This document shows, piece after piece, positions 1 through 64,000 of a stretch of 64,000 bases of DNA. How positions within the stretch are numbered: the first letter of the stretch is position 1; each line of letters opens with the position of its first letter. The DNA is taken from positions 186,001-250,000 of the forward strand of contig JAEPQH010000004.1 in assembly GCA_017640605.1 (NCBI GenBank). Reading direction: 5' to 3'. The stretch comes from Balneolaceae bacterium. Its GTDB lineage: Bacteria > Bacteroidota > Rhodothermia > Balneolales > Balneolaceae. The notes under the pieces are model-generated. The model saw only the letters and a program-made list of their open reading frames with translations, was not told the DNA's origin and did not search any database. Position numbers and translations under genes: made by a program.

Positions 1-196
1 TCGCGTAGTATCGATCATCAGGATTGATCCCCAGCGTAGCCCAGGATTCCTTTTTATATTTAGCCGGAATGTTTTTTGCGGATGCAGGTAAGTCTCGTAT
101 ATGTCCCATCGACGAATCTACCTCATACCCCTTTGGCAGGTACTTACTGATGGTTTTAGTCTTTGTGGGAGACTCTACAATAACAAGACTTTTCAT
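1..196 (-). CDS. topA: DNA topoisomerase I, N-terminal fragment cut by the window edge
   Basis: Translating the minus strand from the ATG at 196-194 gives a protein that begins [20 protein letters not shown] and continues with a GHIRDLP motif. This is the start of the TOPRIM domain of type IA topoisomerase I, with the invariant glutamate of the IVES motif at residue 8. The enzyme relaxes negative supercoils. Only about 65 residues are inside the window; the rest, including the active-site tyrosine, lies to the left. The start is 12 bases beyond the stop of the peroxiredoxin gene, so the two are probably co-transcribed. The call rests on motif recognition and is strong despite the truncation. 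Confidence 0.93.
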
Positions 197-208
197 GTGC
201 AAACAGGT

Positions 209-685
209 TTATTTGAGTGAGCCGATTAACTCTTTCAGTTCCTCAGCGTGCGCTTTCGCATTAATTTTTTCGATAACCGCCAAAATAGTACCATCTGTAT
301 CAATAACAAAGGCAGAACGTGACGGACCTTCGTAAGTTTTTCCGTACATCTTCTTCTCTACCACAGAATCGGTAGCATTTGAGAATTTGTATTCAGGGTC
401 CGACGCTATCAAATAGCTGATGTCGTGCTTCGCAATATAGCGTTTATGCGAGCCGCATGTGTCTTTGCTGATTGTCATTAAATTATATCCGGCATCATCA
501 AACCAATCAGCGTGCTCCGCTAACGACACATTTTGCTTATCGCAGCTGGAGGTGTTGTTCTTCATATACACCGAAACGATAGTCGGTCGATCTAAAATCT
601 CGCTAAATTTTATGGTTTTCTCTTCTTCACCCTGAACAACATCCAAAGTGAAATCGGTATTCATTTTTGCGCCGGTCTCAATCAT
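209..685 (-). CDS. Peroxiredoxin of the AhpC/TSA (Bcp-like) family
   Basis: A 158-residue thioredoxin-fold protein that probably reduces peroxides in the cytoplasm at the expense of thioredoxin. The middle and C-terminal parts follow the BCP layout (SHKRY..KHDISYLIASDPE, then a SAFVIDTDGTI strand). The usual peroxidatic-cysteine loop is changed: instead of a classic P-x-x-x-T-x-x-C motif there is NNTSSC near residue 48, and a second cysteine sits in DTCGSHKR. No signal peptide is visible. A second possible start (MNTDF, at 664) would remove the overlap with the upstream OsmC gene, which otherwise runs 8 bases into this one. The neighbours support a role in oxidative stress. The exact peroxiredoxin subfamily is uncertain. 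Confidence 0.82.
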   Translation of the reverse strand: MIETGAKMNTDFTLDVVQGEEEKTIKFSEILDRPTIVSVYMKNNTSSCDKQNVSLAEHADWFDDAGYNLMTISKDTCGSHKRYIAKHDISYLIASDPEYKFSNATDSVVEKKMYGKTYEGPSRSAFVIDTDGTILAVIEKINAKAHAEELKELIGSLK

Positions 686-1157
686 AGTCTTTTATTTTTG
701 TTGTTGATTTGTGCTCTATCGGAAAATTACATGAGTTTGCGATAAAGCACATCTTGTTGGCCTTGGAATGAATGGAATCGACTTTAGAAATCATTCGTTC
801 CTCTTTTACGTGCACTGTGGGATGCAACCTAACCCGCACAAATCTTCCACTTCCATCGTTGTTTTCTTCCATGATTCCCGTTGCACGGTCTTCATATTCA
901 AGAACCACCACGCCTTCTACTGAACACAAATGCAAAAACCACAACATGTGGCAGGACGAGAGTGATGCTAAAAATAATTCTTCCGGATTATGAAGATCAG
1001 GATCACCTCTAAATGCAGGATCTGAGGAAGCATGTATCAGTGGCTTGGAGCCCATTTTTATTTCATGATTTCTTGAATAAGCCCGATACCCCGAGGTTCC
1101 AATCCCTTGGTTTCCCGTCCAAACGATGTTTGCAGAATAATGATGTTGTTTTGGCAT
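678..1157 (-). CDS. OsmC/Ohr-family protein
   Basis: A 159-residue protein with the two-cysteine pattern of the OsmC superfamily: one cysteine in LASLSSCHMLWFLHLC and a second in ANSCNFPIEHK near the C terminus. Family members reduce organic hydroperoxides through a cysteine pair. The N-terminal half has the typical YSRNHEIKMGSKP..HASSDPAFRGDP..HNPEELF arrangement. It is the first gene of a minus-strand run with the peroxiredoxin (8-base overlap) and topA, so an oxidative-defence pairing is likely. An extra cysteine next to the first catalytic one (HLC) is a small oddity. Whether it is OsmC proper or a YhfA-like relative cannot be settled by eye. Confidence 0.85.
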   Translation of the reverse strand: MPKQHHYSANIVWTGNQGIGTSGYRAYSRNHEIKMGSKPLIHASSDPAFRGDPDLHNPEELFLASLSSCHMLWFLHLCSVEGVVVLEYEDRATGIMEENNDGSGRFVRVRLHPTVHVKEERMISKVDSIHSKANKMCFIANSCNFPIEHKSTTKIKDYD

Positions 1158-1301
1158 GAAGTGTTTTTTTTGATCTGAGCAAGATCAGGCATGATTTCTT
1201 TTTCACTAGTTATTCCAAATATCTAAAACTCAAAAGATTTTGTGAAGCACTAGAATTTTTGCTAAAACTGAGTTACAATATCCACAACCAATCCAATATT
1301 T

Positions 1302-1613
1302 ATGAGTCCCGACAAAAGAGTCTTCGAACTGATGCAACAATTTGGTGGCGATTCTAAAAAGTGTCGCCCGGTTCACTTTTATTTTTACTTTCCGGAAGAA
1401 GCCGCTGCGATAAGAATGTCGGAACAGCTAGAGGCTATGCGCTTTGAAACGGAAGTACGAACTGCTGCAATCGGTGAGAAATGGCTTTGTTTTGCAACCC
1501 GTAATATGGTGCCCGATTCTGATATCATCGAAGGGCTACGCGCCATTTTCACCAATATGTGCTCAAAACTTGGCGGGGAATATGATGGCTGGGAAACCGA
1601 ACTGATTCTGTAA
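1302..1613 (+). CDS. RraB-like (regulator of ribonuclease activity B) domain protein
   Basis: A 103-residue acidic protein with the pattern of the RraB/DUF695-type fold: HFYFYFPEEAAAIRMSEQLEAMRFETEV, then WLCFATRNMVPD and a closing GGEYDGWETEL. In proteobacteria RraB binds and restrains RNase E. In this lineage the partner is unknown, so the name is structural only. It sits alone after a 144-base gap from the OsmC gene and is followed one base later by a 66-residue gene, probably in one transcript. No signal peptide or membrane segment is seen. Confidence 0.7.
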   Translation: MSPDKRVFELMQQFGGDSKKCRPVHFYFYFPEEAAAIRMSEQLEAMRFETEVRTAAIGEKWLCFATRNMVPDSDIIEGLRAIFTNMCSKLGGEYDGWETELIL

Positions 1614-1614
1614 T

Positions 1615-1815
1615 ATGAAAGACCTAACTAACTACACCTTCACAGAATTGTACGATATGCTCCATCATGTGAATGAGTATAAGTATCCCGAAAAAATCCA
1701 GGCTCTGAAGGAAGAAATCGAGCGACGAAAAGAAGCAGGAGAAGTACCACAACAATTAGTGCCAAAACCCGATTGGAGCGTGTTTAGGTTTCGGAAGAAC
1801 AAACAATCGGCCTAA
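1615..1815 (+). CDS. Small hypothetical protein
   Basis: A 66-residue charged protein, not recognised. The first half has a helical pattern (FTELYDMLHHVNEY..PEKIQALKEEIERRKEAG), and a short Pro/Arg/Lys-rich tail follows (PKPDWSVFRFRKNKQSA). There is no signal peptide or cysteine. Its ATG begins one base after the stop of the RraB-like gene, which argues for translational coupling and for it being a real gene. Function is unknown; a helper of the preceding protein is only a guess from position. Confidence 0.6.
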   Translation: MKDLTNYTFTELYDMLHHVNEYKYPEKIQALKEEIERRKEAGEVPQQLVPKPDWSVFRFRKNKQSA

Positions 1816-1862
1816 TAGCGGATTAATTACACAACCTTTGTTGCTCTGCAACTTTGTAACTG

Positions 1863-2426
1863 TTACTTATAAATCAACAAATACTTAGCCACTGCAGCAA
1901 CTACCAGCGAGTGATCAATTTGACCCGTTTTTACTAAATCCAGAAAATCAGATAGTGGAAGTACATGTACATGAATGCGTTCGTTGCCGTCTAATTTTTG
2001 CTCATTCGTTTTGATGCATCCTTTTGCCAAATAGGTATGTGTGTGATTGGTTTGCATAGCCGGATTTGAACTCACTTTACCCAGTGAAATCCATTCTTTT
2101 GCTGAAAATCCGGTTTCTTCCAGTAATTCTCGCTTCGATGATTCCAACGGCGACTCGCCGGGATCGCAAACACCACCGGGCAACTCAAGCGTTGGCACTT
2201 CGGTGCCGTATCGATATTGTTCAACTAACACGATTTCGTTTTCAGGAGTAAGTGCTATTACGTTAATCCAATCGGGCGCATCGAGAATCGAGAAGGTTGC
2301 TTCATGATTTTCCGAATCAATCCGCATATCGCGCTTTAACACCTTGAAGATATTCGTCGTATATTCCACGCGTTCATCCGTGGTAATCCACGGCTCAATA
2401 GTAAACCTGATAGTTTTATTACTCAT
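1863..2426 (-). CDS. Nudix hydrolase, ADP-ribose pyrophosphatase-like
   Basis: A 187-residue protein with a full Nudix box, GGVCDPGESPLESSKREL followed by LEETGF, at about residues 84-106; it matches G-x5-E-x7-R-E-x2-E-E-x-G and holds the metal-binding glutamates. The preceding strand (ENEIVLVEQYRYGTEVPTLELPGG) is typical of ADP-ribose/ADP-sugar pyrophosphatases, which hydrolyse nucleoside diphosphate sugars. The protein is cytoplasmic. Its start codon abuts that of the divergent AMP nucleosidase with no bases between them. Both genes concern adenine nucleotide turnover, a plausible functional link. Substrate is inferred from family only. Confidence 0.88.
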   Translation of the reverse strand: MSNKTIRFTIEPWITTDERVEYTTNIFKVLKRDMRIDSENHEATFSILDAPDWINVIALTPENEIVLVEQYRYGTEVPTLELPGGVCDPGESPLESSKRELLEETGFSAKEWISLGKVSSNPAMQTNHTHTYLAKGCIKTNEQKLDGNERIHVHVLPLSDFLDLVKTGQIDHSLVVAAVAKYLLIYK

Positions 2427-3608
2427 ATGCCCGATTCGATGCGTTTAAATCATTCCGATTTCACTTCTGAAAAACAGATTGCCGAAGCTACGGAAAAAGC
2501 CTGCGATTTGATGGAAGAAATGTATGAACAGGGAATGTATCCGCGCATGATTGTTCATCGTGAGTATTCCGATCATAATCCTACCATCAAAGGAGAGTTA
2601 GCACAACCTCAAGCTTTCAGATGGTATTTGTTGCGCGAGATGTCTCGTTTACTCAAGAAAAATGCGGATATCGAAATCATCGCCAAAAGAAAACGAATGG
2701 CGCTAAATGATCCGGATTTACTGGATCATACGGATGAAGAAGAGTGGGATTTCACTAAAAAGAAGATGTTTTTATTCAGTCCGGAGCGCACCGACATTTC
2801 ACTGGATCGATTGAATCATTATACAGGTACAAATCCGGAGGATTTTCAACGGTACATTTTGTTCACCAACTACTCGATGCATGTGGAAGTATTTCTGGAG
2901 CTCTATCCCGATTGCGTAAAACCGGCTCGTGATGGCGTCCAAATGCCGGCTTATCATCATAAACTTCCCGATAACAAAGGGCTCACACTCATCAATATCG
3001 GCGTTGGACCCTCGAACGCAAAAACCATTACCGATCATGTGTGCGTGCTTCGACCCGATGCCATGATTATGGTTGGTCATTGCGGTGGGCTGCGAAACCA
3101 TCAGGAAATTGGGGATTTTGTACTGGCCAGTTCCTATTTCCGCGATGACAAAGTATTGGATGAACTCTTTCCGATTGGCAATCCTGTAATTCCGAATTAT
3201 CTACTAAATCAATTCCTAAAAGAAGTGCTCGATTCGCACCATCTTACCCATCGAATTGGCACCGTATTTACCACCGGAAACCGCAACTGGGAGTTTTCTG
3301 CCAAAGATACCGTGCAAAAAATTCATCAATCCAGAAGTTTGGCTATTGATATGGAATCGAGTACGGTGGCTACTAATGGATTCCGATATCGCGTTCCCCA
3401 TGCCACCTTGCTTTGTGTAAGTGATAAACCTCTTCACGGGAAACCCAAACTTTCGGGAGCTGCACAGGCGTTTTATCAAAACTCTAAGGAAATGCACCTC
3501 AAGCTGGTGATTGAAGCCATCGATAAAGTGAAAGCGATGTATCCAAACGGCTTGCCAAATTCCAGCATCCGCGCTTTCAATGAGCCGTTGATGGGAAGTG
3601 GAGAATAG
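2427..3608 (+). CDS. amn: AMP nucleosidase
   Basis: A 393-residue protein that should split AMP into adenine and ribose-5-phosphate. The diagnostic segment GVGPSNAKTITDHVCVLRP followed by GHCGGLR is at about residues 192-223, and a DMESSTVATNG segment near residue 308 holds the catalytic/ribose-binding residues of the nucleoside phosphorylase fold. It is about 90 residues shorter than the E. coli enzyme. The chosen ATG directly abuts the ATG of the divergent Nudix gene; the internal ATG at 2439 is an alternative that would open a small gap. No Shine-Dalgarno sequence is evident at either. Confidence 0.9.
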   Translation: MPDSMRLNHSDFTSEKQIAEATEKACDLMEEMYEQGMYPRMIVHREYSDHNPTIKGELAQPQAFRWYLLREMSRLLKKNADIEIIAKRKRMALNDPDLLDHTDEEEWDFTKKKMFLFSPERTDISLDRLNHYTGTNPEDFQRYILFTNYSMHVEVFLELYPDCVKPARDGVQMPAYHHKLPDNKGLTLINIGVGPSNAKTITDHVCVLRPDAMIMVGHCGGLRNHQEIGDFVLASSYFRDDKVLDELFPIGNPVIPNYLLNQFLKEVLDSHHLTHRIGTVFTTGNRNWEFSAKDTVQKIHQSRSLAIDMESSTVATNGFRYRVPHATLLCVSDKPLHGKPKLSGAAQAFYQNSKEMHLKLVIEAIDKVKAMYPNGLPNSSIRAFNEPLMGSGE

Positions 3609-3660
3609 GGAACATCGAACATCGAAAGTGAACGCTGAACTTCGAAGATCAACGGCTGGG

Positions 3661-3686
3661 GTCATTCCTGCGAAGGCGGGGATCTT
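3661..3686. repeat. Short intergenic repeat of the 'GTCATTCCTGCGAAGGCGGG' type
   Basis: Downstream of amn the sequence has an imperfect inverted repeat of CCTGC / GCGGG around a GAA loop. Motifs of this kind are commonly dispersed in intergenic DNA of many bacteria. Only one clear copy is in the window, so its repeat status here comes from general experience. It could also act as a weak attenuator at the end of amn; no T-tract follows it. Confidence 0.4.
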
Positions 3687-3765
3687 AAGTTTGCAACTGT
3701 ATAGTTTTAGTAAACTTCACATTTTTCAAGTAGAGTACTAAAATGGTTTTTTGTATTTCGCATAC

Positions 3766-3788
3766 TATTTATTGTTTATCAATAAATA
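3766..3788. promoter_or_regulatory. Candidate operator: perfect 9-bp palindrome ahead of the DUF2975/XRE operon
   Basis: TATTTATTG (3766-3774) and CAATAAATA (3780-3788) form a perfect 9-bp inverted repeat around a 5-base centre. It lies 22 bases upstream of the first gene of an operon that ends with its own Cro/C1-type DNA-binding protein. That position and symmetry fit an autoregulatory operator, as for many HTH proteins of this kind. No T-tract follows, which argues against a terminator. Regulator binding is an inference. Confidence 0.45.
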
Positions 3789-3810
3789 ATTATTGCTTTT
3801 CGGGATTTAA

Positions 3811-4485
3811 TTGGTTTCATTTGAGTCGACAATTAACAAATCATTTGAACTTATGGGGTTAAAAAACGACTGGTCGCTTGCGCACTTTCTGTATTATACT
3901 ACATGGCTTGGGGCAATTACATCGGTTGTAGCAATTTTAGTTGTACTGTTATTGTATTACCAAAGCGCCGAAGATGCTCTGTTGGTTTTTCCTCAAATTG
4001 ATCCTTTGGTAGAGCTACGTGAACTTGAAATTGATGATGAGCAATTGGTTAGTGAGACTGGGCATTACTTAATGCCTCTAAAAATGTATGTAAATGTGGG
4101 ATATGCTTCGTTTGATGAAGATTTATCAGCAACCAACCTGTACATTCTTTTGCTTCGAATATTGAAATTTAGTTGTCTTTTAGGGTTTCTATTATTGTTA
4201 TCCCAAATATTGAAAAGTGTGATTGATAAGCAACCTTTTGCGAACCGGAATTCTGTTCGCTTATTATGGATGGGTGGAATTTTGATAGGTTATTCAGTGA
4301 TTGATTCCATTCTTGGCTTCTCAATTGCTTCTTCCTTAAACGACATTAATTTCCAATCAGGTATTCACTTCAAGCCTATCTTTAATTTAGATCAATACAT
4401 TTATCTAGGGCTTATTCTTTTCGTTTTAGGCTACGTGTTCAAAGAAGCCACCCGAATCCACGAAGAACAAAAACTAGTCGTGTGA
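3811..4485 (+). CDS. DUF2975-like integral membrane protein (first of a tandem pair)
   Basis: A 224-residue protein with about four membrane segments (roughly residues 25-50, 107-130, 146-168 and 194-212). The end of the protein, FVLGYVFKEATRIHEEQKL, matches DUF2975 family proteins, which typically sit beside a YozG-type HTH regulator, exactly as here. A longer soluble loop lies between the first two segments (about 50-105). The start used is a TTG at 3811; an ATG at 3853 would give MGLKNDW and is equally plausible. The next gene begins 7 bases after the stop and is a diverged copy. Function of the family is not known; sensing or envelope stress roles are guesses. Confidence 0.7.
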   Translation: MVSFESTINKSFELMGLKNDWSLAHFLYYTTWLGAITSVVAILVVLLLYYQSAEDALLVFPQIDPLVELRELEIDDEQLVSETGHYLMPLKMYVNVGYASFDEDLSATNLYILLLRILKFSCLLGFLLLLSQILKSVIDKQPFANRNSVRLLWMGGILIGYSVIDSILGFSIASSLNDINFQSGIHFKPIFNLDQYIYLGLILFVLGYVFKEATRIHEEQKLVV

Positions 4486-4492
4486 GGAAAAT

Positions 4493-5125
4493 ATGAAGCT
4501 CAAAAAATATTTATCGATTTCTTACCTCCTATACTTCTCCTTTGCCGTTACTTTTATTTTCTTGGCCGGGGTTAATGGATATTTGATGTTCCAAAAAACT
4601 ATTGGCTTTTGGCAACCAACGAATGTAATTGTTGGTACAACTCCGGTATTACTTAGCAATAACCATGACGCAACTACTTCATTTGAACATGAAGAGTTAA
4701 CTGTTTCGATTATCAATTCAAACAGTGCACAGGTTGTGGTTTACGGGAACCCGTTAGAAAATTCCGGTGCTTACATTTATCACTCTTTTGTGATTTTCAT
4801 TGAAAAAATTTCGTTTCTATTTGCTCTATTCTGGGGTGCTCTCTTGTTTAAAAATCTTGGCGACGAAAATTACTTTGACTCAAAAAACACCCGGTATCTT
4901 TTCCTTATCGGGTGGACATTATTCCTTACATCCATCTTTTATGAAGTGTTAAACTTCCTCCCTCAACCAATATTAGATGCCCAACCATTTATCGAAGAAG
5001 GAATCGTAATTTTTGAAAGATATTCAACGGAATACCATATGGCGATTGGGTTAATGAGTATTGTATTTGGATATGTGCTAAAAGAAGCCACCCGCATCCA
5101 CGAAGAACAAAAATTAACGGTTTAG
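4493..5125 (+). CDS. DUF2975-like integral membrane protein (second of a tandem pair)
   Basis: A 210-residue protein with four predicted membrane segments (about 8-30, 95-117, 130-152 and 180-200). Its C terminus, FGYVLKEATRIHEEQKLTV, is nearly identical to that of the preceding gene, while the large loop between segments 1 and 2 differs strongly. This is the pattern expected of a tandem duplication with a diverged external loop. It is preceded by a GAGG-type ribosome site and followed 3 bases later by the XRE regulator gene. Cellular role unknown. Confidence 0.7.
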   Translation: MKLKKYLSISYLLYFSFAVTFIFLAGVNGYLMFQKTIGFWQPTNVIVGTTPVLLSNNHDATTSFEHEELTVSIINSNSAQVVVYGNPLENSGAYIYHSFVIFIEKISFLFALFWGALLFKNLGDENYFDSKNTRYLFLIGWTLFLTSIFYEVLNFLPQPILDAQPFIEEGIVIFERYSTEYHMAIGLMSIVFGYVLKEATRIHEEQKLTV

Positions 5126-5128
5126 CAA

Positions 5129-5335
5129 ATGCCAGTAATTGTAAACTTGGATGTAATGCTGGCGAAACGAAAGATGAGCCTAACCGAGCTTTCTGAAAAA
5201 GTGGGAGTTACCATGAGTAATCTTTCCATCCTCAAAACCGGCAAGGCCAAAGCCATTCGCTTTTCCACCCTCGAAGCCATTTGCGAAGTACTCGATTGCC
5301 AACCCGGCGACATTCTGGAATACCGGGAGCAGTAA
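5129..5335 (+). CDS. XRE/Cro-type transcriptional regulator (YozG-like)
   Basis: A 68-residue helix-turn-helix protein. The segment MSLTELSEKVGVTMSNLSIL gives the turn and recognition helix at about residues 14-33, and the C terminus LDCQPGDILEY is the hallmark of small YozG/Cro-like regulators. It is the third gene of a tight three-gene unit with two DUF2975 membrane proteins and probably controls that unit. The palindrome at 3766-3788 is the natural candidate site. The protein has no ligand or dimerisation domain beyond the HTH. Confidence 0.87.
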   Translation: MPVIVNLDVMLAKRKMSLTELSEKVGVTMSNLSILKTGKAKAIRFSTLEAICEVLDCQPGDILEYREQ

Positions 5336-5336
5336 G

Positions 5337-5411
5337 CAATATTCAACATAGAACATTCAACATTCAAAGAATTGTTCACTGCTTATTGAGTGTTGAATAT
5401 TGAATATTGAA
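5337..5411. repeat. Imperfect palindromic intergenic repeat (ATTCAA-rich, TTCACTGCTTATTG core), copy 1
   Basis: Between the XRE gene and radC, a left arm rich in ATTCAACATTCAA pairs imperfectly with a right arm GAGTGTTGAATATTGAATA around a core containing TTCACTGCTTATTG. Two related elements follow at 8288-8356 and 8839-8912 (shared TCACTG, ACTGCTT and CAATATTC blocks). It may also reduce read-through, but it lacks a GC-rich stem with a T-run. Confidence 0.6.
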
Positions 5412-5459
5412 AAAAGTTTGTAAGGAGTTGCTTTGTAATCGATCTAACATGTAAAAAAC

Positions 5460-6191
5460 ATGTGTATTATGATTACAAAAACCGAATCCTTTTCTCACGA
5501 AGACTACTACAATCGAACCGTTAAAGAGATGTTGCCCGATGAGCAGCCTCGCGAAAAACTGCTGAACTACGGCGCCGGATCACTTTCGGATGCAGAGCTA
5601 CTAGCCATTCTCCTGCGTACCGGAACCAAAAAAATGAACGTGGTGGAAACCTCAAGAGCATTGCTCACTCATTTTGGTGGACTGCATCAGCTAGTAAAGC
5701 GAGAATGGAAAGAATTGGGAGTAATTCCGGGAATCGCCAAAGTAAAAGCCATTACGCTGGAAGCAGCGTTTGAGCTTGCACGACGAATTCAGGTTGCCGG
5801 ATTGGGAGAGGAAATTCAGCTCACCTCGCCGGAAACAGTGAGCGCCTATTTTGGGCCTAAACTGCGACATCTGAATCATGAAGTGTTTTACGTGGCTTTC
5901 CTCAACAACAAAAAAGTAATGACCGGATTTCACGAAATCAGCTCTGGGGGAAGCAACGCCACCATCGTTGAACCGGCGGAAGTACTCCGCCAAGCAGTAC
6001 TGCATAAAGCCAATTCCGTCATCCTCGTTCACAACCATCCTTCTGGTGTATGCAAAGCTTCTTCTGCGGATATCAACCTCACTAAACGCATCGCCGAATC
6101 CGGAAAACTCCTCGGCATTCCGGTGGATGATCATGTGATAATTGCGGGGTATGAGTTTGTCTCACTACGCACAGAGCGCTTGTTCAATTAA
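5460..6191 (+). CDS. radC: RadC-family JAB/MPN+ domain protein
   Basis: A 243-residue protein of normal RadC length. The N-terminal half (REKLLNYGAGSLSDAELLAILLRTG) has the UPF0758 helix-hairpin-helix region, and the C-terminal half has the JAB metal-binding motif H-N-H-P-S-G with the second-shell aspartate, at about residues 191-204. The family is often called a DNA repair protein, but the role is not well established. Two in-frame starts (5460 and 5469) are close together. Its last codons and stop lie inside the left arm of the 33-bp inverted repeat that surrounds the next gene. Confidence 0.9.
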   Translation: MCIMITKTESFSHEDYYNRTVKEMLPDEQPREKLLNYGAGSLSDAELLAILLRTGTKKMNVVETSRALLTHFGGLHQLVKREWKELGVIPGIAKVKAITLEAAFELARRIQVAGLGEEIQLTSPETVSAYFGPKLRHLNHEVFYVAFLNNKKVMTGFHEISSGGSNATIVEPAEVLRQAVLHKANSVILVHNHPSGVCKASSADINLTKRIAESGKLLGIPVDDHVIIAGYEFVSLRTERLFN

Positions 6192-6218
6192 GAATTATTC
6201 AATTATCAATTAAGAATG
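6186..6218 (+). repeat. Left arm of a perfect 33-bp inverted repeat around the IVP gene
   Basis: The 33 bases here, AATTAAGAATTATTCAATTA and the next 13, are the exact reverse complement of 6576-6608. The arm begins inside the last codons of radC and ends 12 bases before the ATG of the four-helix-bundle gene. Together the arms could pair into a very long stem with the whole gene as its loop. Confidence 0.9.
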
Positions 6219-6230
6219 GAATTAAGATAG

Positions 6231-6584
6231 ATGAAAGAAAACATTATCCTTAATAAAACCTATACCTTCGCTGTCAGAATAGTTCGTTTACATTCACATC
6301 TTTGTGAAACAAAAAAACAATTTGAAATTGCAAAGCAATTACTCCGAAGTGGAACCTCAATAGGTGCTAATACAGAAGAAGCTATTGGGGCAGAATCAAA
6401 GAAAGATTTTATTCACAAGTTTTCAATTGCGTACAAAGAAGCAAGAGAAACTAAATACTGGCTCCGCTTATTACGCGATTCAGACATAATTGATAATAAA
6501 TTAGCATTATCATTAATTGACGACTGTGAACAAATCTTAGCAATAATTGGAAAAATTAAAATCACCTCTAGAAAACATTCTTAA
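6231..6584 (+). CDS. Four-helix-bundle protein of the 23S rRNA intervening-sequence (IVP/S23) family
   Basis: A 117-residue protein with the family signature: helix 1 ending ..KKQFEIAKQLLRSGTSIGAN, then TEEAIGAESKKDFIHKFSIA and YKEARETKYWLRLLRDSDII. These small proteins were first found inside intervening sequences of 23S rRNA genes and form pentameric helical bundles; their function is not settled, though a role in some mobile elements is suspected. Here the gene stands alone between radC and argS and is enclosed by a perfect 33-bp inverted repeat whose right arm covers its last three codons and stop. It looks like an inserted unit; base composition is AT-rich compared with its neighbours. 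Confidence 0.9.
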   Translation: MKENIILNKTYTFAVRIVRLHSHLCETKKQFEIAKQLLRSGTSIGANTEEAIGAESKKDFIHKFSIAYKEARETKYWLRLLRDSDIIDNKLALSLIDDCEQILAIIGKIKITSRKHS

Positions 6585-6608
6585 TTGATAATTGAATAAT
6601 TCTTAATT
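6576..6608 (-). repeat. Right arm of a perfect 33-bp inverted repeat around the IVP gene
   Basis: Exact reverse complement of 6186-6218, starting with CATTCTTAATTGATAATTGA. It overlaps the final three codons and stop of the IVP gene. A partial further copy of the unit (CTTAATTGATA) follows at once, up to about 6619. Confidence 0.9.
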
Positions 6609-6625
6609 CTTAATTGATACACCCT

Positions 6626-6635
6626 TATCTTTTAA
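6626..6635 (+). promoter_or_regulatory. Promoter-like decamer ahead of argS (variant)
   Basis: TATCTTTTAA, 21 bases before the argS ATG, is a variant of the TATNTTYTGC decamer seen upstream of five other genes in the window. It lies just past the IVP inverted repeat, so argS probably has its own promoter. Weak evidence on its own. Confidence 0.3.
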
Positions 6636-6656
6636 GAAATCCGAATAATTCTCCCA

Positions 6657-8282
6657 ATGACCGAATATTTAAAACAAATCCTGTCCGACGCACTAACGAA
6701 GTTTGAGCTAGACGAAACTCCTGAAATACAGCTAGAAGCACCAAAAGATCCAACGCATGGTGATGCTTCTACAAACCTGGCAATGACTCTGGCCCGTCCG
6801 CTTCGAAATAACCCAAGAGCGATTGCCACACAAATTATCGAAGCACTTGAGTATGATGAGCGCAAAATTTCATCGGTGGAAATTGCTGGGCCGGGTTTTA
6901 TCAACTTTCGATATGCTGAAGATTATTTATACGATGAATTAGCTTCCATCATCGAAGAAGGAGAAGCGTTTGGGAAATCGGAGTTGAATTCGGGAAAAAA
7001 AGTGCAGATCGAGTTTGTGAGCGCTAACCCAACCGGACCGCTTACTGTAGGTCATGGTAGAAATGCCGTTTTGGGCGACACTGTGGCTCGCTTAATGGAA
7101 TGGACGGGAGCAGAGTTGGATCGTGAATATTACTTCAACAACGCCGGGCGACAAATGCGTGTATTGGGACAGTCGGTGCAGGCGCGATATTTGGAAATTT
7201 TAGGCAAGGATTCTGAATTCCCCGAAGGCGGATACGAAGGCGAGTACATTAAAGATATCGCCCAGGAATTAGCCGATGAAAAAGGAGTTGCTTTAGTCGA
7301 TTCAGATTGGACGCCCTTCAAAGAAAAAGCCGAACAGGCGATCTTTGCTGATATCGACGCTACGCTGAAGCGCATGAACATCCACATGGACAATCATTTT
7401 AATGAACACGATCTCTACGAAAATGGTGACATTGAATCTGTCGTGGCGCGACTTCGCGAAAAAGGACTGGTATACGATGCCGACGGGGCTACCTGGTTTA
7501 AGACGACAGAGTTTGGCAAAGAAAAAGATACAGTATTGATCAAAAGCACGGGTGAACCAACCTATCGTCTGCCCGATATCGCGTATCATGCCAACAAACT
7601 CGATCGTGGTTACGACATGTGTATCGATGTATTTGGTGCCGATCACATTGCTACTTATCCCGATGTACTTTCAGGGATTTCAGCCCTTGGCTACGACAAA
7701 GAGAAAGTAGATGTGGTGATTTACCAGTTCGTGACGATCGTAAAAGACGGCAAGCCATTTAAAATGAGCACCCGTAAAGCGAACTTCGTCACGCTCGACG
7801 AACTGATGGATGAAGTCGGCGCCGATGTGACTCGTTTCTTCTTTTTGATGCGATCCCCAAATACTCATCTCGAATTCGACATCGCTCAAGCCAAAGAAGC
7901 GGGTGAGAAAAATCCGGTATTTTATTTGCAATATGCCCATGCACGAATTTGCAGCATCCTTCGCAAAGCAGAGGAAGAATATTCTTTTAAAATAGAAGTT
8001 CAACTGAATCTACTGAAAGAAGATGCTGAGACAGCACTCATCAAAACCTTATTTAAATTCCCGAAAGCGATTCAAAGCGCCGCCGAAGCTCGTGAACCTC
8101 ATCGTTTGATTAATTACCTGAATGATGTGGCTTCCGCATTCACAACTTTCTACCATGATTGCAGAATTATCGGAGTGGATGCAGATTTGGCTCAAGCCCG
8201 AATCGCTTTAGCTAAAACTACAGCTCAAACATTGAAAAACGGCTTGACCATTTTAGGAATTACCGCGCCGGAACGAATGTAG
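6657..8282 (+). CDS. argS: Arginyl-tRNA synthetase
   Basis: A 541-residue class I synthetase that charges tRNA-Arg with arginine. The N-terminal Arg-tRNA-synthetase additional domain is followed by the HIGH-type signature NPTGPLTVGHGRNAVLGD at about residues 124-141. The KMSKS-type loop is KMSTR at about 369-373, and the anticodon-binding domain ends with the family's ALKNGLTILGITAPERM-like tail. Length is normal. The gene has an ATG start at 6657 and is preceded by the IVP element and followed by palindromic repeats. Essential housekeeping gene; no defect seen. Confidence 0.97.
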   Translation: MTEYLKQILSDALTKFELDETPEIQLEAPKDPTHGDASTNLAMTLARPLRNNPRAIATQIIEALEYDERKISSVEIAGPGFINFRYAEDYLYDELASIIEEGEAFGKSELNSGKKVQIEFVSANPTGPLTVGHGRNAVLGDTVARLMEWTGAELDREYYFNNAGRQMRVLGQSVQARYLEILGKDSEFPEGGYEGEYIKDIAQELADEKGVALVDSDWTPFKEKAEQAIFADIDATLKRMNIHMDNHFNEHDLYENGDIESVVARLREKGLVYDADGATWFKTTEFGKEKDTVLIKSTGEPTYRLPDIAYHANKLDRGYDMCIDVFGADHIATYPDVLSGISALGYDKEKVDVVIYQFVTIVKDGKPFKMSTRKANFVTLDELMDEVGADVTRFFFLMRSPNTHLEFDIAQAKEAGEKNPVFYLQYAHARICSILRKAEEEYSFKIEVQLNLLKEDAETALIKTLFKFPKAIQSAAEAREPHRLINYLNDVASAFTTFYHDCRIIGVDADLAQARIALAKTTAQTLKNGLTILGITAPERM

Positions 8283-8287
8283 AGGGG

Positions 8288-8356
8288 CCAATATCCAATA
8301 ACCAACAAGCAGTTTTCAGTGATCACTGTTTACTGCTTGGTGAATATTGGTTATTG
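8288..8356. repeat. Palindromic intergenic repeat, copy 2
   Basis: The left arm ends CAACAAGCAGT and the right arm starts ACTGCTTGGTG; both arms continue with AATATTGG/CCAATAT blocks. In the centre is a second, perfect 12-base palindrome, CAGTGATCACTG (8317-8328). The same blocks recur at 8839-8912 and in part at 5337-5411. It lies directly after the argS stop. Confidence 0.65.
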
Positions 8357-8380
8357 TATTTACTCACTTTATAGATCTAA

Positions 8381-8809
8381 ATGAAAAAACTTTTATTCTT
8401 ATATATTTCACTTGGCTTTCTAAGTTGTGAGCTTTTTAACAAAGAACAGGTTGAAAAAATAGAAGATGGAATAACTGAATATCCTTTCTCTTGTGAAGAA
8501 GTATCAGATTATTTTATAGTAGCTGAACGAATGCCAGTACTTCAAGGTGGGCTGGGAGAACTTCAACGCAAAGTTAATTATCCCGACTCTGCTCATCAAG
8601 CCGGTATTGAAGGTCGGGTTCAAGTGCACTTTGTGGTTTCTGAAAAAGGAAATGTACTTTGTCCTATGGTTACTAGGGGGATTGGCTATGGATGTGATGA
8701 AGAAGCTCTAGAGGTAGTTTCTAAAGCAACGTTTAATCCCGGTATGCAAGACGGAATACCAGTAAAGGTAGAGTATTCGCTTCCTATTGTTTTTAGATTA
8801 GATAATTAG
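8381..8809 (+). CDS. Lipoprotein carrying a TonB C-terminal domain
   Basis: A 142-residue protein with a lipoprotein signal peptide (MKKLLFLYISLGFLSC, cysteine at about residue 16). From about residue 60 on it has a TonB C-terminal fold: YPDSAHQAGIEGRVQVHFVV, then ALEVVSKATFNPGMQDG and a final VEYSLPIVFRL strand. True TonB is held in the inner membrane by one helix and driven by ExbB/ExbD; this protein lacks that helix and the proline-rich spacer, so it is unlikely to transduce energy itself. It stands alone between two repeat elements. Function unknown. Confidence 0.75.
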   Translation: MKKLLFLYISLGFLSCELFNKEQVEKIEDGITEYPFSCEEVSDYFIVAERMPVLQGGLGELQRKVNYPDSAHQAGIEGRVQVHFVVSEKGNVLCPMVTRGIGYGCDEEALEVVSKATFNPGMQDGIPVKVEYSLPIVFRLDN

Positions 8810-8838
8810 TTCAACACAGGGAAGGAGACAGGGTTACT

Positions 8839-8912
8839 TCAATAACCAATAAATAGTAGTCAATATTCAATGATCACTGAAAACTGCTTGCTGGATATTG
8901 TTTACTGAAATT
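8839..8912. repeat. Palindromic intergenic repeat, copy 3
   Basis: Contains CAATAACCAAT, CAATATTCAATGATCACTG and ACTGCTTGCTGGATATTG, the same building blocks as copy 2 at 8288-8356. The arms CAATATTCA and TGGATATTG pair imperfectly. Confidence 0.55.
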
Positions 8913-8918
8913 GTCTTT

Positions 8919-9002
8919 CACCACTGAGTTCACAGAGAAAACAGAGGAATCATTATTTACCCTCACACAATCATACTCTGCGAACTTAGTGCCCTCTGTG
9001 GT
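8919..9002. repeat. Imperfect inverted repeat of the CACTGAGTTCACAGAG / CTCTGTGGT type
   Basis: The left side reads CACCACTGAGTTCACAGAG and the right side CTCTGCGAACTTAGTGCCCTC followed by TGTGGT. The arms are near reverse complements, about 40 bases apart. Similar sequences are widespread intergenic repeats in unrelated bacteria; no gene is inside. Confidence 0.5.
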
Positions 9003-9189
9003 AATTACTTAACGCTCTTCGAATAGCACTAAATACATTTTTTTGAGATCAGCAATAAAAGAGAGCCCGAAAAAAGAAATCGTGTCATGTTTTGTCAGAT
9101 TGAACATTTGATAAGCGTCAATCTAAAAGAGTTGAACCTATTCATCTAATAGATGATGCTTCACCACCAATTCCTCATTCAAACTTCGT

Positions 9190-9996
9190 TTAATTGGGTA
9201 GCAACCTGCTAAAACAAACAATACCACGTGTTATCTGCTTATCCACCCGAAAACCTGCTTGTTTGAATAAATCATTGCTTTCGTCTTTGGTCCAGAATTT
9301 GATGCCACCTAATCCCATCGAATCTTGCAATAATCGCCCGTACCAGGCATCGCTTTTGATAAGATGCATCACAAAAAAGCTTCCTTCTTTCTTTAGTACT
9401 CGGTTTGCTTCATAAAGTACTTTGGTTGGGTCAGAAAGTTCATTCAGAGTTCCACCCATAACGATCCCATCGAAAGTTTTGCTAAAGAATGGCATGTCTC
9501 GACCATCTGCTCGCAATAAAAAGATGTCAGTTTCATCCGCTTCTGCTTTGATGCGCGCTTCTTCCAGCATTTGCGTCGAAAAATCAAGCGCTACAATGTC
9601 CGCTTTAGGTTGCGCAGCTTTTAAAGCTCGTGCATATAACGCAGTTGAAGCTCCTAAATCGAGGTATAATCCTCCTTCCTGAGGAGCGGTCCAATCAATC
9701 AACAATTCATGCTCTTTTTCGATAGGGAAATCTTCACCGGTTAATAAGCTGAGAGAGCGCTTGCGCCAAAGTTCTTCATAAATAGCCGCCGTTACTTTCC
9801 AGTGATTGGTACTAAGCGCAATGCTGGCAAATTCTGGATCTTGCTCCAGCATATCGATGATATTGTTCTTTACTCGATACTCGTCGCCATCAGTGGTGGC
9901 AAAAGATCCATTAAAAGGCAGGGAAAGATTGGCAACCTCATCTGGAATATGAATTCCGATACGCTCGTTGGCCGGTGACTTTAATTCTAATTTCAT
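9190..9996 (-). CDS. Class I SAM-dependent methyltransferase
   Basis: A 268-residue protein with a methyltransferase domain over about residues 95-235. Motif I is GLYLDLGASTALYARAL (a variant of the usual D-x-G-x-G), the acidic residue of the next strand is in ADIVALDFSTQML, and a later DGIVMGGTLNELSDP segment is the post-motif region of small-molecule methyltransferases. The N-terminal 80 residues resemble a Trm112-like or UbiE-type leader but are not identified. Substrate unknown. It is downstream of the SAM hydrolase-family gene and dnaN on the same strand, with a 54-base gap. Confidence 0.8.
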   Translation of the reverse strand: MKLELKSPANERIGIHIPDEVANLSLPFNGSFATTDGDEYRVKNNIIDMLEQDPEFASIALSTNHWKVTAAIYEELWRKRSLSLLTGEDFPIEKEHELLIDWTAPQEGGLYLDLGASTALYARALKAAQPKADIVALDFSTQMLEEARIKAEADETDIFLLRADGRDMPFFSKTFDGIVMGGTLNELSDPTKVLYEANRVLKKEGSFFVMHLIKSDAWYGRLLQDSMGLGGIKFWTKDESNDLFKQAGFRVDKQITRGIVCFSRLLPN

Positions 9997-10050
9997 GGAG
10001 ATATCTCAATTTTGGCAACCTTACGCTGGCATCGAACTCGTGTTTCGAAT

Positions 10051-10839
10051 TTATTTCTGCAACACCAACGAGATTTGTGCACCCTTATCAACACCTAACA
10101 TTTGCGCAGCATTTCCTTTATTGATGCCCACTTCCAACATTCCTGAACTTCCAATAAATGCCGCAGGTTCACCGGGTTCCACATCCCCAAAGGTGTTAAC
10201 CATGTGATCGATAATGGTATTACCCACATAAACGCGCACTTTCCGTCGCCCCGCTGTTTCTTCTAATAAACTCTCTGAAATATTGGTAATCAGATTCCCG
10301 AACCGGTCGATATGAATCACCCAACCTTGTACGCCGTCTTTATCGCCAATGGGAACTGCCCAATGATAGGAAACCAGGTCTTTGATGGGTTCGCCTAATT
10401 CTTTGATATTTACCCCGGCACTTAAATGCGCAGCAACCGGACTAAAAATATCCCGACCATGAAACGTTCGAGAGCGATCTTTACGCCAAAACTCAGGTTT
10501 ATTGAGTTTGTAGGCTTTGTACTTAAACTCATTCGTGATTAGCGAGAATATGCCATTATCGGGGCCAACAAAAAATTGGTCGTTAATTTTTAGTGCAATA
10601 GGATGGCGTTCAGTCCCTACACCAGGATCAACCACAACAAGGTGCACACTGTTTTTCGGGAATTCGAAGGCTGCATTTCGAATTACCCACGCACACGCCA
10701 TGATATCCTGCGGAGGAATTTCATGCGAAATATCTATAAACCGAGAAGAGGGAGTGATGCCGAGCATCACGGCTTTCATGACGCTTACGTAATGATCTTG
10801 TGCTCCAAAATCAGTAGTAAGTGTGATAATGTTGCTCAT
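10051..10839 (-). CDS. SAM hydroxide adenosyltransferase / DUF62 family (SAM hydrolase)
   Basis: A 262-residue protein starting MSNIITLTTDFGAQDHYV. The family shares a fold with SAM-dependent chlorinase and fluorinase, but ordinary members use water and convert SAM to adenosine and methionine. Diagnostic blocks visible are TLTTDFG near the start, VVVDPGVGTERHP at about 70-82 and FVGPDNGIFS at about 92-101. I place the start at the ATG 10839-10837 and not at the TTG one codon earlier. This ATG shares its A with the TGA stop of dnaN, so the pair is translationally coupled. Physiological role of the family is unclear. Confidence 0.88.
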   Translation of the reverse strand: MSNIITLTTDFGAQDHYVSVMKAVMLGITPSSRFIDISHEIPPQDIMACAWVIRNAAFEFPKNSVHLVVVDPGVGTERHPIALKINDQFFVGPDNGIFSLITNEFKYKAYKLNKPEFWRKDRSRTFHGRDIFSPVAAHLSAGVNIKELGEPIKDLVSYHWAVPIGDKDGVQGWVIHIDRFGNLITNISESLLEETAGRRKVRVYVGNTIIDHMVNTFGDVEPGEPAAFIGSSGMLEVGINKGNAAQMLGVDKGAQISLVLQK

Positions 10840-11954
10840 CAAGCATAGCTATTCAACATCACCGGCATAACCAGCATGAGAATATCTTCCGATTCGTCGT
10901 CTGAAGTTGGTTTTACAATTCCCGCACGGTTTGGTGATGAAAACTCAAAGCTTACTTCTTCATCGTCGATGTTGCTGAGTACATCTCCCAAATACTTGGC
11001 ATTAAAGCCAATTTCCATGCTTTCGTTATTATAATCGCACTCGATGGTTTCCTTTGCTTCACTGCTCATATCCAAATCTTCGGCGCGGATGGTGAGTTTG
11101 TCAGCATCCAGCTGCAGGCGAATTTGACGAGTAGTTGAACTCGAGAAAATCGCTACACGCTTCACCGTTGAGAGCATTTGATCTTTACTGATCGTAAGGA
11201 ACTTGTTGTTATCGCGTGGAATAACCGAATCGTAATTTGGATACTGTTCGTTAATTAATCGGGTAATTAGCAGAGTGCTTCCACTATGGAATCGTGCGTG
11301 ATCCTGAGTTACGGTTACTTCACATTCATCACCTTGTACCGTTTTTTGAATCAGGCTAAGCGCCTTATCCGGAATAATGAAGTTTACATCATTTGCCGCT
11401 TTAATTTCTTTGTTGGTATACTTAACCAAACGATGCCCATCAGTAGCTACAAACTTACTTTCTTCGGTTCCGATTTGGAAATAAACCCCCATCATTGCCG
11501 GGCGTAAATCATCACTGCTTACTGCAAATAATGTTTTATTGATGGCCTTATGAACCAGTTCGGTGGTTGTAGAAATAACAGTTCCACTATCAAGATTTGG
11601 AACTTCGGGGAACTCTTCTGCTTCGTCGCCAACGAGTTTATACGTCCCTTTATCGGTACGGAAATTGATGTTCTTCCGCTCATCCACATCAAAAAATACG
11701 GTGATATTTGGTAGTTGACGTAGTGTTTCCAGAAGTCTGCGTGCGGGAATCGCAACCGCGCCATCTTCTTCGATATCAGCATCGATGCTTTGAACAATGG
11801 AAATTTCGAGGTCGGTAGCAGTTAATTTTAGTTTGCCGTCTTCGCTCTTGAATAAAATAGTTTCCAGAATTGGTAAGGTAGCCTTTGATGGAACGGCTCC
11901 AATCACCGCTGAAAGGCCTTTGTTAAGTTCGCTGCTTGAGACCGAAAATTTCAT
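10839..11954 (-). CDS. dnaN: DNA polymerase III sliding clamp, beta subunit
   Basis: A 371-residue protein when started at the ATG 11954-11952 (MKFSVSSSELNKGLSAVIGA), the normal length and N terminus of the clamp. The longer frame upstream adds 38 residues that do not look like DnaN. The three-domain clamp pattern is clear (AIPARRLLETLRQLP, then FVATDGHRLVKY and the C-terminal LVMPVML motif). The clamp tethers polymerase III to DNA. It is not next to dnaA or recF in this window. The downstream DUF62 gene begins on its stop codon. Confidence 0.95.
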   Translation of the reverse strand: MKFSVSSSELNKGLSAVIGAVPSKATLPILETILFKSEDGKLKLTATDLEISIVQSIDADIEEDGAVAIPARRLLETLRQLPNITVFFDVDERKNINFRTDKGTYKLVGDEAEEFPEVPNLDSGTVISTTTELVHKAINKTLFAVSSDDLRPAMMGVYFQIGTEESKFVATDGHRLVKYTNKEIKAANDVNFIIPDKALSLIQKTVQGDECEVTVTQDHARFHSGSTLLITRLINEQYPNYDSVIPRDNNKFLTISKDQMLSTVKRVAIFSSSTTRQIRLQLDADKLTIRAEDLDMSSEAKETIECDYNNESMEIGFNAKYLGDVLSNIDDEEVSFEFSSPNRAGIVKPTSDDESEDILMLVMPVMLNSYA

Positions 11955-12142
11955 AAAATTTGTGTCAGATTTAGTTGTTTCGGGCAATTTTTCCCCAATC
12001 TTGCCCTTTCTAAAAGTTGTGCTTATACTAAGAAATCCTCGTTCCCGTTGCAATACAATACGAGCCAAAAAAACCGCTTAACTTAAGCAATTATCCTATC
12101 GATACAGCGCTACTATTTTTTTAAGAGATCTAATCCCTTTTG

Positions 12143-13225
12143 ATGAAACGTATTGTAACAGCGCTTTTACTCTTAGTCGGTCTTTCCGTTCACCTTCAGG
12201 CTCAAAGTGTGCTTTCGAAATATGGCAACGATTTTTTGTCGGTTGGCGCCGGAGCGAGAGCCTTGGGAATGGGTAGTGCACACGTAGCATTAACGAACGA
12301 TGTAACCTCCGGTTATTGGAACGTTGCCGGACTTGCTACGCTAGAACGCCCGGAGTTTATTTATATGCATTCCGAGCGCTTTGGCGGCATTGTAGGCTAC
12401 GATTATGGGGCGGCTGCTTTCCCGTTAAAAACTCAAGGCGGAGTATTCGGGATCAGTTTTTTCCGACAGGGGGTAGATAACATTGCCAATACGCTAAATG
12501 CATGGGATGCTGAGCGAGGCGAAAACGGCGGCCCGAAAGAAGATGCCGAATCATACATCACTCGTTTCTCGGCTGCAGATGTAGCGATCCTTCTTTCCTA
12601 TTCAAAAAAGTACAACGAGCAAATTTCGATTGGTGGGTCTGCAAAAATCATTAATCAACGTTTAGGGCCATTTGCAAACGCCTGGGGCTACAGTTTAGAC
12701 GTAGGCGTACTTCTGCGCACCGATTTTGTGGATGTAGGTGCTTCGATACAAGATGTAACCACCATGCAAAAAATGTGGACGGTAAATGAGGAAGAATTCG
12801 AAGGCTTTGAGGAGACTTTTGGAGATTCCATCCCAAACGCACAAAATGAATACGTTCTGCCTTCTGTACGACTTGGGCTAGGAAAACAGGTTTCAATTTC
12901 CGATTTCGATATTGCTGCGGCTTTAGATTTTAATTTCCTTTTCGAAAACCGACGCGCCTATTATCTGAGTTTAGGAAGAACAAGCATTGAGCCCCATGCA
13001 GGAATTGAAACTACTTACAAAAACCGTATCTCATTTAGAGCAGGGCTTACAGATTTTGTGGATGACCCGGTTTCAGGGTTTTCCGTTTCTCCAACTCTAG
13101 GATTAGGCCTTAAAGTATCTGATTTCTATCTCGATTATGGGTTTACAAGTTTTGCAGGGGCTTCAAGTACACTTGGCTACACCCATCGAATTTCGTTGAA
13201 GTTTGAGTTTAGGAAATCCGATTAA
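12143..13225 (+). CDS. PorV/PorQ-family outer-membrane beta-barrel protein
   Basis: A 360-residue protein (ATG at 12143; a TTG one codon upstream is less likely). It has a signal peptide ending VHLQAQ and then the family start FLSVGAGARALGMGSAHVALTND, followed by YWNVAGLA. Alternating strands and a closing FEFR end fit a FadL-like outer-membrane barrel. In Bacteroidota PorV shuttles type IX secretion substrates and PorQ is a relative, but this family also has many members of unknown use. No other type IX gene is nearby, so a secretion role is not claimed. It is divergent from dnaN. Confidence 0.82.
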   Translation: MKRIVTALLLLVGLSVHLQAQSVLSKYGNDFLSVGAGARALGMGSAHVALTNDVTSGYWNVAGLATLERPEFIYMHSERFGGIVGYDYGAAAFPLKTQGGVFGISFFRQGVDNIANTLNAWDAERGENGGPKEDAESYITRFSAADVAILLSYSKKYNEQISIGGSAKIINQRLGPFANAWGYSLDVGVLLRTDFVDVGASIQDVTTMQKMWTVNEEEFEGFEETFGDSIPNAQNEYVLPSVRLGLGKQVSISDFDIAAALDFNFLFENRRAYYLSLGRTSIEPHAGIETTYKNRISFRAGLTDFVDDPVSGFSVSPTLGLGLKVSDFYLDYGFTSFAGASSTLGYTHRISLKFEFRKSD

Positions 13226-13255
13226 TTTGAGCCTGATGGTGAATGAAGAGTCGAC

Positions 13256-13618
13256 CTAGACCTCGAATCCAACAAAATCGAGTTCTTCAATTTTTGAAAA
13301 GTCATGATCAGCTGACATAAAAGTTAAGCTTGATGACATTGCAGAAGCCGCAATAATACTATCTGGTAATTTAAGGCGATATTTAGTCCTTAAATCTATT
13401 GTGAACTCTTTCACTTCATTTGTTAAACCAACAATTGTACATTCCTGAAGGAAACTCTTAATCCCCTCTTTTTCATCTTCAGAAATCCCAGGATACGCAA
13501 GACACTCAATCTCTGAGATTACAGAAACACATATTTCTATTCCATTCAACAAATCGGTCAGCCGCTCATTACCATTTAATAGAAAAATTATAATTTTTGT
13601 ATCAATAAGTAGTTTCAT
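13256..13618 (-). CDS. PIN-domain ribonuclease, probable toxin of a type II pair
   Basis: A 120-residue PIN-domain protein. The expected acidic residues are present: D6 in LLIDT, glutamates at about 36-38, D86 in LPDSIIAASA and D104/D106 in MSADHDF. PIN toxins (VapC class) cleave tRNA or other RNA using a metal cluster of these residues. The N-terminal motif reads DTK instead of the usual DTN, a small departure near the active site. The start overlaps the preceding small antitoxin-like gene by 17 bases. The toxin label is from fold and arrangement. Confidence 0.8.
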   Translation of the reverse strand: MKLLIDTKIIIFLLNGNERLTDLLNGIEICVSVISEIECLAYPGISEDEKEGIKSFLQECTIVGLTNEVKEFTIDLRTKYRLKLPDSIIAASAMSSSLTFMSADHDFSKIEELDFVGFEV

Positions 13619-13784
13619 CCCACTCTTTACGAATACATTTTTGATATTTTAGCGGGTCTTCTCTTACTTCAAGAATTCCGGAAAATTTCTTTGTGTTTAC
13701 CCCAGTTTTCTTTTCTACGGCTTTATAAAGCTTTTTTCTCTGTTTCTCTATAGAATCTTCTTTTTTTAAAACAATTTTTGACAT
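13602..13784 (-). CDS. Putative antitoxin partner of the PIN protein
   Basis: A 60-residue basic protein, rich in lysine and glutamate (MSKIVLKKEDSIEKQRKKLY and ..GVNTKKFSGILEVREDPL). A clear GGAGG ribosome site is 8 bases before its ATG. Its size, place directly upstream of the PIN gene and 17-base overlap are typical of type II antitoxins. I do not recognise a DNA-binding motif, so its class (VapB-like or other) is open. The pair lies between the PorV-like gene and miaA with no other accessory genes around. Confidence 0.65.
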   Translation of the reverse strand: MSKIVLKKEDSIEKQRKKLYKAVEKKTGVNTKKFSGILEVREDPLKYQKCIRKEWDETTY

Positions 13785-13806
13785 GGCTTTGCCTCCATCA
13801 TTAAGA

Positions 13807-13816
13807 TATATTCTGC
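13807..13816 (+). promoter_or_regulatory. Promoter-like decamer ahead of miaA
   Basis: TATATTCTGC, 23 bases before the miaA ATG, matches the TATNTTYTGC decamer found in front of several genes here. A TTGACA at 13778-13783 with TAAGAT 18 bases downstream is an alternative sigma-70-like reading of the same region. Confidence 0.4.
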
Positions 13817-13839
13817 CTACCTTTCATCCAAAAAATTAA

Positions 13840-14745
13840 ATGCGCATCATCATCCTTGGCCCTACTGCTTCCGGTAAAACGGAGCTTTCTCTTCAGCTAG
13901 CTGAGGAACTGGAAACTTCTATCATTTCAGCTGATTCGCGTCAATGCTACTCGATGATGGATATCGGAACCGCAAAGCCGAGTAAACAAGAATTAGATCG
14001 GGTTCCTCACTATAACATTTCCAATCTTTCGCTGGATGAAGAGGATAGCGCTATAAAGTTTAATAAACGGGCTGAAGAGTGGGAAAAACAAATTCTATCA
14101 AATACTAATCATGTGATTTATGCAGGCGGAAGTACCCTTCATCTTACCGGACTCATTCAGCCATTCAGTGATATTCCCGATTCCAATCCTGAAAATGTAT
14201 CTTCGCTTAATTCACGTATCGAAGCCGAGGGCATCGAAACGCTATATGAAGAATTGAAGGCTATTGATCCGGATTATATCCCAAAAATGGATGGAATGAA
14301 TCGACAGCGGATAATCAGAGCACTCGATGTTTGGATGCAAACAGGAAAAGCGTTCAGTAGTTTTCATCAAAACGATCAATTAGCGCCTGACGATTCTACG
14401 CTGGTAATTGGGCTGCGTCACCCTCGCGAATTACTTTACTCCAGAATTAATAAGCGCGTTGATAATATGATCGCAGAAGGGCTTGAGCGCGAAGTAAGTG
14501 AAATTTTGGATGCAGGGTTTTCACCAGACTTACAAGCTCTTCAAACCGTAGGTTATCGAGAGGTAATCGCTCACAGAAATGGAGAATTCGATCGAAAAAC
14601 CATGATCGAAAAAATAAAAACGAATACCCGTAGGTATGCCAAAAGGCAACTTACCTGGTTTCGCCGTTGGAAATTTGTTATGTGGCTGGATGCAGATACA
14701 TTGACAACGGAAGAAATGAGGCAAAAAATACTGTCAACTCTTTAG
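13840..14745 (+). CDS. miaA: tRNA dimethylallyltransferase
   Basis: A 301-residue enzyme that adds an isopentenyl group to A37 of tRNAs reading UNN codons. The P-loop is GPTASGKT at residues 7-14, the conserved DSRQCY follows near residue 34, and NRQRIIRALDVW and the ..YAKRQLTWFRRW block match the family's tRNA-binding region. The length is normal. It is followed 53 bases later by purS, which has its own promoter-like decamer. Confidence 0.96.
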   Translation: MRIIILGPTASGKTELSLQLAEELETSIISADSRQCYSMMDIGTAKPSKQELDRVPHYNISNLSLDEEDSAIKFNKRAEEWEKQILSNTNHVIYAGGSTLHLTGLIQPFSDIPDSNPENVSSLNSRIEAEGIETLYEELKAIDPDYIPKMDGMNRQRIIRALDVWMQTGKAFSSFHQNDQLAPDDSTLVIGLRHPRELLYSRINKRVDNMIAEGLEREVSEILDAGFSPDLQALQTVGYREVIAHRNGEFDRKTMIEKIKTNTRRYAKRQLTWFRRWKFVMWLDADTLTTEEMRQKILSTL

Positions 14746-14765
14746 CAGCTAACCGTTTTAACCCT

Positions 14766-14775
14766 TATTTTCTGC
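14766..14775 (+). promoter_or_regulatory. Promoter-like decamer ahead of purS
   Basis: TATTTTCTGC, 23 bases before the purS ATG, fits the TATNTTYTGC decamer. It would start a transcript covering purS-clpS-purQ-lptB-rhodanese, whose gaps are all short. Confidence 0.4.
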
Positions 14776-14798
14776 ACTCACTTTAAAACAGCTCCACT

Positions 14799-15044
14799 AT
14801 GTACAAAGCAAAAGTAAATGTTACCCTTCGTCCATCTATTTTAGATCCTAAAGGAAAAGCGGCGCATCACGCACTTGAAAACCTGGGCCTTAATCAGGTT
14901 GAAAAAGTTCGAATTGGTAAATTTATTGAGCTTGACGTGAATGCTGATAACGAAGAAGCTGCTAAAGCAGTGGTTGAGCAGGCTTGTACTAAATTGCTTG
15001 CCAACGAAGTGATGGAAGACTTTACGATCGAAATCGAATCTTAA
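14799..15044 (+). CDS. purS: Phosphoribosylformylglycinamidine synthase, PurS subunit
   Basis: An 81-residue protein of the exact size of PurS. It has the family start YKAKVNVTLRPSILDPKGKA, then a GLNQVEKVRIGKFIEL strand and a CTKLLANEVMEDFTIEI end. PurS joins PurL and PurQ to form the FGAM synthase complex in the fourth step of purine synthesis. purQ is two genes downstream, separated by clpS. purL is not in the window. Confidence 0.95.
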   Translation: MYKAKVNVTLRPSILDPKGKAAHHALENLGLNQVEKVRIGKFIELDVNADNEEAAKAVVEQACTKLLANEVMEDFTIEIES

Positions 15045-15055
15045 AAAATCACCCC

Positions 15056-15364
15056 ATGCAACCTTTCGAAGATCTACTAATGCAGATAGATCAAAGCACC
15101 AAGTCTGAGACGGAGGAGGTGGTTGATGAAAGTATTGCTACGCCATGGCGAGTTATCTTGTACGATGACGACATTCATACTTTTGATGAGGTTATCAACC
15201 AGTTGATTAAAGCAACCGGTTGCAGCTTAGCAAAAGCAAAAGAACTTACTTGGAAAGTTCACAACGAAGGCAAAGCTATTGCTTACGAAGGCGACTTTGA
15301 AGAATGCCTGCGAGTAGATAGCGTTTTAAAAGAAATACAACTAGTTACAGAAATTAAAGGATAA
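15056..15364 (+). CDS. clpS: ATP-dependent Clp protease adaptor ClpS
   Basis: A 102-residue protein. From about residue 28 the ClpS fold is clear: [19 protein letters not shown] (the residue pocket that binds N-degrons), then [20 protein letters not shown] and a C-terminal helix. ClpS delivers proteins with destabilising N-terminal residues to ClpAP. The N-terminal 27 residues are an acidic flexible leader, as in other ClpS. It is placed between purS and purQ, 11 bases after purS and 1 base before purQ, an unusual position for a proteolysis gene. It is the clearest candidate for a shared-transcript oddity in this operon. Confidence 0.9.
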
Positions 15365-15365
15365 C

Positions 15366-16064
15366 ATGGCAACATTTGGCGTAATCGTTTTTCCAGGCTC
15401 TAATTGTGATCACGATGCTTATCATGCAATGAAGCATGTTTTAGGATGCGAAACTAAATTTCTTTGGCACAAAGATACCGATTTGAGCGGCATCGACTTT
15501 TTGATTGTTCCTGGGGGTTTTTCCTATGGCGATTACTTGCGTTCCGGAGCTATTGCTCGCTTCTCACCAATCATGCAAGAAGTTGTGAAATTTGCAGAGA
15601 AAGGCGGTCCGGTTATGGGGATTTGCAATGGATTTCAAATTCTTTTGGAGGCGGGTTTAATTCCCGGTGCCATGATGCATAATCACAAACTCCGTTTTGT
15701 GTGCAAAAACGTATATATCCGCTGTGAAACTACGGAGTCGTTATTTACAAGCTCTCTTCAAAAAGGCCAGGTTTTTGATATTCCTGTATCACATGGCGAA
15801 GGAAATTACTTTATCGATCAGGATGGGCTAAAATCACTTCAGGACAATGATCAGGTTCTCTTCCGTTATTCGGATGCAAATGGTGAGCTTACTGAATCAG
15901 CCAATTTTAATGGCTCTATAGACCACATTGCAGGCATTACAAATACTGGCAGAAATGTGCTTGGCATGATGCCGCATCCGGAACGTGCTATGGAAAAAAT
16001 ATTAGGCTCTGAAGATGGAAAGCCCATCTTTGAGTCCATTCTAAATTCCTTGTCAGTAGCTTAA
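15366..16064 (+). CDS. purQ: Phosphoribosylformylglycinamidine synthase, glutaminase subunit PurQ
   Basis: A 232-residue class I glutamine amidotransferase that supplies ammonia to PurL in purine synthesis. It begins [18 protein letters not shown], has the nucleophile cysteine in [10 protein letters not shown] (about residue 87) and the catalytic His-Glu pair in MMPHPERAM (about residue 204). Normal length. It follows clpS by one base and precedes lptB by 21 bases. Confidence 0.96.
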
Positions 16065-16085
16065 GATTTCATACCTTAAGCCTCT

Positions 16086-16853
16086 ATGAAATCCCATGCA
16101 GATACATCATTAACCCTACACAGCAAAGGGCTGGTAAAACGCTATCGGAAACGTACCGTTGTAAACGATGTGTCGATTAATGTTAATCAGGGAGAAATTG
16201 TAGGTCTACTTGGACCTAATGGCGCCGGGAAAACAACAACCTTTTATATGATGGTTGGGCTAGTAACTCCCAATGAAGGGAATATCTATCTGAATGATAC
16301 CCGCTTAACCGGAATGCCCATGTATAAGCGAGCGCGTCTAGGGGTTGGTTATTTGGCTCAAGAAGCATCAGTATTCAGAAATCTGACGGTGAGACAGAAC
16401 CTAGAATCTATCCTTCAATTTCTATCCTACAGTAAAGCCGACATCAAAGAACGATGCGACCGTCTTATTGAGGAATTCTCCTTACAAAAGGTGGTTAACA
16501 GCAAAGGATATAGCCTGAGTGGAGGCGAGCGCCGTAGAACTGAAATTGCGCGTGCCTTGGTTACCAATCCAAAATTCATATTGCTAGATGAACCTTTTGC
16601 TGGCGTTGATCCCATTGCCGTTGAAGATATTCAAGAGATTGTATCCAAATTAACGAAGCAAAATATTGGCATCTTAATTACGGATCATAACGTTCACGAA
16701 ACTCTTGCGATAACCGATCGCGCGTACCTGATGTTTGAGGGGAAAATTTTAATGGAAGGAGATGGGGATACATTGGCAAATGATGAAAATGCCCGAAAAT
16801 TGTATCTTGGCGAGACTTTTAAACTTGATCGTTATATAAATCAATCAGAATAA
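16086..16853 (+). CDS. lptB: LPS export ABC transporter ATP-binding protein LptB
   Basis: A 255-residue ATPase that powers extraction of lipopolysaccharide from the inner membrane with LptF/LptG. Walker [10 protein letters not shown] is at about 44-52, the signature LSGGERRR at about 144-151 and Walker [14 protein letters not shown] at about 164-176. The LptB-specific [17 protein letters not shown] and the H-loop [10 protein letters not shown] are present. An N-terminal extension of about 10 residues is polar. It ends in TAATG, sharing one base with the following rhodanese gene. LptA/C are not here. Confidence 0.95.
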
Positions 16854-17173
16854 TGAAAGAAATCACTGTACAGGAATTAAAAGAAAAGAAAGATGCAGGG
16901 GAAGATTTTTTCCTGTTAGATGTTCGAGAAGGCTGGGAGTATGAAGTCTCAAATATTGATGGCGTTCACATTCCATTAGGCGAACTACCCGATCGAGTAT
17001 CAGAATTAGAAGATCAGCGCGATGCAGAATTTATTGTTATGTGTAGATCGGGCGGACGCAGTGGAAAAGCAGCAGAGTTTTTAACTGCGCAAGGTTTTTC
17101 CAATGTTCATAATTTGAAAGGTGGAATCACTGCTTGGGGCAAAGAAATTGACCCAAGCATCCCGGTTGCTTAA
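16853..17173 (+). CDS. Rhodanese-like sulfurtransferase domain protein
   Basis: A 106-residue single-domain rhodanese. The active-site loop is CRSGGRSG with the cysteine at residue 64, preceded by the LLDVREGWEYEVSNIDGVHIP block. Such proteins carry sulfane sulfur for thiolation or detoxification. It is cytoplasmic, with no signal peptide. The start codon overlaps the lptB stop by one base. Its stop codon interlocks with that of the convergent rho gene inside one TTAA. The substrate is unknown. Confidence 0.9.
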   Translation: MKEITVQELKEKKDAGEDFFLLDVREGWEYEVSNIDGVHIPLGELPDRVSELEDQRDAEFIVMCRSGGRSGKAAEFLTAQGFSNVHNLKGGITAWGKEIDPSIPVA

Positions 17174-18417
17174 ACCAGAGCAGCTATTTGATTTAATAGC
17201 TCTTGATTACTTTCTGTGTTCTTTAACACTTTAAGTAATCCCAGCATAGATTCTCGTGGTGATTTTTTCAATAAATATCGCCGTACCATATTACGCTCTT
17301 CCAACGAATCCGTAATGAATTTATCTTCATTGCGGGTTCCGGAGGCGGTAATGTTAATAGCCGGATAAATTCGATCGTTAGCTAATTCACGATCAAGTAC
17401 CAATTCCATGTTTCCGGTTCCTTTGAACTCTTCAAATATCAGATCATCCATTCTGGAGTTGGTCTCAATCAAACAAGTGGCAATAATTGTAAGTGATCCT
17501 CCACCTTCAATCTTTCTTGCAGAGCCAAAAATTTTCTTCGGGATTTCCAGAGCTCTAATGTCAAGTCCACCGGATAAAGTTCTGCCTGAGTTTGTTTGAA
17601 CAGCGTTGTATGCTCTGCCTAAGCGAGTGAGGGAATCGATAAGAAGCACTGCATCTTCGCCCATTTCTGCTTTGCGTTTTGCATATCCTAAGGCCATTTC
17701 TGTAATTCGAATATGGCTGTTAGTCTTTTTATCGTTCGAGGATGCAAATACTTCGGCATCTGTAGATCGAATGAAATCTGTAACTTCTTCAGGGCGTTCA
17801 TCAACCAATAATACACTCAAATGTATATTTGGGTTATTTTTGGCAACTGCGTTCGCAATCTGTTTTAGGAGCACTGTTTTACCAGTACGAGGCGGGGCAA
17901 CAATTAACGCTCTTTGACCTTTCCCAATCGGTGCAACAAGATCAATCACACGCATTTCGATATCTTCGGCTTGCTCACCCATTTTTATCCAATCAACCGG
18001 CATAATCGGAACCTGACGTTCAAAGCGAGCACATTTTGTCCACGTTTCGATTGGTTGACGATTTATCAGATCAATAGAAAATACATGTTTATTCCCTTGG
18101 TGATCTTCCTCAAATTCCCCTTCCAATATTAACCCTTGGCGTAGTTCAAGTGCTTTTACTTCCTCAGGTTTCAAAAAAGGATCTTTTGGATCGTAGGTAA
18201 ACTCATAATCCAGCTTACGGATAAAGCCCCAGCCTTTTTCATTAACTTCAAGCACGCCCGCATATCGCCCGGCTACACCCTGGTTGTTATTCCAGTAGAA
18301 TTTGGGGATAAAAACATTTCCGCCCTTGTTTCGGTTTCTGTTTTTATTGTTCCGGTTCTTTTTATTGCGATTCCGGTTTTTATTATTGCCGTAGTTCTTT
18401 CTGTTGTTTCTAGCCAT
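17170..18417 (-). CDS. rho: Transcription termination factor Rho with an N-terminal Asn/Lys/Arg-rich region
   Basis: A 415-residue hexameric RNA helicase that ends transcription. After a low-complexity leader (residues 1-35, built almost entirely of N, K, R and G) comes the RNA-binding cold-shock-like domain (GVLEVNEKGWGFIRKL). The ATPase then has Walker A IVAPPRTGKTVLL at about 172-184 and the LLVDERPEEVTDF block. The Rho N-terminal helical domain seen in E. coli is missing or replaced by the leader. The start ATG at 18417 includes the leader. Convergent with the rhodanese gene, sharing its stop bases. Confidence 0.95.
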   Translation of the reverse strand: MARNNRKNYGNNKNRNRNKKNRNNKNRNRNKGGNVFIPKFYWNNNQGVAGRYAGVLEVNEKGWGFIRKLDYEFTYDPKDPFLKPEEVKALELRQGLILEGEFEEDHQGNKHVFSIDLINRQPIETWTKCARFERQVPIMPVDWIKMGEQAEDIEMRVIDLVAPIGKGQRALIVAPPRTGKTVLLKQIANAVAKNNPNIHLSVLLVDERPEEVTDFIRSTDAEVFASSNDKKTNSHIRITEMALGYAKRKAEMGEDAVLLIDSLTRLGRAYNAVQTNSGRTLSGGLDIRALEIPKKIFGSARKIEGGGSLTIIATCLIETNSRMDDLIFEEFKGTGNMELVLDRELANDRIYPAINITASGTRNEDKFITDSLEERNMVRRYLLKKSPRESMLGLLKVLKNTESNQELLNQIAALV

Positions 18418-18494
18418 GAATGGAATTATCGAATTTCAAGTCTCCTAATTGGAAAAGCAGTATATGACGGTACTTTGAATTAAAAAGGAGAGCG

Positions 18495-18526
18495 AAAAAA
18501 GGGGGTGCAGATTAAGCTCTGCACCC
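18495..18526 (-). terminator. Rho-independent terminator of the TPR/glg run
   Basis: GGGTGCAGA (18503-18511) and TCTGCACCC (18518-18526) form a perfect 9-bp GC-rich stem with a 6-base loop. On the minus strand the stem is followed by two C residues and six T residues (18500-18495). It lies about 46 bases past the stop of the TPR gene at 18573, closing the minus-strand transcript. Confidence 0.9.
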
Positions 18527-18572
18527 GTTTCAGAAGATGGGAAAAGATACAAATGTTTTAACTGATAGCAAA

Positions 18573-19913
18573 TTATCTAACAGTGGTAGTTTCATTGATC
18601 CAGCTATAACAACTGTTTAATGAACTGTCTACCTTTACATTTTGACCTTGTTCGTAACCAAGAGTAAAGAATTTATCTTCAGTATTTGGGGTTACAGCTT
18701 CGTACGTAGCTAACTGGCTGTTCACAGTGTTGGTTGTGGATGCATCAACCTGCTTTGCTTTGTTCAAGTAATCAATTACTAACCAGTACACTACTTTATC
18801 AGCCGGTTCTAATTTTCGCTCAGCGGTACAATTGGTAACAGCTTGTCCATATAAAGAAGCTTTCTTAATGTATGCTAACCCATAATTTGGATCGATAGCA
18901 ATGGCCGCTTCAATATATCGCTTAGCTGCCTGCAAATTCCCCATGGATACATTTACATCAGAAAGATCAATGTTAATCTCTTTCTTGTCTTTATCATTGG
19001 TAGCTTTTTCTAAAGCCTCTGTATAAAGCTTAGCGGCATCCGCATATTCAGCATTTCCTTTTTCAACATCCGCTAATTGAAGCGCTGAATCAAACGTTGG
19101 ATTTAGCTCATGAATTTTTTTGAGTGTTTCTACTAACTCGGCTTGCATATTCAATGCTTCATAGGCATCAGCAACACATTCCAGGTCGGATAAAGAATTT
19201 GGATTTTCTTCCAACTTACCGCCGCAAAACTCTAGGCGCTCTTCGGGTGAAGAAAATGCATCATCCAAAATTTCATCAAAAAAGCTTTGAATTTCAGGAT
19301 TAGCAAATGGCCGTGCAGTATCGATGGTTTCAATCAGTTCATCCTTTCTTGCATCATCGCGCGACATATTATCAACCGTTACACGAATGTAGTAACCATC
19401 TGCTAAAGTAGTGGTTCTTTCAGGATCCATTTCAAACATTTGCTCAAAATCTTGATATGCTTTCTGGAGACCATTTTCGATGTTGTTGTAGTTCTCTAGA
19501 TAAAATCGTCCTCTACGCTGAAGTAATTCATACTTGTCTACTTCCTCGTCGCTAAATTCTTCAAACATTTCTGCGTAAATAGTTTGAGCGGTATCCAGAT
19601 ACGCTTCTTTTTCACTTGGATCACTTTTAGACAGACCAATTTCTGTATAAATGCGAATCAATTTGTTGTACTGTGTTGCAAGACTAAATCGACCAGCGGG
19701 TATCCCCTCGATCTCACGAGGCTTTTTGCATAGCATCCAACGTCCATAATTTAACGCGAAAGGGTAATCGCCATTGGAATAATTTCCTTGAAAGATGGAA
19801 TAAGCTGCAATTTCTTGCATTCCTTGTGGGGGATTTGGATTACAATCTTCTTGGGCCTGTAATCCAGAGGCACCAACCAACATAATCCCTAATATTGTAT
19901 ATAGTACTTTCAT
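18573..19913 (-). CDS. Secreted tetratricopeptide-repeat protein
   Basis: A 446-residue protein with a signal peptide (MKVLYTILGIMLVGASGLQAQ) and several TPR-like helical pairs, the clearest being AKLYTEALEKATNDK and ..NLQAAKRYIEAAIAIDPNYGLAYI. Two clusters of cysteines (CNPN near the start, CGGK, CVAD, CTAE) are notable. Likely periplasmic or lipid-free envelope protein that scaffolds protein-protein contacts. It is the last gene of the minus-strand run and is followed by a strong terminator. No specific function can be given. Confidence 0.75.
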   Translation of the reverse strand: MKVLYTILGIMLVGASGLQAQEDCNPNPPQGMQEIAAYSIFQGNYSNGDYPFALNYGRWMLCKKPREIEGIPAGRFSLATQYNKLIRIYTEIGLSKSDPSEKEAYLDTAQTIYAEMFEEFSDEEVDKYELLQRRGRFYLENYNNIENGLQKAYQDFEQMFEMDPERTTTLADGYYIRVTVDNMSRDDARKDELIETIDTARPFANPEIQSFFDEILDDAFSSPEERLEFCGGKLEENPNSLSDLECVADAYEALNMQAELVETLKKIHELNPTFDSALQLADVEKGNAEYADAAKLYTEALEKATNDKDKKEINIDLSDVNVSMGNLQAAKRYIEAAIAIDPNYGLAYIKKASLYGQAVTNCTAERKLEPADKVVYWLVIDYLNKAKQVDASTTNTVNSQLATYEAVTPNTEDKFFTLGYEQGQNVKVDSSLNSCYSWINETTTVR

Positions 19914-19979
19914 TGCTCTGTTATTTAATCGTTAGTTCGGTATATAAACTCGGCTTGTATTTGAATTATTACTTTAAAA

Positions 19980-21275
19980 TTATCTTAGTTTCGGCCGCAC
20001 AAACATTAGCTCTGTCAAATTAATCGACATACCAACGGTCCAAATTCGTTCTTTAAATAAGTTATTGTCGGTTGTGCCTCTAAATCCATACTGAAAACTA
20101 AAGTCCACAAATGATGCGACTTTCGAAGGTATCCCAATTCCGGTATTTAACCAAAGCGTTTCAATATTTTCACCTAAGATATTTAGGTGACCGGTGTCGT
20201 AAGATAGGCCAGCCGCATATTTAAAGCCTGCCAAAAAAGAATCTAAATTTGTTCGATACGGATGATACTGCCCACCAATACCGAATTTTGTGCGATCGTT
20301 CATTAATTGCTGAGAGCTTGGGTCCAACTCGTTAGTAAACTCCGACCAATTTTGAATTTGAATCTCAGCGGAGAGATTTACTATGGAGCTCGGAGCATAT
20401 CCCAAACCAAAAGCAGCTTCCAGAGGCATTTGAATATCGCCTTCACGATCTTCAGTTCCATCAATCGTTACTTCCTGCTCAATTCCTCGAACACTTTTGA
20501 TTGCGCTGAATGTTTCTTTCGCTTTTATGGTGTATGGAAGGTTCAGAGTCCCACCAAATGAGAAAGAGTCGTTTTCTCGAAGTAATCCATTAAACGTACC
20601 GGTTATACCAAAACGTTGCGCAAATGAGTTTCCATTGTAATCTATCTCTTGAGAATGGTCTTCGAATCCAACTACGTTAAAATCTAGCGCTTCAGAGTTT
20701 TTCAGGGTTAGAAATGCGATGGAAGGCGCGTATCCAAATGATAGATTTTCACCAAGTTTAAATGCAAAACCTAATTCAAATTTGTTGATACCACCAAAGC
20801 TTTGCACCTCATTGGTGTATTCAAGCTCGGAAGTAGCTGTAGCGTTGAACGATTTCACATTCACCGATTTAAAATTTGCGCGAGTTACCGGGTACATTCC
20901 TATTGATACACCCATTTTACCCGGCTTTATCGGAAATAGTAGGTGCAAATAACCCGTTTGCAGATTTACGTTGGTCCCGCTTGAAGCTGTGCTTTCCACA
21001 TTTGCCCTGCTAAGGCGTAGTCCGGTAGAAGCTTGGCTGTAAAAAGTACTTGCCCACAAACCTGGATTTGCCAAACTGCTTGTTTCTCTGTTTATATTTG
21101 TGAGCCCTAAAATTCCTTGGGCTTGCAATCCTGCTGAGGTCGGCTCAACAGGATATCCTACACCGATTGATGAATAAATAGAACCACCACGGGCTTCGGC
21201 AGAGTTTCCGGTTTGTGCTTCGGCGGAAATAGAAATTAAGCACATTAAAAGTATCGGGAATACAAGGTTTTTCAT
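19980..21275 (-). CDS. Outer-membrane beta-barrel protein, FadL/PorV-like
   Basis: A 431-residue protein with a signal peptide cut after ISISAEAQ. The mature part is rich in alternating hydrophobic strands, begins RGGSIYSSIGVGYPVEPTS and ends LTELMFVRPKLR, compatible with an outer-membrane barrel. The blocks resemble Bacteroidota FadL-like transporters of hydrophobic molecules, but I see no diagnostic motif. It starts 4 bases after the stop of the DUF4270-like lipoprotein and is followed by the TPR protein, so it is part of the same transcript. Confidence 0.7.
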   Translation of the reverse strand: MKNLVFPILLMCLISISAEAQTGNSAEARGGSIYSSIGVGYPVEPTSAGLQAQGILGLTNINRETSSLANPGLWASTFYSQASTGLRLSRANVESTASSGTNVNLQTGYLHLLFPIKPGKMGVSIGMYPVTRANFKSVNVKSFNATATSELEYTNEVQSFGGINKFELGFAFKLGENLSFGYAPSIAFLTLKNSEALDFNVVGFEDHSQEIDYNGNSFAQRFGITGTFNGLLRENDSFSFGGTLNLPYTIKAKETFSAIKSVRGIEQEVTIDGTEDREGDIQMPLEAAFGLGYAPSSIVNLSAEIQIQNWSEFTNELDPSSQQLMNDRTKFGIGGQYHPYRTNLDSFLAGFKYAAGLSYDTGHLNILGENIETLWLNTGIGIPSKVASFVDFSFQYGFRGTTDNNLFKERIWTVGMSINLTELMFVRPKLR

Positions 21276-21279
21276 CGTA

Positions 21280-22500
21280 TTACTCCTCGTTTTCCAGATT
21301 AAAGATTATGATTTTTGGGGCATTATCTTCTGATGCAGTTACGTCAAAAAATGTATTGAAAGAAAGATATCCACCATTTTGTGCGGCATAAAGGTAAACT
21401 TCAGAAATATCTGTACCGGCAAAAATAAAAGCGTTCAAAAGTTCGGTAATATCGAAGCGATAGAAGCCTTCTTCGTAGGTAGCCGAAGTACTTATCGAGT
21501 TAAAACCTAAATCGTATGCAATATCGGTTGAGGGCCCTAATTGAATTCTAAAAGGTGGAGTTTCTAACCTGCCTTGATTCTCGGTTAGAGAATTTGCCAT
21601 GGCAGCCTCGTTCGCTTTGAATACCAATTCGGCTCTTACAAAATTTTGATTGTCCAGATTCTCTGCCAAGTCTGTAAAATCAAACTGTATAAACTGTTCG
21701 TACAAATTAGACAGCACCAAATTATCGTCAGGTACCGTACCTGGAGTTCGTTCAACATCGTAAGCCCAGTCGAGCATTATGTTTGTGGTAGTATCGTCGT
21801 CGGCCGGATCAATCAATAGTAATCTGCTAGTACTAAACCGGGTGTAAATGATTTCATTCGCATCGGTAGCAGGCACTATGGCAAGTCCAAAATCTTCGAA
21901 GCGGTATAGCGAATCTCGATTTTCGTTTCCGTTGTTGTAGTACTCTATGAAGTCTGATTTCCAATTACCACTAAGTTCGAACTCAACAAATCCTGTGGTA
22001 TCGAAATCAGCAAGTGAAAACTCCCCAACTTCTGCTTCTATGGGCCCACCGCCTTCAATTACCGATACCTGATCACTCATTTTAAATGCAGATCCTCGCC
22101 AGAAATCTTCTACGCGCAGCACTCTAAATGTAGCTTCATTATCCTGCGTTCCATATACATTCTCCAGATCTGCATTTAACCGTAGAAAGGCTTTAGTATC
22201 TATCGATAAATCGCCAATATCGCCCCTGATAATTGAGGGTTTAAAAAGCGCCATTGCGTCTAGATTGCCAAAAATTGGGTCGTTGAATTTACCCACGGCT
22301 GAGAAGTTTAATTTTCCTAGATAGGGATCTACCGAATTTACTGGTAGTTGAGAAATAGTTATGGTATCTGCAACAATTTCTGATTCGTTTATAAACCCGG
22401 CGCCCACGGTACCACTTTCTTCGCAGGATAACAGTGTAAATGATAACAGTACAGAAAATACAAGCTGCCTGGTTAGGGCAGCTTTGTTTTTAATAATCAT
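21280..22500 (-). CDS. DUF4270-like lipoprotein
   Basis: A 406-residue protein when started at the ATG 22500; a longer frame from 22536 adds 12 residues that overlap the upstream gene. It has a lipoprotein signal (LVFSVLLSFTLLSCEES) and then a GTVGAGFINESEIVADT start. The layout matches DUF4270 lipoproteins of Bacteroidota, which are commonly next to a half-length glycogen/starch synthase gene, as here. The mature protein is beta-strand rich with many Asp/Asn, suggesting an extracytoplasmic domain. Function unknown; the family name is from context and pattern, not a search. Confidence 0.65.
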   Translation of the reverse strand: MIIKNKAALTRQLVFSVLLSFTLLSCEESGTVGAGFINESEIVADTITISQLPVNSVDPYLGKLNFSAVGKFNDPIFGNLDAMALFKPSIIRGDIGDLSIDTKAFLRLNADLENVYGTQDNEATFRVLRVEDFWRGSAFKMSDQVSVIEGGGPIEAEVGEFSLADFDTTGFVEFELSGNWKSDFIEYYNNGNENRDSLYRFEDFGLAIVPATDANEIIYTRFSTSRLLLIDPADDDTTTNIMLDWAYDVERTPGTVPDDNLVLSNLYEQFIQFDFTDLAENLDNQNFVRAELVFKANEAAMANSLTENQGRLETPPFRIQLGPSTDIAYDLGFNSISTSATYEEGFYRFDITELLNAFIFAGTDISEVYLYAAQNGGYLSFNTFFDVTASEDNAPKIIIFNLENEE

Positions 22501-22519
22501 TAAATACAATCTTGATGTT

Positions 22520-23323
22520 TTATTCTTTTTCGGCAATTACTCGATAATAGTCGGCAAATTTACTTGAAACATCCTCAGGCGAACCCTGAATTTGTTTTGG
22601 TGTAATGCCTAGCTCTTTGAATATTTCATCAAATTCATCACGCAAGTAATTACCCGTTACTACATGATCGCTGTACATTAAACCAAGTTTCAGTAAATCA
22701 ACCTTACCATCGTCGGTAAGCTCTTTTATGTTTATGTCGTCTGGTAGCCCGAGTAATTCCAAAATTTTTGAAGAATCTCCGTGCCCTTCATTTTCAGGGT
22801 GATGCAAATTGTACACAATCTGCGTGTTCTTGAAGATTTCCTCATTCTTATACTTCGTTTTTACTAATAAAGGAATCAATCCGGCCGGCCAATCGTGGCA
22901 GTGAATGATATCCGGCTGCCAACCGAGCTTCATAACTGTTTCGAGCACTCCTTTATTGTAGAAGGCAAGTCGCTCAGCATTATCAGGATAAAATTTCTCT
23001 GTTTTAGGATTGATGAACATCCCCTTTCTTTTGAAATAAGTGTCGTTATCCAAAAAGTAAACCTGAAGTTTTGCATTCGGGATACTCGCCACTTTGATTT
23101 TCATACTCTCGTAATTGTCACCCACTTCTACTTCTATACCCGACAAGCGAATTACTTCGTGAAGTCGGTTTCGGCGATCGTTAATGGTGCCATACTTGGG
23201 CAACAAGATTCGAATTTCAAAGCCTTTATCTTGCAGAGATGCCGGAAGGAATCTCAACAAATCGGCGGTGTAAGTCATTCTTGCAAAGGGGGAGATTTCT
23301 GCCGCCGCATATAAAATTTTCAT
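22520..23323 (-). CDS. Glycogen/starch-synthase-like protein, N-terminal (GT5) domain only
   Basis: A 267-residue protein with only the first Rossmann half of a GT5 glycogen synthase: MKILYAAAEISPFARMTYTA, then LLPKYGTI, DIIHCHDWPAGLIPLLVK and a VVTGNYL segment. Full GlgA is about 480 residues with a second, C-terminal catalytic half, which is missing. The N-terminal K-x-G-G loop that binds ADP-glucose is also lost (ARMTY instead). So it is unlikely to make glycogen. Short GlgA-like proteins beside DUF4270 genes are typical of Bacteroidota, with no assigned role. The gene starts 5 bases after the phosphosulfolactate synthase gene ends. Confidence 0.85.
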   Translation of the reverse strand: MKILYAAAEISPFARMTYTADLLRFLPASLQDKGFEIRILLPKYGTINDRRNRLHEVIRLSGIEVEVGDNYESMKIKVASIPNAKLQVYFLDNDTYFKRKGMFINPKTEKFYPDNAERLAFYNKGVLETVMKLGWQPDIIHCHDWPAGLIPLLVKTKYKNEEIFKNTQIVYNLHHPENEGHGDSSKILELLGLPDDINIKELTDDGKVDLLKLGLMYSDHVVTGNYLRDEFDEIFKELGITPKQIQGSPEDVSSKFADYYRVIAEKE

Positions 23324-23328
23324 AAATA

Positions 23329-24150
23329 TTATTTCTCTTTGTTTGAGATTGTGTTCTCTTTGATTACTTGATCTAGTTCGCTGTTTTCATCCAGCGAGTA
23401 AAAATCCATTAGGGTATCGCTTCGGAGGCCAAGACGTAAGGTTTCTAGCGGAATAACTTCTTCAGGTTGAATATTTCCAAGGTTTACGTTACTTCCATAT
23501 TTTCTGATAAACCAAACCTGCTGCTCTTTCTTAGGAGCTTCGAAGATGAGTTTTTCTACCGGAATTTGATCGGTTATTTCCTCAATCAAACCAGATCTCA
23601 CCTCACCATTTGGCCTAAAAACACCAACAGTTCCGCTTTCTCGCGCTTCGCAGATCACCTTGTAGGCACCTGCTTCTAATTCTTTCTCAATTACTTTTAC
23701 CCACTTATAGGGTGGAATAATTTCGTTCGGGTTTTTTGATCCAACTTCTGATAAAACCCGGTAATCTTTGCTTAGATCTTTGATGATTTGTTGCTTCTTC
23801 TCGTCTGAAATCCAAATGGTTCCGTTAGACACTTCCAGACAATCAATTTCGTAGCGATCTAACAATTTTGTGTAAGCATCCAATTGGTTTCGAAGCATAT
23901 ATGCCTCGAAAAGAGTGCCACCAAAGTAAACCGGAATTCCAGCTTGCCGGTAAACGTTCAGTTTATCCTCGAGTCTTGGGGTTACATACGAAGTTCCCCA
24001 ACCAAGCTTTACAACATCAATATATTCTGCGCAAACATCTACAAAATCTTCGGTTTGGCGAACACTGTACCCTTTGTCTAAAACCAAAGTTATCCCTTCG
24101 GTTCGTGGTTTGTGCGTGCGCTTTGGTAAATTGTTTAGCGAAAAAGGCAT
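23329..24150 (-). CDS. Phosphosulfolactate synthase-family protein (ComA-like)
   Basis: A 273-residue TIM-barrel protein. Recognised blocks are TLVLDKGYSVRQTEDFVDVC, VKLGWGTSYV, VYFGGTLFEAYM, IDCLEVSNGTIWIS, VLSEVGSKNP, VICEARESGTVGVF and NLGNIQPEEVIPLETLRLGL, the run of active-site loops of ComA. ComA joins sulfite and phosphoenolpyruvate to give phosphosulfolactate, first step of coenzyme M synthesis in methanogens. In this lineage coenzyme M is not expected, so another sulfonate or a changed substrate is likely. It is the third gene of a minus-strand run after glgB and malQ. Confidence 0.88.
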   Translation of the reverse strand: MPFSLNNLPKRTHKPRTEGITLVLDKGYSVRQTEDFVDVCAEYIDVVKLGWGTSYVTPRLEDKLNVYRQAGIPVYFGGTLFEAYMLRNQLDAYTKLLDRYEIDCLEVSNGTIWISDEKKQQIIKDLSKDYRVLSEVGSKNPNEIIPPYKWVKVIEKELEAGAYKVICEARESGTVGVFRPNGEVRSGLIEEITDQIPVEKLIFEAPKKEQQVWFIRKYGSNVNLGNIQPEEVIPLETLRLGLRSDTLMDFYSLDENSELDQVIKENTISNKEK

Positions 24151-24213
24151 AAATCATAAATTTAGAAAGCTTGGAATATACTCAAATAGTGCCTTTTATT
24201 AAAGGCTCAGCTT

Positions 24214-25713
24214 TCAGGCGTTATTCTTTCTGTTTGATAAATTGATTAGTTCGTTAATTCGATGGGTATCTACCTGATGTAACATCTCTGATGTGTACCT
24301 CCACAGCCAGTTACCCGACGATGTGCCCGGGAAGTTCATTCTATGCTCCCCTCCAAGGTTCATAAAATCTTGAAGTGGAAAAATTGCTTGATCCGAAACG
24401 GAGAGCATGCCCAAGCGGATAAACTCCCAATTTATCTGATTCCCATCCGATTTCGTATATACCCGAGCATGATGCTTTTCTTTTTCAGGCGCCTGATTGT
24501 ACCACCCAATTGATGTATCGTTATCATGAGTACCCGAATAGGCCACGCTATTTTGCGGATAGTTATGTGGCAAAAAACTATTGGTAGAATCCGAATCGAA
24601 GGCGAATTGAATGATCTTCATGCCGGGAAATGCATATTTGTCGCGTAATTTTTCAACCCCTTCGGTTACAAAACCGAGGTCTTCGGCAATAATCGGAAGC
24701 TCACCACATTCTTTGAGAATAGTATCGAATAACTTCTCACCGGGGCCGTCAACCCATCGGCCATTAATGGCAGTTTTCTCGTCTGCTTTTACTTCCCAAT
24801 AAGCATCAAAGCCTCTGAAGTGATCAACCCGAATAGCGTCACATTGCGTAAACATGTGCTTAAAGCGCTTCACCCACCACGAGAAATTATCTTTTTCCAA
24901 CACCTTCCAATTGTATTGAGGATTTCCCCATAATTGACCAGTTTCACTAAAATAATCTGGCGGAACTCCGGCAACCAACGTTCGATTTCCCAGCTCATCT
25001 ACCGCAAAGTACTCCGGGTTTGCCCACACATCAGAACTATTGTGATCAACAAAAATAGGTATGTCGCCTACCACTCTGATATTTTTGGTGTTTGCGTATT
25101 GCTTAAGCGCCATCCATTGGTTGTAAAACTCGTATTGTAACCAATTGTGTAGTTTTATGTCGGCGCTATACTTTTTGCGGTATTTTTTAAGTGCTTCGGG
25201 TTTGCGTTGAGCAATTTCTTTTTCCCAAGTATTCCATGGCTGCATTCCGTGATGTTTTCCACACGCCATGAACAAGGTGTAGTCTTCCAGCCAGTGTTTA
25301 TTCTCTTTTTTAAAGGCTTTGAATTTTTTTTCCTCAACACTATCAAGGTTTTCGTAGAATCGATCGCAAGCATACCCAAAAAGTATGTCCTTTTGCTGAA
25401 ACGCTTCTTCATACTGCACCTCTAAACGTGATGGCAACTTAGCTTTTTCGGCTTCACTTTTAGTGAGAAGTCCCTTTTCTACTAAAATATCCGGGCTGAT
25501 CAGATATGCATTCCCCGCAAAAGCCGAATAACTTGCATAGGGAGAATTACCATATCCGGTAGGAGTAAGTGGTAAAACTTGCCAAATTGTTTGTTGAGTT
25601 TGCTCTAAAAAATTGATGAATTCTCTTGCTTCGTACCCAAAATCTCCGATTCCATATTTTCCGGGAAACGATGTGGGATGTACCAGTGTACCGCATGAAC
25701 GGGGAAATCTCAT
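24214..25713 (-). CDS. malQ: 4-alpha-glucanotransferase (GH77)
   Basis: A 499-residue enzyme that transfers alpha-1,4-glucan chains. It begins RFPRSCGTLVHPTSFPGKYG and continues GIGDFGYEA, the GH77 start. Catalytic blocks are AIRVDHFRGFDAYWE (nucleophile aspartate), PIIAEDLGFVT (acid/base glutamate) and SGTHDNDT (third aspartate). The length is normal for the plain bacterial form. It starts 11 bases after glgB and is co-transcribed with it; together they remodel storage or maltodextrin glucans. Confidence 0.95.
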   Translation of the reverse strand: MRFPRSCGTLVHPTSFPGKYGIGDFGYEAREFINFLEQTQQTIWQVLPLTPTGYGNSPYASYSAFAGNAYLISPDILVEKGLLTKSEAEKAKLPSRLEVQYEEAFQQKDILFGYACDRFYENLDSVEEKKFKAFKKENKHWLEDYTLFMACGKHHGMQPWNTWEKEIAQRKPEALKKYRKKYSADIKLHNWLQYEFYNQWMALKQYANTKNIRVVGDIPIFVDHNSSDVWANPEYFAVDELGNRTLVAGVPPDYFSETGQLWGNPQYNWKVLEKDNFSWWVKRFKHMFTQCDAIRVDHFRGFDAYWEVKADEKTAINGRWVDGPGEKLFDTILKECGELPIIAEDLGFVTEGVEKLRDKYAFPGMKIIQFAFDSDSTNSFLPHNYPQNSVAYSGTHDNDTSIGWYNQAPEKEKHHARVYTKSDGNQINWEFIRLGMLSVSDQAIFPLQDFMNLGGEHRMNFPGTSSGNWLWRYTSEMLHQVDTHRINELINLSNRKNNA

Positions 25714-25724
25714 AGATTAATTAA

Positions 25725-27929
25725 TTATTTCTTTGGTTTTAATATTACTCCTGCCAGTGGGGGGATCGTTAACTTTAAATATGCAGGCTGATTTTGCCAA
25801 TCACCTTGTACCGCATTCAGCACAGTATCGCCTACATTACTGCCTCCATAATATTCAGAATCGCTATTCATAATTATTTCGTACTCACAAGCTTCGGGCA
25901 CCCCAATTTGATATTCGTGATGAACAGTTGGCGTAAAGTTAAGCACTGTAACTAAAAAATCTTCCGGATCTTTTGCTCGTCGTACAAACGATACAATGCT
26001 GTTATCAGCATCGTTAAAATCGATCCATTCAAAACCTCTCCAATCGAAGTCGTTTTCATAAAGTGCTTTCTCTGTTTTTACGAGAGTATTTAAATCGCGT
26101 ACCGTTTTTTGCACTCCCTGATGTGGCTCCCAGTTTAACAAATGCCAATCCAACGATTTCGACTCACTCCACTCGGCCCATTGGGCAAATTCGCATCCCA
26201 TAAAAAGTAATTTCTTGCCCGGATGAGCATACATATAAGTATACAATAAACGTAGATTAGCAAATTTCTGCCAATCATCGCCGGGCATTTTTGCAACCAT
26301 TGCGTTCTTCATGTGAACTACTTCATCATGAGAAAAAGGCAAGGTAAAATTCTCGCTAAAAGCATAAATCAACGAAAAAGTTAATTCGCCCTGATGATAT
26401 TTACGATACAAAGGATCTTTTTCAATGTAGGCCAGCGTATCGTTCATCCAACCCATGTTCCATTTGTAGTCGAATCCCAGACCGCCGGTTTGGGTTGGTC
26501 GCGATACTCCACCCCATGAGGTTGATTCTTCGGCAAATGTGATGGTGCCAGGAAAATGCTCGTGTACCGAGTCGTTGAACTTTCGAAGGAAATCGATAGC
26601 CTCGATGTTTTCACGTCCACCATATTTATTTGGAATCCATTCACCTTCTTCGCGAGAGTAATCCAGATAAAGCATAGAAGCTACTGCGTCAACTCTAAGT
26701 CCATCAATGTGAAATTTATCGCACCAGTACAGCGCATTGGAAATCAAAAAATTATGTACTTCGGTTCTTCCGAAATTGAAAATACACGTGCCCCAATCTT
26801 TATGTTCGCCTTGGCGGGCATCCTCATGCTCATATAAGCCTGTACCATCAAATCGGCGGAGTCCATGATCATCTTTTGCAAAGTGAGCAGGAACCCAATC
26901 AACAATAACACCAATTCCCGCTTTATGGCATTCGTCTACAAAATACATGAAATCGTGAGGCGTACCGAAACGACTTGTTGGAGCGTAGTAGCCTGTTATT
27001 TGGTATCCCCAGGAAGGATCGTACGGATGTTCTGCAACCGGCAACAATTCGATATGGGTATACCCCAATTCTTTCACATAAGGCACTAACTCGTGTGCCA
27101 TTTCACGGTAAGATAAAAACCCTGACTCCTCGCCTACTTTTTTACGCCATGAGCCAGCATGTACTTCATAAACAGTAAGTGGTTGATCCAAAGCTTGCCG
27201 ATCGCTACGTGAGTTCACCCAATCGTCATCGCTCCATTCAAACCCTTCCAAATCATAAACTTTAGAGGCTGTTTCGGGGCGTTTTTGTGCGTAAAAAGCG
27301 AACGGATCGGCTTTAAGCAATGGTGGATCCTGAACAGGTGATTTAATTTCGTACTTGTACTCATCCCCTTCGGTAACATGAGGGATAAAAATCTCCCATA
27401 GTCCCTGATCATGATATTTTCGCATTCGATGAACGCGTCCGTCCCAATTATTAAACGGTCCTACCACCGAAACTCGCGTTGCACTAGGCGCTGATACCAC
27501 AAAATGAATCCCTTTTACGCCATCAACTTCTTTGGGATGAGCGCCCATAAATTCATACGCTTTTTTATGATTTCCTTCACCCCAAAGCTGTAAATCGAAA
27601 TCATTAATCATTCTATCGAAAGCGTAGGCATCAAAGATTTCGAATTCATCGCCGGCATGGGGCACTATTCGCAATGAATAAAGAGCGGGAGTTTTTCTGC
27701 GAGGAAATACGTATTCAAACAAGCCTTCGGGCGAGACGCGTTGGAGTTCAACCGGTTTGGCTTTGCCTAATTTTGCAAATACTAGGTTAGCTTCGGGTCT
27801 AAATACCCGCAGTACTAATTTCTCCGATTTACCCTGTTTGATTTTATGAAACCCTAATACCGAAAACGGATCCCCGTGAGACCCATTTGAAATTGATTCA
27901 ATTTCTTCTTTTTTGAGCGAAAACGTCAT
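25725..27929 (-). CDS. glgB: 1,4-alpha-glucan branching enzyme (GH13)
   Basis: A 734-residue branching enzyme, normal in length, which makes alpha-1,6 branches in glycogen. Order: N-terminal carbohydrate-binding modules (FSVLGFHK, then [22 protein letters not shown] at about 142-165), GH13 barrel with the [16 protein letters not shown] block near residue 408 (nucleophile D), [10 protein letters not shown] near 460 (general acid E) and FSHDEVVH near 530 (third D), and a C-terminal beta domain. It heads the minus-strand run. A promoter-like decamer lies at 27951-27960. Confidence 0.97.
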
Positions 27930-27950
27930 AATATTGTTAATTGAAGGGGG

Positions 27951-27960
27951 GCAAAAGATA
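27951..27960 (-). promoter_or_regulatory. Promoter-like decamer ahead of glgB
   Basis: Read on the minus strand, 27960-27951 is TATCTTTTGC, which fits TATNTTYTGC and lies 21 bases before the glgB ATG. Same spacing as ahead of miaA, purS and the GAF gene. Confidence 0.4.
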
Positions 27961-28033
27961 ATAAAATATATACAAAACGTTTGCCTGCTAAATGCGTGAT
28001 GCTACACTCTAATGGTTTCTTTATTTTAGCAGT

Positions 28034-29260
28034 ATGAACATATCCGGTTTTATAGCCCGTCGCTATCTTTTTTCCCGAAAATATATCTCGTTAATTTCAA
28101 CGCTTACGTACATAAGTATTGCGGGTGTAACCATTGGTACTGCACTGTTAATTGTGGTTTTATCGGTATTTAATGGCTTTTTTGATGTCGTTAAATCACT
28201 GCTACTATCCTTTGATCCTGACCTTCGTATAGAATCTGCCGAGCAGAATACCTTTCAATACTCCGAAGCTTTGCAGCAAGAACTCGAGAGCATTCCTGAA
28301 ATTCAGTTTATATCTCCTTTTGTTACCGGCAAGGCACTACTCTCGAATGGTGATGATGCCACCAAAGTGGTTGAGGTTAAGGGAATCGATGAAGCTACCT
28401 TCATCAACATGGTAAATATTCAAGAAAGCATCACATCCGGAGTGTTTGATTTAGAGGTTCGCAACCGAAAACCAGGCATTATTGTGCATGAGCAACTTCG
28501 CTCAGAATTGTTTTTAGATATGAGCGATGAAATTGCCTTACTGAGTGCAACCGGAATGCGAAAGGCACTTACGCAAATCACTGTTCCGCGTTCGTATCGT
28601 TTTGATGTAAGAGGTGCTTATTTGGTGCAATCAGTGGCTTCCACACCTAGTGTCTATGTCGAAATTGATGCTGCTCGTCGACTCTTCAATGCTCGCAATC
28701 AGGTAACAGGAATTGATCTTAAACTGGCGAATAGCGAAGAGGCTGAACAGATTAAAGAAAAGCTTGAAGCTGCATTAGGGGCAGAATTCAAAATTTCGAC
28801 TTGGTACGATTTGCAAAAGCCTTTATATGATGTGATGTATCTCGAAAAATGGGGAGCTTACATCATTTTGATGATCATTGTTGTGGTTGCTGTGCTCAAT
28901 ATTATTGGTTCGTTAACAATGATAGTGATTCAAAAACAACGCGATATTGGGATTTTGATTTCGATGGGATTGTCGGCTTCGAAAATTAAATCCATTTTTC
29001 GAAAGCAGGGATTACTTATCGGACTAATTGGATGTGGAATAGGTGGCTCGCTGGGTTTCGCACTTTGCTGGCTGCAGCAAGAATATGGACTTATCAAGTT
29101 ATCCTCTGCGTTCATTATTGATGCTTATCCGGTAGAAATCAGACTATTAGACATCGCGATAATTTTGGGCGGAAGCTTACTATTGTGCCTTGCCGCTAGT
29201 TGGTTTCCATCTAAACGAGCTTCAGCAATTCAGCCGGCAGAAGCAGTGCGCTACGAGTGA
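28034..29260 (+). CDS. ABC transporter permease, LolC/LolE-MacB (FtsX-domain) type
   Basis: A 408-residue membrane protein. The N-terminal helix (ISLISTLTYISIAGVTIGTALLIVVLSVFNGF) is followed by a large periplasmic domain (about residues 60-265), and then three helices that form the FtsX domain (about 276-300, 327-350 and 370-395). The typical signature before the third helix (QKQRDIGILISMGLSASKI) is present. LolC/E extract lipoproteins from the inner membrane with ATPase LolD; no ATPase gene is adjacent. So the lipoprotein-release call is probable, while an export pump of the MacB type cannot be excluded. Confidence 0.82.
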   Translation: MNISGFIARRYLFSRKYISLISTLTYISIAGVTIGTALLIVVLSVFNGFFDVVKSLLLSFDPDLRIESAEQNTFQYSEALQQELESIPEIQFISPFVTGKALLSNGDDATKVVEVKGIDEATFINMVNIQESITSGVFDLEVRNRKPGIIVHEQLRSELFLDMSDEIALLSATGMRKALTQITVPRSYRFDVRGAYLVQSVASTPSVYVEIDAARRLFNARNQVTGIDLKLANSEEAEQIKEKLEAALGAEFKISTWYDLQKPLYDVMYLEKWGAYIILMIIVVVAVLNIIGSLTMIVIQKQRDIGILISMGLSASKIKSIFRKQGLLIGLIGCGIGGSLGFALCWLQQEYGLIKLSSAFIIDAYPVEIRLLDIAIILGGSLLLCLAASWFPSKRASAIQPAEAVRYE

Positions 29261-29280
29261 GAGCCGATTATTCGCACACT

Positions 29281-30966
29281 TCACTTTTCATTATACACAT
29301 CCGGTAGATCGTTTTCGTACAGGATGACATCGCCTGCAACGGCTTTCTGTCGGGCAATTTCATTGGCTTCAAATAAACTAGCTACCACAAACACATGCTC
29401 GGTATTTTCTTGAACACTCTCAATGCCTTCGCGAATCGGCTTCGATCGTTGTTCTCCCACCAAAATCACCATATCCAAATCCGCTTTTCCAATCGCTTCC
29501 CCGAACTTGAAGTTTTCCTCTTCTTCAATTTCTCCAAGTTCTATCATTCCCGGCGTAATGATTATTCTTTTTCGATTCTTGAATTGCCCCAAAATTTCTA
29601 CCGCATTTTTGGCACCCACCGGATTAGAATTAAATGCGTCATCAATCACAAATAGATCTCCGGCTTTTTTTAGCTCCAGCCGATGTTCTACCGGCTCAAT
29701 GGTTTGGGCGGCAATAGCCATCGTTTTTGGCCGAATATCAAAATGGTAAGCAACACCTATTGCAAGCAACAAGTTTTGCACATTATGCGCGCCTAACAAT
29801 TTGGTGTTGAACTCAAACACCTTTTCATCAAATACTGCTTCGAACCGGGTGCCATTGGTATCGTAACTGATGTTCTTACCTTGAATCACCCCGCCTTCTA
29901 AACCAACAAGTATTCGTTGTATCTCGTCGCGGCCTTCGCCCATAATGGAAACTCTTGGGTCGTCTGCATTTAAAATAGCTACGCCACCTTTGCCCAAATT
30001 ATCAACGATAGTTCCTTTTTCACGGGCGATTACATCTTGCGATCCAAAAGTTTCTAAATGTGCAAAACCAACATTACTAACCACCGAAACATCGGGCGTT
30101 GCAATATCACATAGTTCCTGAATATTTCCTTCATATCGCGCCCCCATTTCAAGAATCAATATCTGGTGATGTGCTTGAAGATCGTTATTAATCACTTTAC
30201 AGATTCCCATCGGCGTATTAAAACTCCCCGGCGTATAGCAAACTGAATAGCGCTCTTTCAACAAATCTTTAATCATAAACTTGATGGAAGTTTTACCATA
30301 ACTACCGGTAATGGCTATTACTTTTAAATTTGGCATGGCTGCCAGTTTTTTTCGCGCCTGTTTTTTAAAGCCATTTTGAATGCTACGCTCAATCGGCTTA
30401 GTGATATTACCTGCAACAAGTACCGAAAACGGTATAAGTAATGCGCCAATCACCCATCCAAAAACAAGTAAAACAACATCAAAACTTAACAAGCCCGGAT
30501 CATAGGTGGGTGGAATCATCCACAAAAAAGGAATATAACCGGTATACGACCAAATCATGAAAAATACCGGCAGAAACAGATTTAGGATCATCAATGGAAC
30601 CATCAATCGCTTTACTCGGCTGGTAAATACGAGCGGTTTTTTTACCTGACCAGATTTGTAGCGTTTTACACTCCCGAACCAGAAAATCCCCCAAATAAAT
30701 AGAGCCAAAGTTAACGCGGTATTGGTAATAGCAACTTCTATCCAATCAAAACCGATCACCAAAACGAAAAGGAGAATGTTGTATAACGCTAAATCGCCGG
30801 GAATCACTTTCTGCTCCCAATGGCTGCGCAACCACTGCCAATACTCATTGTGTTTATACCCTACTTGCTGGTATACATGAATGAAGAATCGTAATCTTGT
30901 CCAGCAATATCTGGCCAGAATAAATGAAAATAATACCGATAGTGCGTCTAAAAAGAGATAATACAA
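29281..30966 (-). CDS. Membrane-anchored Mur-ligase-family protein (MurF-like)
   Basis: A 561-residue protein with about five membrane segments in residues 1-186 (3-20, 60-80, 83-98, 120-142, 161-186). A Mur ligase follows, with P-loop AITGSYGKTS at about 218-227. The MurF blocks ILEMGARYEGNIQELCDIA, VSNVGFAHLETFGS and a C-terminal end ENDLPDVYNEK are present. The N-terminal UDP-binding domain of standard MurF is replaced by the membrane region. The start appears to be a TTG at 30966; no nearby ATG is in frame. It may add D-Ala-D-Ala-like units or another amino acid at the membrane; substrate uncertain. A soluble MurF could be elsewhere. Confidence 0.8.
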   Translation of the reverse strand: MYYLFLDALSVLFSFILARYCWTRLRFFIHVYQQVGYKHNEYWQWLRSHWEQKVIPGDLALYNILLFVLVIGFDWIEVAITNTALTLALFIWGIFWFGSVKRYKSGQVKKPLVFTSRVKRLMVPLMILNLFLPVFFMIWSYTGYIPFLWMIPPTYDPGLLSFDVVLLVFGWVIGALLIPFSVLVAGNITKPIERSIQNGFKKQARKKLAAMPNLKVIAITGSYGKTSIKFMIKDLLKERYSVCYTPGSFNTPMGICKVINNDLQAHHQILILEMGARYEGNIQELCDIATPDVSVVSNVGFAHLETFGSQDVIAREKGTIVDNLGKGGVAILNADDPRVSIMGEGRDEIQRILVGLEGGVIQGKNISYDTNGTRFEAVFDEKVFEFNTKLLGAHNVQNLLLAIGVAYHFDIRPKTMAIAAQTIEPVEHRLELKKAGDLFVIDDAFNSNPVGAKNAVEILGQFKNRKRIIITPGMIELGEIEEEENFKFGEAIGKADLDMVILVGEQRSKPIREGIESVQENTEHVFVVASLFEANEIARQKAVAGDVILYENDLPDVYNEK

Positions 30967-31041
30967 TGGCTCGATATATTATGTGTTTGTGAAGAATGGT
31001 GACAAGTAAAGCGACCGTTCGACTTTCTTTTTTGTGGGTAG

Positions 31042-31051
31042 TATATTCTGC
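31042..31051 (+). promoter_or_regulatory. Promoter-like decamer ahead of the nucleotidyltransferase
   Basis: TATATTCTGC, 39 bases before the ATG at 31091, identical to the site ahead of miaA. It lies in the divergent region between the Mur-ligase gene and this gene. Confidence 0.4.
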
Positions 31052-31090
31052 ACCACTAAATATCAGCTTAATACAGATTGAAATAAATAT

Positions 31091-32098
31091 ATGAAATTAA
31101 TTATCCCAATGGCGGGTAGGGGAACCCGAGTTCGGCCACATTCGCATACTGTTCCAAAACCCTTGCTTCCGGTTGCCGGCACTATGATTATCGAACGACT
31201 AGTTGAAACCTTCATCCGAACCTTAGATCGTGAATTAAGCGAAATAGTATACATTTTAGGTCCTGATTTTGGCCGACAAATCAAGAAAGACTTAATCGCA
31301 ATGAGCGAGCGGCACAATGTTAAAGCAACCTTTCGGGTACAGGAAGTGGCGTTAGGAACTGCTCATGCAGTTGATTGTGCCCGAGAAGACTTAGAAGGGG
31401 AAGTAATTGTAGCGTTTGCTGATACCCTGTTCGATAGTAAAGAAAAATTCAATATCGACGATGCGGATAGCGTAATCTGGTTAAAAAAAGTAGAAGATCC
31501 GTCCCGATTTGGTGTTGCTGTTTACGAAGGTGATCGAATTACCGGTTTTGTTGAAAAACCTGAAGAATTCATTTCAGATTTAGCCATTATTGGAGTTTAC
31601 TACTTTAAAGATGGGGAAGGGCTAAAAGCCGAATTAAAGCGCATTATGGATGAAGACATTAAAGGTCCTGGTGGCGAATATTTCCTTACAGAGGCCCTTG
31701 ATAACATGATCAACAACGGCAAAGTGTTTAAAACTGCCACCGTTGATGAATGGTTGGATTGTGGAACGCTACCCGCATGGCTCGAAACTACCGGAGAAAT
31801 TCTGGTAAAGGAAAACCATAGTTTTGAGGCTGAAAAATATCCCAATACAACGATTATCCCACCGGTTTTTATTGGAGATGGCGTTATTATCGAAGGAAGT
31901 ACAATTGGCCCAAAAGTGAGTATCGAGGCGGGAACAAGTATCAATAATTCAACAGTAGAAAACTCCATTATTCGAGAAAACGCTGTAATTGAAGATACCG
32001 AAACATCTGGCTCAACCATTGGGGCACACACTCAGGTAAAAAATGTAAGCGGAACAATTGATATTGGAGACCATTCTTCGGTTCAAATAAAAAAATAG
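31091..32098 (+). CDS. Sugar-1-phosphate nucleotidyltransferase with left-handed beta-helix tail
   Basis: A 335-residue protein. The N-terminal domain begins MKLIIPMAGRGTRVRPHSHT and has the GxGTR..P..T.PK nucleotide-binding loop and FADTLFDSKE metal site. The C-terminal part (about residues 240-330) has hexapeptide repeats (IGDGVIIEGSTIGPKVSIEAG, one residue longer here than I quote as core). It activates a sugar phosphate with a nucleoside triphosphate, most like glucose-1-phosphate thymidylyl/uridylyl enzymes or archaeal bifunctional types. The exact sugar is not determined. It is monocistronic with its own promoter-like site and precedes the MltC-like gene by 103 bases. Confidence 0.85.
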   Translation: MKLIIPMAGRGTRVRPHSHTVPKPLLPVAGTMIIERLVETFIRTLDRELSEIVYILGPDFGRQIKKDLIAMSERHNVKATFRVQEVALGTAHAVDCAREDLEGEVIVAFADTLFDSKEKFNIDDADSVIWLKKVEDPSRFGVAVYEGDRITGFVEKPEEFISDLAIIGVYYFKDGEGLKAELKRIMDEDIKGPGGEYFLTEALDNMINNGKVFKTATVDEWLDCGTLPAWLETTGEILVKENHSFEAEKYPNTTIIPPVFIGDGVIIEGSTIGPKVSIEAGTSINNSTVENSIIRENAVIEDTETSGSTIGAHTQVKNVSGTIDIGDHSSVQIKK

Positions 32099-32201
32099 TG
32101 GCTCGGCTAATTTTCCGGGAACAACGCCTTAAAATCACTATATAAACACGTTACTCAAATGATTTTTATATTCCTGATGCGGCGTTACCTCCGGAATACT
32201 T

Positions 32202-33368
32202 ATGCGTTGTAAACTTCTCTTAATCTTAATATTTGCGTTAGGCACACACTCGTTGGCAGCTCAAAACAGTGATTTTCGAGCATACAGGGATAGTGTACGC
32301 CAAGCTCAAAAAGCATTTGAAGAGCAATATACTTCGGCGGATGGAGCTGAAGAAGCGAATAATTTCCAAATTCAGTTTTCTGCTGAGTTTGAAGCGTTCA
32401 AAACTGAAATGGAACAGCGCTGGGGTGATTTTAAGTATCGCTCGAAGACCGAATGGGTGGAATATCTTGATGAAGGAAATGCTCGTGTTCATGTTGATTT
32501 TGAACAGAATCAGGTACTGCTCGAAGTGTTAGTTGATAGAACACAAAGTGCCGAGCAACGTGTAGCAACTCTGCCTGTTGTACTTGTAGAAACGATAGAA
32601 AGTAGAGGAAGTCAAACGGGCATTGAGGCCAGTTCAGACAATTATACTCCGGTGCTAAACCGGCCGGTTTTATTCAATCAGCTTACAAAGCGAGTTGGTG
32701 AAACCAATGCCGATTTTGCACTTCGTGTTATAAACAACAATCAACCCACCGTTCGGCAAACTACCGGCGATGATGGCGTAGAACGCGCGGTACTTACTCT
32801 AAATTTTGATTTAGCCCCCGATGCCATTCGTGAGCGAGCCAAGCGGGTTCAAGGTTTTGTTTACAAATATGCTGAGCAGTACGGACTCTACCCATCGCTG
32901 GTTTTTGCCATCATCCATACCGAATCATATTTCAATCCAATGGCACAGTCGAGTGCTAATGCGCTTGGCTTGATGCAGCTCGTTCCCGAAGGTGGCGGCG
33001 CTGACGCCTTCCAAAAAGTATATGGACGTTCAGAAATTCCTAGTGCAGAGTTTCTCTTTGATCCTGAAAACAATATTCAGCTTGGATGTGCTTACTTAGA
33101 TATTATTCTAAACACACACCTTAATAACATCGACAACGTACTCACTAAGCAATACTTAGCTATTGCTGCCTATAATACCGGAGCGTCTAATGTATTCAAA
33201 GCATACGATCGAAGTGGCTCTAAACCTCGTTCTATTCGTAAAATCGACGCGATGACTCCACAACAGAACTACGAATATCTGATCCAAAATCTACCCTACG
33301 AAGAAACGCGAAGCTATCTGCAAAAGGTTGTGGAAAGATCTCAGTTGTACGAATCCTGGGGCGAATAA
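32202..33368 (+). CDS. Murein lytic transglycosylase, MltC-like
   Basis: A 388-residue secreted enzyme (signal peptide ending THSLAAQ) that cleaves peptidoglycan. The N-terminal half (about 30-200) is like the DUF3393 region of MltC. The SLT domain follows: ESYFNPMAQSSANALGLMQL with the catalytic glutamate in the first ESYF motif at about residue 246, then AIAAYNTGASNVFKAYD and NYEYLIQNLPYEETRSYLQKV (conserved across the family). There is no lipobox as in E. coli MltC. It starts 103 bases after the nucleotidyltransferase gene. Confidence 0.87.
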   Translation: MRCKLLLILIFALGTHSLAAQNSDFRAYRDSVRQAQKAFEEQYTSADGAEEANNFQIQFSAEFEAFKTEMEQRWGDFKYRSKTEWVEYLDEGNARVHVDFEQNQVLLEVLVDRTQSAEQRVATLPVVLVETIESRGSQTGIEASSDNYTPVLNRPVLFNQLTKRVGETNADFALRVINNNQPTVRQTTGDDGVERAVLTLNFDLAPDAIRERAKRVQGFVYKYAEQYGLYPSLVFAIIHTESYFNPMAQSSANALGLMQLVPEGGGADAFQKVYGRSEIPSAEFLFDPENNIQLGCAYLDIILNTHLNNIDNVLTKQYLAIAAYNTGASNVFKAYDRSGSKPRSIRKIDAMTPQQNYEYLIQNLPYEETRSYLQKVVERSQLYESWGE

Positions 33369-33393
33369 TTAATAACAACTTTACTTATCAAAA

Positions 33394-34086
33394 ATGATTG
33401 CACTTGTAACCGGCGCATACCGTGGACTTGGACTCGAAACCGTTAAACAACTAGCTGAAAAATCGTATACCGTAATTCTTACCGGGCGAAATGATGAAAA
33501 GGGAGAATCAGCAGCAAAAGCGCTACGCGAACAAGGCAATGAAGTGTTTTACCGAAATTTAGATGTGAACGATCTTGAGCAAATTCAAAAACTACACGAT
33601 TTCATTGCTGAAAAATTCGGCCATTTAGATGTATTGGTCAACAATGCCGGTATCCATTACGATAGCGGTCATGATGTGACTAATCCTGATTGGAGCATCG
33701 TTCAAGAAGCTACAGAAACAAATTTTATTGGAGCCTGGAAACTAAGTGCAGGATTATTACCACTTCTCAAAAAAAGTGATGCCGGGAAAATCGTAAACGT
33801 TTCGAGTGGAGCCGGATCGTTACAGGATATGAGTCCGGGAACCCCAGCTTATTCGGCTTCAAAAGCTGCAATGAATGTACTAACCATACAATTGGCTGAT
33901 GCATTGAAGGGTGACAACATAAAAGTAAATGCAGTTTGTCCTGGCTGGGTTCGAACGGATATGGGCGGAGATGCTGCGCCCCGTTCAGTAGAAGAAGGCG
34001 CTATTGGCATTGTATGGGCCGCTACCTTGGATGAAAACGGACCTACCGGTGGGTTTTACCGAGATGGAAAACCAATTAATTGGTAA
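33394..34086 (+). CDS. Short-chain dehydrogenase/reductase
   Basis: A 230-residue classical SDR. The NAD(P)-binding TGAYRGLG is at residues 6-13, NNAG at about residue 87, a serine at about 138 (NVSSGAG) and the YSASK motif with catalytic Tyr and Lys at about 151-155, then PGWVRTDMGG. A basic residue soon after the first beta strand (TGRNDEKG) suggests NADPH preference, as in carbonyl-reductase-like SDRs. Substrate unknown. Its stop directly abuts the stop of the convergent UspA gene. Confidence 0.9.
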   Translation: MIALVTGAYRGLGLETVKQLAEKSYTVILTGRNDEKGESAAKALREQGNEVFYRNLDVNDLEQIQKLHDFIAEKFGHLDVLVNNAGIHYDSGHDVTNPDWSIVQEATETNFIGAWKLSAGLLPLLKKSDAGKIVNVSSGAGSLQDMSPGTPAYSASKAAMNVLTIQLADALKGDNIKVNAVCPGWVRTDMGGDAAPRSVEEGAIGIVWAATLDENGPTGGFYRDGKPINW

Positions 34087-34488
34087 TTATTTAACCACAG
34101 ATATTACGCCGTCGAAATTGGCGATTATGTAGTTGCTTACTCCACCGGGCTTATCGTCGTTGATGTCCCATTTGAAATCGGCACCACCAATTAAAATGTG
34201 ATCGCATTCTAATTCCTTCGCTGTTTGCGCAATAGTGAAACCGGGCTCGCCAATTTTTACTAATAATTTGGGATTAACTTTATTGTCGGCTTCTTCTTCA
34301 AATAAATATTTAGCCATTTCAACAATACCCAGCGCTACATCTTCGGTGTCTTCAGTATTTGCCACTACTAAAATCGTAACCAAAGGTTTTTTCTTAAGTT
34401 CAGCCGCAAGTCTGCCAGCATATTCTACGGCTGCACTTGCGTATTTTGTACCATTTGTAGCTATCAACCATTTAGAGGGAAAGTTCAT
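34087..34488 (-). CDS. Universal stress protein (UspA) family protein
   Basis: A 133-residue protein when started at ATG 34488 (MNFPSKWLIATNGTKYASAA). The longer frame to 34545 adds 19 residues that do not look like the family. It is a single Usp domain: SKWLIATNGTKYA, then TILVVANTED, KIGEPGFTIAQTAKELECDHILIGG and a final FDGVISVVK strand. The nucleotide loop G-x2-G-x9-G-S/T is weakened (GGADFKWDINDDKPGG), so ATP binding is doubtful. Stress-related role from family only. It converges on the SDR gene with no bases between stops. Confidence 0.8.
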   Translation of the reverse strand: MNFPSKWLIATNGTKYASAAVEYAGRLAAELKKKPLVTILVVANTEDTEDVALGIVEMAKYLFEEEADNKVNPKLLVKIGEPGFTIAQTAKELECDHILIGGADFKWDINDDKPGGVSNYIIANFDGVISVVK

Positions 34489-34581
34489 AAGCGGGAAATA
34501 AATGTTTATCAATTTGTAGAAAGTACGAAATCCTAAACAACACAATGAAACCGATTGTATTCATTCCTATCTTTTAGGGAT

Positions 34582-36000
34582 ATGAATTTTGCACACAAAA
34601 TACCAAAACAACATCTCCGGATTTTTGAAATCATTCGCGATGCCGGTCGCCAACTCAACCAACCGGTATATGTTGTTGGAGGATATGTTCGCGATTACTA
34701 TTTGGATCGCTTGAAAGAAGAACCTGACATCGATTTTGTTACACTCGGCTCGGGGATTTCTCTGGCACAAAATGTACACGCACAGTTGCCCGGTTCTAAT
34801 TTGTCGGTTTTTAAACAATTTGGTACCGCGCAGGTAAAAATTAATGATCTGGAATTGGAGTTCGTAGGCGCACGAAAAGAAAGTTATCGGCGGGATTCCC
34901 GAAAACCCATAGTTGAAGATGGTACGCTTAAAGATGACCAAGAGCGACGCGATCTGACCATCAATGCTATGTCGTGGTCGCTCAATTCTTATGATTTCGG
35001 GCTTTTAAATGATCCCTTCGGTGGGTTAGCCGATCTCAAAAAACAATGTGTGCGTACTCCCATCGACCCCGACAAAACATTCGATGATGACCCTTTGCGA
35101 ATGTTGCGGGCCGTGCGCTTTGCGAGTCAGCTTGGTTTCGAAATTGCCGACGGGACGTTTAGTTCTATCCAAAAAATGGCTCCTCGTCTTGAAATTATTT
35201 CAAAAGAGCGCATTCTCGATGAACTGAACAAGATTATTCTTTCTACAAAACCGTCGGTTGGCTTTGGATTGCTATTTAAAACCGGATTGCTCAAACAGTT
35301 CTTCCCTGAGATGCATCAGCTACATGGCGTTCAGGAGATTGAGGGACATCGCCACAAAGACAATTTTTGGCACACGCTGGAAGTGCTCGACAATGTTGCA
35401 GCAGTAAGTGATGACCTTTGGCTACGTTGGGCGGCAATTATGCACGACATTGCCAAACCACCCACTCAACGCTTTGAGCCGGGTATTGGCTGGACCTTTC
35501 ACGGTCACGATGCATTAGGCGCTAAATGGGTGAAACGAATTTTTCGCCGGATGGGACTACCACTCGACGAACGCATGAAATATGTTCAAAAACTCGTTCG
35601 CCTTCACCTTCGACCCATAGCCTTAGTGTCGGATATTGTAAGCGACAGTGCTATTCGCCGTTTGATTTACGAAGCCGGTGATGATATCGACGATTTAATG
35701 ACGCTGTGCCGCGCCGACATCACCAGTAAGAATGAATTCAAGGTAAAACGCTACCAAAACAACTTTTCGAAGGTTGAACAAAAAATTGTAGAGGTTGAAG
35801 AAAAAGACAAGTTGCGTAAATGGAAAAATCCGCTTTCCGGCGAAGAAATTATGAGCGCTCTTGGCATTAAACCCAGCAAAACTGTAGGCGATGTTAAAGA
35901 CGCTGTAAAAGAAGCCATCTTGAATGGAGATATACCCAACGAACACGATGCAGCTTTTAAATTTATGATGGACAGAAAAAAGGAGTTTATCGATGAATGA
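34582..36000 (+). CDS. CCA tRNA nucleotidyltransferase with HD domain
   Basis: A 472-residue protein when started at the ATG 34582 (MNFAHKIPKQHLRIFEII). It adds or repairs the 3' CCA of tRNA. The nucleotidyltransferase core has VVGGYVRDYYLD, EPDIDFV (catalytic aspartates) and ERRDLTINAM with DPFGG. The RNA-binding head follows, then an HD domain with H-D in WAAIMHDIAKPPT near residue 294. A poly(A) polymerase would look similar; the FDDDPLRMLRAVRFASQLGF block and HD domain favour CCA-adding. It overlaps ispE by 8 bases. Confidence 0.87.
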   Translation: MNFAHKIPKQHLRIFEIIRDAGRQLNQPVYVVGGYVRDYYLDRLKEEPDIDFVTLGSGISLAQNVHAQLPGSNLSVFKQFGTAQVKINDLELEFVGARKESYRRDSRKPIVEDGTLKDDQERRDLTINAMSWSLNSYDFGLLNDPFGGLADLKKQCVRTPIDPDKTFDDDPLRMLRAVRFASQLGFEIADGTFSSIQKMAPRLEIISKERILDELNKIILSTKPSVGFGLLFKTGLLKQFFPEMHQLHGVQEIEGHRHKDNFWHTLEVLDNVAAVSDDLWLRWAAIMHDIAKPPTQRFEPGIGWTFHGHDALGAKWVKRIFRRMGLPLDERMKYVQKLVRLHLRPIALVSDIVSDSAIRRLIYEAGDDIDDLMTLCRADITSKNEFKVKRYQNNFSKVEQKIVEVEEKDKLRKWKNPLSGEEIMSALGIKPSKTVGDVKDAVKEAILNGDIPNEHDAAFKFMMDRKKEFIDE

Positions 36001-36868
36001 ATTGTGGGTTTCTAATTCGTACGCAAAAATTAATCTAGGTTTGCATGTACTAGAGCGGCTGCCTAACGGTTACCACACTATTGAAACGGGTTTTGTATTT
36101 ATAGAATGGAACGACCGCTTCGAAGTGCGTCCATCCGGAAATATGCAATTGTTAATGAGCGACGAGAAAATTCCGGTGGATGACTCAAATCTGATAGTAA
36201 AGGCGATTAAGTTGCTTCAAAAAGAAGCCGGTTTACGTGATAATTTTCAAATAAACGTAGACAAACGAATTCCTGCAGGCGCAGGCTTAGGTGGTGGCAG
36301 CAGCAACGCAGCAACTACTTTGCGCATGTTAAACAAAATTGCCGGCTTGGGATTATCGATTGATGATATGGCTCAACTAGGTAAACAACTTGGTGCAGAC
36401 GTTCCTGTTTTCGTGCATGGCAAGCCCGGCTTCGGTACCGGTTTGGGGGATGACATCGAGTTCTTAGACATCCAGCCCGATGCGTACATCGTAACCGCAT
36501 TCCCTAATGTTTTCAGCTCTACCCCCGAAGCCTATCAACATTGCCTACCAAATCCGGAACCTGATTTTTCACTTCGAAATTTATTACTTGAGGGAGCCAT
36601 AGAGGAGTGGAATTATCTACTACAAAACGATTTAGAAACTGCAGTATTTCCGCGCATTAACCTAGTGGGAAACTTCAAAGATCAATTTTATGATTACGGA
36701 GCCAGCTATGCCAGTATGAGTGGTAGCGGTTCCAGCGTATTTGGGATTTTTTTGCAGGATTTTGTTGCTATTGACGCCTACGAGTCGTTTCATAGATTGA
36801 ATTTTCCTGTGAATTTGACGCGGCCTGGCTTTAGTCCAGATCTTGGAGTGTACTTAAAAGAAAATTAA
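35993..36868 (+). CDS. ispE: 4-diphosphocytidyl-2-C-methyl-D-erythritol kinase
   Basis: A 291-residue GHMP kinase of the MEP isoprenoid pathway. SYAKINLGLHVLERLPNGYH marks the start of the family. The ATP loop PAGAGLGGGSSNAA is at about 94-107 and the GADVPVF segment follows near residue 130. An ASYASMSGSGSSVFGIF block lies near the C terminus. It is preceded by an AGGAG ribosome site inside the end of the CCA gene, overlapping it by 8 bases, so the two are coupled. Confidence 0.96.
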   Translation: MNELWVSNSYAKINLGLHVLERLPNGYHTIETGFVFIEWNDRFEVRPSGNMQLLMSDEKIPVDDSNLIVKAIKLLQKEAGLRDNFQINVDKRIPAGAGLGGGSSNAATTLRMLNKIAGLGLSIDDMAQLGKQLGADVPVFVHGKPGFGTGLGDDIEFLDIQPDAYIVTAFPNVFSSTPEAYQHCLPNPEPDFSLRNLLLEGAIEEWNYLLQNDLETAVFPRINLVGNFKDQFYDYGASYASMSGSGSSVFGIFLQDFVAIDAYESFHRLNFPVNLTRPGFSPDLGVYLKEN

Positions 36869-36928
36869 TAATTTACACTCGAACATAACCGATGTTAAAA
36901 CTTCATCAATTGAATTTTATTTAAAATA

Positions 36929-39409
36929 ATGGCTAAAAAAAATAAGCAATCCGAAGTGGAGGTTCGCTCGGGTTTAAATAAAGAATCACTCAGAGAAGAC
37001 ATTAAACTACATCTGCGCCACACACTGGCTAAAGATGAATATTCGAGAACCCCTTGGGACGAATATCGAAGTGTTGTATTAACCCTTATGGATCGCCTGC
37101 ATGATAAGTGGATTACCACCCAGCAGCATTATCATCATTCCGGCGTAAAGAGAGTTTATTACTTATCGATGGAATACTTAATTGGTCGTCTACTCGATAA
37201 TATGGTTGTAAACCTTGATGTACAACAAGAAGTAGCCGATGCCTGCGCCGATCTTGGCTTAGATTATGATGAAATCCGTGAAGCAGAATGGGATGCCGGT
37301 TTAGGAAATGGTGGCCTTGGTAGACTTGCTGCTTGTTTCCTGGATTCCATGGCAACACTTGGTGTACCTGCAACCGGATATGGATTACGCTATGATTACG
37401 GAATTTTTTATCAAACCATCGAAAACGGTTACCAAATCGAAAAGCCGGATTTATGGTTACGCTATGGAAATCCTTGGGATGTAGTTCGCCCAAAAATTCA
37501 ATATCCGGTTGAGTTTTACGGACATCAGCATATGGCACCAAAAGCAGGTGGTGGCATCAATTATGCGTGGGAAAACACCGATAAAGTACTCGCAGTTGCG
37601 TACGATACACCGATTCCCGGCTTTGATAATAATATTGTTAACAATTTACGCCTCTGGAAGGCTGAGTCTGATACAGCGTTAGATTTGCATAGCTTTAATC
37701 AAGGGCAGTATATCGATGCTGTTCGTGATAATCAGCTGGAGCAAAATATAACTCGTGTTCTCTATCCTAACGACAAGGTGTTTGTTGGGCAGGAATTACG
37801 TTTGAAGCAGGAATATTTCCTTGTTTCGGCTTCGATGCAGGATATCATCCGAAGGTTCAAAAATCAAACCGACGATTGGACGAAGTTCCCAGAGAAAGTA
37901 GCTATCCAATGTAACGATACGCATCCAAACTTAGCTGTACCAGAACTGATGCGTATTTTGCTTGATGAAGTGGATATGTCGTGGGAAAAAGCTTGGGATA
38001 TTACCACCAATACGCTGGCCTATACTAATCATACTTTGCTTCCCGAAGCGCTTGAAAAATGGCCGGTTTCGTTGATGAAAAACCTTCTTCCTCGTCATAT
38101 GAATATCATTTATGAGATCAATCGACGATTTATGGATACCATTTCTGTAAAGTTTGGTGATGATAAACATCGTCAAGCTAGGATGAGTATTGTAAGTGAG
38201 GGAGAGCATCCGGTGGTGCATATGGCGCATCTGGGAATCGTAGGCTCACACAAAGTAAACGGGGTGGCAGCACTTCACTCGCGTTTATTGGTAGAAAGCA
38301 TGTTCAAAGATTTTGTGGATGTTTATCCAGACAAATTCACCAACAAAACCAATGGTATTACACCACGCCGCTGGTTAAAGCAGTGTAACGTAGATTTGGC
38401 CGCTTTGATCACCAAGAATATTGGTGATGACTGGATTACTGATTTGGATAAACTCCAAGACTTAACTCCTTTTTCTGAAGACAAGAAATTCCGCAAAGAA
38501 TTTGCTAAAATTAAGCATGAAAACAAGAAGCGCTTAGCTAAATATATTCTTGAGCATGAGGGAATTGAGATTGATCCGAATACTCTGTTCGATATTCAGA
38601 TTAAGCGAATTCACGAGTATAAGCGTCAGTTAATGGCCGCATTACATGTGATTACCTTATACAATCGCATTAAAGAAAATCCGGATCTGGATGTAGTACC
38701 GCGAACCGTGATTTTTGGTGGAAAAGCCGCTCCCGGTTATGCAATGGCAAAAATGCATATCAAATTGATTAATGCAATTGCCGAAGTGGTAAATAATGAC
38801 CCGGAAGTAAATCAAAAGCTTAAATGCGTATTCCCTCAAAATTATCGGGTAACTTTGGCTGAAATCATGATTCCTGCAGCCGATTTATCAGAGCAAATTT
38901 CTACTGCCGGAATGGAAGCATCCGGAACCGGAAACATGAAGTTTGCCCTTAACGGAGCGCTTACCATTGGAACACTTGATGGCGCCAATGTAGAAATTCT
39001 AGAAGAAGTGGGTGACGATAATATCTTCATCTTCGGCTTAACGGTAGAAGAACTACAAGAATTACGCCGCACCGGTTACGACAGCAACACGTATTACCAC
39101 GCCAATGCTGAGCTGAAAAGAGCTATCGATCAGATCAAAAATGGATTCTTCTCTCCGGAAGACAAACACTTGTTCGATCCGATTATCAATGCTTTGTTGC
39201 ACGAGAACGACTACTTTATGGTACTTGCCGATTACGAAGCATATGTAAAAGAGCAGGAAAAAGTAGAGAAGTTGTATCGTAATCAGGATGAATGGATGCG
39301 TAAAGCTATCATTAATGTTGCAAAAGTTGGAAAATTCTCCAGCGATCGTACCATTAGAGATTACAACGACGAAATCTGGAAATCAGAGTACGTTAAACTC
39401 AAGAAGTAA
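36929..39409 (+). CDS. glgP: Glycogen/starch phosphorylase
   Basis: An 826-residue PLP-dependent enzyme that releases glucose-1-phosphate from alpha-glucans. Recognised blocks are YYLSMEYLIGRLLDNM near residue 72, GLGNGGLGRLAACF near 126, QIKRIHEYKRQLMAA, and the PLP-lysine segment SGTGNMKFALNGALTIGT with the lysine near residue 671. Full length, no break. It is followed by a rho-independent terminator. Together with glgB and malQ it gives the window most of a glycogen-breakdown and remodelling set, but no glgC or full glgA is here. Confidence 0.97.
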   Translation: MAKKNKQSEVEVRSGLNKESLREDIKLHLRHTLAKDEYSRTPWDEYRSVVLTLMDRLHDKWITTQQHYHHSGVKRVYYLSMEYLIGRLLDNMVVNLDVQQEVADACADLGLDYDEIREAEWDAGLGNGGLGRLAACFLDSMATLGVPATGYGLRYDYGIFYQTIENGYQIEKPDLWLRYGNPWDVVRPKIQYPVEFYGHQHMAPKAGGGINYAWENTDKVLAVAYDTPIPGFDNNIVNNLRLWKAESDTALDLHSFNQGQYIDAVRDNQLEQNITRVLYPNDKVFVGQELRLKQEYFLVSASMQDIIRRFKNQTDDWTKFPEKVAIQCNDTHPNLAVPELMRILLDEVDMSWEKAWDITTNTLAYTNHTLLPEALEKWPVSLMKNLLPRHMNIIYEINRRFMDTISVKFGDDKHRQARMSIVSEGEHPVVHMAHLGIVGSHKVNGVAALHSRLLVESMFKDFVDVYPDKFTNKTNGITPRRWLKQCNVDLAALITKNIGDDWITDLDKLQDLTPFSEDKKFRKEFAKIKHENKKRLAKYILEHEGIEIDPNTLFDIQIKRIHEYKRQLMAALHVITLYNRIKENPDLDVVPRTVIFGGKAAPGYAMAKMHIKLINAIAEVVNNDPEVNQKLKCVFPQNYRVTLAEIMIPAADLSEQISTAGMEASGTGNMKFALNGALTIGTLDGANVEILEEVGDDNIFIFGLTVEELQELRRTGYDSNTYYHANAELKRAIDQIKNGFFSPEDKHLFDPIINALLHENDYFMVLADYEAYVKEQEKVEKLYRNQDEWMRKAIINVAKVGKFSSDRTIRDYNDEIWKSEYVKLKK

Positions 39410-39436
39410 TATTTGATCTTAGTTTTTAAACTATTT

Positions 39437-39475
39437 AAAGCCGGAATGGAGAATGCTCTGTTTCGGCTTTTTTTG
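39437..39475 (+). terminator. Rho-independent terminator after glgP
   Basis: AAAGCCG (39437-39443) pairs with CGGCTTT (39464-39470), with the following bases continuing as a T-run to 39474. It lies 28 bases past the glgP stop. Confidence 0.85.
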
Positions 39476-39507
39476 TTTATACTCTTAGCCCAAAGCAATC
39501 AACATTT

Positions 39508-40716
39508 ATGAAGCAGTTTTTTCAAACACCCACACCACCCGATTCTCTTGTTGCAACACCTGATTCTAGCATCATAAGTACCGACTCTGTGATGAATATC
39601 CCAAATCCCACGGATTACTCATTGGGCGAAATTTTCGATTATGTAGGGGATTTTCTGCAAGTAACCTTATTCAAAATTCAGGATACGCCGGTTACTTTTA
39701 TGTCCATCATCATTTTTATTCTGTTTCTGGTGGGCTTTACGTATTTAGCTTCGTTCATCAAACGTTTTTTGAAGGATAAGGTCCTACCAAAATTTATCCA
39801 TGATAGCGGACTTAGATACACACTTGCTCGGATGTCGCAATATGTTATTGTGATAATCGGGGTGTTTGTTTCCTTTCAGTTTTTGGGGATTGACCTTACC
39901 GGATTAGCCGTAATATTTGGTTTCCTTTCCGTTGGTATTGGTTTTGGTTTACAGAACATCACTTCCAATTTTATTTCAGGGTTGATTGTACTCTTCGAGC
40001 GACCGATTAGTGTGGGCGATCGAGTTGAAGTAAATGGTATTGAAGGCGATGTTGAGGAGATTAATATCCGATCTACCAAAGTGAAAACCCTTCAAAATAT
40101 CTCCATTATTGTCCCAAACAGTGAATTTGTGAGTAAGGATGTGATCAATTATTCACATGGCGACCCTTCGTATTTGTTAATTGTGGATGTAGGCGTTGCC
40201 TATGGTTCTGATTTAGATTTGGTGATAAAAGCACTAAACGAAGTGGCCGAAGAAAATGAGCATGTATTGGAGCATCCTGAGCACCGTATTCACTTGCGCA
40301 GTTTTGGTGATTCTGCATGGAATATGAAGCTTTTGGCTATGATTCCCGATGTGAAAAAGCGTTACGGTGTGCTGAATGAAATCAATCAAGAAATTGTGCG
40401 CAAATTCCGCGAATACGATATTGAAATTCCATTTCCTCAGCGCGATATCAATTTCCGAAATCCTATGCCATCCGAAGCTTCGGATGAAGAAACCTCAAAC
40501 AAAGGCCAACAAGAGAAAAATACCTCGGCTAAAGATGGTGAAAAGAATTCCAATCAAAACAAAGAAAAGAAGGAAAAGAAAGAGCTGGAATCAGATTCAT
40601 ATTCGGATGTAGAGCGGAATCCAGATAAATACACCAAAAAGAATCAAAGCAATACTGATGGGAATGAGGCTGATTCTGACGATACCGGCCTAAAAGACGA
40701 TTCTGCAAAACAATGA
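39508..40716 (+). CDS. Small-conductance mechanosensitive channel, MscS family
   Basis: A 402-residue channel protein. After a polar 50-residue leader come membrane segments at about 66-88, 104-128 and the pore-lining helix at about 130-158 (GLAVIFGFLSVGIGFGLQNI, a Gly/Ala-rich TM3 then NFISGLIVLFERPISVGDRV, the MscS core). The cytoplasmic beta and alpha/beta domains follow to residue 320. The last 80 residues are a long charged tail rich in K, E, D, S and N, likely disordered. MscS releases osmolytes on hypo-osmotic shock. The next gene overlaps by 4 bases (ATGA). Confidence 0.92.
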   Translation: MKQFFQTPTPPDSLVATPDSSIISTDSVMNIPNPTDYSLGEIFDYVGDFLQVTLFKIQDTPVTFMSIIIFILFLVGFTYLASFIKRFLKDKVLPKFIHDSGLRYTLARMSQYVIVIIGVFVSFQFLGIDLTGLAVIFGFLSVGIGFGLQNITSNFISGLIVLFERPISVGDRVEVNGIEGDVEEINIRSTKVKTLQNISIIVPNSEFVSKDVINYSHGDPSYLLIVDVGVAYGSDLDLVIKALNEVAEENEHVLEHPEHRIHLRSFGDSAWNMKLLAMIPDVKKRYGVLNEINQEIVRKFREYDIEIPFPQRDINFRNPMPSEASDEETSNKGQQEKNTSAKDGEKNSNQNKEKKEKKELESDSYSDVERNPDKYTKKNQSNTDGNEADSDDTGLKDDSAKQ

Positions 40717-41444
40717 GTTTGATGCGATTTGGCTATTTAGCTGCCCTCCTCTTTTGTTTGAGTACAGCAACTGCGAAAGCACAAAGTGACTCCTCGATTG
40801 TTTGGCAGCTTGTTACGTTTAATATTTTACCTGGCCAGTACAATAACGTTATCGATTTATATCAACAGCAAGCAGTTCCGCTTTATGCAGAAAACGAAGA
40901 AATGCTACGTTTTCGCGGTTTTCGAGAGGTTGAAAGTCCTGTTCCATTCGGATTAATGGTTCTTACCGAAATGCATGGGTTGGGAGGCATGGATGCTTCA
41001 AATAACCGATTAAGAGCTATTGCAGCAGAACAAAATATTAGTGTTGGTAACTTGTATGGAAGGATTTCAGATCTAACAGCAGGGCATACCGATGAATTTG
41101 TACAATTGATCGCCGAGTGGAAAATAGAAGACCCGTTTACATCGAAATATCAAGTTTTCATTAGTTATGATATCGTAGCCGGAAAATCGACCGACTTTCG
41201 CCGCTTTGTGCATGAACAACTCATTCCGGCAGAAAAGGAGCTAGGTTTACCGTCGAGTGGAGGAGAATACATCATTTCAGCTGGATGGCAATACGTGCGT
41301 GTATTCGGCATAGATACACTAAATGAATTTGGCGACTACATAGAGATGCTACATTCTAGAGACCTGGATAAAGCATTAGATCCGTTTATTGACAAGAAAA
41401 AGATTGTTATAAAAGGAGTGTTGCCTAATTTATCTGTTCGGTAA
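40713..41444 (+). CDS. Secreted NIPSNAP-like hypothetical protein
   Basis: A 243-residue protein with a signal peptide (..ALLFCLSTATAKAQS). The mature protein seems to have two ferredoxin-like halves (VWQLVTFNILPGQYNNVIDLY and KYQVFISYDIVAGKSTDFRRF), a layout seen in NIPSNAP-type dimeric alpha/beta-barrel proteins. I do not recognise a catalytic motif. It overlaps mscS by 4 bases and is thus coupled to it. Function unknown. Confidence 0.6.
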   Translation: MSLMRFGYLAALLFCLSTATAKAQSDSSIVWQLVTFNILPGQYNNVIDLYQQQAVPLYAENEEMLRFRGFREVESPVPFGLMVLTEMHGLGGMDASNNRLRAIAAEQNISVGNLYGRISDLTAGHTDEFVQLIAEWKIEDPFTSKYQVFISYDIVAGKSTDFRRFVHEQLIPAEKELGLPSSGGEYIISAGWQYVRVFGIDTLNEFGDYIEMLHSRDLDKALDPFIDKKKIVIKGVLPNLSVR

Positions 41445-41454
41445 CTCGCGTCAA

Positions 41455-42675
41455 CTACTTCATTTTTGCTTCCATCAAATTTATCAAATGTTGATTTCCC
41501 ATTTGTTGGGCAAACTGGTAGGCAGAGAAAACTTGTTCATCCTCGTTATAAAATTCTGCCCCTTTATTAATGAGTATTTCTGCAAATTCGGTATTCGAAT
41601 ACATAATTGCCCAAAGTAACGGCGAACCACCGTTTATCTCATCTTTTTGATTGATGTTGGCTCCGGCTTCGATCAACAATCTTCCAATAATTGTATTTCC
41701 ACCAATAGCAGCACCAATAAGTGGAGTTAGTTTATATCGCTCACCCGCTAAATTTACATCCGCACCCCATTCTATGAGAAGCTCAACAATATCTGTGTGG
41801 CCAAACCGAGCAGCAAATGCAAGTGGTGATTGCCCGGCGCGATTTAACCGATTTACATCTGCGCCGTTTAGAATAAAATTTGCTGCGATTTGGATATTTC
41901 CATTGGCCGCTGCAATCTGTAAAAGTGGATTATTTAATCCATCCCCGGAATTTGGATCCGTACCTTCGGCAAGTAATTCTAGAACTTGCGGTACATCCTC
42001 TTTGATAACTGCCTCAAGTAATAATTCATTTTGCCGGCTAAGGTCGTCCATCAGCTCTGTTTCTCTAAAAACCTGTAACACAGAATCTGCATGCCACAAA
42101 CGAACTGTTACATCCACTGCATTGCCATGTATACTATTTATAGAAAGATCTGCCCCGCTGTTAATAAGTAACTCAAGTTGTTGTACATGACCATAATAAG
42201 CAGCCCAATTAAGTGCGGGATCTTTATTTAAATCAAGAATGTTTACATCGGCATTTTGCGCAATTAAAAGTTTAGAAAATTCGGTGGATGGTTTAGAAAC
42301 CGCATACATCAAAGGCGTACTTTCAAGTCCGCCCACTCTTTGTTGATTTACGTTTGCCCCGGCATTAATCAGTTGCTCAAAAGCTTCAATGTTATCTGCA
42401 ATTATTGCTTTGTGTAGTGCCGAAAAGCCACTTTCGTCGTTAATATTTGGGTTAACATCCAGAGTGAGTAAATGAGCCAGTATTTTATTCGAACCTGAAG
42501 CAATACTTTGGTGCAAATAGAGGTCTGCTTGCTCACTATCAAATTGTGTAATGAAAGTGGTGAGATTATCTTCCAAAAATGTTTCCTGGCTTATTTCTTC
42601 TTGCGCTGCTAAAGAAGTGGATACGCTTAAAATTAGAAATGCAGTTATGGTAACTCGAGCTTTAAAAAAACCCAT
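41455..42675 (-). CDS. Secreted ankyrin-repeat protein
   Basis: A 406-residue protein with a signal peptide (..ILSVSTSLAAQ) and about ten ankyrin repeats from residue 60 on. Clear repeats are INDESGFSALHKAIIADNIE, LNKDPALNWAAYYGHVQQLE and LNRAGQSPLAFAARFGHTDI. The protein is periplasmic or secreted and probably a protein-binding scaffold. Ankyrin proteins with a signal peptide are not rare in this phylum, with no general function. It converges on the NIPSNAP-like gene with a 10-base gap. Confidence 0.85.
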   Translation of the reverse strand: MGFFKARVTITAFLILSVSTSLAAQEEISQETFLEDNLTTFITQFDSEQADLYLHQSIASGSNKILAHLLTLDVNPNINDESGFSALHKAIIADNIEAFEQLINAGANVNQQRVGGLESTPLMYAVSKPSTEFSKLLIAQNADVNILDLNKDPALNWAAYYGHVQQLELLINSGADLSINSIHGNAVDVTVRLWHADSVLQVFRETELMDDLSRQNELLLEAVIKEDVPQVLELLAEGTDPNSGDGLNNPLLQIAAANGNIQIAANFILNGADVNRLNRAGQSPLAFAARFGHTDIVELLIEWGADVNLAGERYKLTPLIGAAIGGNTIIGRLLIEAGANINQKDEINGGSPLLWAIMYSNTEFAEILINKGAEFYNEDEQVFSAYQFAQQMGNQHLINLMEAKMK

Positions 42676-42766
42676 TGATGAAAACTCCCCGATTATTTTG
42701 GTTTAATAGTTAATGCAACGCCTGTTTTTTTGAAATCTTGCCTTGATAGGAAATCAACTTTACCTC

Positions 42767-42804
42767 AAAAAAAAAGCCACTCCCAAATTGAATTGGAAGT
42801 GGCT
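42767..42804 (-). terminator. Rho-independent terminator after the BNR-repeat gene
   Basis: On the minus strand, AGCCACTTCCAA (42804-42793) pairs with TTGGGAGTGGCT (42786-42775) with one mismatch, followed by a run of nine T (42775-42767). It lies 23 bases past the stop at 42827. Confidence 0.88.
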
Positions 42805-42826
42805 ACAAAATAGTGTGTAATCAACC

Positions 42827-45800
42827 TTATCGATTAATTGGTACGGAAGGATTCTCAATTTCCTCGATTACCTGTTCGTACTCGCCGTTCCAGATCGCCT
42901 GGAGTTTTTCTAGCTGAACATCCACTTTTGCTGCTAAATCTTCAAACACTGCATACTGTTGAGCGGTTGGGCGCCCGTAACCGGTTGCAACAGTGCTTTT
43001 TAATGCTGCTAATTTGTTGTTGAGCTTGATTGGGAAGTTTAACACATCCTGAATTGCTTCCGCTTTAGTTTGTACTAATTCTTGTTCAATCTCGCTAATT
43101 GCTTGCGTCAATTCTTTAACACGTTCGCTAAGTGCTTCATTGCCTTTTATTTCTGCCATCATACTATTGATTTCGCTGGTAACAGATCGTATTTCGTTGA
43201 TCGCTTTGTGCGTTGTATCTAGCTTGGCATTTATGGTTTGAATCAATTCAAATTGTGCAATCAAGTCTTCTTGCGATACATCGACCAATCGTGGATCCTT
43301 TTTCACTTCGAACTGCTGCTCGCCAACCATTTCTTCTCCAATATGCATGCGCACCGTATAAGTTCCTGGCACCGCCATTGGGCCGGAAGTATTTCCTGCC
43401 CACAGAATTTGGCGACCGTCAAGATTTGTTACACCCGGATAGCGAAGGTTCCAAACAAATTTATTTAACCCTGCTTTATTTGGAACCACACTTGGTCGGG
43501 TTCGCCCCTCTTCCTCATAAAACAATGGTGATTCCTTCACAGCTCTTCCTCTCGTGTCTTCCATGCTTGAGTAGGTTTGAATGGTATTACCACGCATATC
43601 TAGGAACTCGAGTTTAATTTCGGATTCCTGCTCTTTATCGAGTTTAAAGAATACTACCGCACCATTCTCCGGATTTTTTCCTGAGGTTGGAGATGGACCT
43701 CCCCAGCTTGAGCCACCGTATAAATAAGTATCCTCCGGATCGAATAAGTGACGATCTGCTTTAGCAATCTCGTCCGTCATTTGATGAAGTACCGGTAAGT
43801 CATCTAAAATCCAAAAAGAACGCCCTTGTGTAGCTACAATCAGATCTTTATCCCGCTTATGAACGGCTAAATCTGTAATTGGTGTAGCCGGCAAATTCAT
43901 TTGAAGTGGTTGCCAATCGTCGCCGGCGTTGAAAGAAACGTACACCCCGGTTTCTGTTCCTGCATAAAGCAAACCCGCTTTATTTGGATCTTCACGCACA
44001 ACTCGTGTAAAGTCCATATCCGGAATTCCATCCGTTATTTTATCCCAGCTTCTACCGTAGTTTGTAGTACGGTAAATCATAGGTTGGAAATCACCAAATT
44101 TGTACCGAGTTGCTGCAAAATATGCCGTTCCGGGATCATGTTGCGAGGCATCTAAAATACTAATCATAGATTCGGGTAAACCTCGTGGCGTTACATTATC
44201 CCAGGTTTCGCCATTATCACGGCTAATATGAATCAATCCGTCGTCTGATCCAGCCCAAAGTAAACCGGGTTCGATTTCCGATTCCACAAAAGTGAAAATG
44301 GTATTGTAGTATTCTACCGAGGTATCATCTTTGGTGATCGGTCCACCGGATTCGCCTTGCTTAGATTTATCATTTCTGGTTAAATCCGGGCTGATATCTT
44401 CCCAACTCATTCCCTCATCAGTAGAGCGATGTACGTACTGCGAGGTTGCATACAGCACATCAGGATTATGAGGAGAGATAATTATCGGGAAGGTCCACTG
44501 AAAACGGTATTTCAACTGATCGGCTCCCGAACCCATCGGATTATCCGGCCAGATATCAATACGATCGTTTAACCGAAGATTTGCATCATAACGGGAAAGA
44601 GAACCTCCGTAACAACCACCATAAGTTACATCGTGATTTTCTGGATCAACAGCGATGTAGCCAGATTCACAACCTGCTACCGGCCACCAATCATCCTCAT
44701 CGATACCCGATGAATTGGTACGGCTCATTATGGCAAAGGTAGAGTTATCCTGTTGTGCGCCATAAATCATGTATGGAAATTGATTGTCTACCGCCACTTG
44801 GTAAATCTGTGCTGTGGCAGAAGTATGATAAGATGTCCAGGTTTTTCCTCCGTTGTATGTAACCTGTCCACCGCCGTCATCACCAATTACCATTCGATTT
44901 GGGTTATTGCTGGCAATCCATAAATCATGATGATCGGCGTGCGGAGTTCGAATTCTGCTAAAAGTTTTTCCGCCGTCGATAGATTTCCAGAAACCAACAT
45001 TCAGCACATAAACTACATCTTCGTTCTGTGTGTCAGCAATTACTTTTGAGTAGTACCATGCACGCTGCCTTAGATTTCTGTCGGCACTCACTCGGGTCCA
45101 AGTTGCGCCTGCATCTTCACTTCTAAATAAACCACCACCACGTGCATTTTCAACAATTGCGAACACACGATCGGAGTTTACCGGAGATACCGAAACTCCA
45201 ATTTTTCCTACCATTCCTTTTGGCAGACCTGGGTTACGAGTAATTTCTGTCCAGCTTTCGCCACCATCGGTGCTTTTAAATAAACCGCTGCCCTCACCAC
45301 CACTACTCATTTCGTATTCATTTCGGTAGGCTTCCCACATGGCTGCATACAAAATTCGTGGGTTATTTGGATCTACAGCGATATCTACAGCGCCGGTTTT
45401 ATTATCTCTAAATAGAACTTTATTCCAGGTTTTGCCGCCATCAGTGGTTTTGTATACACCTCGATCGGCGCTCTCAACGTTTCCAAATAATTTTCCCATT
45501 GCTGCGATCCAAACAACATCTGGGTTGGTTGGGTGGATTTCGATGTCGCCAATAAACTGCGTGTTGCCCAAGCCTAAATATTGCCAGGTTTTTCCTGCAT
45601 CGGTTGAGCGGTACATTCCATCGCCGGCACTCATATTACCACGAATGTCCGTTTCGCCCATTCCGGCATAAATTACATTCGGATCAGAATCTGCCACATC
45701 TATTGCTCCAACCGATCCCGTTTTGAAATATCCATCGGTAATATTTTCCCAGGTATTTCCTCCGTCTATGGTTTTGTATACTCCACCACCGGTATAGCCT

Positions 45801-46018
45801 ACATAGTAGATATAGGGCTGATCATCATGCCCGGCTACAGCTACTGATCGACCTCCTCTAAATGGACCAATTTCCCGATATTCCAAATCCTGAAATAACG
45901 AAGATTCAAATTGGGGTGAATTGGTTTCGGCGCCATGGCCAAAAACCTGAGCTTGTGAAGTTTCTGCCATACACAGAGCAAGCAAAAAGCAGATTGCAAG
46001 ACTTAAAAATCGCTTCAT
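42827..46018 (-). CDS. Secreted BNR/Asp-box (sortilin, Vps10-like) repeat protein
   Basis: A 1063-residue secreted protein (signal peptide ending ETSQAQ) with a beta-propeller of about eleven Asp-box repeats: TIDGGNTW, STDAGKTW, TTDGGKTW, STDGGESW, SEDAGATW, SIDGGKTF and further looser copies. The C-terminal quarter (about residues 780-1063) has a short beta domain then a long helical region (LIQTINAKLDTTHKAINEIR and ..IEQELVQTKAEAIQDV). Annotated relatives are called glycosyl hydrolase or VPS10 proteins but no sialidase arginine triad is evident, so enzymatic activity is not claimed. It stands alone and is closed by a strong terminator. Confidence 0.85.
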   Translation of the reverse strand: MKRFLSLAICFLLALCMAETSQAQVFGHGAETNSPQFESSLFQDLEYREIGPFRGGRSVAVAGHDDQPYIYYVGYTGGGVYKTIDGGNTWENITDGYFKTGSVGAIDVADSDPNVIYAGMGETDIRGNMSAGDGMYRSTDAGKTWQYLGLGNTQFIGDIEIHPTNPDVVWIAAMGKLFGNVESADRGVYKTTDGGKTWNKVLFRDNKTGAVDIAVDPNNPRILYAAMWEAYRNEYEMSSGGEGSGLFKSTDGGESWTEITRNPGLPKGMVGKIGVSVSPVNSDRVFAIVENARGGGLFRSEDAGATWTRVSADRNLRQRAWYYSKVIADTQNEDVVYVLNVGFWKSIDGGKTFSRIRTPHADHHDLWIASNNPNRMVIGDDGGGQVTYNGGKTWTSYHTSATAQIYQVAVDNQFPYMIYGAQQDNSTFAIMSRTNSSGIDEDDWWPVAGCESGYIAVDPENHDVTYGGCYGGSLSRYDANLRLNDRIDIWPDNPMGSGADQLKYRFQWTFPIIISPHNPDVLYATSQYVHRSTDEGMSWEDISPDLTRNDKSKQGESGGPITKDDTSVEYYNTIFTFVESEIEPGLLWAGSDDGLIHISRDNGETWDNVTPRGLPESMISILDASQHDPGTAYFAATRYKFGDFQPMIYRTTNYGRSWDKITDGIPDMDFTRVVREDPNKAGLLYAGTETGVYVSFNAGDDWQPLQMNLPATPITDLAVHKRDKDLIVATQGRSFWILDDLPVLHQMTDEIAKADRHLFDPEDTYLYGGSSWGGPSPTSGKNPENGAVVFFKLDKEQESEIKLEFLDMRGNTIQTYSSMEDTRGRAVKESPLFYEEEGRTRPSVVPNKAGLNKFVWNLRYPGVTNLDGRQILWAGNTSGPMAVPGTYTVRMHIGEEMVGEQQFEVKKDPRLVDVSQEDLIAQFELIQTINAKLDTTHKAINEIRSVTSEINSMMAEIKGNEALSERVKELTQAISEIEQELVQTKAEAIQDVLNFPIKLNNKLAALKSTVATGYGRPTAQQYAVFEDLAAKVDVQLEKLQAIWNGEYEQVIEEIENPSVPINR

Positions 46019-46129
46019 AAGTATCCCGTTTATTTTAAATGATTAGCGCGAAGAGCGGTTTAGAATTACCGAAGGTAGGTATTCAGAATCAAGATGTCGG
46101 TAAAAAATTGTGAAGGGGAGACAGAAGCA

Positions 46130-46948
46130 TTAATTAAACACAAAGCGAAAGGTAATCGAACCCCATTGTATGGTTTGCGGTACGCCACCCGGTAAACGAG
46201 AAAAACGCCATGTTCTAAGCGTGCTCATTACCTCGCGTTCTAACTCTGGGCTCATTTTTTTGATCGGAATAATTCGTCCAACCGTTCCATTAGGTCGTAC
46301 TTCGAAGCGAACAGTTATAACCGCTTCTGTATTTGCAGTATTAGTAGGGAGAGGCTGAACCATGGGTGCACGTTCGATATCACCTTCCCACTTTAGCTCA
46401 TATGGGGCTGTTTTGTCATCATCATTACCAAGACCCTGATCGGAGTCGGTTTCGCCGGTGGCGCCTTCAACATCGCCACTTTCTTCCTCACCTTCTTGCG
46501 TGTCGATATCTTCTTTGGCAACCGGAGCTATTTCAATTTCTTCTTCGGTATTTTCTTCGGCAGTTTGGGTAGGATCTATTTCCTCGGTTACCGGCGTTTC
46601 GATGGCTTCTTCAATTACATCCTCAACTTCATCAGGTAAATCAACCGGCTTGGTATCTTCTTGTGCGGTAGTTTCGGGGATGTCTTCCGGTTCCGGGGTT
46701 TCTTCGGTGGGTTCTTCCGTTTCTACTTCTGATGGATTTGGACGAGTTGCCACTTGTTCATCTTCAACTTCCGAAAACTCGGTTAATCGCCCGGTTTGAA
46801 ACTCGCCAAACTCAACTTCTATAAAAGACGGGCGAATGTTCCTTCCCATATCGATGGTAAACCAAAGAGAGAATGCAATCAGCACTGCGGCAACACTGAT
46901 GGTTGCAAATAATGCGCGAGTATCGTCTTTTGTGAATTGAGGATCCAT
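46130..46948 (-). CDS. tonB: Energy transducer TonB
   Basis: A 272-residue TonB. One N-terminal membrane helix (about 12-30, ISVAAVLIAFSLWFTIDM), a long Glu/Thr/Pro-rich spacer (about 45-190) and a C-terminal domain ITVRFEVRPNGTVGRIIPI, then LRTWRFSRLP. The H of the N-terminal SHLS motif, important for ExbB/D coupling in E. coli, is not obvious. The spacer is acidic instead of Lys-Pro-rich. It is the last gene of an operon with exbD 6 bases upstream, exbB, HU/SPOR protein, HU and an outer-membrane barrel. Confidence 0.9.
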   Translation of the reverse strand: MDPQFTKDDTRALFATISVAAVLIAFSLWFTIDMGRNIRPSFIEVEFGEFQTGRLTEFSEVEDEQVATRPNPSEVETEEPTEETPEPEDIPETTAQEDTKPVDLPDEVEDVIEEAIETPVTEEIDPTQTAEENTEEEIEIAPVAKEDIDTQEGEEESGDVEGATGETDSDQGLGNDDDKTAPYELKWEGDIERAPMVQPLPTNTANTEAVITVRFEVRPNGTVGRIIPIKKMSPELEREVMSTLRTWRFSRLPGGVPQTIQWGSITFRFVFN

Positions 46949-46954
46949 ATTACT

Positions 46955-47371
46955 TTAAAGTGAACCTTGTTCGGTGGCCATTACCAATCGCAAATTCAAT
47001 GCCTTTCCAATGTTCAACACACGAACGGCATCGTCAACAGTTGCGTCTTTGTCTGCCCTAAGTACGATGGTGCCTTCAGGTTTAGTATTTCGTGCTTCGC
47101 GGATGGCGCCGGCAAGCGAGCCTCGTGCGGTCAGTTCTCCCTCCACATAAAATTCGCCATCATTAGTTATGGCTACCGAAATATATTCTGCTTGTGTTAC
47201 CGCGCCACTTTCTGCTTTTGGAATATTCACTTGAATACCAAAGTTGGTAACAAACGATGAAGTGAGCAAAAAGAAGATCAGTAAGAGCAGTACAATATCC
47301 GTTAACGACGACTGTGAAAACAGCGACAATGGAGTTAAACGTTTATCACCTCTTCTGAAATCGCGTGCCAT
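46955..47371 (-). CDS. exbD: ExbD/TolR-family biopolymer transport protein
   Basis: A 138-residue protein with one N-terminal membrane helix. The helix carries the proton-pathway aspartate (SLTDIVLLLLIFFLLTSSFV, D at about residue 25). The periplasmic part follows (VNIPKAESG, LRADKDATVDDAVRVLNI). Belongs with ExbB to the proton-driven motor that energises TonB. ExbD versus TolR cannot be told by eye, but the TonB gene next to it favours ExbD. Confidence 0.9.
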   Translation of the reverse strand: MARDFRRGDKRLTPLSLFSQSSLTDIVLLLLIFFLLTSSFVTNFGIQVNIPKAESGAVTQAEYISVAITNDGEFYVEGELTARGSLAGAIREARNTKPEGTIVLRADKDATVDDAVRVLNIGKALNLRLVMATEQGSL

Positions 47372-47372
47372 A

Positions 47373-48077
47373 TCAGCTCTGTTTTTTGGGTGCAGGTGAT
47401 TGAAGAAGGTCTATAAAATCAGCCGAGGCATTTTCGAGTTCAAATATCGAACGATTGATTTTACCCAGCAGGAAGTTGTAAAAGCCGAACGCGATCAAAC
47501 CAACAATTAAACCCGCAGCGGTTGTAATCAATGCTTCCCAAATACCACCCGCAAGTGCACTAGGGTTTACATTACCCTGCAGCGATTGAATATCCATAAA
47601 GGCCTCGATCATACCGGTTACTGTTCCTGTAAACCCAATTAATGGCGCCACACCGGCAATAGTTGCCAGCCAGTTCATGCGTTTTTCAAGAAAAAAGATT
47701 TCCTTTTTGCCTGCATTGTCAATCGCGTCTTCGATATCGCGAATGGGTCGACCTAATCGCTTAATTCCTGCTTTGATAATTCTGGCGAGCGGTTTATCAA
47801 AGTCCTCGCAATAGGCAATAGCATCACTCTGACGGCCGGTTTTCAGCATTCCTTCGATGGTGCCCAAAAAGCGTTGGGTATCGGTATGGGAGCGAGTTAG
47901 GGCGCTCCATCGCTCAAAAATCACATAAAAAGAAATCAAGAAGAGGATAAAGATGGGGATCATCAGGATGCCACCCTCTACCATTAAATCGAAAAATGTG
48001 ATGGTTTCTCCCTCCAACGACGTTGCCAGAGAATCGACCGAGGCAACGGATTCCTGAATAAGAAATGCGTAATTCAT
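47373..48077 (-). CDS. exbB: ExbB/TolQ/MotA-type proton channel protein
   Basis: A 234-residue membrane protein with three helices (about 30-50, 135-160 and 172-198). Family blocks are RMNWLATIAGVAPLIGFTGT, then VTGMIEAF and GIWEALITTAAGLIVGLIAF. It forms the pentameric channel in which the ExbD dimer sits. The gene follows the HU/SPOR gene by 8 bases and precedes exbD by one base. Confidence 0.93.
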   Translation of the reverse strand: MNYAFLIQESVASVDSLATSLEGETITFFDLMVEGGILMIPIFILFLISFYVIFERWSALTRSHTDTQRFLGTIEGMLKTGRQSDAIAYCEDFDKPLARIIKAGIKRLGRPIRDIEDAIDNAGKKEIFFLEKRMNWLATIAGVAPLIGFTGTVTGMIEAFMDIQSLQGNVNPSALAGGIWEALITTAAGLIVGLIAFGFYNFLLGKINRSIFELENASADFIDLLQSPAPKKQS

Positions 48078-48085
48078 GTAGATGA

Positions 48086-49858
48086 TTAGTTAATTTTTTT
48101 AATGAAGTAGTTATCAGGTAATAGCGTTTCAATTTCTTCGGCAGCTACGGCAGCGTCAAATAACGAAGCAAACTGCCCTAAACTTACTCTCCAGAGTGTG
48201 CCATATCGCTCGCTTTCGATTGGAGCCACAATAGCTCGATAACCGTCGTTCTGTAATTTTTGTTGTTCAGAAAGTGCGTTTTGTTGATTGCTGAGTGAAT
48301 ACATCACAATCGTATAGCCATCCATTCCATCTGCCGAAAGTGCACCGGTAAGGCCATATTTCTCGGCTTCATTACTGGTTTGATTTTGCATAGGCTGTGT
48401 ATTTTCAACTACCGGAGGCGCAGCTTGTTCCTGATTTGTTGCCGGTTCTTCTGTTTGTGAAGTCTCCGTTGGTGTTTCAGAAACCGGATCAGTGACAGGG
48501 GTTGGGGTAGTTTCAACCACCGGAGGTGGCGTGGCCGGTTGAGATGTTGTAGCAACGGTAGAAGTGCTCGGCGAAATAAATGGAATGTTTAAGATATTGA
48601 AATAGCCTAAGCCAACTACACCGCCACCAAGTACAACTATGATTAGAACCACCCATAACCAAGCGGGGGCTGCTTCGGAATTTTTACTGGCCTTAATCGG
48701 CTTTTCCTTCTTTTTGGTTTTCGTTTCTTTTTCTTCCGGCTCTTTGTTTGCCTCAGCTTTTTGATCGGTATCGGTAGGATCGTCGGTAGTAATATTTTTT
48801 ATAACCGGTACGATTTCGGTGTCATCGAATTCTTCCATTCTAAGTACACTTTCATCCACCTGATCATCTTCCAGGTTCATGAATGGATCTTCAAAATCTA
48901 AATCGACTTCTTTTTCCAGTTCCAGATCGTTTTCAGTGTTGTCTTCCGGTTCCGGATCCTCTTCATCAGGCTCTTTCTTTTCTGCTTCATTCTCTGCGCT
49001 AATGGAGTTTAAATCTGCTGCGATATAATCATCTTCACCATCTTCTTGTGGAACTTCGGCGTAGTCAATCACAGCGTCAGTGTCGTCTAAACCGAGCGTT
49101 TCTTCGGTCATATCATCATTCAACAACCCATCCGATTCCATTTCGGCAAATACATCATCTAATAACTCGTCGGTATCCTTCTCGTCATTTTCCTCGGAAT
49201 CAGAATCCCCACCCATAAACGCTGCAACTTCTGCATCGAGGTCGTTGCTGTTTGCTTCTTCTTGATCTGTATCAGCAAAAACGTCGTCGAAACCGTCAAA
49301 TTCGTTTTCATCAGAAGTATCTATACCTTCGTCCTCTTCGATCGGCTTTTCGTAATCCTGTCCCATCAAACTGGCAAACAATCGATCAGCACTTTCATCT
49401 TCTTTATGGGCTTCAACTCCCCACATTTCAGGACCGGGATCTTCGGCCGGTTCTAAATCCGGATCGTTAATATCATCATCAATCAGTCCCGCAAAGCGAG
49501 TCCCTAAATCTTTGCCAACCGGTTTTTTTGCCTCCAGATCTATCTCTTCGGCACCGCTTTCATCATCAAGTCCTTCAAAAGGATCATCAAAACTTGGAGC
49601 CGGTTCGTCTAGCTCGATGGGCTCCATTCCAACATATTTGAAATTGATTTCTGTCTCTAGTTCTTTCGAAGGGATAAACATTATGCGATTTCCCAGGCTA
49701 CTAAAGATCCCAAATCCTTCGATTTCGTAGGCTTCGTCGTCACTCAACGATTGCTTAATGTCGGCAATCAGTTCGTTAAGTTGTTTTTCGGTAGTTTCGG
49801 CATCCAATCCGGAGGCTTCTGCAAGTAAATCAAGTAGTTGCTGATGATCGATATGCAT
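48086..49858 (-). CDS. Membrane protein with N-terminal HU-like domain and C-terminal SPOR domain
   Basis: A 590-residue bridging protein. Residues 1-75 look like an HU-CCDC81-type domain (LLAEASGLDAETTEKQLNEL, EAYEIEGFGIFSSLGNRIMF). Residues 80-385 are a long acidic, probably disordered region rich in D and E. A single membrane helix follows at about 400-422 (AWLWVVLIIVVLGGGVVGLG), then a Thr/Pro-rich spacer and, from about 505, a SPOR domain (DGYTIVMYSLSNQQNA, WRVSLGQFASLFDAAVAAEE). SPOR binds denuded peptidoglycan glycan strands at division sites. A role in cell-wall or chromosome positioning is proposed for the family. Here it is 3 bases after an HU gene and in an operon with ExbB/D/TonB. 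Confidence 0.82.
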   Translation of the reverse strand: MHIDHQQLLDLLAEASGLDAETTEKQLNELIADIKQSLSDDEAYEIEGFGIFSSLGNRIMFIPSKELETEINFKYVGMEPIELDEPAPSFDDPFEGLDDESGAEEIDLEAKKPVGKDLGTRFAGLIDDDINDPDLEPAEDPGPEMWGVEAHKEDESADRLFASLMGQDYEKPIEEDEGIDTSDENEFDGFDDVFADTDQEEANSNDLDAEVAAFMGGDSDSEENDEKDTDELLDDVFAEMESDGLLNDDMTEETLGLDDTDAVIDYAEVPQEDGEDDYIAADLNSISAENEAEKKEPDEEDPEPEDNTENDLELEKEVDLDFEDPFMNLEDDQVDESVLRMEEFDDTEIVPVIKNITTDDPTDTDQKAEANKEPEEKETKTKKKEKPIKASKNSEAAPAWLWVVLIIVVLGGGVVGLGYFNILNIPFISPSTSTVATTSQPATPPPVVETTPTPVTDPVSETPTETSQTEEPATNQEQAAPPVVENTQPMQNQTSNEAEKYGLTGALSADGMDGYTIVMYSLSNQQNALSEQQKLQNDGYRAIVAPIESERYGTLWRVSLGQFASLFDAAVAAEEIETLLPDNYFIKKIN

Positions 49859-49861
49859 GCT

Positions 49862-50059
49862 TTACCTCTCTATTTCCGCTACAAATTCAATGGTATCACG
49901 CGGAGGCATCATTACGGTTTTACCGTCAATTCTTTTTTCCTGATGTTGACTGTGATGAACGGCTTTAAATGTACCTAGGCCCGAAATCTCTACGGAGTTC
50001 TTCATTATAATTTGATCGCGAACTACTACACTAAATGCTTCTAAAAACTCTTTTTTCAT
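49862..50059 (-). CDS. Small HU-family DNA-binding protein
   Basis: A 65-residue protein when started at the ATG 50059 (MKKEFLEAFSVVVRDQIIMK). The longer frame to 50122 adds 21 residues that run over the barrel gene's end and are not HU-like. HU features are EISGLGTFKAVHHSQHQEKR and VMMPPRDTIEFVAE, where HU arms carry the intercalating proline. It is shorter than the usual 90 residues and lacks the N-terminal long helix pair. It is next to the HU/SPOR gene, so the pair may cooperate. Confidence 0.8.
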   Translation of the reverse strand: MKKEFLEAFSVVVRDQIIMKNSVEISGLGTFKAVHHSQHQEKRIDGKTVMMPPRDTIEFVAEIER

Positions 50060-50061
50060 AT

Positions 50062-51801
50062 TTACAATTTTATGATTATCCCTCCGAAGAGCTGAAATGG
50101 GCGCTCCTGATAGCCGTCCCACACTTCGTATTTTTGCCCCAAAATATTCAATACTTTGGCATAAACACCAAACCGATCGCTAAATTCGTATTCGGCTTTT
50201 ACATTTACAAGGCCGATGGTACCTAATTCGCGGTTATTGGTGGGCGATTGCCGCTTGCCAATCACATCAAACCAGGTGCTTAGCAACAACGATTTTTCTA
50301 AATGGTAATTAAGTGATGCTGTTACCCCAAAACGTTCTTCATAGGGGATGTCAGCTCCGCTATCTAGCTTAGGTCGCCGAGCGTAAATTTTGGCATCAAA
50401 CCAGAATTGCTCGGGGTTAAGCTGTTGAGTAATCCCGCCGAATAACTCGAACGTACTCGATTTTTCGTAATTGATGGTATAAAAAAGTGCATAATCCTGC
50501 CCGATTCTAATTTCTGATACCCGCTGATAATACGCTCTGTTTCTTGTGATTTGATAAGACAGCCCGCCATACACTCGATTGCCTTCAAATAACTGAAGTC
50601 CAATTTCGCCAAATGCTTTGGATTGATAACTATGGCGCAAGGTTGTAGCTGTATTTAAAAAGCGATTGATTTGATAATGCTCTTGAAGGTTTGTTAAAAA
50701 CGGCCCCGCTTTAATTCCCCCTTTCACCAACAAAGCATCTTTTAAATTGTAGGAAAGTTCTGCTTCCGGTGCGATGTAGAATTTATTTTCTAGTCCATCG
50801 CTCACATACGCAATATTAAATGCACCCGTAGCGTGCATGTTGAAATTGATCAACTTTTTGTACTCGGCACCAAGTGTGCCAAGAAATATATTCTGAGAAG
50901 CACTATTGGCCGCATCATATCGTCCGGTTGTTAATTGGGCATTAATACCCAACGTTTCGTATAGACGAGAGCCGGGCCAGTATTTGTTGGCTTCTACATG
51001 TACATATTGCTCGCTGCTGTTTCCGGATATAAGATTTCCATTATTTCGCGTAGTGTTATCGCCTGCATCTAAGTCTGCCTCAAAGTGCGAAACTGTTAGT
51101 TCAGTGGTTAATCCTTCTAAGGCATTTTTTGTTTGATGAAGCGCTGCATTCCAACTCAACCCCAGATAATCTTTTCGGGTAGTTTCACCAATTACATCCT
51201 GATAAAGCGGATCCAGATTATATAAGCGATTGAAATCACTTAGAAAACCGATGGAGCTTTCGACCGCCAAATCCTTTTTTACTTTCGAATAAAAGCGAAC
51301 ATCGCCATCCATAAAACGAAAACCGGAAGCCTGATCGTCGAGGTGACCATCCGACGTTAGCAACGAAAAATCACCTGTTAAAGTAGATTTGCTACCTAAT
51401 CCCTGATAAAAATAGGCGTCAGCTTCCGGAGTGATAAAAGATCCAAAGCCACCTTTTAGATACACATTAGTGCGGCTTGGAGTTGGTAATACCGATCGGG
51501 CAGGAGGTTCCGGCCGATCTAATTGTGTGATCGCAATACTGGCAACCGCTTGCTCGCGCGATTCCATAAAGGGCATTCTGTTAGGGTCGATCTGAAATAC
51601 CCGCGGTTTGGGATTAAAACCAAGAATGGGCTGGCGACGAAGACCGGGGAAACGTGCTCTGAATTCACTTCTAATCTCAATATCCTGAGGGTTAATCTCG
51701 GGTAACAATGTATTCTGCGGATTGGTGCCTCCCGATTGGGCAAGCGCTGCTGCAGAAGTAATTACTATGAGTGCAAATAGAAGTGATGGTCTGAAAATCA
51801 T
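50062..51801 (-). CDS. Outer-membrane beta-barrel protein, TonB-receptor-like but without an evident plug
   Basis: A 579-residue protein with a signal peptide (..VITSAAALAQ). After a proline-rich leader (to about 105) the mature part is a barrel of many strands, closing with FGVYAKVLNILGQKYEVWDG and a final GGIIIKL, the typical end of TonB-dependent receptors. A standard plug domain (about 130 residues) is not evident and no TonB box can be seen by eye; the leader is too short. It heads the operon that goes on to HU, HU/SPOR, ExbB, ExbD and TonB, so it is the natural client of this TonB. Confidence 0.72.
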   Translation of the reverse strand: MIFRPSLLFALIVITSAAALAQSGGTNPQNTLLPEINPQDIEIRSEFRARFPGLRRQPILGFNPKPRVFQIDPNRMPFMESREQAVASIAITQLDRPEPPARSVLPTPSRTNVYLKGGFGSFITPEADAYFYQGLGSKSTLTGDFSLLTSDGHLDDQASGFRFMDGDVRFYSKVKKDLAVESSIGFLSDFNRLYNLDPLYQDVIGETTRKDYLGLSWNAALHQTKNALEGLTTELTVSHFEADLDAGDNTTRNNGNLISGNSSEQYVHVEANKYWPGSRLYETLGINAQLTTGRYDAANSASQNIFLGTLGAEYKKLINFNMHATGAFNIAYVSDGLENKFYIAPEAELSYNLKDALLVKGGIKAGPFLTNLQEHYQINRFLNTATTLRHSYQSKAFGEIGLQLFEGNRVYGGLSYQITRNRAYYQRVSEIRIGQDYALFYTINYEKSSTFELFGGITQQLNPEQFWFDAKIYARRPKLDSGADIPYEERFGVTASLNYHLEKSLLLSTWFDVIGKRQSPTNNRELGTIGLVNVKAEYEFSDRFGVYAKVLNILGQKYEVWDGYQERPFQLFGGIIIKL

Positions 51802-51941
51802 ACAGAAAAGCTTTCTAGAATGTACAAATTTTTTGATTGAAGGATGAATCTACCTTCACATGATTAAAGATACCTCATCACACATTTCATGTTCCGTTAT
51901 TGACTACGTAAAAAAGAAAAAACCGATTGGTAGAACGCTGG

Positions 51942-53291
51942 TTAAATGTTACCGGCGCTCTTCATTCTATCGAAGTAATCTCTTGCTGCGGCCATTACTT
52001 TTGGTGATAAGAGTATGGCTACCGTCATAGTTGGGATACTCATCAACGCAAACATGCCGTCGGTAAAATTGAGCACCGCATTAATAGTTGCTACTGATCC
52101 AAAAATGATGGCTACAGCATAAAAGTAGTTGAAATACTTTTGTTTATCGGCGCCTATCAAAAAACCAAGACATTTAGTGGAGTAATATGAGTAAGTAAAT
52201 AATGAGCTGAAGCCGAAGATCAATACACAGAAAATCAACAAATAAACACCAAATGGTCCAATTGCTTCCTGAAATGCTGAGGCAGTTAAGGTGATCCCGT
52301 TCAACTCGCCGGATTGCCACACATCGGTTACTAAAATAGCTAAGGCAGTCATCGTACAAACGATAAGTGTGTCAATAAACGGGCCCATCATAGCCACTAA
52401 CCCTTCGCGAACGGGTTCTTTGGTTTTTGCAGCGCCATGAGCGAGTGTAGCTGTTCCGATACCGGCTTCGTTCGAGAATGCCGCTCGTTTTGTTCCGTGT
52501 ACAATCAAGCTTCCTAAAACGCCACCAAATGCTGCGTCGCCATTAAAATAGGCCCCTTGAAAAGCATCGGTTACAATCAGTAATAAATAATGCCCAAGTA
52601 CATCAATATGAATGCCTAAAATGATGAGCACACAGCTAACATAGATTACAACCATAGCCGGCACCATTTTCGAAGCTACTTTACCAACACGCTTAATTCC
52701 ACCGAAAATTACAATCGAAACGATAGCTAGAATTACAAGTCCGCTCACTAAATCGCTGGCAAATGTATTGGCAGGATCTGTAATGCCGTTTGGCACAAGT
52801 ACGAAATCGCGTACAATTTGTGTTACCTGATTGGCCTGAAAAATCGGGAGTGGCCCAAATAAACCAGCAAGGGCAAACAGCACAGCTAATGGTTTCCACT
52901 TCTTACCTAAACCTTCTACAATCATGTACATGGTTCCACCCTGAATGTCCCCATTCGAATCTTTTCCACGATACATAATGGAAAGGGTACAGGTGAAAAA
53001 CTTTGTAGCCATACCAACCACTGCGCTCACCCACATCCAGAATACAGCTCCTGGACCACCAATTGCGATGGCAACAGCTACACCACTAATGTTGCCAAGA
53101 CCAACGGTTGCTGCTAATGCCGAGGAAAGTGCTTCGAAGTGACTAATATCTCCGGGATCGTCTGGATCGTCGTATTTACCTCGTAAAATATCTATCGCGT
53201 GAAAGAAGTAACGGTAGGGAGTAAATCGGGAGTAAATGAGAAAATATAATCCACCACCTACCAATAAAAGAACGAGTGGGGTTCCCCACAT
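51942..53291 (-). CDS. Sodium:alanine (amino acid) symporter, AgcS family
   Basis: A 449-residue transporter with about ten membrane segments. Family signatures are ALAATVGLGNISGVAVAIAIGG with GPGAVFWMW near residue 72, and KRAAFSNEAGIGTATLAHGA near 268. It co-transports sodium with alanine or glycine. The first in-frame ATG (53291) begins MWGTPLVLLLVGGGLYF, but the frame stays open 23 codons further upstream, with residues (ETIDRALAAFSSF) resembling the amphipathic leader of relatives. So the real start may be a non-ATG codon upstream (for example ATT at 53339). Confidence 0.93.
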   Translation of the reverse strand: MWGTPLVLLLVGGGLYFLIYSRFTPYRYFFHAIDILRGKYDDPDDPGDISHFEALSSALAATVGLGNISGVAVAIAIGGPGAVFWMWVSAVVGMATKFFTCTLSIMYRGKDSNGDIQGGTMYMIVEGLGKKWKPLAVLFALAGLFGPLPIFQANQVTQIVRDFVLVPNGITDPANTFASDLVSGLVILAIVSIVIFGGIKRVGKVASKMVPAMVVIYVSCVLIILGIHIDVLGHYLLLIVTDAFQGAYFNGDAAFGGVLGSLIVHGTKRAAFSNEAGIGTATLAHGAAKTKEPVREGLVAMMGPFIDTLIVCTMTALAILVTDVWQSGELNGITLTASAFQEAIGPFGVYLLIFCVLIFGFSSLFTYSYYSTKCLGFLIGADKQKYFNYFYAVAIIFGSVATINAVLNFTDGMFALMSIPTMTVAILLSPKVMAAARDYFDRMKSAGNI

Positions 53292-53380
53292 AAATGACGA
53301 AAATGCGGCTAATGCGCGATCTATAGTTTCCAGAGCAATAGTATTTAGTGATGATTTAGACTACAAACAGCGCAAAACTA

Positions 53381-53836
53381 CTAAAAGTTGCCCTTAGTGG
53401 GTAATGATCTTAGAAAATAGATGTAATCGGTAGCAGGGGCTTCGTATCCGTTTTTACTTAGCAAATACAGAATCTGTGCGCGGTGATGTTGCCCATGAAT
53501 AATGATATGCTCAAAAATATCATCGGCCATAGTTGTAAAATGATTTCCTTTCAAATCCTGATAATCAATCATTTCACCAGTTTTTTGAGCAATTCGATGC
53601 AGCATATCACCACTATCATTCAACAGACTTTTGCACTCTTCGATGGTATAATTTCCCCAGATCTGGGTGGTTTCTTCGATTTCATGAATACGATTAAACC
53701 AAATAATTTGTGCTTTAAAGAGATGCGCAAATAATCGGGTGAGTTCGGCTCGAAGGGTATCCTCCCGAACTTTTTCTATCGCATCGATTACAAGTTTGTT
53801 TGCCCACCGATCGTAGTCAATTTTTTTGTTATCCAT
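53381..53836 (-). CDS. DinB-family protein
   Basis: A 151-residue four-helix DinB-like protein. Metal-binding histidines are present, notably DIFEHIIIHGQHHRAQILYLL near residue 110, and the N-terminal DYDRWANKL segment matches many DinB proteins (YxxWAN..L). The family includes thiol transferases such as bacillithiol transferases, but the substrate is unknown here. It lies between the AgcS gene (89 bases) and marC-like gene (9 bases downstream of that gene) and is likely co-transcribed with the latter. Confidence 0.85.
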   Translation of the reverse strand: MDNKKIDYDRWANKLVIDAIEKVREDTLRAELTRLFAHLFKAQIIWFNRIHEIEETTQIWGNYTIEECKSLLNDSGDMLHRIAQKTGEMIDYQDLKGNHFTTMADDIFEHIIIHGQHHRAQILYLLSKNGYEAPATDYIYFLRSLPTKGNF

Positions 53837-53845
53837 GACTTGGTA

Positions 53846-54520
53846 TTAAGCGTTAAATCCAAAAAATCCCGCGATTCCATTAATTACAAATTGTACACCA
53901 ATAGCTAGCGCGATGAAACCCATCATTCTTGTAATTACAATCATGCCACTTTTGCCAATTACTTTATTTAGCCATGGAGCAACACGCAAAATTCCCCAAG
54001 CTAAAAAAGCTGTTAAAAATACCGCTACAGTGTTTAAGATGTAGTCGCTGGTTCCCGTTGCCTGCGAGCCAAAACCAATCACAACAGCAATACTGCCCGG
54101 ACCCGACAAAAGTGGCATCGCAATTGGGCTGAACGAAACGTCTTCTTTATCCATAGCAGCTTCGGTATCTTTTTTGGATAATTTTCGGCCTCCGGTTTCA
54201 GGGTTCATCATCGAAAAACCGGCTCGCATAATTACAATTCCGCCGGCAATGCGAATACCCGATATGCTAATACCAAAAAAGGACAGAATGTAGGTTCCTA
54301 AAAACAGAAATGTTACCAATACGATGAACATGTAAATAGCAGATTTACGTGCTGTTCGTACTTGTTCGTCAAGTGTATGATCCCCCATCAACGATAGGAA
54401 AACCGGCATTGCAGCCAGCGGGTTAACTACAGAAAATAGCGAGGTAAAGCTTGCCAGTAAAAGTGCGCCTGCCCCCATAAAATCTGTGGAAAAGGGAATA
54501 AAATCGCTTAAAAAATCCAT
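53846..54520 (-). CDS. MarC-family integral membrane protein
   Basis: A 224-residue protein with six membrane helices. Family blocks are SLFSVVNPLAAMPVFLSLMGDH near residue 26 and RIAGGIVIMRAGFSMMNPETGG, then FSPIAMPLLSGPGSIAVVIG. The family (MarC/UPF0056) is widely kept in bacteria but its transport role is not known; the old link to multidrug resistance is not supported. It starts the run marC-like then DinB on the minus strand and is divergent from the GAF gene. Confidence 0.9.
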   Translation of the reverse strand: MDFLSDFIPFSTDFMGAGALLLASFTSLFSVVNPLAAMPVFLSLMGDHTLDEQVRTARKSAIYMFIVLVTFLFLGTYILSFFGISISGIRIAGGIVIMRAGFSMMNPETGGRKLSKKDTEAAMDKEDVSFSPIAMPLLSGPGSIAVVIGFGSQATGTSDYILNTVAVFLTAFLAWGILRVAPWLNKVIGKSGMIVITRMMGFIALAIGVQFVINGIAGFFGFNA

Positions 54521-54603
54521 GCTTACAAGATACAGAGATTTTGCCGAAAAGAAGGGAGAGATTCAGAATTTCCAAAGCTTAACTTTTCTAGTTCACTAAT
54601 TCT

Positions 54604-54613
54604 TATATTTTGC
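54604..54613 (+). promoter_or_regulatory. Promoter-like decamer ahead of the GAF-domain gene
   Basis: TATATTTTGC, 24 bases before the ATG at 54638, fits TATNTTYTGC. It lies in the 117-base gap between the divergent marC-like and GAF genes. Confidence 0.4.
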
Positions 54614-54637
54614 GTTCACTTTAACTACAAGAGATTT

Positions 54638-55117
54638 ATGTCCAGCACTCAAACTATCAGCTTACTCGATAAACTAATTATTCACACTAAAGAAATTCTG
54701 GAGCGTCCTGTTACCCGAAATGAAAAACTGTTCGCAGTGTGCGAGTTACTCGCCGATGAAGTGCCCACCTTCGATTGGGTTGGATTTTATTTGGTAGCCG
54801 ATGACGCCGAAAATGAGTTAGTACTTGGGCCATTTGTTGGAGAAGCCACCGATCATACACGCATTCCATTTGGAACCGGAATTTGCGGACAGGTAGCATT
54901 ATCGCACCAAACTTTTGTTTCTCAAGATGTGCACGCAGAGGATAATTACCTTGCTTGTAGTATTCATGTACAATCAGAAATTGTGGTACCAATTATGGCG
55001 GATGGCGAGTTTGTAGCACAACTTGATATTGATTCTAATACAAAAAACTCTATCACCGAGGAACAAACGGAAGCACTCGAGAAAATCTGCAAAATGCTGA
55101 GTGCCGAATTTAAATAA
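54638..55117 (+). CDS. GAF-domain protein, free methionine-R-sulfoxide reductase-like
   Basis: A 159-residue single GAF domain. PFGTGICGQVALSHQTFVS near residue 80 and NYLACSIHVQSEIVVPIMAD near 104 match fRMsr enzymes (MsrC), which reduce free methionine-R-sulfoxide. Two of the three family cysteines are present (C83 and C107); the third, resolving one in E. coli, is not seen, so the redox cycle may differ. Cytoplasmic. The TerB-like gene follows after 17 bases. Confidence 0.82.
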   Translation: MSSTQTISLLDKLIIHTKEILERPVTRNEKLFAVCELLADEVPTFDWVGFYLVADDAENELVLGPFVGEATDHTRIPFGTGICGQVALSHQTFVSQDVHAEDNYLACSIHVQSEIVVPIMADGEFVAQLDIDSNTKNSITEEQTEALEKICKMLSAEFK

Positions 55118-55134
55118 TCAAAAACCGGGGTATT

Positions 55135-55488
55135 ATGAGCACCTATTCCTTAACCGACGAAACTTCGATTGATGTACTGATTTTTTGGATCGAGAGTGCT
55201 GATGGCAGCATCTCTTTTGCCGAACAATCTGCTGTAAAGCGAGTTCTCGAAAACATGAAGTACGATTTGAGTACGTATCATAAAACGCTGAGCCATCTTG
55301 GAAGTATGAGTACGGAAAATTTACATACTATTGTGGATGAGGCATTAACTCATATCAAATCCAATTTCTCTGACGAAGGAAAACAATTGGTATACAGCCT
55401 ATTGGATTCTATTGCCCATTGCGATGCCAAAATATCTGATACTGAACAAAAGAAGCTTAATCGTATAAAATCTGAACTGGGCGTTTAA
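55135..55488 (+). CDS. TerB-like helical protein
   Basis: A 117-residue all-helical protein with the TerB pattern of acidic metal-binding loops: WIESADGSISFAEQSAVKRV near residue 18 and AHCDAKISDTEQKKLNRI near 95. TerB is linked to tellurite resistance and membrane stress, but stand-alone TerB proteins have no fixed role. It is co-directional with the GAF gene and its stop interlocks with that of the convergent lipoprotein gene in a TTAA. Confidence 0.75.
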   Translation: MSTYSLTDETSIDVLIFWIESADGSISFAEQSAVKRVLENMKYDLSTYHKTLSHLGSMSTENLHTIVDEALTHIKSNFSDEGKQLVYSLLDSIAHCDAKISDTEQKKLNRIKSELGV

Positions 55489-55967
55489 TTCACTATAAGC
55501 TTAGAAAATAGATAGGTGATTTCGTCATCGGCTACGTTTTCTCTGCGGTCTATAAATATGCTGATTGGCATTCCTGTATTGGTGTCCCATTCAAATTCTG
55601 CCTCGTGCGAAACGGGAATTTCTACCAACCATCGGTCGTAAAACACAGAAATTGTATTAAATAGCGATGGAAAAAGCTCAAGAATCGGCACTTCTTCATC
55701 ACCTTGTTCTACCGTGTAGGGTTCACGGGTTTCTATATCTAACACCTGAGCAACGGTATCACTTTGTACTACAACAATCATTGCATCGGTGAACGCACAA
55801 AAGCACAGTGCCTGATAGGTATATTCGTAATCAGAGCGTTCTGTGCTCAACCATTTTGCCTTGCCTTCTTTAACCTCATCGACAAGGCTATTAGTATTGT
55901 TGTTTATATCACAACTAACAAGTGAACACAATAATGATACGGCGAACAGTGTGTGGATAGCTTTCAT
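55485..55967 (-). CDS. DUF6174-like lipoprotein
   Basis: A 160-residue lipoprotein (MKAIHTLFAVSLLCSLVSC, lipobox LVSC). The mature part has W..ERSDYEYTYQALCFCAFT, a pattern of a Tyr-rich strand and a CxC that matches DUF6174 proteins. It is beta-rich and probably periplasmic. It shares its stop-codon bases (TTAA, 55485-55488) with the convergent TerB-like gene. Function unknown. Confidence 0.7.
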   Translation of the reverse strand: MKAIHTLFAVSLLCSLVSCDINNNTNSLVDEVKEGKAKWLSTERSDYEYTYQALCFCAFTDAMIVVVQSDTVAQVLDIETREPYTVEQGDEEVPILELFPSLFNTISVFYDRWLVEIPVSHEAEFEWDTNTGMPISIFIDRRENVADDEITYLFSKLIVN

Positions 55968-56024
55968 TTTTTCGTTAAATCTATGGGATAAATACAGGAG
56001 TATAAACCTGCATAATGATGCGAG

Positions 56025-56999
56025 TTATTGAGTAACGCAAGAGGTATCACTTACAACACGAACTTCACTTACCTCATTAGGAGTAATGATTTTTGTGAAA
56101 CCGGTGGTTCTTCGGTTCGAGTACCATTCATCCCGCAAAACTCCCGATACTTTTACCTGAAACAACAGCTGATCTTGTTGCTGGGTAACTGTGGGCATTC
56201 CTTTTTTGGTCATTAATTCAGTTAAATTAGCATCAAATCGCCAGGTTTCGTTAACACCACATGGTATAAACTCAGAACCTCTTAAACCATTAGTTACGCC
56301 GGCATAAGTATTGTAATTAATGGGTGGAACAAAATTATTGGCGATTAACCGTAATTGAGCGGCAACTGATAGCACATCAAGTGCTTCGGAAGTTCCATTG
56401 TATAGGTCTGGGTTTTCGTGGCTGAACGTTCTGAAATACATCCCTTTTCGAACTTGAAATACCATTCCCCAAAGTTCTCCGTCGTCCGGATTAGTAGTAC
56501 TACTTTCAAATGCTGAGCCATCAGGCATGGTCCATATATTGCGTTGGATAAGATTGTTATAAGTGTTTTCCCAATTGTTATTACTATTAAATTTTGGTAA
56601 GCAGTATTCGTATGGACCCACTCGTTCAAACTCTTCGCAAATTGTACTCAAGTATTCGCGCATGTTTTCTTCAGGTACCGCGCTATCCGAACTCCCGTCA
56701 AACGGCCAGAATAGAACCGAGCCACCGGGATTCTTTTTACTGTTTGATATTCTAAATAAATGGAAAGGTTTACGATCTGAATAAATTGCGATTTGAAATT
56801 CTTCATCCACGTCATCTACTGCTGCGCTGGAAAGATTGCGCCATCCAACGGATTCAACTACCGGGGCCGGAAATACGTTTATTCGTTGACCATCTGTACC
56901 TTCAGTTAAATCTGTATGTTCAACCGTAGTGATGGGGTGTATAGAACCACACCCTATCACAATAATGCAAACGTAGATAAACCGTCGGAATTTGACCAT
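56025..56999 (-). CDS. Hypothetical lipoprotein or secreted protein
   Basis: A 324-residue protein with a hydrophobic leader whose Cys (VIGCGSI, near residue 17) fits a lipobox-like signal. The rest is unrecognised: mostly hydrophilic, with conserved-looking aromatic and proline positions but no known motif. Four further cysteines (about 117, 128, 243 and near the end) could form disulfides. Base composition is like its neighbours. It is 57 bases from the DUF6174-like gene and 14 from the next gene, on the same strand, so probably co-transcribed. Confidence 0.6.
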   Translation of the reverse strand: MVKFRRFIYVCIIVIGCGSIHPITTVEHTDLTEGTDGQRINVFPAPVVESVGWRNLSSAAVDDVDEEFQIAIYSDRKPFHLFRISNSKKNPGGSVLFWPFDGSSDSAVPEENMREYLSTICEEFERVGPYEYCLPKFNSNNNWENTYNNLIQRNIWTMPDGSAFESSTTNPDDGELWGMVFQVRKGMYFRTFSHENPDLYNGTSEALDVLSVAAQLRLIANNFVPPINYNTYAGVTNGLRGSEFIPCGVNETWRFDANLTELMTKKGMPTVTQQQDQLLFQVKVSGVLRDEWYSNRRTTGFTKIITPNEVSEVRVVSDTSCVTQ

Positions 57000-57013
57000 A
57001 TAAGTTAGGTTAG

Positions 57014-57613
57014 TTACAAGCCAAGGTAATCTTTTGCCTCTTCTAACGACATTTCCATTTCTTCGCGAATAATATCGATGGCGCCTTTTGTTTGGCCAAG
57101 ATCTAGTAAAATTTGTGCTCGATTTTTTGGGGACACATCAATCCCTAATCCTGTAATCGATTTTACTTCTCCCACCAATTCTTCCACATTGTAATCGCTG
57201 CTTAACATGTAGGAATCAGACAGGCTTATCATTCCCTGCTTCGTCAGTATTTTCACCAGCATTTCTTTCATATTTTCATCCGAACGATCAATTTTCACTT
57301 CTTCGATATCATAGAAAGGAATGGTGCCTTTTTTGGCTCTAAAGTACTTTCTTTTATGCCAGCGCAATTCACTTTTTTCGTTATCAAAAACAAAATGCGA
57401 GCTTTCGTATATAATGATTCCGGAAATTCCCAGCACTACTCCGGCCAATACCAATCCAATTATTTGAATAGAAAAAATATTCAGCCCTTCAATAACCCAG
57501 AAATAAAGGATTCCGCCAAAGCAACAAATTGCCCCAAATAATGCCAGGTACGACATTAATGTAAATGAGATTTCAACCTCAATATTTCCGTTTTCGTGTC
57601 TCTCAATGTTCAT
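57014..57613 (-). CDS. Hypothetical membrane protein with a PH-like domain
   Basis: A 199-residue protein with two membrane helices (about 18-36 and 42-66) and a following globular domain (ELRWHKRKYFRAKKGTIPFY..DIEEVKIDRS) that resembles bacterial PH-type (YdbS-like) domains. A C-terminal helical end (GAIDIIREEMEMSLEEAKDY) resembles the tail of ribosomal protein L7/L12, probably by chance. Function unknown. It is 11 bases from the LamG-like gene and 14 from the lipoprotein gene. Confidence 0.6.
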   Translation of the reverse strand: MNIERHENGNIEVEISFTLMSYLALFGAICCFGGILYFWVIEGLNIFSIQIIGLVLAGVVLGISGIIIYESSHFVFDNEKSELRWHKRKYFRAKKGTIPFYDIEEVKIDRSDENMKEMLVKILTKQGMISLSDSYMLSSDYNVEELVGEVKSITGLGIDVSPKNRAQILLDLGQTKGAIDIIREEMEMSLEEAKDYLGL

Positions 57614-57624
57614 AACACTTGTAT

Positions 57625-58314
57625 TTATTCTGTACGCATACCAATGTCTTCAACATGAAGGTTTACGGCATGATTTACTCTCAAACCAAAAACGCCATCG
57701 GTATCTAATTCAATGTCATTTGCATTTATCGTCGCAACTTCTTCACTATTAATAAAAAATTTCATGGTATCTCCATTCACCTCAACGGCTAAGCGGTTTA
57801 GTACCGATGATACTTCCGGATTGTCATAGACTTTAATTGCATCCGATGCCGTCCACCCCTGAATGGTTTCCGTAGCTTCTCCTTTGCGCTGTTTTATGAG
57901 AAAGTCTCCCGTATTTCTTATCAAAAAATAAAGATACTCATACCCTTCGGCCTGCATGTTTTTACCGCCAAAAAATAACCCAAAACCTTCTCTGTTACGC
58001 CCGTTCGGGTTGAACAAATGCAAATCGGTGTGGATGGTATATGAACCTTGTGCAGCATACGATGGATGCCAAAAAATAGCTCTTGGTCCAGTAGTCAGAT
58101 GCCAGCCCGGCGTCATATTCACAAAATAAATGCCCTCTGTTTCCGGGTCTGCGCTTAGTGTTATGGAATCATCCGGTTTATCAAGTCGAAATTCCCATCC
58201 TTCGGGCACATCCAGATTTTGCCCTTGCGGAACTCCGGGGTCGGGAATATTCTGAGCCTGTATTATGTTTATGCTCATCATCAGGATTAAAAGAGTGGGA
58301 ATAACTTTTTTCAT
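57625..58314 (-). CDS. Secreted LamG/concanavalin-like protein
   Basis: A 229-residue protein with a signal peptide (..MMSINIIQAQ). The mature part is beta-rich and looks like a concanavalin/LamG jelly roll: GIYFVNMTPGWHLTTGPRAI, SYTIHTDLHLF, GFGLFFGGKNM, and LNRLAVEVNGDTMKFFINSE with EVATINANDI. This is related to DUF1080 (3-keto-glycoside hydrolase) domains, but the diagnostic catalytic residues cannot be confirmed. It is 12 bases downstream of the TIM-barrel gene and divergent from the GMC oxidoreductase, which suggests a shared pathway. Confidence 0.65.
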   Translation of the reverse strand: MKKVIPTLLILMMSINIIQAQNIPDPGVPQGQNLDVPEGWEFRLDKPDDSITLSADPETEGIYFVNMTPGWHLTTGPRAIFWHPSYAAQGSYTIHTDLHLFNPNGRNREGFGLFFGGKNMQAEGYEYLYFLIRNTGDFLIKQRKGEATETIQGWTASDAIKVYDNPEVSSVLNRLAVEVNGDTMKFFINSEEVATINANDIELDTDGVFGLRVNHAVNLHVEDIGMRTE

Positions 58315-58326
58315 GATCTTATTGTG

Positions 58327-59193
58327 TTACACATTACAAATTTCAACGCCTTGTTTTAGAGAGGTAAATACATCCTCTGCTTTAGGAATAAATTCCTGCG
58401 CAACAAATCCATCAAAACCGGTTTCTGCGATTGCTTGCATGATGGCTTTGTAGTTCAATTCCTGACTTTCGTCAATTTCGTTTCTACCGGGAACCCCTCC
58501 GGTGTGATAGTGAGCAATGTAAGGATGATATTCCCGAATTGTAGCAATGATATCACCTTCCATTATCTGCATGTGATAAATATCATACAGAAGCTTGAAA
58601 TTATCTGCACCAAGTTTCTCACATAAAGCTACTCCCCATTTAGTATGGTCGCATTGATAATCAGCGTGGTCCACTTTCGAGTTTAGCAATTCCATGCACA
58701 AAGTTAATCCGTATTCTGAAGCTTTTTTTACTACAGGCTCCAAACCAACCGCACAGTTCTCGATGCCTTGTTCATCCGAAATACCGTTTCTGTTTCCAGA
58801 GAAACAAATCACCTTTTCAAAGCCTGCATCGGCAACCTTTGGAAATAATTCGAAATACTCTTTTTGAAGCTTTTCGTGCAGGGCTGGATTGTTGAACCCT
58901 TCTGTTAAACTTAATGGCACACTGTTCGCCATTGCGCATGTGAGTCCGTAGCGCTTTACCGTTTCGTACTCGTTGGGATTTAACAGTTCGATTGATTCTA
59001 TACCGATATCAACTGCGGCTTCGCATAATTCTTCTAAGGTTTTTCCCGAATACGGCCACCTACATACAGAATGTTTAAATCGCGCCTGAGGCTTTTTTTC
59101 TGAACCAGAATTCGCTGAAACAGACACTGGAAGTGCCCCCGCAACAGCTACACTTGCAATCCCTTTTAGTGCATCACGTCGAGATACCATCAT
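58327..59193 (-). CDS. Tat-exported TIM-barrel isomerase/epimerase-like protein
   Basis: A 288-residue protein when started at ATG 59193 (MMVSRRDALKGIASVAVAGA). The S-R-R-D motif and hydrophobic stretch are a Tat signal; the upstream frame adds 24 unlikely residues. The mature part is a xylose-isomerase-like TIM barrel: VDIGIESIELLNPNEYETV, LCMELLNSKVDHADYQC, NFKLLYDIYHMQIMEGDI, YHTGGVPGRNEIDESQELNY and GFDGFVAQEFIP. It resembles hydroxypyruvate isomerase and sugar epimerases, with the metal residues E, D, H and E in these strands. Export by Tat suggests a folded, metal-loaded enzyme acting in the periplasm. It is divergent from the GMC oxidoreductase. Confidence 0.85.
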   Translation of the reverse strand: MMVSRRDALKGIASVAVAGALPVSVSANSGSEKKPQARFKHSVCRWPYSGKTLEELCEAAVDIGIESIELLNPNEYETVKRYGLTCAMANSVPLSLTEGFNNPALHEKLQKEYFELFPKVADAGFEKVICFSGNRNGISDEQGIENCAVGLEPVVKKASEYGLTLCMELLNSKVDHADYQCDHTKWGVALCEKLGADNFKLLYDIYHMQIMEGDIIATIREYHPYIAHYHTGGVPGRNEIDESQELNYKAIMQAIAETGFDGFVAQEFIPKAEDVFTSLKQGVEICNV

Positions 59194-59295
59194 AAATTTA
59201 CAACTCGCTTTTTTTAAATTTGGAAGCGTTTCGATATACTCTCCAGAATAATATACTTTCTTCATTTTTGCACTAACGATTTATCATCACTCAAC

Positions 59296-60993
59296 ATGAG
59301 ATTAAACCTCAAATCAAAACAGGAAAACACCTACGACGCCATTGTAGTAGGCAGCGGAATTAGCGGTGGGTGGGCCGCCAAAGAACTCACCGAAAAAGGA
59401 TTAAAAACATTGATGTTAGAACGGGGACGGCAGGTTCGCCATATTGTGGATTATCCAACCGCAACCAGCGATCCCTGGGAATTTCCCAGAAATAACCGCC
59501 TTACTCCCGAAGAGCTGAAAGATTATGAGAAACAAAATCGCACCGGATATGCAATCCGGCATTCCATAAAGCATTGGTGGGTGAAAGATACCGAGCATCC
59601 CTACACCGAAATTCAGCGCTTTGATTGGATGCGTGGCTACCACGTGGGTGGACGATCGTTAATGTGGGGAAGACAATCATATCGATTGAGTCCGATGGAT
59701 TTTGAGGCGAATGAGAAAGAAGGCATTGCCATCCCTTGGCCGGTGAGTTATGATGAAATCGCTCCATGGTATGATAAGGTTGAGCGTTTTGCCGGAATCA
59801 ATGGAAAGAAAGAGGGACTTCCACAGTTACCGGATGGTGAATTTTTGCCACCTATGGAAATGAATTGCGTGGAAAAAGAAGTGAAAAAGCGCATTGAAGA
59901 AAAGTTTAATGACCGAATGATGACCATTGGTCGCTCGGCAAATCTAACGCGTGCTCATAATGGGCGTGCATCCTGTCAATATCGAAACATGTGCATCCAA
60001 GGTTGTCCGTTTGGGGCATACTTCAGTACTCAATCTTCTACCTTACCGGCTGCGGTTGCCACAGGAAATCTTACGTTGCGTCCCGATTCCATAGTAACCG
60101 AAATTCTGTACGATCCGGAAACGCAAAAAGCTACCGGTGTTCGGATTCTCGACGCCGAAACGATGGAGTACAGAGAATACTACAGCAAAATAGTGTTCTT
60201 ATGTGCATCTGCAATCGCTTCTGCTTACATCCTGATGAATTCTACCGAGCATTTTGCTCATGGAATGGGGAACGCCTCCGGAGAATTAGGCCGAAATATC
60301 ATGGATCACCACTTAAATTTAGGCGCTTACGGCACCGTAGAAGGTTTCGAAGACATGTATTACTATGGTCGTCGCCCAAATGGAATTTACATTCCTAGAT
60401 TCAGAAACATTAACGACAAACATCCCGATTTTATCCGAGGTTACGGGTATCAAGGTGGAGCCAGTCGTACCGGTTGGAAAAAGAACATCGCCGAAATTAG
60501 TATTGGCGCCAAAATGAAAGAAGAAGTAAACGAACCCGGTCCATGGCAATTTGGAATTATGGGTTTTGGGGAATGGCTGCCTTATAACGAGAATAAAATG
60601 TATCTGACTACCGATGTAACCGACAAATTCGGATTGCCAACGGTGGTATTTGATGCAGGTCCCGGCGATAATGAAATGAAGATGCGGGAAGACATCAAAA
60701 TAGCTGCTGCAGAAATGCTGGAAGCGGCCGGACTCAAAAATGTGGGCACTTATGACGATGGCATCGCACTTGGGAAAGGAATCCACGAAATGGGAACTGC
60801 TCGAATGGGTGATGATCCTAAAAAGTCGGTGGTAAATCGTTGGAATCAGGTGCATGAAGTGAAAAACGTGTTTGTAACTGATGGTTCTTTTATGACTTCC
60901 GGTGGTTGCCAAAACCCATCGCTAACCTACATGGCATTTACGGCACGTGCCGCCGATTACGCAGTAAATGAATTAAATAAAGGGAATTTGTAA
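59296..60993 (+). CDS. GMC-family FAD oxidoreductase with a CX5CX3C cluster motif
   Basis: A 565-residue FAD enzyme. The N-terminal dinucleotide loop is VVGSGISGGWAAKELTEKG near residue 17. The C-terminal catalytic part has GIHEMGTARMGDDP near residue 494 (His) and GGCQNPSLTYMAF near 535 (Asn). A Cys motif SCQYRNMCIQGCPFGAY (C227, C233, C237, spacing CX5CX3C) matches the 3Fe-4S site of FAD glucose dehydrogenase and glucoside-3-dehydrogenase alpha subunits. So the likely reaction is oxidation of a sugar hydroxyl with electrons passed to a cytochrome. The small Tat-lipoprotein subunit follows 4 bases later. No cytochrome c gene is nearby. Confidence 0.9.
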   Translation: MRLNLKSKQENTYDAIVVGSGISGGWAAKELTEKGLKTLMLERGRQVRHIVDYPTATSDPWEFPRNNRLTPEELKDYEKQNRTGYAIRHSIKHWWVKDTEHPYTEIQRFDWMRGYHVGGRSLMWGRQSYRLSPMDFEANEKEGIAIPWPVSYDEIAPWYDKVERFAGINGKKEGLPQLPDGEFLPPMEMNCVEKEVKKRIEEKFNDRMMTIGRSANLTRAHNGRASCQYRNMCIQGCPFGAYFSTQSSTLPAAVATGNLTLRPDSIVTEILYDPETQKATGVRILDAETMEYREYYSKIVFLCASAIASAYILMNSTEHFAHGMGNASGELGRNIMDHHLNLGAYGTVEGFEDMYYYGRRPNGIYIPRFRNINDKHPDFIRGYGYQGGASRTGWKKNIAEISIGAKMKEEVNEPGPWQFGIMGFGEWLPYNENKMYLTTDVTDKFGLPTVVFDAGPGDNEMKMREDIKIAAAEMLEAAGLKNVGTYDDGIALGKGIHEMGTARMGDDPKKSVVNRWNQVHEVKNVFVTDGSFMTSGGCQNPSLTYMAFTARAADYAVNELNKGNL

Positions 60994-60997
60994 TACG

Positions 60998-61600
60998 ATG
61001 AGCGACATCACAAAAAATCCAATCAATCGACGAGAAGCGTTACGCCGAACTGCACTATTGTTGGGCGGAGCGGTAAGTGCACCCACCATTCTTGGTTTTA
61101 TGGGCGGATGTTCTGCCAATGCAAAAGCGGAGGGTTTTCAACTACTGAATGTAGATCAAGCCAAACTGGTAACTACCGTTTCTGATATTATTATTCCAAC
61201 CACTGATACTCCCGGAGCGGCAGAAGTTGGCGTTCCCACTTACATCGACGATATGGTGATGAACATGTGGGATGAGGAGGGAAGAATGCTGTTTTTAACT
61301 AATCTGGAAGATTTCGATAATCGAGCAAAGCAAGAACTTGGAACTGATTTTAACGATGCCTCGCTCGAACAACAAACAGCCTTTGTTAACACAGAACATG
61401 ATCGTGTGTTTGGTGGCGATGTAAATTGGGATGCTCCGCGACCGTTTATCTGGCAAATGAAAGAACTTACCATCAGCGGTTATTTCTCTACCGAAGTGGG
61501 CATGACTCAAGTGCTCCAATACATTCAGGTTCCGGGTCGATTTGATGCCTGCCTTCCTTTTGAGGAAGCCGGCGGAAAAGTTTGGGCGTTTAATATGTAG
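60998..61600 (+). CDS. Gluconate-2-dehydrogenase subunit 3-family protein, Tat lipoprotein (gamma subunit)
   Basis: A 200-residue protein with a Tat signal (NRREALRRTALLLGGAVSAP) and a lipobox-like MGGC at residue about 39. The mature part matches the small gamma subunit of FAD-dependent sugar dehydrogenases (DFNDASLEQQTAFVNTEHDR, then WQMKELTISGYFSTEVGMTQ and VWAFNM end). It helps export the folded FAD subunit, which has no signal of its own, by riding on the Tat system. It follows the GMC gene by 4 bases. Its 3' end is duplicated 206 bases downstream. Confidence 0.88.
   Translation: MSDITKNPINRREALRRTALLLGGAVSAPTILGFMGGCSANAKAEGFQLLNVDQAKLVTTVSDIIIPTTDTPGAAEVGVPTYIDDMVMNMWDEEGRMLFLTNLEDFDNRAKQELGTDFNDASLEQQTAFVNTEHDRVFGGDVNWDAPRPFIWQMKELTISGYFSTEVGMTQVLQYIQVPGRFDACLPFEEAGGKVWAFNM
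61564..61599 (+). repeat. Direct repeat, copy A: 3' end of the gamma-subunit gene
   Basis: 36 bases at the end of the gene (last 12 codons) recur at 61770-61805 with one mismatch (C61570 versus A61776). Beyond the copies, TTATCAGTTCT also recurs. The repeat surrounds an REP-like inverted pair. Confidence 0.85.
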
Positions 61601-61686
61601 AACGTAATTATCAGTTCTCCATTTGCAAGGAGATTTTGACGAAGAAATCTCTGAATCCCGTTTGTCGCCAAGTACTTAAACTGGTT

Positions 61687-61758
61687 CAAGCGTCCGCTTG
61701 GACCATTGAGGCAACCGTTACCTAAACGTTAGACCTAACTCGCACAAGCGGACGCTTG
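61687..61758. repeat. REP-like inverted pair (CAAGCGTCCGCTTG ... CAAGCGGACGCTTG), copy 1
   Basis: Two hairpins, 61687-61700 and 61745-61758, are each perfect 6-bp stems (CAAGCG/CGCTTG) and are reverse complements of each other, as in bacterial BIME elements. A trailing GCGCTAG motif recurs at the later copies. No gene is in this 299-base gap. Confidence 0.8.
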
Positions 61759-61769
61759 CGCTAGATTGG

Positions 61770-61805
61770 GGAAGCAGGCGGAAAAGTTTGGGCGTTTAAT
61801 ATGTA
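61770..61805 (+). repeat. Direct repeat, copy B: displaced copy of the gamma-subunit gene 3' end
   Basis: Nearly identical to 61564-61599, offset by 206 bases. It is untranslated here. Its presence shows duplication of the gene end together with the REP pair, or an insertion bounded by a long direct repeat. Confidence 0.85.
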
Positions 61806-61888
61806 AAGCCATTCCTTTATCAGTTCTTCATAATTTTTTGGTAGTAGTTGGTATCTACTTTATATAACCAACAAGTTGCACATGCAAC

Positions 61889-61894
61889 AGGAGG
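61889..61894 (+). promoter_or_regulatory. Strong Shine-Dalgarno site deciding the start of the cytidylate-kinase-like gene
   Basis: AGGAGG, 5 bases before the ATG at 61900, is by far the best ribosome site seen in the window. It decides for the ATG at 61900 over the TTG at 61876 and the ATG at 61882. Confidence 0.85.
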
Positions 61895-61899
61895 TTGTT

Positions 61900-62601
61900 A
61901 TGGCAAAACGAGTTAGCCAAATGATTGAAGAACAAGTTCACGTATGGCGAATGAGCCATAAATCGGAACAACGCCCGCCGAAAGGCACTACCTTGCCTGT
62001 AATCACTATCTCCAGATCTTTCGGTGCACGCGGTGCCGAAATTGCTACACTCTTAGAACATCGACTTGGTTTTAAGGTGTGGGACAAGGAAATCCTGAAT
62101 GTGATTAGCGAACGGCTGGGGAGTTCGGTTGAGTTTTTAGAATCTCTGGATGAACATGCTCAGAATTTGGTTGAAGATACCATTTTTGGGTTCCTGAATA
62201 GAAAAAGCACCAATCTGAACTATTTACTGTATCTGGCCCGAGCGGTACAGGCAATCGAAAAATTCGGAAGCGCAATTATCGTTGGTCGAGGTGCGAACCA
62301 CATTGTAAAAAACAAACAGGCACTTCATGTTCGAGTAGTGGCCCCGATGAGCGAAAGAGTTAAATGGTTAACGGACAGTCGCAATATCAGTAAAGAGGAA
62401 GCAAAAAATCTGATACTGGAATACGATAAAGACCGAGCAGAATTTACGCGCGTCAGCTTTAACAAAGATATAAATGAGGCTTCGAATTACGATATAACTC
62501 TGAACGTAGGCACCATCAGTTTACAACAAGCCGCCTATATTATTGCAGAAGTGTATGAGATGAAAACAGGAATAAAAATACCAGAGCTGACACACGGTTA
62601 A
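61900..62601 (+). CDS. Cytidylate-kinase-like family protein
   Basis: A 233-residue P-loop kinase-like protein (MAKRVSQMIEEQVHVWRMSH start). The strand-loop ITISRSFGARGAEIA near residue 40 takes the place of a classic P-loop, and IIVGRGANHIVKNK near 132 and HVRVVAPMSERVKWL (NMP-kinase lid region) match the Cytidylate_kinase2 family. True activity of this family is mostly unproven. The gene stands alone among repeat DNA and has an unusually strong ribosome site, which hints at a different origin from its neighbours. Confidence 0.8.
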   Translation: MAKRVSQMIEEQVHVWRMSHKSEQRPPKGTTLPVITISRSFGARGAEIATLLEHRLGFKVWDKEILNVISERLGSSVEFLESLDEHAQNLVEDTIFGFLNRKSTNLNYLLYLARAVQAIEKFGSAIIVGRGANHIVKNKQALHVRVVAPMSERVKWLTDSRNISKEEAKNLILEYDKDRAEFTRVSFNKDINEASNYDITLNVGTISLQQAAYIIAEVYEMKTGIKIPELTHG

Positions 62602-62718
62602 ACTGGAATACGCATGTTAATGGTCATACTCAGATCGGTGTGATGAATCTGTGTTTTCAGTAGGATTGGAGTAATGTTTAGCAGAGGTTGTTACTCGTTC
62701 CCAACTCTTGATCTGGTT

Positions 62719-62790
62719 CAAGCGTCCGCTTGGACCAATTTACCGGACGTTATCTTAATAATTGAAAGAGCTTGAACAAGCGGATGCTTG
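62719..62790. repeat. REP-like inverted pair, copy 2
   Basis: CAAGCGTCCGCTTG at 62719-62732 is a perfect stem. Its partner CAAGCGGATGCTTG at 62777-62790 has one stem change (G-T wobble). The stretch GACGTTATCTTAATAATTGA between them recurs almost unchanged at 63443-63470. Confidence 0.75.
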
Positions 62791-62819
62791 TGCTGGTTTG
62801 TGTAATATTTTGGCATGTT

Positions 62820-63098
62820 TTAGTGAAAGTATTCTTTTTCGGATTTCACATTAAAGTAGGCTATTGTTGTAGCTATTAAGTGAAATAATATTACAAGTGA
62901 AGTGAAAACAACTGATTTCAAATATGGCTCGGTAATTTCGAACTCATTAATTTTAAGTGGGACTTCAGTAGTATAAAAAAGAACATTTACGATAATTAGG
63001 CTACTTATTAGCCATATACTATGCCTTTTAAGTAAATGTAAATATAGACCGAATCCCTCTAAATTATAGTGCTCAGGTTCTCGAGTCTTCATATTCAT
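62820..63098 (-). CDS. Small hypothetical membrane protein
   Basis: A 92-residue protein with two hydrophobic helices (about 27-44 and 64-84) joined by a short polar loop. No known motif. ATG at 63098 with no clear ribosome site. It lies between REP-like repeats on both sides. It may be a real small gene of unknown role or a leftover of a larger one; its intact frame and typical membrane hydropathy favour a real gene. Confidence 0.5.
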   Translation of the reverse strand: MNMKTREPEHYNLEGFGLYLHLLKRHSIWLISSLIIVNVLFYTTEVPLKINEFEITEPYLKSVVFTSLVILFHLIATTIAYFNVKSEKEYFH

Positions 63099-63120
63099 TG
63101 TTGTTTAATTAATTACCCGA

Positions 63121-63231
63121 GGTCCGTAGCTCTGCTGTAGGACCTTTCCGGGAGCTAGGCTCCCACTAAAATCGCAAATTTCCGAATCGGAGCAGAGCTC
63201 CAACTTATCATTACGGAGTGGAACTCCGTAA
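63121..63231. repeat. Cluster of four small stem-loops
   Basis: GGTCC/GGACC (63121-63144), GGGAGC/GCTCCC with a 3-base loop (63150-63164), GGAGC/GCTCC with a 3-base loop (63189-63201) and TTACGGAG/CTCCGTAA with a 5-base loop (63211-63231). The last three share a GGAG/CTCC core, as if one unit had been repeated and changed. Confidence 0.7.
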
Positions 63232-63442
63232 CGAGCTTAAACATACCTATAGTCCTTTGCGCTAGTTGCGGGCCAGATTGGGGTTAAAATACAGCTAATT
63301 GCAAATAAACAGGTCTTTATACTTATTTGGAAAATCTATATCTGGCAAATAATTATTCTTTTCAAATCTGTACTTGCTATATAAATAAAGATTAAGACCA
63401 TTTTCACCAACTAAAGTGGACTACAGTCTTTTGCGCTAGTTT

Positions 63443-63500
63443 CGAACGTTATCTTAATAATTGACAGAGCTTGCACAAGTGGACACTTGCGCTAGTTTTT
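63443..63500. repeat. REP-like repeat, copy 3, with compensatory stem change
   Basis: GAACGTTATCTTAATAATTG and the next 38 bases parallel 62742-62796. Its hairpin is CAAGTGGACACTTG (63476-63489), where both sides of the stem changed (CG to TA pairs) so that pairing is kept. Confidence 0.75.
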
Positions 63501-63577
63501 GGGGGCAGTATATGACGCTTGCACTATATAGGGCTTGCAAAAGTGGAGGCTGCGCTAGATTGGGAAGGATAGGCTAT

Positions 63578-63799
63578 TTAAGTTTTTAAACTAAAAGAGA
63601 CTATTATTATTGAAACTGATAACAAAAATATAAACCCTATAAAGTAATTTCTTGCATCATTACCTATAAGCTCAGCGTCACCATACTCTTCTTCCCCATT
63701 ATAATATTGATCAAAGCTCTTTTTTTCCTTTGAAACTAATTGGTTAAAAATGAGTCGTAGAAATGCTCCAATAAATTGAAAAAACAGTCCACCTATCAT
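63578..63799 (-). CDS. Small hypothetical membrane protein
   Basis: A 73-residue protein when started at the ATG 63799 (MIGGLFFQFIGAFLRLIFNQ). A TTG at 63826 would add 9 residues but lies inside the transposase remnant. It has an N-terminal hydrophobic helix, a charged acidic middle (SFDQYYNGEEEYGDAEL) and a C-terminal helix (FIGFIFLLSVSIIIVSF). Not recognised. The ATG overlaps the stop codon of the RAYT remnant (TAATG). Confidence 0.5.
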   Translation of the reverse strand: MIGGLFFQFIGAFLRLIFNQLVSKEKKSFDQYYNGEEEYGDAELIGNDARNYFIGFIFLLSVSIIIVSFSLKT

Positions 63800-63936
63800 T
63801 ATTGATAATACTTTTTGTATCTCCAATATTCCGGCTTCTGTACAAAACCAGCGTTAACAGGATTATAGTGAATATACTCTAAACATGAATTCATCTTTTT
63901 ATCGTTGTCAACTTGAATTGGATGTGACCCTTTCAC
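63799..63936 (-). pseudogene. C-terminal remnant of a REP-associated tyrosine (RAYT/Y1) transposase
   Basis: Minus-strand translation reads HPIQVDNDKKMNSCLEYIHY followed by NPVNAGFVQKPEYWRY and a stop at 63799. The YIH.NPV.AG.V..PE.W pattern is the C-terminal hallmark of the Y1 transposase family that mobilises REP sequences. Only this end is present. Further upstream the frame runs into an REP-like hairpin (63942-63985) and the window edge, and the catalytic HUH and Tyr motifs are not seen. Broken gene or the tail of a gene running off the window. Confidence 0.75.
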
Positions 63937-63941
63937 TCGTT

Positions 63942-63985
63942 CCCAACGTCCACGTTGGGTAACGCAGTCCAGAAGCTCTAGCTTC
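63942..63985. repeat. REP-like double hairpin next to the RAYT remnant
   Basis: CCCAACGT (63942-63949) and ACGTTGGG (63952-63959) form a perfect 8-bp stem with a 2-base loop. GAAGCT/AGCTTC (63972-63985) forms a second. It is the type of sequence recognised by RAYT proteins, and it sits directly beside the RAYT remnant. Confidence 0.8.
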
Positions 63986-64000
63986 GTTTTAATATTTATG

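Follow-up and report, generated by a model that had tools for sequence, protein, structure and literature searches.

An IVP gene between inverted 7-8-nt phased arrays at radC-argS: a probable compact insertion unit

RAYTs are HUH/Y1 enzymes whose small genes lie between inverted copies of a short repeat, REP. Further copies of REP are scattered through the genome. The repeat co-evolves with the protein, and complementarity is preserved (PMC2817692). Each REP is a G+C-rich palindrome headed by a GTAG-type motif. Intervening sequences (IVS) of 23S rRNA, as in Coxiella burnetii, carry an S23p/IVP open reading frame (ORF) in a loop, measure about 0.45 kb and have complementary ends (PMC4990558). 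They sit in rRNA helices and are excised by RNase III. Heptamer repeats are a further point of comparison. Intergenic TAACTGA repeats occur in Beggiatoaceae, Cyanobacteria and Bacteroidetes, and their spread is unexplained (PMC4679880). Similarly, GGGAATC is found in Xanthomonas, with about 70 closely spaced inverted pairs per genome, and GGGGA(C/T)T in Nostoc (PMC4692102). Finally, the Avd protein of diversity-generating retroelements, which works with a reverse transcriptase, is related to IVP in fold and family (PMC10053308).

Here, we describe an IVP gene located between radC and argS. The window, meaning the whole stretch of 64,000 nucleotides that was analysed, contains the following features at this locus.

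5460..6191, + strand: radC, the upstream neighbour, with its 3' end inside the left arm
6186..6218, + strand: left arm, AATTAAG/AATTATTC/AATTATC/AATTAAG/AATG, a phased array of 7-8-nt units
6231..6584, + strand: IVP (four-helix-bundle) gene, 117 amino acids; PF05635, TIGR02436
6576..6608, - strand: right arm, exact reverse complement of the left arm
6599..6619, + strand: extra repeat unit past the right arm, ATTCTTAATTCTTAATTGATA
6657..8282, + strand: argS, the downstream neighbour

The arms are complementary at 33 of 33 positions, with 357 nt between them. This confirms the perfect 33-bp inverted repeat around the IVP gene reported in a preliminary description of this DNA. The same description placed the arms over the ends of radC and of the IVP gene, and the stop codons agree: that of radC (6189-6191) falls inside the left arm and the right arm includes the final 9 nt of the IVP gene with its stop codon. 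The inverted score of the flanks was 33, compared to a best of 12 in 500 dinucleotide shuffles of both flanks. This is also the top score among the 62 ORFs of the window. No third copy of the arm, at up to three mismatches, was found within the window. The arm is AT-rich, has a period of 7 and is not reported as a palindrome. The enclosed ORF is intact and matches PF05635 (E 5e-26) and TIGR02436 (E 8e-30). PF05635 is the only domain matched in the protein, and a solved relative is 2rld (E 1e-25, five chains). The host genome, a draft assembly, has about 15 PF05635 matches. We know of no established function for PF05635 genes.

We then scored the flanks of IVP genes elsewhere. Briefly, the flank score is the best ungapped inverted match between 250-nt flanks, and IVP genes were compared to every other ORF of the same regions. 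Simple rules served to call gene starts and control ORFs, and the Bacteroidota sample consisted of regions of about 20 kb around IVP genes. The 89 Bacteroidota IVP genes had a median score of 13 and 36% scored at least 16; for controls, the values were 9 and 0.5%. Swapping flanks between Bacteroidota loci left 0% at this level, and matches in direct orientation were barely enriched. At viral-contig IVP loci, 77% scored at least 16. For 76 IVP loci from genomes of many phyla the figure was 47%, dropping to the control level with swapped flanks. Pooled, 47% of 207 IVP genes scored at least 16 versus 1.2% of 1,695 control ORFs. Effective numbers are smaller than these, since many loci among the 207 are related. 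About half of the pooled IVP genes have no clear inverted repeat. Most of the high-scoring controls were themselves second IVP genes or lay next to IVP units. The preliminary description had made its reading depend on IVP genes elsewhere having flanking inverted repeats. They have them in the Bacteroidota, viral-contig and many-phyla sets. The frame suggests that tiny insertion elements of this type are widespread and, it appears, undescribed so far. Among the papers that we found in the open PMC literature, no link of IVP genes to these repeats is made. A term search of PMC4679880 and PMC4692102 returned no mention of IVP.

The arms have a common anatomy. Those scoring at least 16 have a median length of 30 nt, and 95 of 98 show periodicity at a lag of 7, 14 or 8; control DNA does so in about 9% of cases per lag. 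From arm to arm, the unit has a median length of 478 bp. The arm sequence differs from locus to locus but matches between the two sides, in units of 7 nt and sometimes 8 nt. IVP genes of cyanobacterial plasmids display the frame clearly, for example with arrays of TAGGGAG to the one side and of CTCCCTA to the other. On the gene strand, the arm upstream of the gene is poor in C (11%, with 32% G). The outer edge of the left arm lies at the stop codon of the co-directional upstream gene (median +1 nt). In part, this position is expected from the shortness of operon gaps and the presence of stop codons within arms.

Arm and gene are linked. Similar arms at different sites were found for 40% of pairs with proteins at least 65% identical, and for about 1% of pairs below 45%. 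On the protein tree, unit lengths of 7 and 8 are clustered, with 11 changes versus 15 expected; one or two of 500 shuffles gave so low a number. The arms are also dispersed. Outside this locus, the window arm recurs as solo copies, each about 33 nt long, both in the host and in several genera related to it. For 37 arms, the density of copies in the same genome, IVP loci excluded, is 2.76 per Mb, compared to 0.06 for control k-mers. Period-7 arrays also exist without IVP genes, and TAACTGA repeated three times in viral contigs was within 300 nt of an IVP gene at 0 of 80 loci. We therefore reject an origin of all heptamer arrays from IVP.

Other repeats of the window deserve mention. Upstream of radC, a hairpin without a gene (5337-5409) has CAACATTC-type repeats and resembles a solo derivative of IVP units. 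Just past argS, a second inverted pair (8289-8363 and 8833-8907; 75 nt, 75% complementary) frames an ORF with a TonB_C domain (8381-8809). The arm at 8289-8363 is itself a hairpin, so this pair appears to be a palindromic repeat in two copies, not an IVP-type frame. REP-like hairpins of the CAAGCGGACGCTTG type (61678-61767 and 62711-62732) flank a cytidylate-kinase-like gene (61876-62601, PF13189).

One alternative is a host gene with ordinary inverted repeats, either local slippage products or terminator-like hairpins, as may surround any intergenic gene. Strong purifying selection and vertical inheritance at radC-argS, described below, would suit a host gene, as would the occurrence of heptamer arrays without IVP. 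However, inverted flanks are about 40 times rarer for control ORFs of the same regions and the match is lost when flanks are swapped. Furthermore, 31 of 50 intergenic arrays with a period of 6 to 9 lie no more than 200 nt from an IVP gene, a zone comprising 2.3% of bases, and conserved operons provide both filled and empty sites. We consider an ordinary host gene quite improbable. Our preferred interpretation, which we think probably correct, is that the feature is a compact insertion unit: an IVP gene between two inverted arrays of phased 7-8-nt repeats.

The array-gene-array block of about 0.5 kb is a discrete unit, present or absent as a whole at identical junctions in related cyanobacterial plasmids. 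Between an integrase gene and the next gene, the site is filled in Calothrix brevissima NIES-22 and repeat-free in Tolypothrix 7601; Aulosira and Nostoc carneum also lack the block there. Between TraM and the gene that follows, it is filled in Nostoc C052 and N. edaphicum, and repeat-free in Nostoc C057. Between nrdB and nrdA, N. edaphicum has the unit in antisense and Calothrix NIES-4105 is repeat-free. At the junction used in C052, Nostoc ATCC 53789 has the inverted arrays with the gene absent. Together with the lack of rRNA reported below, these repeat-free sites in near relatives bear out the earlier suggestion of a stand-alone insertion outside rRNA. No target-site duplication was visible by eye in the cyanobacterial filled and empty pairs. 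We found no near-identical IVP unit at a second site other than tandem duplicates, and plasmids had no recent transposed copies besides the orthologous site; no recent transposition was caught. One cyanobacterial query gave no IVP match in phage records.

Several further locations were observed. In a type I-D CRISPR-Cas operon of Pseudanabaena, an IVP unit (L399, 2501-2860) separates cas6 from cas4. Such hitchhiking might explain the reported CRISPR links of 23S rRNA IVP. At three Bacteroidota loci (L209, L212 and L130), IVP units and arrays lie amid genes of a fatty-acid beta-oxidation-like operon, read by eye from translations as 3-hydroxyacyl-CoA dehydrogenase, thiolase and acyl-CoA dehydrogenase. 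In one genus (L096, L278, L279), three or four different IVP genes are found within about 6 kb, and IVP copy number seems to vary between species.

The unit at radC-argS is old. Compared to the sister species (G001), the IVP gene has a dS of 0.92 and a dN/dS of 0.024, indicating purifying selection; dN/dS for radC is 0.042. An IVP gene at this site is common to several genera, and most near relatives have one there. In three genomes without the unit (G003, G015, G024), the radC-argS gap is 66-78 nt. The same-genus genome G002 has no IVP gene here but repeat remnants only, including the unit seen at 6599..6619. By eye, from translations, one relative has a GxxExxY-like gene together with an IVP gene between radC and argS, and another has a GxxExxY-like gene alone. 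No clean empty sites were found between the host and G001; alternate sites carry other repeats. The window copy is old and vertically kept, its gene predating the split from the sister species, and it is not a new arrival. Perfect identity of the arms had been put down to recent insertion or active maintenance. We reject the first, given the dS value and the presence in several genera. The second was upheld by a permutation test. Across eight IVP-bearing genomes, the total pairing of left and right arms with their own partners at radC-argS was matched by just 2 of 40,320 permutations. The arms diverge between genomes yet remain complementary. Since the gene is old, and the arms change but stay complementary, the perfect match reflects upkeep and not recency. 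Arm co-evolution reached no significance across 10 orthologue groups (p = 0.11); the clear case is radC-argS taken by itself.

Complementarity could be kept in RNA or in DNA. An RNA-level element would behave like a 23S rRNA IVS: the transcript would fold into a long stem, RNase III would cut this stem and release the IVP message from the transcript of the host operon, and the arms would be kept for RNA pairing. Consistent with this, both arms pair in the predicted RNA fold (z = -7.4), their complementarity is maintained and 65% of units are co-oriented with both neighbours. In Coxiella, RNase III excises an IVS that likewise has complementary sequence at its borders (PMC4990558). However, selection for RNA pairing should leave more G-U than A-C mismatches. 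We counted 124 G-T and 140 A-C mismatches in the arms and hence no G-U excess, which argues for a DNA-level cause. Candidates are hairpin extrusion, arm-to-arm conversion and protein-recognised ends. Units also occur in either orientation, with 33 of 200 on the strand opposite to both neighbours, and the genome contains scattered solo arms and units that lack the gene. No Rfam rRNA match was found in 5000-9000 of the window, and no rRNA in any of 18 loci tested. We thus reject both selection on an RNA stem and an rRNA location for a unit lying between radC and argS, and regard an RNA-level element as unlikely. RNA cleavage might still occur as a by-product, which is compatible with the absent G-U excess. 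Of the earlier claims, RNA processing is not borne out. The proposed kinship with 23S rRNA IVS stands for protein family and outline only.

A second protein family is framed in a related manner. Among 66 loci with GxxExxY genes (PF13366), 32% scored at least 16, compared to 5% of controls and 0.4% with swapped flanks. Periodicity of these arms peaks at lags 9 and 8, not 7. At L405-L434 and L446-L485, GxxExxY genes are framed by inverted 8-9-nt units, for example ACGCAGAG or TCTGAATTAGGATT. Hence, the length of the repeat unit tracks the family of the protein between the arms, suggesting some connection between protein and repeat. As a positive control, the flank test applied to Y1_Tnp/RAYT genes recovered the known REP architecture.

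IVP and GxxExxY genes could instead be passengers, cargo between inverted copies of arrays that a Y1/RAYT or IS200-like transposase moves. Solo arrays do exist. In 61 genomes, uncorrected for kinship, IVP counts correlate with those of Y1_Tnp (rho 0.57) and GxxExxY (rho 0.69). However, Y1_Tnp is absent from 4 of 29 IVP-rich genomes, and the repeats associated with RAYT in the same genomes form another kind of hairpin. That unit length follows the enclosed protein family, and clades, is unexpected for cargo. A passenger role therefore seems rather unlikely to us. A retro-element partner is hardly credible. Here, IVP would serve a reverse transcriptase that copies the unit, as Avd does, and PF05635 proteins do resemble Avd (PMC10053308). 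Against this, no RVT_1 match was found in the host (G000) or in five related genomes with 8-16 IVP genes, so hosts rich in the unit are free of the enzyme. The correlation of IVP and RVT_1 counts over the 61 genomes is 0.02. We reject a reverse-transcriptase partner on these grounds.

For the compact insertion unit, a mechanism can be proposed. The arms would be the recognition ends of the unit. Oligomeric IVP may bind the phased arm units as DNA, probably single-stranded or extruded as a hairpin. Such binding could favour the spread or persistence of the unit and of its solo arms, in a role much like that of RAYT proteins towards REP repeats. Because no catalytic domain is recognised in IVP, another enzyme, of the host or acting in trans, must cut and join the strands. 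A broader reading is possible, although we hold it tentatively. Small DNA elements of a large class not yet described may have IVP and, separately, GxxExxY as their dedicated agents. The oligomer would read a phased single-stranded repeat, each subunit taking up roughly one unit, of 7 nt in IVP and 8-9 nt in GxxExxY, and would drive the birth and spread of locus-specific inverted arrays. If true, many of the heptamer repeats long known from the genomes of bacteria, cyanobacteria included, would find their explanation here. PF05635 genes are common and occur in many phyla, and inverted phased repeats provide a concrete lead on their target. The tie between IVP and the repeats connects the intervening sequences of rRNA to copies that stand alone, and some of the intergenic heptamer arrays, whose spread is unexplained (PMC4679880), gain a possible origin. 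It also enables a simple test, the binding of IVP to its own arm.

How does the unit compare to known systems? No reverse transcriptase was detected in the element or the host genome, which sets the unit apart from Avd-type systems. The heptamer repeats are of the same type as IVP arms, and the cyanobacterial arms TAGGGAG and AGGGAAC are similar in style. This link is partial, as TAACTGA arrays of viral contigs are not near IVP genes. The 23S rRNA IVS share a PF05635/S23p-type protein, complementary ends, a size near 0.45 kb and the placement of the ORF in the loop. They differ in lying inside an rRNA gene, whereas IVP units lie between protein genes in either orientation, have period-7 arms and leave dispersed solo arms. 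As in IS and MITE elements, the window unit has terminal inverted repeats. RAYT/REP differs in enzyme and repeat: there is no Y1 (PF01797) gene in the unit and no GTAG/CGTC-headed palindrome, the IVP arms being non-palindromic arrays of phased 7-8-nt repeats. Nevertheless, the unit resembles RAYT/REP in its small gene between inverted repeat copies, in the dispersal of that inverted repeat through the genome, in the joint evolution of repeat and protein and in the preserved complementarity of its arms.
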